From Thermoplasmata archaeon (GTDB lineage Archaea; Thermoplasmatota; Thermoplasmata; Thermoplasmatales; Thermoplasmataceae): a DNA stretch of 14,246 nucleotides. Positions 1-14,246 of this stretch are shown piece after piece. Below the pieces are notes generated by a model. That model saw only the letters and a list, made by a program, of their open reading frames with translations. It did not search any database and was not told the DNA's origin. The DNA is taken from contig JAKAAA010000019.1 in NCBI GenBank assembly GCA_021797295.1, forward strand, positions 1 through 14,246, given 5' to 3'. The first letter of the stretch is position 1; each line of letters begins with the position of its first letter. The position numbers were made by a program, and so were the translations under genes.

Positions 1-953
1 TTGTAAGTTCCATCTGTCACTGAGGCAATTCTTCCTGCAACGTAGGCAGCCTCAGAATGTCCCAGCGCCCCAACCTTCATTGGAAAATTGGCAGCGTCAC
101 CAACAACGTAAATATTGTCATAATCCCCGTACTGTAGTGTAAATTTATCCACATTAATGTAACCATTTTCGGTGCCCATACCGGAGTCTAGTATAACTTT
201 CTGTCCCTTATGTGGAGGTATCAGGATCAGTGTGTCATAATCAATAGAGTCGCCGCTTTCCGATACTATTGTATGCTTTTCACCATCAACATTCTGTGTT
301 TTGAATTTCGGAACAAAATTTATTCCGAGGTCTGAAAATCCCTTTCTTTCAAGGTCTGAGACATTTTTAAAAGGAAGAACATCATCCATGGGAACTATGA
401 GTGTAATTTCACTTTTGTCTCTTATACCCTTCCTTCTCAAGAGAGCATCAAGCCCGAATACAAATTCTTCAGGTGCAACGGGACACTGGAAGGGAAGGCT
501 TGCAGGACCAACCACAATTTTTCCGCCTTTTATGGTTTTGAGTTTTTCTCTCAATCTTATAGCATTTTCCATATCGTAGAAATGATAAATATCACTGTTA
601 TATCCGGATACATTTTCTGGTACAAGTCTATCCCCTGTTGCAATAACAAGATAATCATATTCCACTATTGCGCCATTCTCCAGAACAACCTGTCTGTTAT
701 CAGGATTAATCTTTTTGGCCATGGATTTAATTCTTTTAATTCCGTAATTTATAAGTGAATCTGTAGGCTTTACCGTGTCCCTGTAATCAATACCGAAAAA
801 TGGTATGAGAACACCCTCTGGTTTAAAATATGTTTTTTCAGAATTGCCCACAAGTGTTATTTCAACATCATTTCCCGTGTGCATTCTCAACTTATTGGCA
901 GTTATTATTCCTGCATTGGCATCGCCCAGTATAAGAACGTTGATTTTATTCAT
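1..953 (-). CDS. Sulfide:quinone oxidoreductase-like FAD flavoprotein, C-terminus cut by window edge
   Basis: The start ATG is at 953-951 and 317 codons are visible; the C-terminus lies beyond position 1. The N-terminus is a Rossmann-type dinucleotide fold (LILGDANAGI, about residues 7-16). A YLVIATGDRL segment sits near residues 101-110. LPFQCPVAPEE around residues 153-163 carries a single cysteine in the place typical of the SQR/flavocytochrome-c sulfide dehydrogenase family. The VVGDAANFPMKVGALGHSEA stretch at 283-301 is the usual second FAD-contacting motif. In SQRs a second redox cysteine lies near the C-terminus, which is outside the window, so activity cannot be judged. By family it would oxidise sulfide or a related thiol at the membrane and pass electrons to quinone. 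A generic NAD(P)H or sulfide dehydrogenase-like role remains possible. It is divergent from the corrinoid operon. Confidence 0.8.
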   Translation of the reverse strand, partial: MNKINVLILGDANAGIITANKLRMHTGNDVEITLVGNSEKTYFKPEGVLIPFFGIDYRDTVKPTDSLINYGIKRIKSMAKKINPDNRQVVLENGAIVEYDYLVIATGDRLVPENVSGYNSDIYHFYDMENAIRLREKLKTIKGGKIVVGPASLPFQCPVAPEEFVFGLDALLRRKGIRDKSEITLIVPMDDVLPFKNVSDLERKGFSDLGINFVPKFKTQNVDGEKHTIVSESGDSIDYDTLILIPPHKGQKVILDSGMGTENGYINVDKFTLQYGDYDNIYVVGDAANFPMKVGALGHSEAAYVAGRIASVTDGTY

Positions 954-973
954 ACATCATAAGTCCTAATGAT

Positions 974-981
974 TATTTAAA
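974..981 (-). promoter_or_regulatory. TATA-like box of the SQR-like gene
   Basis: On the minus strand TTTAAATA is centred about 25 bp upstream of the ATG at 953. That spacing gives a transcript starting at or within a few bases of the start codon (leaderless). No Shine-Dalgarno sequence is seen. This is inferred from archaeal promoter geometry. Confidence 0.45.
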
Positions 982-1067
982 TTATTTCCAGATAAAAAGA
1001 TTTATAAGTTAGTTTTATTAATATAATTTTCATTGGAGGCTGGTATTTATATTAGAAAATTTGTAAT

Positions 1068-1075
1068 ATTATATA
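1068..1075 (+). promoter_or_regulatory. TATA box of the corrinoid operon
   Basis: ATTATATA is centred about 25 bp before the cobA ATG at 1097, so a leaderless first cistron is expected. The 143-bp divergent intergenic region (954-1096) holds this box and the opposing one for the SQR-like gene. I see no cobalamin-riboswitch-like structure in it. Confidence 0.5.
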
Positions 1076-1096
1076 CAAGATTAAAATATCCTTTTC

Positions 1097-2386
1097 ATGG
1101 GAAAGGCGTATATAGTTGGCTGTGGACCCGGAAACAGGGACATGCTCACTGTAGCTGGTGCAAAGATAATAGCCAAGGCAGATACTTTAATTTATGATCA
1201 CCTTATCAATCCTGAGATTCTTGATATGGCAAAACCAGGATCCAATAAAATTTACGTGGGTAAAAAACCGTATACTAAGAGAATATCACAGGAGGAAATT
1301 AATAGAATATTAGTCAGCGAATCCATGAAAAGAAATACTGTGGTAAGGCTTAAGGGGGGAGACCCGTTTTTATTCGGCCGTGGGGGAGAGGAGATCGAGG
1401 AACTGATAAGGAACAATATAGAATACGAGATTATCCCCGGTGTTTCAGCCCTGATTTCCGTACCTGAATTTGCAGGAATACCACTAACACATAGAAATGT
1501 GAACCATGGAGTGATAGTTACCACAGGAAACAGCATTGAGAATCTGAGCATTCCACAGTGCCAAAAGTCTACGTGCAGCATGTACACCCTGGTGATTTTC
1601 ATGGGGGCTTATAATTTGAAAGGCTTAATAGAAAAACTGCTGTTATCGGGCTATAGCAATGATACACCTGTAGCAGTCATTGAAAATGGAACTTACAACC
1701 ATCAGAAAACATTCACAGGCACACTGGCGAATATAGATTATACATACAACGGTTCTCCTTCAATTATTGTTGTTGGAAATGTTGTTAATTATCATAGTAA
1801 TTTTCAGTTTATTGAAAATCGAAAATATTCAGGTAAAATTGTAACGGTATTTTATGATTTTTACCAGCCATCTACGGAATACCTTGAAAATAAAGGATTT
1901 ACTGTATATAAAATAAGGGAGTCACAAATATTCCCCGAAAAAATAGATGCAGAGTATTTATCGGGGAAAAATATAGCATTTGAGGGCAGATATGTGGAAA
2001 TAGTTTTAGAATTATTCAAATCCTCCATGTTAGATTTGCGAAAGATAGGAGAAATTGCAACTGACAGAATGGGAAAAGAATTACTGAAATCGTATGGGAT
2101 TTTCGACGTCAAAGATATTTCAAAAATAGATAGTTCGTATACGAAACTATCATATAACAGGGGTGATGATGTACCTATAGCAAGGCTTAGAAAGGTTAAC
2201 TTCAATGATTATATTCAGGATTACATTGAAAAATCTGATCTGATAGTTCTAGCAGGCACATCGAATTCCATTCCGGAAGATATAAAAATTTCCAGGAAAA
2301 TTCCGGTAATAAGAGTGGAATATCCATATGACAACATGGACAGTAGGATTATGTGGTTCTTCGGAGGGCATTATGAAGAGAATTAA
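1097..2386 (+). CDS. cobA: Uroporphyrinogen-III C-methyltransferase (SUMT) fused to a HemD-like domain
   Basis: The 429-residue protein has two parts. Residues 1-235 form a complete SUMT: a SAM loop GCGPGN (8-13), the Q-E-I-N motif near 65-69, RLKGGDPFLFGRG (84-96), IIPGVSALISVPEFAGIPLTHR (112-133) and MGAYNL (169-174). SUMT uses two SAM to methylate uroporphyrinogen III at C2 and C7, giving precorrin-2 for cobalamin or siroheme. Residues 245-429 resemble uroporphyrinogen-III synthase (HemD) in arrangement: a lobe beginning KIVTVFYDF, a G-E-I-A-T-x-x-M segment like the HemD I-G-x-x-T-A region, and a final lobe with SDLIVLAGTSNS. The HemD half is diverged and its assignment is weaker. CobA-HemD fusions are known in bacteria. 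This is the first gene of the operon, with ATG chosen about 25 bp from the TATA box. Its last 14 bp overlap the next gene. Confidence 0.9.
   Translation: MGKAYIVGCGPGNRDMLTVAGAKIIAKADTLIYDHLINPEILDMAKPGSNKIYVGKKPYTKRISQEEINRILVSESMKRNTVVRLKGGDPFLFGRGGEEIEELIRNNIEYEIIPGVSALISVPEFAGIPLTHRNVNHGVIVTTGNSIENLSIPQCQKSTCSMYTLVIFMGAYNLKGLIEKLLLSGYSNDTPVAVIENGTYNHQKTFTGTLANIDYTYNGSPSIIVVGNVVNYHSNFQFIENRKYSGKIVTVFYDFYQPSTEYLENKGFTVYKIRESQIFPEKIDAEYLSGKNIAFEGRYVEIVLELFKSSMLDLRKIGEIATDRMGKELLKSYGIFDVKDISKIDSSYTKLSYNRGDDVPIARLRKVNFNDYIQDYIEKSDLIVLAGTSNSIPEDIKISRKIPVIRVEYPYDNMDSRIMWFFGGHYEEN
2363..2368 (+). promoter_or_regulatory. Ribosome binding site deciding the cbiET start
   Basis: GGAGGG lies 4 nt before the ATG at 2373, inside the end of cobA. 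It supports 2373 over the upstream in-frame ATG at 2328, which would add 15 residues before the conserved MKRINVVGIFPG start. Confidence 0.7.
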
Positions 2387-3566
2387 CGTTGTGGGAATTT
2401 TCCCTGGAAGGATACCTGTACAGGAGGCTATTGAGTGCATAAACGGCAGCGATATAATCTTCTCCGGTGCGCGTAATATGCATCTTTTTAAACATTCTGG
2501 TAAGACTATGGTAAAAATTGGAGAATTCAAAAAATTCCAGGAGGACCTGATATCAGCGTATAATACCGGCAAAGTGATAACCGTAATATCCACTGGAGAC
2601 CCTCTATTTTATGGCATTGGAAGGTATATTACTGACAACTATAAATCAGATGAGGTTAATATTATTCCAGAAGTCAGTTCGATTCAGGTTGCACTTTCCA
2701 AAATAGCACTTGATTCCAGGGGGATCTACACTGTTAGTCTCCATGGAAGGCCTTTAAAGGGATTGGCCCAAAAAATACGCAATAAAAATAAAGTCTGTAT
2801 ATTTACAGACAGCGTAAATACGCCCGGGGTCATAGCAAAATACATGGTCAGATTCGGGCTGATATCATACAGAGCGTATATATTCGAGGACCTGGGATAT
2901 GAAAACGAGAAAATATCAAGTTCCTCCATAAATGAATTGGTGGATAGAGAATTTGAACCCCTGAATCTTATAATACTTACATCAGAAAACAATCATAAAA
3001 TCTCAATACCGGATGATGACGTGTTTATCAGGCATAAGGGAAATATTACAAAACAGGAAATAAGGAATATCTCAATTTCCAATCTGGAACTAGAGGATGG
3101 GGAAACATTCTGGGATATAGGTTCAGGTTCAGGGTCTGTGGCAATAGCGGCATCATTCCAGAACTGGACTGGAGATATTTATGCAGTAGAGAAAAGCACG
3201 GAACTCTGCGAAAATATACAGACAAATATGGAGATGTGTGCAACCGATATAAATATTATAAATGGAATGGCTCCGGGTGCGCTTCATGATCTTCCTGATC
3301 CGGATTGCGTTTTTATAGGGGGTTCGTCAGGCAAAATTATGGACATAATGGATTATTCATACACTAGAATGAGAACAAATGGAAGGCTGGTTATGAATAT
3401 AACAACCATTGAAAATTTGGAGAAGGCAATTGATTATATTGAATCCAGAAATTTGAAAGCGGAAATAAGGCAGATAAACATATCCAAACTTATGCCTCTG
3501 TCAAAATACAAAAGATTTATCCCCATGGATCAGATTTATATCATAAAGGTGGTCAAGAACGAGTAA
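2373..3566 (+). CDS. cbiET: Fused CbiE-CbiT: precorrin/cobalt-precorrin C5,C15-methyltransferase and decarboxylase
   Basis: The protein has 397 residues from the ATG at 2373. The CbiE half (about 1-205) is a tetrapyrrole methylase: NVVGIFPG (5-12), VISTGDPLFYGIG (71-83), IIPEVSSIQVALSK (97-110) and SLHGRPL (122-128). The CbiT half (about 215-397) is a class I SAM methyltransferase: HKGNITKQEIR (221-231), WDIGSGSGSVAIA (247-259) and FIGGSSGKI (314-322). Together these methylate C5 and C15 of the corrin ring and remove the C12 acetate carboxyl, as in CobL. The two halves are separate genes in many archaea; here they are one chain. The start overlaps cobA by 14 bp behind a good ribosome binding site, and the end overlaps cbiL. 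Whether it acts in the cobalt-early or cobalt-late pathway cannot be seen here. Confidence 0.92.
   Translation: MKRINVVGIFPGRIPVQEAIECINGSDIIFSGARNMHLFKHSGKTMVKIGEFKKFQEDLISAYNTGKVITVISTGDPLFYGIGRYITDNYKSDEVNIIPEVSSIQVALSKIALDSRGIYTVSLHGRPLKGLAQKIRNKNKVCIFTDSVNTPGVIAKYMVRFGLISYRAYIFEDLGYENEKISSSSINELVDREFEPLNLIILTSENNHKISIPDDDVFIRHKGNITKQEIRNISISNLELEDGETFWDIGSGSGSVAIAASFQNWTGDIYAVEKSTELCENIQTNMEMCATDINIINGMAPGALHDLPDPDCVFIGGSSGKIMDIMDYSYTRMRTNGRLVMNITTIENLEKAIDYIESRNLKAEIRQINISKLMPLSKYKRFIPMDQIYIIKVVKNE
3547..3553 (+). promoter_or_regulatory. Shine-Dalgarno-like sequence before the unusual cbiL start
   Basis: AGGTGGT sits at the 3' end of cbiET. AGGTG matches the archaeal 16S tail complement (GGAGGTGAT), and 7 nt lie between that G (3551) and the ACG at 3559. 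The GTG at 3607 lies far downstream and has no comparable site. Confidence 0.5.
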
Positions 3567-4218
3567 TTTTACCGTTGTCGGTCTCGGCCCCGGAGACCCT
3601 GAGCTTGTGACGGTGAAGGGATACAGGGCTCTGAATGATGCTGATATAGTATTTTATCCCAAAACATCATTGAATTCGGCAGAAAATATACTGTTAGCAC
3701 TGGGAATTAACAGAAACAAAATGAGACCAATGGAATTTCCCATATGGGATGCAAAATTGACAGAGCTCTGTGCAGGATACGGAAAAATGATCATGGAAGC
3801 ATCTCGTACGAATATTAAATCAGTATATGCCGTGGAGGGTGAGCCCATGTTATACAGCACTTTTCTTGACATAATGCCATTTCTGAATATGGAATACTCA
3901 GTAATTCCGGGAATCAGTTCCATGAACGGGATTTCCGCTGCAATGAGAATTATTCTGGCAACAAAGAATGAACCATTACAGATAATTCCGGCCATAAAGG
4001 ATTACACGTACATGGAGGAAAGAATAATGTCCATGCCTAATACAGTTATATTCAAGGCTATAAAAGCGAAGGATATAATTAATGATATTATAAAGAAACA
4101 TGGTATAAAGCACTATTTCATCATGAGTGATGTGTCTACCGATAGGGAAAGAATTTATAATAATATTGATGATATAAGGGATTACATGACTATAGTGGTG
4201 ATAAAACGATACATATAA
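3559..4218 (+). CDS. cbiL: Precorrin-2/cobalt-factor II C20-methyltransferase, apparent ACG start
   Basis: This SAM-dependent methylase adds the C20 methyl to (cobalt-)precorrin-2. It has 219 residues if started at ACG 3559. The reading frame carries VVGLGPGDPELVTVKGYRAL, the N-terminal SAM-binding strand and loop of the family. It also has AVEGEPMLYSTF (about 91-102; family form EGDPxLYST, here with Glu for Asp), VIPGISSMNGISAA and a C-terminal IMSDVS segment. The first ordinary start codon is GTG 3607, and using it would delete the SAM loop. Upstream of that the frame is open only from 3547 and holds no ATG, GTG or TTG. ACG at 3559, with AGGTG just before it, is the best fit. A frameshift product continuing from cbiET (+1) or a sequencing error are alternatives. 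With ACG it overlaps cbiET by 8 bp. Family assignment is firm; the start is inferred. Confidence 0.85.
   Translation, partial: TSNFTVVGLGPGDPELVTVKGYRALNDADIVFYPKTSLNSAENILLALGINRNKMRPMEFPIWDAKLTELCAGYGKMIMEASRTNIKSVYAVEGEPMLYSTFLDIMPFLNMEYSVIPGISSMNGISAAMRIILATKNEPLQIIPAIKDYTYMEERIMSMPNTVIFKAIKAKDIINDIIKKHGIKHYFIMSDVSTDRERIYNNIDDIRDYMTIVVIKRYI
4197..4202 (+). promoter_or_regulatory. Shine-Dalgarno sequence before the unusual cbiF start
   Basis: GGTGAT is a perfect complement to the AUCACC of the archaeal 16S tail. It precedes ACG (4206) by 3 nt and ATA (4209) by 6 nt, while the first in-frame ATG is 165 nt downstream. It lies in the last codons of cbiL. Confidence 0.55.
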
Positions 4219-4967
4219 TAGGAGCTGGCCCCGGTGACCCTGAACTTCTTACTGTAAAGGCAAAAAGAACTATAGATTCGGCAGATGTTATAATTTATGC
4301 CGATTCGCTGGTAAACCCTGAAGTTTTTTCGGATAGCAGGGCAAACACTATAATAAAAACATCAACCATGAACATCGATGAAATTAATGAAGCAGTTAAG
4401 AAGTATTATGACCAGGAAAAGGAAATTGTAAGGCTTCACAGCGGCGACCCATCCATATACGGTGCAATAAATGATGAAATGCAATTTTTCAGGGAAAATG
4501 GCATGAAATTTGAAATAATTCCCGGAATCAGTTCTGTGTTTGCTGCTGCCGCAAGCCTGGGTATGGAGTTGACAGCGCCGGGTACAACGCAGTCTGTTAT
4601 ACTCACACGGGTGCCGAGAAGAACAGAACATTTCGAAAAAGAGGATTTGGAATTGCTGGCCGCGCATAAAACATCACTGGCAATATTTCTCAGCGCTTCC
4701 AATGCCAAAAAAGTGAGTACCAAATTGATCGGTGCCGGATATTCTCCTGAAGACCGTGCAGTTATAGCGTACAGGGTGTCATGGCCAGATGAAAAAATGA
4801 TAATGTCAACTGTTGGAAATCTGGAACATGCCATGTTTGAAAATAAGATAAACAGACAGGCGTTGATACTGGTGGGCGGCAACATTTCATATTATTCTGA
4901 TAAAAAATCTTACCTTTATAATCCTGATTTTACACATCTTTTCAGAAAATCATCCGAAAAGAGTTGA
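4206..4967 (+). CDS. cbiF: Precorrin-4/cobalt-precorrin-4 C11-methyltransferase, apparent non-ATG start
   Basis: The protein has 253 residues if started at ACG 4206 (252 from ATA 4209). It methylates C11 in corrin ring synthesis. Hallmarks of CbiF/CobM are all present: HIIGAGPGDPELLTVKA at the N-terminus, ADVIIYADSLVNPE, RLHSGDPSIYGAI, IIPGISSVFAAAASLGMELT, SVILTRVPRRTE, IFLSASNAKKV and RVSWPDEKMI. The first in-frame ATG (4368) would remove the SAM loop and about 54 residues. No ATG, GTG or TTG exists between that motif and the upstream stop at 4170-4172. The ACG or ATA after GGTGAT is therefore the likely start, the same situation as in cbiL. It overlaps cbiL by 13 bp and the convergent gene by 18 bp. 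Family assignment is very secure; the start codon is inferred. Confidence 0.9.
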   Translation, partial: TIHIIGAGPGDPELLTVKAKRTIDSADVIIYADSLVNPEVFSDSRANTIIKTSTMNIDEINEAVKKYYDQEKEIVRLHSGDPSIYGAINDEMQFFRENGMKFEIIPGISSVFAAAASLGMELTAPGTTQSVILTRVPRRTEHFEKEDLELLAAHKTSLAIFLSASNAKKVSTKLIGAGYSPEDRAVIAYRVSWPDEKMIMSTVGNLEHAMFENKINRQALILVGGNISYYSDKKSYLYNPDFTHLFRKSSEKS

Positions 4968-6014
4968 TATAATATAATCCTGATCCCTTCCAATCGTATG
5001 TATTCTCTGGGTAATAAATTCTTTCGAAAGTTCATCTGGGTTTTCACTTATTTCTGGCAGGGCCTGCACCAGGGATTTTATAGAATCTGATTCTATTATT
5101 CTATAAAATATTTTTTCAAAGTCCATGGTATTTAACAGTTCAGCATTGTCCATTTTAAGTGATACAAGCTTCTTTTTTTTCTTTTCAAGTTCCATAATTT
5201 CATTAAAAAGTTTTTCTAGGGCATCTATGAGTATTTTTAAATCAAGATGCTTCACTAATTCCGGGCTTTCTGTTACTTTAACTGTAATTTCAGGATTTTC
5301 GAACTGTATATCCATAACTGAAGCACCTTTCTCGAATACAAAATAAAAGGATTTCTGTTCTCTGGACCTGATAAATCTGCACTCAAATTTATTGCCCTTA
5401 ATGTAACCGGATACCATATGGTATCCGTCAAGACTCTCATATGTCACATCATCTCCAATAACTGATACAGGAATTCTTATCCCGTTATAGAGTGATGCGA
5501 AAAATGGATTGGCCATAAACTGGCTTTCCATCTGATTTAAGAGGAAAACATATGAGAGACCGTAACTGGAATTTATAGATTCACGGATTTCAGAATTGTT
5601 TTCATCTATAGTAATTTTTATTTCTGAATTTAAAATTGTAAATGGGTTGAGAGAAAGGAATGCCTCCATTATTCGTGTACCGTTTTCCACATCCTTTTCC
5701 ATCCCTAATTTCAGATCTGCAATCTCCGAGAGTGCCTGATGTGAATTCCTTGTAAAGAATTGATCTGTATATGTGTTAATGGATTCCATTATATGATCTT
5801 CATAGATCCTAAAATCTTCATAGTTTGTAACAAAGTGATCCATTTCTTCCTTGATTTTGCCTTTCATCAGTTCTATGGATTTTTTATCATTTTCAAGCAT
5901 TTGTGTGATTTCCTCGATATGTGTGGATTTGGTATCTCTTTCTACTTCATATGAAAACGAGTCCACCAGATACGAAAAAATATTTTTCAGCTCGTTCAGG
6001 TCGTTCTCGTTCAT
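4950..6014 (-). CDS. Unrecognised helical, charged protein of 354 residues
   Basis: I do not recognise a family. Residues 1-115 are highly charged and helix-prone with heptad-like spacing (N-E-N-D-L-N-E-L, then E-I-T-Q-M-L-E-N-D-K-K). A central part of about 125-250 looks beta-rich (EIKITIDENN, IRIPVSVIGDD, SFYFVFEKG, EITVKVTESPE). The tail of about 257-354 returns to helix, with a run of lysines (KKKKK near 278-282) suggesting a second coiled coil. There is only one cysteine, no signal peptide and no membrane helix, so a soluble structural or scaffold protein is plausible. The ATG at 6014 has a weak AGGTAATA leader and a TATA-like box about 24 bp upstream. It is monocistronic and its 3' end overlaps the convergent cbiF. 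Codon composition matches its neighbours. Confidence 0.8.
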   Translation of the reverse strand: MNENDLNELKNIFSYLVDSFSYEVERDTKSTHIEEITQMLENDKKSIELMKGKIKEEMDHFVTNYEDFRIYEDHIMESINTYTDQFFTRNSHQALSEIADLKLGMEKDVENGTRIMEAFLSLNPFTILNSEIKITIDENNSEIRESINSSYGLSYVFLLNQMESQFMANPFFASLYNGIRIPVSVIGDDVTYESLDGYHMVSGYIKGNKFECRFIRSREQKSFYFVFEKGASVMDIQFENPEITVKVTESPELVKHLDLKILIDALEKLFNEIMELEKKKKKLVSLKMDNAELLNTMDFEKIFYRIIESDSIKSLVQALPEISENPDELSKEFITQRIHTIGRDQDYIISTLFG

Positions 6015-6032
6015 TATTACCTATCATTTCAT

Positions 6033-6044
6033 TATATTTAATAA
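6033..6044 (-). promoter_or_regulatory. TATA-like box of the 354-residue protein gene
   Basis: On minus, TTATTAAATATA is centred about 24 bp upstream of the ATG at 6014, the archaeal spacing for a leaderless or very short-leader mRNA. Confidence 0.45.
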
Positions 6045-6090
6045 TTCATTGATTACTTCAAGTATAATTCTTAAAGTTCTTCTGGGAAAA

Positions 6091-6099
6091 TTAATAAAA
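6091..6099 (+). promoter_or_regulatory. TATA-like box of the NDH-2-like flavoprotein gene
   Basis: TTAATAAAA is centred about 31 bp upstream of the ATG at 6126. No ribosome binding site is seen. A second ATG at 6116 is out of frame. Confidence 0.4.
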
Positions 6100-6125
6100 G
6101 GACAAAATATTACCCATGGAACTAA

Positions 6126-7115
6126 ATGGAAAGGATAATTATTCTAGGTGGTGGTATCGCCGGAATCTCTGCGAAGTTGAGAAATAGGCAGGGCACACTG
6201 GTTGACGAAAATCCGTATCTGACCATGGCACCGAGAATTATTGATGTTATATCCGGGCAGAATCCAGATTATCCTCTCATACCAAGGCCACTTGATTATA
6301 CGGGAAGTGTAAAAAGCATAGATTTTGAAAATAAAACACTACATCTTCATAACAGGGACATTATGTATGATAAGGTTATAATTGCCCTCGGGCATTCGCA
6401 GGACTATAGCTTTATCAAGGGATCAAAGTATATAAGTGGATTTTCAGGGTATCACGATGCACTGGAACTAAGAAATAAAATAGCAAATAAAAAACATATT
6501 ATAATCATAGGAGGCGGATATCTTGGAGTTGAGCTTGCTGGTGCCATTGGTAGTAATAGGGTTACAATATTAGAAGCCGGAACACAGATCCTTGCAGGAT
6601 TGCCCGGGAAGTTTTCAGAAACGGCCTCGAAGTTATTATCCAGTTCAGGAGTCAGTATAGAACTGGAAAGCCCCGTTATTGAGGTAAGAAAGGACATGGT
6701 AGTTACCGGTGGAAAAAATTATAAATCAGATCTTACAGTGTTCGCCGGTGGTTTTACCGGAAACCTTCCAGATACCATTCAGGATATAACTACAAAAAAC
6801 TCCAGGATGGTTGTTAATTCATACCTCCAGTCCGTAGATTATCCTGATGTTTACGCCGCCGGTGACATAATGGCCATTGAAAACGGAGGCTTCATTCCCA
6901 TGTCTGCCATAATTGCCAGATCCTCTGGTATAACAGCCATGGAAAATGCCATGGGTTTTAAAAGCAAATTTAAACCCAATAATTTTGCAAATATAATACG
7001 TGTGGGCAAAAATTATTTCGGAACCGTTGGAAATACATTTATACATGGAATAGGAGCCAGAATAATAAAAGAGGCAGCAGTGGCACTTACCGTTAATCAT
7101 GTAAAAGAGCTATAA
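6126..7115 (+). CDS. Short NDH-2-like FAD/NAD(P)-dependent oxidoreductase
   Basis: This 329-residue two-dinucleotide-binding-domain flavoprotein has an FAD motif LGGGIAG (7-13) with an acidic residue ending the second strand (LVDEN, 26-29). It also has VIIALGHS near 84-91, an NAD(P)H motif IIGGGYLGVELAG (127-139) with a following acidic LEAG, and DVYAAGD at 241-247. The pattern matches type II NADH dehydrogenases and related reductases, which pass electrons from NAD(P)H to quinone or another acceptor. It has no cysteine, so it is not a disulfide reductase. It is shorter than typical NDH-2 (about 390-430 residues): the N-terminus begins almost at the FAD loop and the C-terminal membrane-anchoring region is reduced. 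The substrate cannot be stated. It stands alone between a divergent gene and fbp. Confidence 0.8.
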   Translation: MERIIILGGGIAGISAKLRNRQGTLVDENPYLTMAPRIIDVISGQNPDYPLIPRPLDYTGSVKSIDFENKTLHLHNRDIMYDKVIIALGHSQDYSFIKGSKYISGFSGYHDALELRNKIANKKHIIIIGGGYLGVELAGAIGSNRVTILEAGTQILAGLPGKFSETASKLLSSSGVSIELESPVIEVRKDMVVTGGKNYKSDLTVFAGGFTGNLPDTIQDITTKNSRMVVNSYLQSVDYPDVYAAGDIMAIENGGFIPMSAIIARSSGITAMENAMGFKSKFKPNNFANIIRVGKNYFGTVGNTFIHGIGARIIKEAAVALTVNHVKEL

Positions 7116-7164
7116 TATATAAATATTTGTATTATTAATTTCGTTTTCCTGAATATATTTTTAT
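7116..7164 (+). terminator. T-rich region after the flavoprotein gene
   Basis: The stretch after the stop is rich in T runs (GTTTTCC, ATATTTTTATAT) and is the likely archaeal termination zone. There is no stem-loop, as is usual for archaea. Confidence 0.3.
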
Positions 7165-7224
7165 ATAATGCACAAAATATGCTTCTTATTGTACTTATGC
7201 GAGAATTTCTGTGAATTATTACAT

Positions 7225-7235
7225 AAAATTTAATA
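7225..7235 (+). promoter_or_regulatory. TATA box of the FBP aldolase/phosphatase gene
   Basis: AAAATTTAATA is centred about 29 bp upstream of the ATG at 7259, implying a leaderless mRNA. No ribosome binding site precedes the ATG. Confidence 0.5.
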
Positions 7236-7258
7236 GTCATAAAGAATATAGATAATTC

Positions 7259-8404
7259 ATGAAAACAACAATTTCACATATTAAGGCAGATATAGGTAGC
7301 CTGCCTGGGCATACAGTTGTATATCAACCAGTGGTTGACACCGTAAAGAGTTATGTCAAAAATCATTCTGAGGGTTTAATTTCAGATTTCCATATATCCC
7401 ATATAGGGGATGATATACAAATTACCATGGTACATACTAGGGGTGCAGATAACGAAGAAATTCACGGTCTTGCATGGAATGCATTCAAGGCAGGAACTGA
7501 AGTTGCAAAAAAGGTCGGTCTTTACGGAGCAGGCCAGGATTTGTTGAAGGATGCATTTTCCGGTAACATTAAGGGGATGGGACCTGGTGTTGCCGAGCTG
7601 GAAATTACACCGAGAAAGGCTGAACCGTTCATAATTTATATGATGGATAAAACTGAGCCCGGGGCATTCAACTATCCAATATACAAAATGTTTGGCGATC
7701 CATTCAATACGCCAGGTCTGGTAATAGACCCGAATATGCATATGGGATTCAAGTTCGAAGTATGGGATATATACAACGGGAAAAAGATATATCTATCTCT
7801 TCCTGAGGATACATATGACCTACTTGCATTCATAGGGTCAAAGAGCAAATATGTCATAAAGAGAGTTTTTACAAGGGATAGCCATACAAAACTCCCCGAT
7901 GAAAATGTTGCAGTTATAACAACGGATAAACTTTCATTCATAGCAGGGGAATACGTAGGCAAAGATGATCCGGCAGGTATAGTGAGAATACAGTCAGGAT
8001 TGCCTGCATCAGGAGAGGCCCTTGAGCCTTTTGCCAATTCGTATCTTGTATCAGGATGGATGAGAGGATCGTTCAATGGCCCCATGATGCCAGTTGGACT
8101 TAATAATGCACAGATGACCAGATTCGATGGACCACCGAGGGTTGTTGCACTTGGGTTCACCATGAAGGATGGAAAGCTTGCGGGCCCGGTTGATATGTTC
8201 AACGATGTGGCTTTCGACTATGCAAGAACGGAGGCATTGAATATGGCCAATTATATGAGAAGAATGGGCGTATTTGAACCACACAGGCTGCCAGATGAGG
8301 ATATGGAATACACCGCACTTCCAAGAATACTCGAAAAACTTGCTCCCAAGTTCCAGACCATAGAGGACAAAGGGGCACAATCAGAAATGAAAATAGAAAG
8401 TTGA
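7259..8404 (+). CDS. fbp: Fructose-1,6-bisphosphate aldolase/phosphatase (archaeal, class V)
   Basis: This bifunctional gluconeogenic enzyme joins glyceraldehyde-3-phosphate and dihydroxyacetone phosphate, then dephosphorylates the fructose-1,6-bisphosphate to fructose-6-phosphate. At 381 residues it is full length. The N-terminal MKTTISHIKADIGSLPGH is the family's Mg-binding start. HIGDDIQITMVHTRG (48-62) and GMGPGVAELEITPRKAEP (106-123) follow. EYVGKDDPAGI (231-241) carries the Tyr-x-x-Lys-Asp-Asp centre with the Schiff-base lysine (Lys235 here) and metal-binding aspartates. The region MRGSFNGPMMPV to RFDGPPRVVALGF is typical of the family. It is highly conserved and is one of the clearest calls in the window. 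It is monocistronic, with its own TATA box and a T-rich downstream region. The ATG start is supported by the promoter spacing and by family length. Confidence 0.97.
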   Translation: MKTTISHIKADIGSLPGHTVVYQPVVDTVKSYVKNHSEGLISDFHISHIGDDIQITMVHTRGADNEEIHGLAWNAFKAGTEVAKKVGLYGAGQDLLKDAFSGNIKGMGPGVAELEITPRKAEPFIIYMMDKTEPGAFNYPIYKMFGDPFNTPGLVIDPNMHMGFKFEVWDIYNGKKIYLSLPEDTYDLLAFIGSKSKYVIKRVFTRDSHTKLPDENVAVITTDKLSFIAGEYVGKDDPAGIVRIQSGLPASGEALEPFANSYLVSGWMRGSFNGPMMPVGLNNAQMTRFDGPPRVVALGFTMKDGKLAGPVDMFNDVAFDYARTEALNMANYMRRMGVFEPHRLPDEDMEYTALPRILEKLAPKFQTIEDKGAQSEMKIES

Positions 8405-8430
8405 TTTTTTTAATTTTTCTTATATTTTTA
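8405..8430 (+). terminator. Poly-T termination zone after fbp
   Basis: A series of T runs starts immediately after the fbp stop codon (six, five and five T, separated by one to four other bases). Oligo-T tracts are the usual termination signal in archaea. Confidence 0.5.
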
Positions 8431-8611
8431 TTATATGTTTTCTTAATTTTACGTCAATATTAATTTTTTTCTGTTATTTACCTCACGTTCATTCGATTTT
8501 ACATATATTGTCTTAAATATATATGTGTCTTTCATTGGTCAGAAGAACAGCTCTTGATGGTTAAAAAAAGCTCCATAAAGCCATAGATATACGAAAAAAT
8601 TCCTATTAATG

Positions 8612-8623
8612 CCAGTATACTGG
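8612..8623. repeat. Perfect 12-bp palindrome CCAGTATACTGG
   Basis: The sequence equals its own reverse complement over 12 bp, in the middle of the AT-rich gap. The length and symmetry suit a dimeric regulator site. No gene start lies in the 180 bp to either side, so a target is not obvious. Confidence 0.6.
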
Positions 8624-8817
8624 TTTCTAAACATACTAGATGACACATATAATACAGCTGCAAAATAATAAATAATGGATGATAAAGAAAGGACTCGATT
8701 AGTATGTTCCGATTCTGCTTAACTTAAACAAATTATTGAATAAATTATTCCTTGAGCTGTATTTATCAATAGGATAAGAGAAGTGAGACTACCTGCATTT
8801 GAATATATCCGCATGAT

Positions 8818-8836
8818 GCCGGAGTGGCGGTCCGGC
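8818..8836. other. GC-rich hairpin, possible structured RNA element
   Basis: GCCGGA and TCCGGC form a perfect 6-bp stem around a 7-nt loop (GTGGCGG), followed by CCCCG. The block is strongly GC-rich inside a very AT-rich gap. In AT-rich archaea such islands often mark structured RNAs. I could not fold it into a tRNA, and no matching C and D boxes are placed around it. Confidence 0.35.
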
Positions 8837-8933
8837 CCCGTAGAAATAAAGATAGATAATAATTTAATAACAATAAAAAACTGAAAATGATAGCCAAATC
8901 TCATAATATACGAACACAATAGTACACAACAAA

Positions 8934-8952
8934 GTTAAAATATGCTTTAAAG
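8934..8952 (+). promoter_or_regulatory. TATA region of the rpl40e-purQ operon
   Basis: TTAAAATATG and CTTTAAAG lie about 33 and 23 bp upstream of the ATG at 8972. Either could serve as the TATA box for a short-leader or leaderless mRNA. Confidence 0.4.
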
Positions 8953-8971
8953 ATAAGGACTAAGTGATTTT

Positions 8972-9121
8972 ATGCCGTTCGCAGAAGCAATAGAAAGAAG
9001 ACTAACACGTAAAATATGTATGAGATGTTATGCCAGAAATTCGATTAACGCAACAAAATGTAGAAAATGCGGATATACTGGATTAAGAGTTAAATCAAAG
9101 GAGAGAAAGAGTGCCAAATAA
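8972..9121 (+). CDS. rpl40e: Ribosomal protein L40e
   Basis: This 49-residue basic zinc-ribbon protein of the large ribosomal subunit begins [19 protein letters not shown]. The four cysteines are arranged as two CxxC pairs (CMRC at 16-19, CRKC at 30-33), the zinc-binding pattern of L40e, and the tail is lysine and arginine rich. The length is normal for the archaeal protein. L40e is found in archaea and eukaryotes and not in bacteria, so it marks the organism as archaeal. It overlaps purQ by 11 bp, so the two are very likely cotranscribed. Confidence 0.95.
9098..9103 (+). promoter_or_regulatory. Ribosome binding site deciding the purQ GTG start
   Basis: AAGGAG lies inside the end of rpl40e with 7 nt between it and GTG 9111. 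It supports GTG over any later start, since no methionine codon precedes the conserved [11 protein letters not shown] segment. Confidence 0.7.
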
Positions 9122-9893
9122 TGAGTTAAAAGCCGGAATCCTCAGAATGGAAGGTACCAACAATGAGGAGGAGGCTTTCTATTCCCTGAAGAGATCCGGT
9201 TTTAATTCTGAATATATACATATCTCCCAGATAGGAAAAAAGAAATTTGAAGATTATGACCTGTTATTTATTCCGGGTGGATTCTCTGCAGGAGATTACA
9301 TAAGGGCAGGATCTATTTTTGCAGCAAGGCTTTTGCCTCACATGACTGATCTGGAAAAATTTATAGATTCAGGAAAGGTTTTAATTGGTGTATGCAACGG
9401 ATTCCAGGTTTTAAGTGAATTGGGTCTCTTACCGGATGTGGATGGCAGGAAAAACAGAAATATGGTTCTTGCAGTAAATAGCTCTAACAGATTTGAATGC
9501 AGATACACCTATGTAAAATATACATCCAAAAATAAAATTTTCAGCAAATATTTTTCAGGTAAAATAATGCAGGTTCCTGTAGCCCATATGGAGGGAAAAG
9601 TTATTTTCGACAGTGAAAAAACACTGGACAGTGTACTGGATAATGACCAGATGTTATTCCAGTATACAAATGAAGACGGTACAGATTCCTCATATCCATG
9701 GAATCCGAACGGTTCAGTAATGGATATAGCGGCATTAACCAGCAAATCAGGAAATGTAATAGGTTTAATGCCACATCCCGAAAGGGTGTATTACAACTAT
9801 CAGCTGATGCATGATGGAAATTTTTACGAAAACGGTACTGGAAAATTATTTTTTGATTCTCTTTATAATTATACCAGAAAATTACCTGCCTGA
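9111..9893 (+). CDS. purQ: Phosphoribosylformylglycinamidine synthase, glutaminase subunit
   Basis: PurQ hydrolyses glutamine and passes ammonia to PurL for the fourth step of purine synthesis, FGAR to FGAM. This is a class I glutamine amidotransferase domain of 260 residues. It has [17 protein letters not shown] (53-69), the nucleophile elbow GVCNGFQ with Cys95, and the catalytic dyad in MPHPE (His222, Glu224). It is somewhat longer than bacterial PurQ (about 227 residues), as is usual for the archaeal form. The start is a GTG overlapping rpl40e behind AAGGAG. PurL and PurS are not in the window. The last 12 bp overlap the convergent UPF0200 gene. Confidence 0.95.
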
Positions 9894-10454
9894 TTTTTCA
9901 GGATTTATTTCAGGATGTCGTTCCATTATATGTGAAAGCAATAATCTTACATTCTTGTGGTACTCTTCCAGGGTTGAATCGTTTACAATCATGAAATCAG
10001 CTAATGATATCACCTTGCCTATACCCCATGACAGTTCTCTGGTATCACGCTGATGCATGCCGGAATAATCGTGGCCATCGTCTTCACGATCCCTGTTGAG
10101 TATTCTTTCAAGCCTGTCAGATTCATTTGCAAAAACAGCAATTACAAAAATATTTTGGAAATTATTTTTAAAGTATTCAAGTTCTTCTTCATTCCTCAGT
10201 CCATCTACTATGGTTATATCAGGGTTTGAGATATATTCTGCAGTTCTCTTTGCCCATATATCCATTCCATATTTCCTTCTCTCTTCCGTGGCATATGTGC
10301 CAATACTTTTGTCATCCATATTTATACCATGCTTTAGGGCGTTCTTTTTTACCGTATTTCCCATATGGGCATCTATGAATCCTAAGTCTCTGGCAACCTT
10401 TACGAATTCATCCTTTCCTGATCCTGGCATACCTGTTATTATTAACATATTCAT
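9882..10454 (-). CDS. UPF0200-family P-loop kinase-like NTPase
   Basis: The 190-residue protein has a Walker A motif GMPGSGKD (8-15), VDGLRN (83-88) in the position of the second nucleotide-kinase strand, and a lid-like R-D-R-E-D-D stretch (121-126). The family's conserved RDTRE-x-x-WGIGKVISLADFMIVND block runs through 136-159. This pattern matches archaeal UPF0200, which resembles dephospho-CoA or nucleoside-monophosphate kinases but whose substrate I cannot give. The ATG at 10454 overlaps the stop of the upstream 96-residue gene by 4 bp (ATGA), so translational coupling is likely. No strong ribosome binding site is seen. It is convergent with purQ. Confidence 0.85.
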   Translation of the reverse strand: MNMLIITGMPGSGKDEFVKVARDLGFIDAHMGNTVKKNALKHGINMDDKSIGTYATEERRKYGMDIWAKRTAEYISNPDITIVDGLRNEEELEYFKNNFQNIFVIAVFANESDRLERILNRDREDDGHDYSGMHQRDTRELSWGIGKVISLADFMIVNDSTLEEYHKNVRLLLSHIMERHPEINPEKSGR

Positions 10455-10741
10455 CCGAAAATAAAACCGAGCCCATCTTTGGAATTGTTCTCCTCATCCG
10501 TGATTTTTTTATATATCTCTTCTTCCTTTGATTTTTTGAGTTCTTCCAGTGTTCCTTTTGCAACTGAATCCACATTCTTGAATATATTTTCTGAACCTTC
10601 TATGATAATAATATAGTAAGAATCAAAACCGAAATTAGAACCATCCTTATACAATACTGTCTGGCGGCCTATTATATCATCTGAAAGCAAACTGTCGAGT
10701 GTTTCCCTCTGAGTTTTTGCCAGTTTATATACTTTAAACAT
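10451..10741 (-). CDS. Small acidic protein of 96 residues, unknown function
   Basis: I do not recognise a family. The N-terminal part (1-55) looks mixed alpha/beta (MFKVYKLAK, SYYIIIIEG) and residues 60-82 are a charged helix (GTLEELKKSKEEEIYKK). No cysteine, signal peptide or membrane segment is present. It lies 40 bp after orc1/cdc6 and is joined to the UPF0200 gene by a 4-bp ATGA overlap, which makes it a real gene probably working with the kinase-like protein. A GGTG is only 2 nt from the ATG. A TATA-like AT stretch at 10762-10772 could give it its own promoter, or it may be read through from orc1/cdc6. Confidence 0.75.
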   Translation of the reverse strand: MFKVYKLAKTQRETLDSLLSDDIIGRQTVLYKDGSNFGFDSYYIIIIEGSENIFKNVDSVAKGTLEELKKSKEEEIYKKITDEENNSKDGLGFIFG

Positions 10742-10781
10742 AACACCATATTATAAATGCATTATTAAATATTTTTAAATA

Positions 10782-12050
10782 TTATTTGCCATCAAAATCT
10801 CCATTTTTATAGGTTTCCACATATGCATCAAAATTTGTTCTCAGCTTGGATTGTCTTACAATTTTAGACCCCTGAAAATTAGAAAATGCTGGATCCTCCA
10901 GTATATAACCCTGTATGCTCTGTATGGAGCCCATAACACGTATAAACTTCATTCTTCCATACCTTCCAAGTGATCGGGTATTTGTTGTCAGGAGGCCTGT
11001 ATCCTCAAGATCCGAAAGCAGATCTGAAATTCTCCTCATCGTTAGCGGCTGGAATCCTATTTCAGAACATATATTTCTGTAATTTTCGTATATTTCTCCC
11101 GTAACAGATAGGTCTGCGTCTGTTTCCTGGGTGAGGCATGCACTTAACAGTACCATTTTTGAATGTATGGGCTGTGTTTTTATTGATTCCTTGAGTACGT
11201 TCATCTCAAATCTATCCCTTGCGAGGTAAACATCTTCAATGGATATGGATGACTTTCCATCCTTTAGTGCCGAATCAATAGCAATTCTTAAAAGGTCAAT
11301 GGACTTTCTTGCATCTCCGTGTTCCTGGGCACCCAGTGCAGCACATAGGTTTATGGCTGCGTCAGTTATAAATTCCTCCTTTATTACTCCATTGACCCTA
11401 AATTTTAATATATCCCGGAGTTCCATGGCATTATACGGTGGGAATATTATGCTTTCCTGATTCATCCTGCTCTGAACCCTTGCATCCAGGGAAGAAACAA
11501 ATGATGCATCATTGGTAATTCCTATCATGGATGCATTACTTTCAGTCAGAATTTTTAATAGAACATAAAGAGCATCACTTCCATTTTTCTGGATTAATTT
11601 ATCGATTTCATCCAGTATGATTACCGTGTATCTTCCAGACTTATTAATCCTTTTAACAAGCTCAGAATATATTTTGTCTTGCGGGAGTCCCAGTATCGGT
11701 ATTGGCGAATCTCCAGATTCTATAGCATTGGTAAGATAAACAAGAATGGAGTACTGAGAATCGTATATCTCACAGTTTATATAAAGGATGTTAATGTTTC
11801 CATTGAGCGTTTCTTTCAGCATATTTGTAACATAAATGACAGAGGATGTTTTTCCGGAACCTGATTTCCCATATAGAAGCAGATTGGATGATATACCTCC
11901 TGTAACAATGGAACTCATCACCCGGGCAATTCCATCTATCTGTTTTTCCCGGTGTGGAAAGTTATCAGGTATGTATGAACTACTCAGTCTTTTAAGGTCG
12001 CCCGTCACGTAATCGTTTGATTTGTTGTATTTTATAAAAGGATTGTCCAT
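10782..12050 (-). CDS. cdc6: Orc1/Cdc6 replication initiator
   Basis: This AAA+ ATPase binds origins and loads the MCM helicase. It has 422 residues. The order of motifs is Walker A GKSGSGKT (61-68), Walker B IILDEIDK (144-151), sensor 1 GITND (177-181), RVQSR (191-195) in the arginine-finger area, and sensor 2 GDARKSIDLLRIA (245-257). A winged-helix DNA-binding domain of about 300-422 includes LTMRRISDLLSDLEDTGLL. The length is normal for archaeal Orc1/Cdc6. The ATG at 12050 has a TATA-like box about 25 bp upstream inside a long inverted repeat. Archaeal origins often lie beside this gene, so the short upstream region (12051-12133) is the first place to look for one. Archaea often have more than one paralogue, and I cannot tell which this is. 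Confidence 0.95.
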   Translation of the reverse strand: MDNPFIKYNKSNDYVTGDLKRLSSSYIPDNFPHREKQIDGIARVMSSIVTGGISSNLLLYGKSGSGKTSSVIYVTNMLKETLNGNINILYINCEIYDSQYSILVYLTNAIESGDSPIPILGLPQDKIYSELVKRINKSGRYTVIILDEIDKLIQKNGSDALYVLLKILTESNASMIGITNDASFVSSLDARVQSRMNQESIIFPPYNAMELRDILKFRVNGVIKEEFITDAAINLCAALGAQEHGDARKSIDLLRIAIDSALKDGKSSISIEDVYLARDRFEMNVLKESIKTQPIHSKMVLLSACLTQETDADLSVTGEIYENYRNICSEIGFQPLTMRRISDLLSDLEDTGLLTTNTRSLGRYGRMKFIRVMGSIQSIQGYILEDPAFSNFQGSKIVRQSKLRTNFDAYVETYKNGDFDGK

Positions 12051-12055
12051 AGTTA

Positions 12056-12105
12056 CCAGTAATTAAAACATATATATTCTATATACAAATATGTTTTTTA
12101 ACTGG
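12056..12105. repeat. Inverted repeat with CCAGT ends in front of cdc6
   Basis: The arms are 12056-12073 and 12089-12105. The inner 9 bp are perfect (AAAACATAT against ATATGTTTT) and the outer 5 bp are perfect (CCAGT against ACTGG), with one base of length difference between them. The centre is purely AT except for two C. CCAGT followed by an A-rich run ending in AAAAC loosely resembles an origin recognition box, and the two copies point inward. The repeat also covers the cdc6 promoter. Confidence 0.6.
12071..12085 (-). promoter_or_regulatory. TATA region of cdc6
   Basis: On the minus strand TATATAGAATATATA ends about 21 bp from the ATG at 12050 and is centred near -28. It lies within the inverted repeat, so repeat-binding protein would block it. 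Confidence 0.45.
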
Positions 12106-12133
12106 GTTTGTTACCTACTATTTTACCGATAGA

Positions 12134-13420
12134 TTAATCCGTGTTAAATGGTCTGACTGACGAATTCAGATATTTTTTTAACATGCCCACAAGATACATT
12201 GATCCTGTTACAAGAATACAGTCAGAATTTGACCTGGCATAGTTAAACGCTTCTATGGGGTCCCGAATAACTTTTGTTTCTGGGAACATATGTCTGATGC
12301 CCTCTTTCAGCAGAGCTGGATCAAGGAACCTCCCCGGTTCGTCTGGTGTTGTAAGAACAACAGAGTCCGAAATTTTCCTGAGTATTGACATATATGAGAA
12401 ATAATCCTTGTCGTCCAGCATGCCGATGACCAGCAGTGGCTTTCGATCAACAAAATTTTTATATGTTTCCACCAGAGCACTTGCAGCCGGAGGATTATGC
12501 GAAGAATCCATTATGATTAAAGGTTCTCTGCTTATAACCTCAAATCTTGATGGCCATCTGCTTTCCGATATTCCTTTCTCAATTACGGATTTCTCCGGTT
12601 TTCCTTCAGGGAGGGTCTCTACTGCAGATATAGCAGTGCATACATTTTTTACCTGGAACAGCCCGAGGTTAGAGGTATTAATATTATATTCATCATATGG
12701 GGTTTTCACAGTAAAGGTCATTCCACCCAGGCTGTACTTCAGGTCAGACACTGAAGAGTAGTTGTTTACCATGATTAGTTTTGAGTTTCTCACATCTGCT
12801 ATCTTTTTGATTTCCGCAACCACTTCTGGTTTATCGTCCAGTAATATCACCGGCGTGTTACTTTTAATTATTCCACCCTTTTCATGGGCTATGGATGTGA
12901 GCGAGCATCCCAGACGCTGATAATGTTCATAGCCTATCTGAGCAATGACACTTACCTCCGGGATAATGATATTGGTTGAATCAAGTCTACCACCAAGGCC
13001 CACCTCAATAGCAGCATAATCAGCATTATTGTCTGCAAAATATTTAAATGCCATCACAGTAGTTGTTTCAAAAAAAGTGGGATTCCTGTAATTAATTCCG
13101 AGATTATCTATGTATTCTCTATTAGAATTGATGAAATCTAAAATATACTGATCCGGTATAGGTTCTGTTCCCAGGATTATACGCTCATTGAAATTTAGAA
13201 GATGGGGTGATGTATACATTCCAGTACTGAATTGCTGCCTGAGTATATTATAGACATAAGAGGCTATGGAACCCTTTCCGTTTGTTCCCGCAATGTGAAT
13301 ACTCTTAAATTTATCCTGCGGATTGCCCAGATGTTCAGCGAAGTCTTTAGTTGCCTTCAGATCCAATTTTATACCTTCCCTCTTGAGACTATAAAGGTAA
13401 TCCAGAGTCTGTTCGATCAT
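12134..13420 (-). CDS. folC: Dihydrofolate synthase / folylpolyglutamate synthase (Mur-ligase fold)
   Basis: FolC uses ATP to add glutamate to dihydropteroate or to folate. It has 428 residues, normal for the family. It has the P-loop GTNGKGS (45-51), YTSPHL (69-74), TFFETTTVMAFKYF (115-128), AIEVGLGGRLDSTN (137-150), IGYEHYQRLG (162-171) with HEKGGIIK (179-186), RWPSRFE (288-294) and MDSSHNP (304-310). The family usually has RWPGR and DGAHNP; here Ser replaces Gly and DSSHN replaces DxAHN, mild variations. The ATG at 13420 has CAATAAATAC about 25 bp upstream. In an organism without methanopterin this fits a folate-type C1 carrier, which is inference. The gap to cdc6 is 83 bp, so cotranscription is possible, but cdc6 appears to have its own promoter. 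Confidence 0.93.
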   Translation of the reverse strand: MIEQTLDYLYSLKREGIKLDLKATKDFAEHLGNPQDKFKSIHIAGTNGKGSIASYVYNILRQQFSTGMYTSPHLLNFNERIILGTEPIPDQYILDFINSNREYIDNLGINYRNPTFFETTTVMAFKYFADNNADYAAIEVGLGGRLDSTNIIIPEVSVIAQIGYEHYQRLGCSLTSIAHEKGGIIKSNTPVILLDDKPEVVAEIKKIADVRNSKLIMVNNYSSVSDLKYSLGGMTFTVKTPYDEYNINTSNLGLFQVKNVCTAISAVETLPEGKPEKSVIEKGISESRWPSRFEVISREPLIIMDSSHNPPAASALVETYKNFVDRKPLLVIGMLDDKDYFSYMSILRKISDSVVLTTPDEPGRFLDPALLKEGIRHMFPETKVIRDPIEAFNYARSNSDCILVTGSMYLVGMLKKYLNSSVRPFNTD

Positions 13421-13440
13421 TGTATGGCAATGTTTAACCG

Positions 13441-13450
13441 GTATTTATTG
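13441..13450 (-). promoter_or_regulatory. TATA box of folC
   Basis: CAATAAATAC on minus is centred about 25 bp upstream of the ATG at 13420, as expected for a leaderless archaeal transcript. Confidence 0.45.
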
Positions 13451-13510
13451 CTTGCCAGGTTTTCATTGAAAATATTGTGTTTGTTGTACCGTAATTATAA
13501 ACTCTCAAAA

Positions 13511-14116
13511 CTATTTATAGCATTCATACCAGTAATTTAATTCATATTCCAGCCCGAATCTTAATATCTGCTCCTGGTATTCGCTGAGTTCTACGTTTCC
13601 CAGTATTTCTATATATTTGTCTGTTATAGATCTGTATACCTGTGAATGGTAAAAATCAAACCAGAATTTAAATTTCTCTGAAGGTGCAGGAATAGCTTCT
13701 GCTATATAACCATAAGACCACTGACATGGAAACATGGAAAGCATGCCATTGACATCGGAATCTCTGGACCACCTGATCAGGTGATTAATGTATGAATAGG
13801 TTGTATAATTGGCATCCGAATCTTTTATATTATTACCATTCACATTGAACCTTTCCAGCATAGTTGTATGAAACACGGGTTCTTCGCTTCCTATTTCCAT
13901 GTAAAGTTGCTTCACTGTTTCTTTAGGCGACAGCTCGCCTATTGTGGCGCCTGCTTCCTTGTAATATTTTAAATATATATGATCCTGGGTTAGATAATAT
14001 CTGAATTTATCGTCCTCCAGATTCCCATCTTTCATAGCCTGAACAAAGTCAGAATGGACTATATTGTTTATTATGGTCATAACCTCGTCTGAATTCAGAT
14101 AGCTTCTCAGGTACAT
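13511..14116 (-). CDS. tenA: TenA-family thiaminase II-like protein
   Basis: This all-helical protein of the TENA/THI-4 family has 201 residues, near the usual 220. Members hydrolyse aminopyrimidine products of thiamin breakdown to hydroxymethylpyrimidine, or cleave thiamin. Visible motifs are FRYYLTQDHIYLKYY (38-52) with the acidic and Tyr residues of the pocket, MFPCQWSYGYIAE (128-140) with the nucleophilic Cys131, KFKFWFDFY (148-156), and a C-terminal GLEYELNYWYE (188-198) with glutamates in the expected place. The active-site set thus looks intact. A TATA-like box lies 24 bp upstream of the ATG at 14116. No other thiamin gene is visible beside it, so whether it salvages pyrimidine or acts otherwise is not settled. 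Confidence 0.9.
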   Translation of the reverse strand: MYLRSYLNSDEVMTIINNIVHSDFVQAMKDGNLEDDKFRYYLTQDHIYLKYYKEAGATIGELSPKETVKQLYMEIGSEEPVFHTTMLERFNVNGNNIKDSDANYTTYSYINHLIRWSRDSDVNGMLSMFPCQWSYGYIAEAIPAPSEKFKFWFDFYHSQVYRSITDKYIEILGNVELSEYQEQILRFGLEYELNYWYECYK

Positions 14117-14135
14117 AGAGTTATATCAATGTTTA

Positions 14136-14143
14136 TTATTTAA
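14136..14143 (-). promoter_or_regulatory. TATA-like box of tenA
   Basis: TTAAATAA on minus is centred about 24 bp upstream of the tenA ATG. It sits in the 34-bp gap after the preceding gene's stop, so tenA can be transcribed on its own. Confidence 0.4.
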
Positions 14144-14150
14144 TTTTTAT

Positions 14151-14246
14151 CTAGTATTCCCTGTACTTTTCATCAAATATGCCCATCTCATGGCAAATTT
14201 TACTGTAATACCTTGCAGCTTCGGTTGCTTCATACTCACCATTACT
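14151..14246 (-). CDS. C-terminal end of an unidentified gene, cut by the right edge
   Basis: Only the last 31 codons and the TAG stop (14153-14151) are inside the window. They read SNGEYEATEAARYYSKICHE followed by MGIFDEKYREY, a charged amphipathic helix style with one cysteine. That is too little to name a family. It runs in the same direction as tenA and ends 34 bp before it. Confidence 0.55.
   Translation of the reverse strand, partial: SNGEYEATEAARYYSKICHEMGIFDEKYREY

Follow-up and report, generated by a model that had tools for sequence, protein, structure and literature searches.

The window, as we call the whole stretch of 14,246 nt of DNA analysed here, contains a run of four consecutive cobalamin genes, one at 1097-2386 and the three genes listed in Table 1. 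All four have a Pfam match to TP_methylase, and the nearest named relatives are Ferroplasma. The C-terminal half of the first product, past residue 213, has no Pfam match; from the usual gene order we presume that it is perhaps a divergent uroporphyrinogen-III synthase half. In the second gene the weak methyltransferase match falls in the CbiT half. The 3' end of the last gene overlaps tail-to-tail, by 18 nt (4950-4967), with a convergent ORF on the minus strand (4950-6014), whose product of 354 aa lacks Pfam matches at E 0.001.

Table 1. Features of the cbiL and cbiF start regions (positions in the window)
Feature	Position	Strand	Remarks
Upstream gene, cbiE-cbiT fusion (name given here)	2373..3566	+	TP_methylase and weak methyltransferase match; ATG 2373 is the presumed start
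GGTGGT, Shine-Dalgarno (SD)-like site of cbiL	3548..3553	+	
ACG, proposed cbiL start	3559..3561	+	
cbiL, precorrin-2 / cobalt-factor-2 C20-methyltransferase	3559..4218	+	Protein end ...VVIKRYI; 13-nt overlap with cbiF
18-nt run shared by the window and 12 genomes (13 sequences)	4196..4213	+	
GGTGAT, Shine-Dalgarno of cbiF, within cbiL coding sequence	4197..4202	+	Complementary to 16S 3' end; spacing 3 nt
ACG, proposed cbiF start codon	4206..4208	+	Its C and G open the Arg codon CGA in the cbiL frame
cbiF, cobalt-precorrin-4 / precorrin-4 C11-methyltransferase, read from ACG	4206..4967	+	Pfam TP_methylase from residue 1
cbiL stop TAA	4216..4218	+	7 nt downstream of cbiF ACG

The last gene belongs to the CbiF family: its product has the TP_methylase domain and an N-terminal GAGPGDP loop, and the solved structures nearest to it are CbiF, aligned from residue 2 (2cbf, 1cbf, 4e16) or from residue 1 (3ndc, 3nei). 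The first-pass annotation of this DNA had claimed that its frame lacks an ordinary start, and a base-by-base check agrees: upstream of the ACG the frame is closed by TGA at 4170-4172, and the 11 codons in between (4173-4205) hold no ATG, GTG or TTG. The same annotation had placed the ACG and a following ATA behind a perfect SD and had warned that the first ATG would remove the S-adenosylmethionine (SAM) loop. Both statements stand. GGTGAT has perfect complementarity to the 16S rRNA 3' end of F. acidarmanus (GGATCACCTCC), ATA (4209-4211) directly follows the ACG, and the first ATG (4368) lies past GAGPGDP; a start there would cost this loop, since the alignment to solved CbiF structures begins at residue 1 or 2. 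With its 13-nt overlap and the SD of the downstream gene inside the upstream one, the junction has the layout of coupled overlapping genes.

Recurrence of the ACG among related genomes

A comparison of junctions in relatives had been proposed together with these claims, and it bears on them directly. In the order to which G001 belongs, 117 genomes were searched at E 1e-30 and 22 gave a cbiF match; a separate DNA scan gave 13 loci, one of which (L012) covers part of cbiL only and lacks the cbiF junction. The ACG is found in 12 of the 22 genomes (G001, G002, G003, G063-G070 and G096), which are Ferroplasma-type and Picrophilus-type; G096 is of the latter type, its CbiL containing P0148, named Picrophilus oshimae at source. 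The complete F. acidarmanus Fer1 chromosome is among the carriers. ATG stands at the same codon in three of the 22 (G004, G045, G046), and in the alignment Acidiplasma aeolicum and two other genomes show ATG opposite the ACG. The remaining seven genomes are more distant and carry an ATG slightly further upstream, by one to a few codons; in one of these (G102, locus L033) the cbiF frame is broken soon after the apparent ATG start.

Together with the window, the carriers make 13 ACG sequences, G001 and G063 having identical CbiL and CbiF proteins. In none of the 13 loci could a canonical start codon account for the conserved N-terminus. Starts further upstream were considered and rejected: 8-12 open codons precede the ACG, behind differing stops, and no locus has a canonical codon among them. 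That the cbiF frame offers an ACG behind an SD and no canonical start is a real, confirmed observation, and its recurrence in 12 other genomes makes it more than chance. Of 400 genomes drawn from the class, a set without G002 and G003, 10 contain a 21-nt pattern of the junction, each of them once; all 10 belong to the 12 ACG genomes, and the reversed control gave no match in the 400.

A sequencing error or a decaying gene would be next to negligible as an explanation. The same cbiF bases in 12 other genomes, one of them a complete chromosome, refute error for cbiF, and for cbiL a second, separate assembly (L001, from WH1.bin9) speaks against it. The first-pass annotation had argued against a random error from the like placement of the ACG in two consecutive genes, and on this point it is supported. 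Values of dN/dS are 0.11 for cbiF against L001 and about 0.05 against L018, L002 and L004; for cbiL they are about 0.1 (about 0.11 against L001). The N-terminus of cbiF is under purifying selection. It should be noted that the ACG-bearing genomes share descent and their conservation is not independent, and therefore we give no simple probability for constraint. A tree of CbiF and CbiL requires at least two changes of the ACG label, with long branches and two open forks; an ACG gained twice, or gained once and then twice replaced by ATG, would both be compatible with it.

The ACG of cbiL has a different distribution. In its frame the stop TAA (3544-3546) is followed by ACG 3559, and the first canonical codon is GTG 3607. 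Among the loci compared, this ACG occurs in the window and L001 only; ATG stands there in 11 of the 12 other loci (of which L004 and L012 are contigs of the same MAG), and in L013 there is an ATG close by. The SD-like GGTGGT is shared by the window and L001, and L002 has GGTGAT at that place. Nothing forces ACG at cbiL, because either base gives Asn in the cbiET frame (AAT or AAC). The cbiL ACG is younger than that of cbiF, silent in cbiET and free of coding conflict. P0123, identical to L001 in 197 of 200 residues, is likewise annotated short. The first-pass annotation had seen one pattern repeated in two consecutive genes; this is true of the sequence, but not of a single device, since at cbiF the ACG is old and bound to the Lys-Arg end of CbiL, and at cbiL it is recent and free. 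The interpretation given there is thus supported in part only. The deliberate low-efficiency start that it suggested, perhaps setting subunit ratios through coupling, would be a hypothesis, and we know of no complex with CbiL and CbiF as subunits.

Codon constraint and the end of CbiL

Across the 13 ACG sequences the longest other identical run in cbiL or cbiF is 5 nt, against 18 nt at the junction. Among residue-invariant degenerate codons, 6 of 56 keep one codon in cbiL, five of these six being codons 214-218, and 6 of 99 do so in cbiF, codons 1, 2 and 4 included. The CbiF protein is no explanation for the fixation of cbiL codons 214-216, because they precede cbiF; they form its SD and spacer.

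The next codon carries the conflict between the two genes. Arg217 of CbiL is CGA in 13/13 ACG sequences, a codon used for 1.4% of the Arg residues in a sample of 1856 from F. acidarmanus, and within CbiF all five invariant Arg columns vary in codon. The last base of this CGA is fixed by cbiF codon 2, the first is not: AGA would also encode Arg217 but would change the cbiF ACG to AAG. If ATG stood in place of ACG, AAA CGA in the cbiL frame would become AAA TGA and the Arg would be removed. The genomes with ATG are informative here. Acidiplasma aeolicum has a 4-nt ATGA overlap and its CbiL ends in a single Lys; in L009 and L010 cbiF begins with ATG 293 and 198 nt downstream of cbiL, and the CbiL end differs. 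(Such spacers, of 198-293 nt in these two loci, include that at L009:6643-6935.) Overlap and Arg accompany the ACG in 13/13 cases, and ATG at that codon goes with the loss of one or both in 3/3.

A basic residue at the end of CbiL is common beyond this group. The 119 CbiL rows compared come from the 120 matches listed of 209; the column is Arg in 24 of 27 closer rows and basic in 89 of 92 more distant ones (P0150-P0241, the named ones bacterial). The Tyr-Ile/Thr past the Arg is fixed by cbiF codons and has no evidential value. The Arg is dispensable, because three genomes manage without the ACG.

Proposed initiation at the junction and its alternatives

We consider it likely that ACG 4206 is the true start of cbiF and that the overlapping end of cbiL has kept it from becoming ATG. 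GGTGAT, 3 nt upstream, would direct initiation to the ACG; ribosomes finishing cbiL, with their stop 7 nt past it, would probably help to place initiation, and the Met-initiator tRNA would read ACG despite the mismatch at the second base. The codon would then strike a balance between the demands of the two genes: these bases also spell the Lys-Arg end of CbiL (AAA CGA), which would keep ATG out. Use of the ACG for initiation, and help from cbiL-cbiF coupling, are both inferred from the DNA, as is a modest CbiF output. A short-leader reporter in Haloferax volcanii gave GUG 5-37 times weaker than AUG and undetectable UUG activity (PMC4574771); since GUG and UUG start so poorly there, efficient use of ACG would be surprising, although the strong SD and coupling might offset the poor codon.

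The ATA that follows is near-cognate too and invariant in 13/13, and P0003, which equals the CbiF of L018 past its Met, begins MHIIG, as though ATA were the start. A protein one residue shorter, with the ACG a mere bystander, is nevertheless unlikely. Among 58 starts behind GGTGAT, taken as shared canonical codons of which some may be wrong, the spacing is 3 nt in 17, 4 nt in 11, 5 nt in 22 and 6 nt in 2, so that 50 of 58 lie at 3-5 nt; the ACG is at 3 and the ATA at 6. Moreover, the ATG of relatives lines up with the ACG and not with the ATA, and a start at ATA gives no reason for the Arg remaining CGA instead of AGA.

A -1 frameshift at the AAAA of 4203-4206, fusing CbiL and CbiF into one chain, seems to us quite improbable, even though several of its ingredients are present: pairing at the Lys AAA can slip back by one base, a rare codon (CGA) follows in the zero frame, an SD stands just upstream and AAAACG is invariant. 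The stretch GTG ATA AAA CGA lacks a correctly phased X XXY YYZ heptamer, and within about 100 nt we found no convincing conserved RNA structure (consensus -2.8 kcal/mol, 13 pairs, one with a double change). Close upstream SDs are known for +1 shifts and are not known for -1. A fused chain would also have no linker at the joint, and AAA precedes the ATG in Acidiplasma, L009 and L010 as well, where a shift is unneeded.

A single C-to-U change in the mRNA would turn the junction into AUGA, terminating CbiL and starting CbiF, which is the arrangement that Acidiplasma carries in its DNA. We regard such editing as very improbable: it would throw away the CbiL Arg, and we know of no archaeal mRNA editing of this C-to-U start-codon kind. 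Just as far-fetched is a switch at C 4207, in which the unedited message would give CbiL with Lys-Arg and little CbiF, the edited one would end CbiL and start CbiF, and the cbiL ACG would be a second such site; if true, it would be, as far as we know, the first such mRNA editing in archaea. Conserved ACG codons are converted to AUG by C-to-U editing in fern organelles (PMC12548569).

How rare such a start is was assessed in 620 reciprocal-best ortholog pairs between 800 kb of G001 and 790 kb of G070 (about 42% of two Ferroplasma genomes), a screen that is blind to pairs in which a canonical codon follows within a few residues. In 9 of the 620 the alignment runs for at least 20 residues, in both genomes, before the first canonical codon is reached. 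Besides cbiF these comprise eight pairs that were put down by eye to shadow frames, to rRNA or to reading through into an adjacent frame. Partly on that judgement, cbiF alone clearly has a conserved core before the first canonical codon in both genomes. Shared-start pairs are ATG/ATG in 549 of 594. Five candidates for one-sided near-cognate starts, two of them ACG, were all unconvincing by eye. A tRNA scan of the 800 kb of G001 found one tRNA-Met with CAU, which has no bearing on the start question.

Database entries appear to be affected. Among the matches listed, 15 of the 19 closest CbiF proteins (P0003-P0021) lack the SAM-binding loop, and an ACG start, if true, explains such truncated entries. 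P0012 starts at an ATG present in its genome and P0018 at the ATG that Acidiplasma has; P0003 begins one residue later than the ACG start. P0015 is a 376-aa CbiL-CbiF chimera missing the CbiL end and the CbiF start, and looks like an internal deletion or a misassembly.

If ACG 4206 is indeed the start of cbiF, an ACG start has become established in a cobalamin (vitamin B12) gene of two lineages of acidophilic archaea, even though such a codon is expected to work very poorly. It would show the extent of second-base mismatch that archaeal start selection tolerates and would be a clear case of a start codon held off ATG by the end of a neighbouring gene.

Relation to known start codons and overlapping genes

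The protein itself is ordinary: compared with CbiF of 1cbf, 2cbf, 4e16 and 3ndc it matches over the full length, N-terminal loop included, and the start codon alone is odd. A near-cognate start is known from infC, which begins with AUU. A Halobacterium GUC start is cited in PMC4574771, and the archaeal starts named in a review are AUG, GUG and UUG (PMC7531240). Our literature search, made by titles and abstract openings in a library with few subscription papers and covering 15 of 292 records in one case, noticed no archaeal ACG start. The proposed cbiF start resembles the infC and Halobacterium cases in lying outside AUG, GUG and UUG, here on the evidence of sequence; it differs from them in mismatching at the second position, in being kept in two archaeal lineages and in apparently being held by an overlapping gene.

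Plant organelle genes with ACG starts, many of them edited to AUG, are described in PMC12548569. Like cbiF, they have a conserved ACG at the start codon, but organelles have an editing system, whereas at cbiF a second gene uses the same base.

Also close to our junction are the archaeal overlapping genes for which coupling by termination-reinitiation was shown (Huber et al. 2019, PMC6728339). Their ATGA stop-start pairs share with cbiL-cbiF a single operon, overlapping genes and a downstream SD inside the upstream gene, and the Acidiplasma junction is a plain ATGA pair of this type. The window differs from them in its 13-nt overlap, in its proposed ACG start and in that the change to ATG would at the same time bring a stop into the upstream gene.
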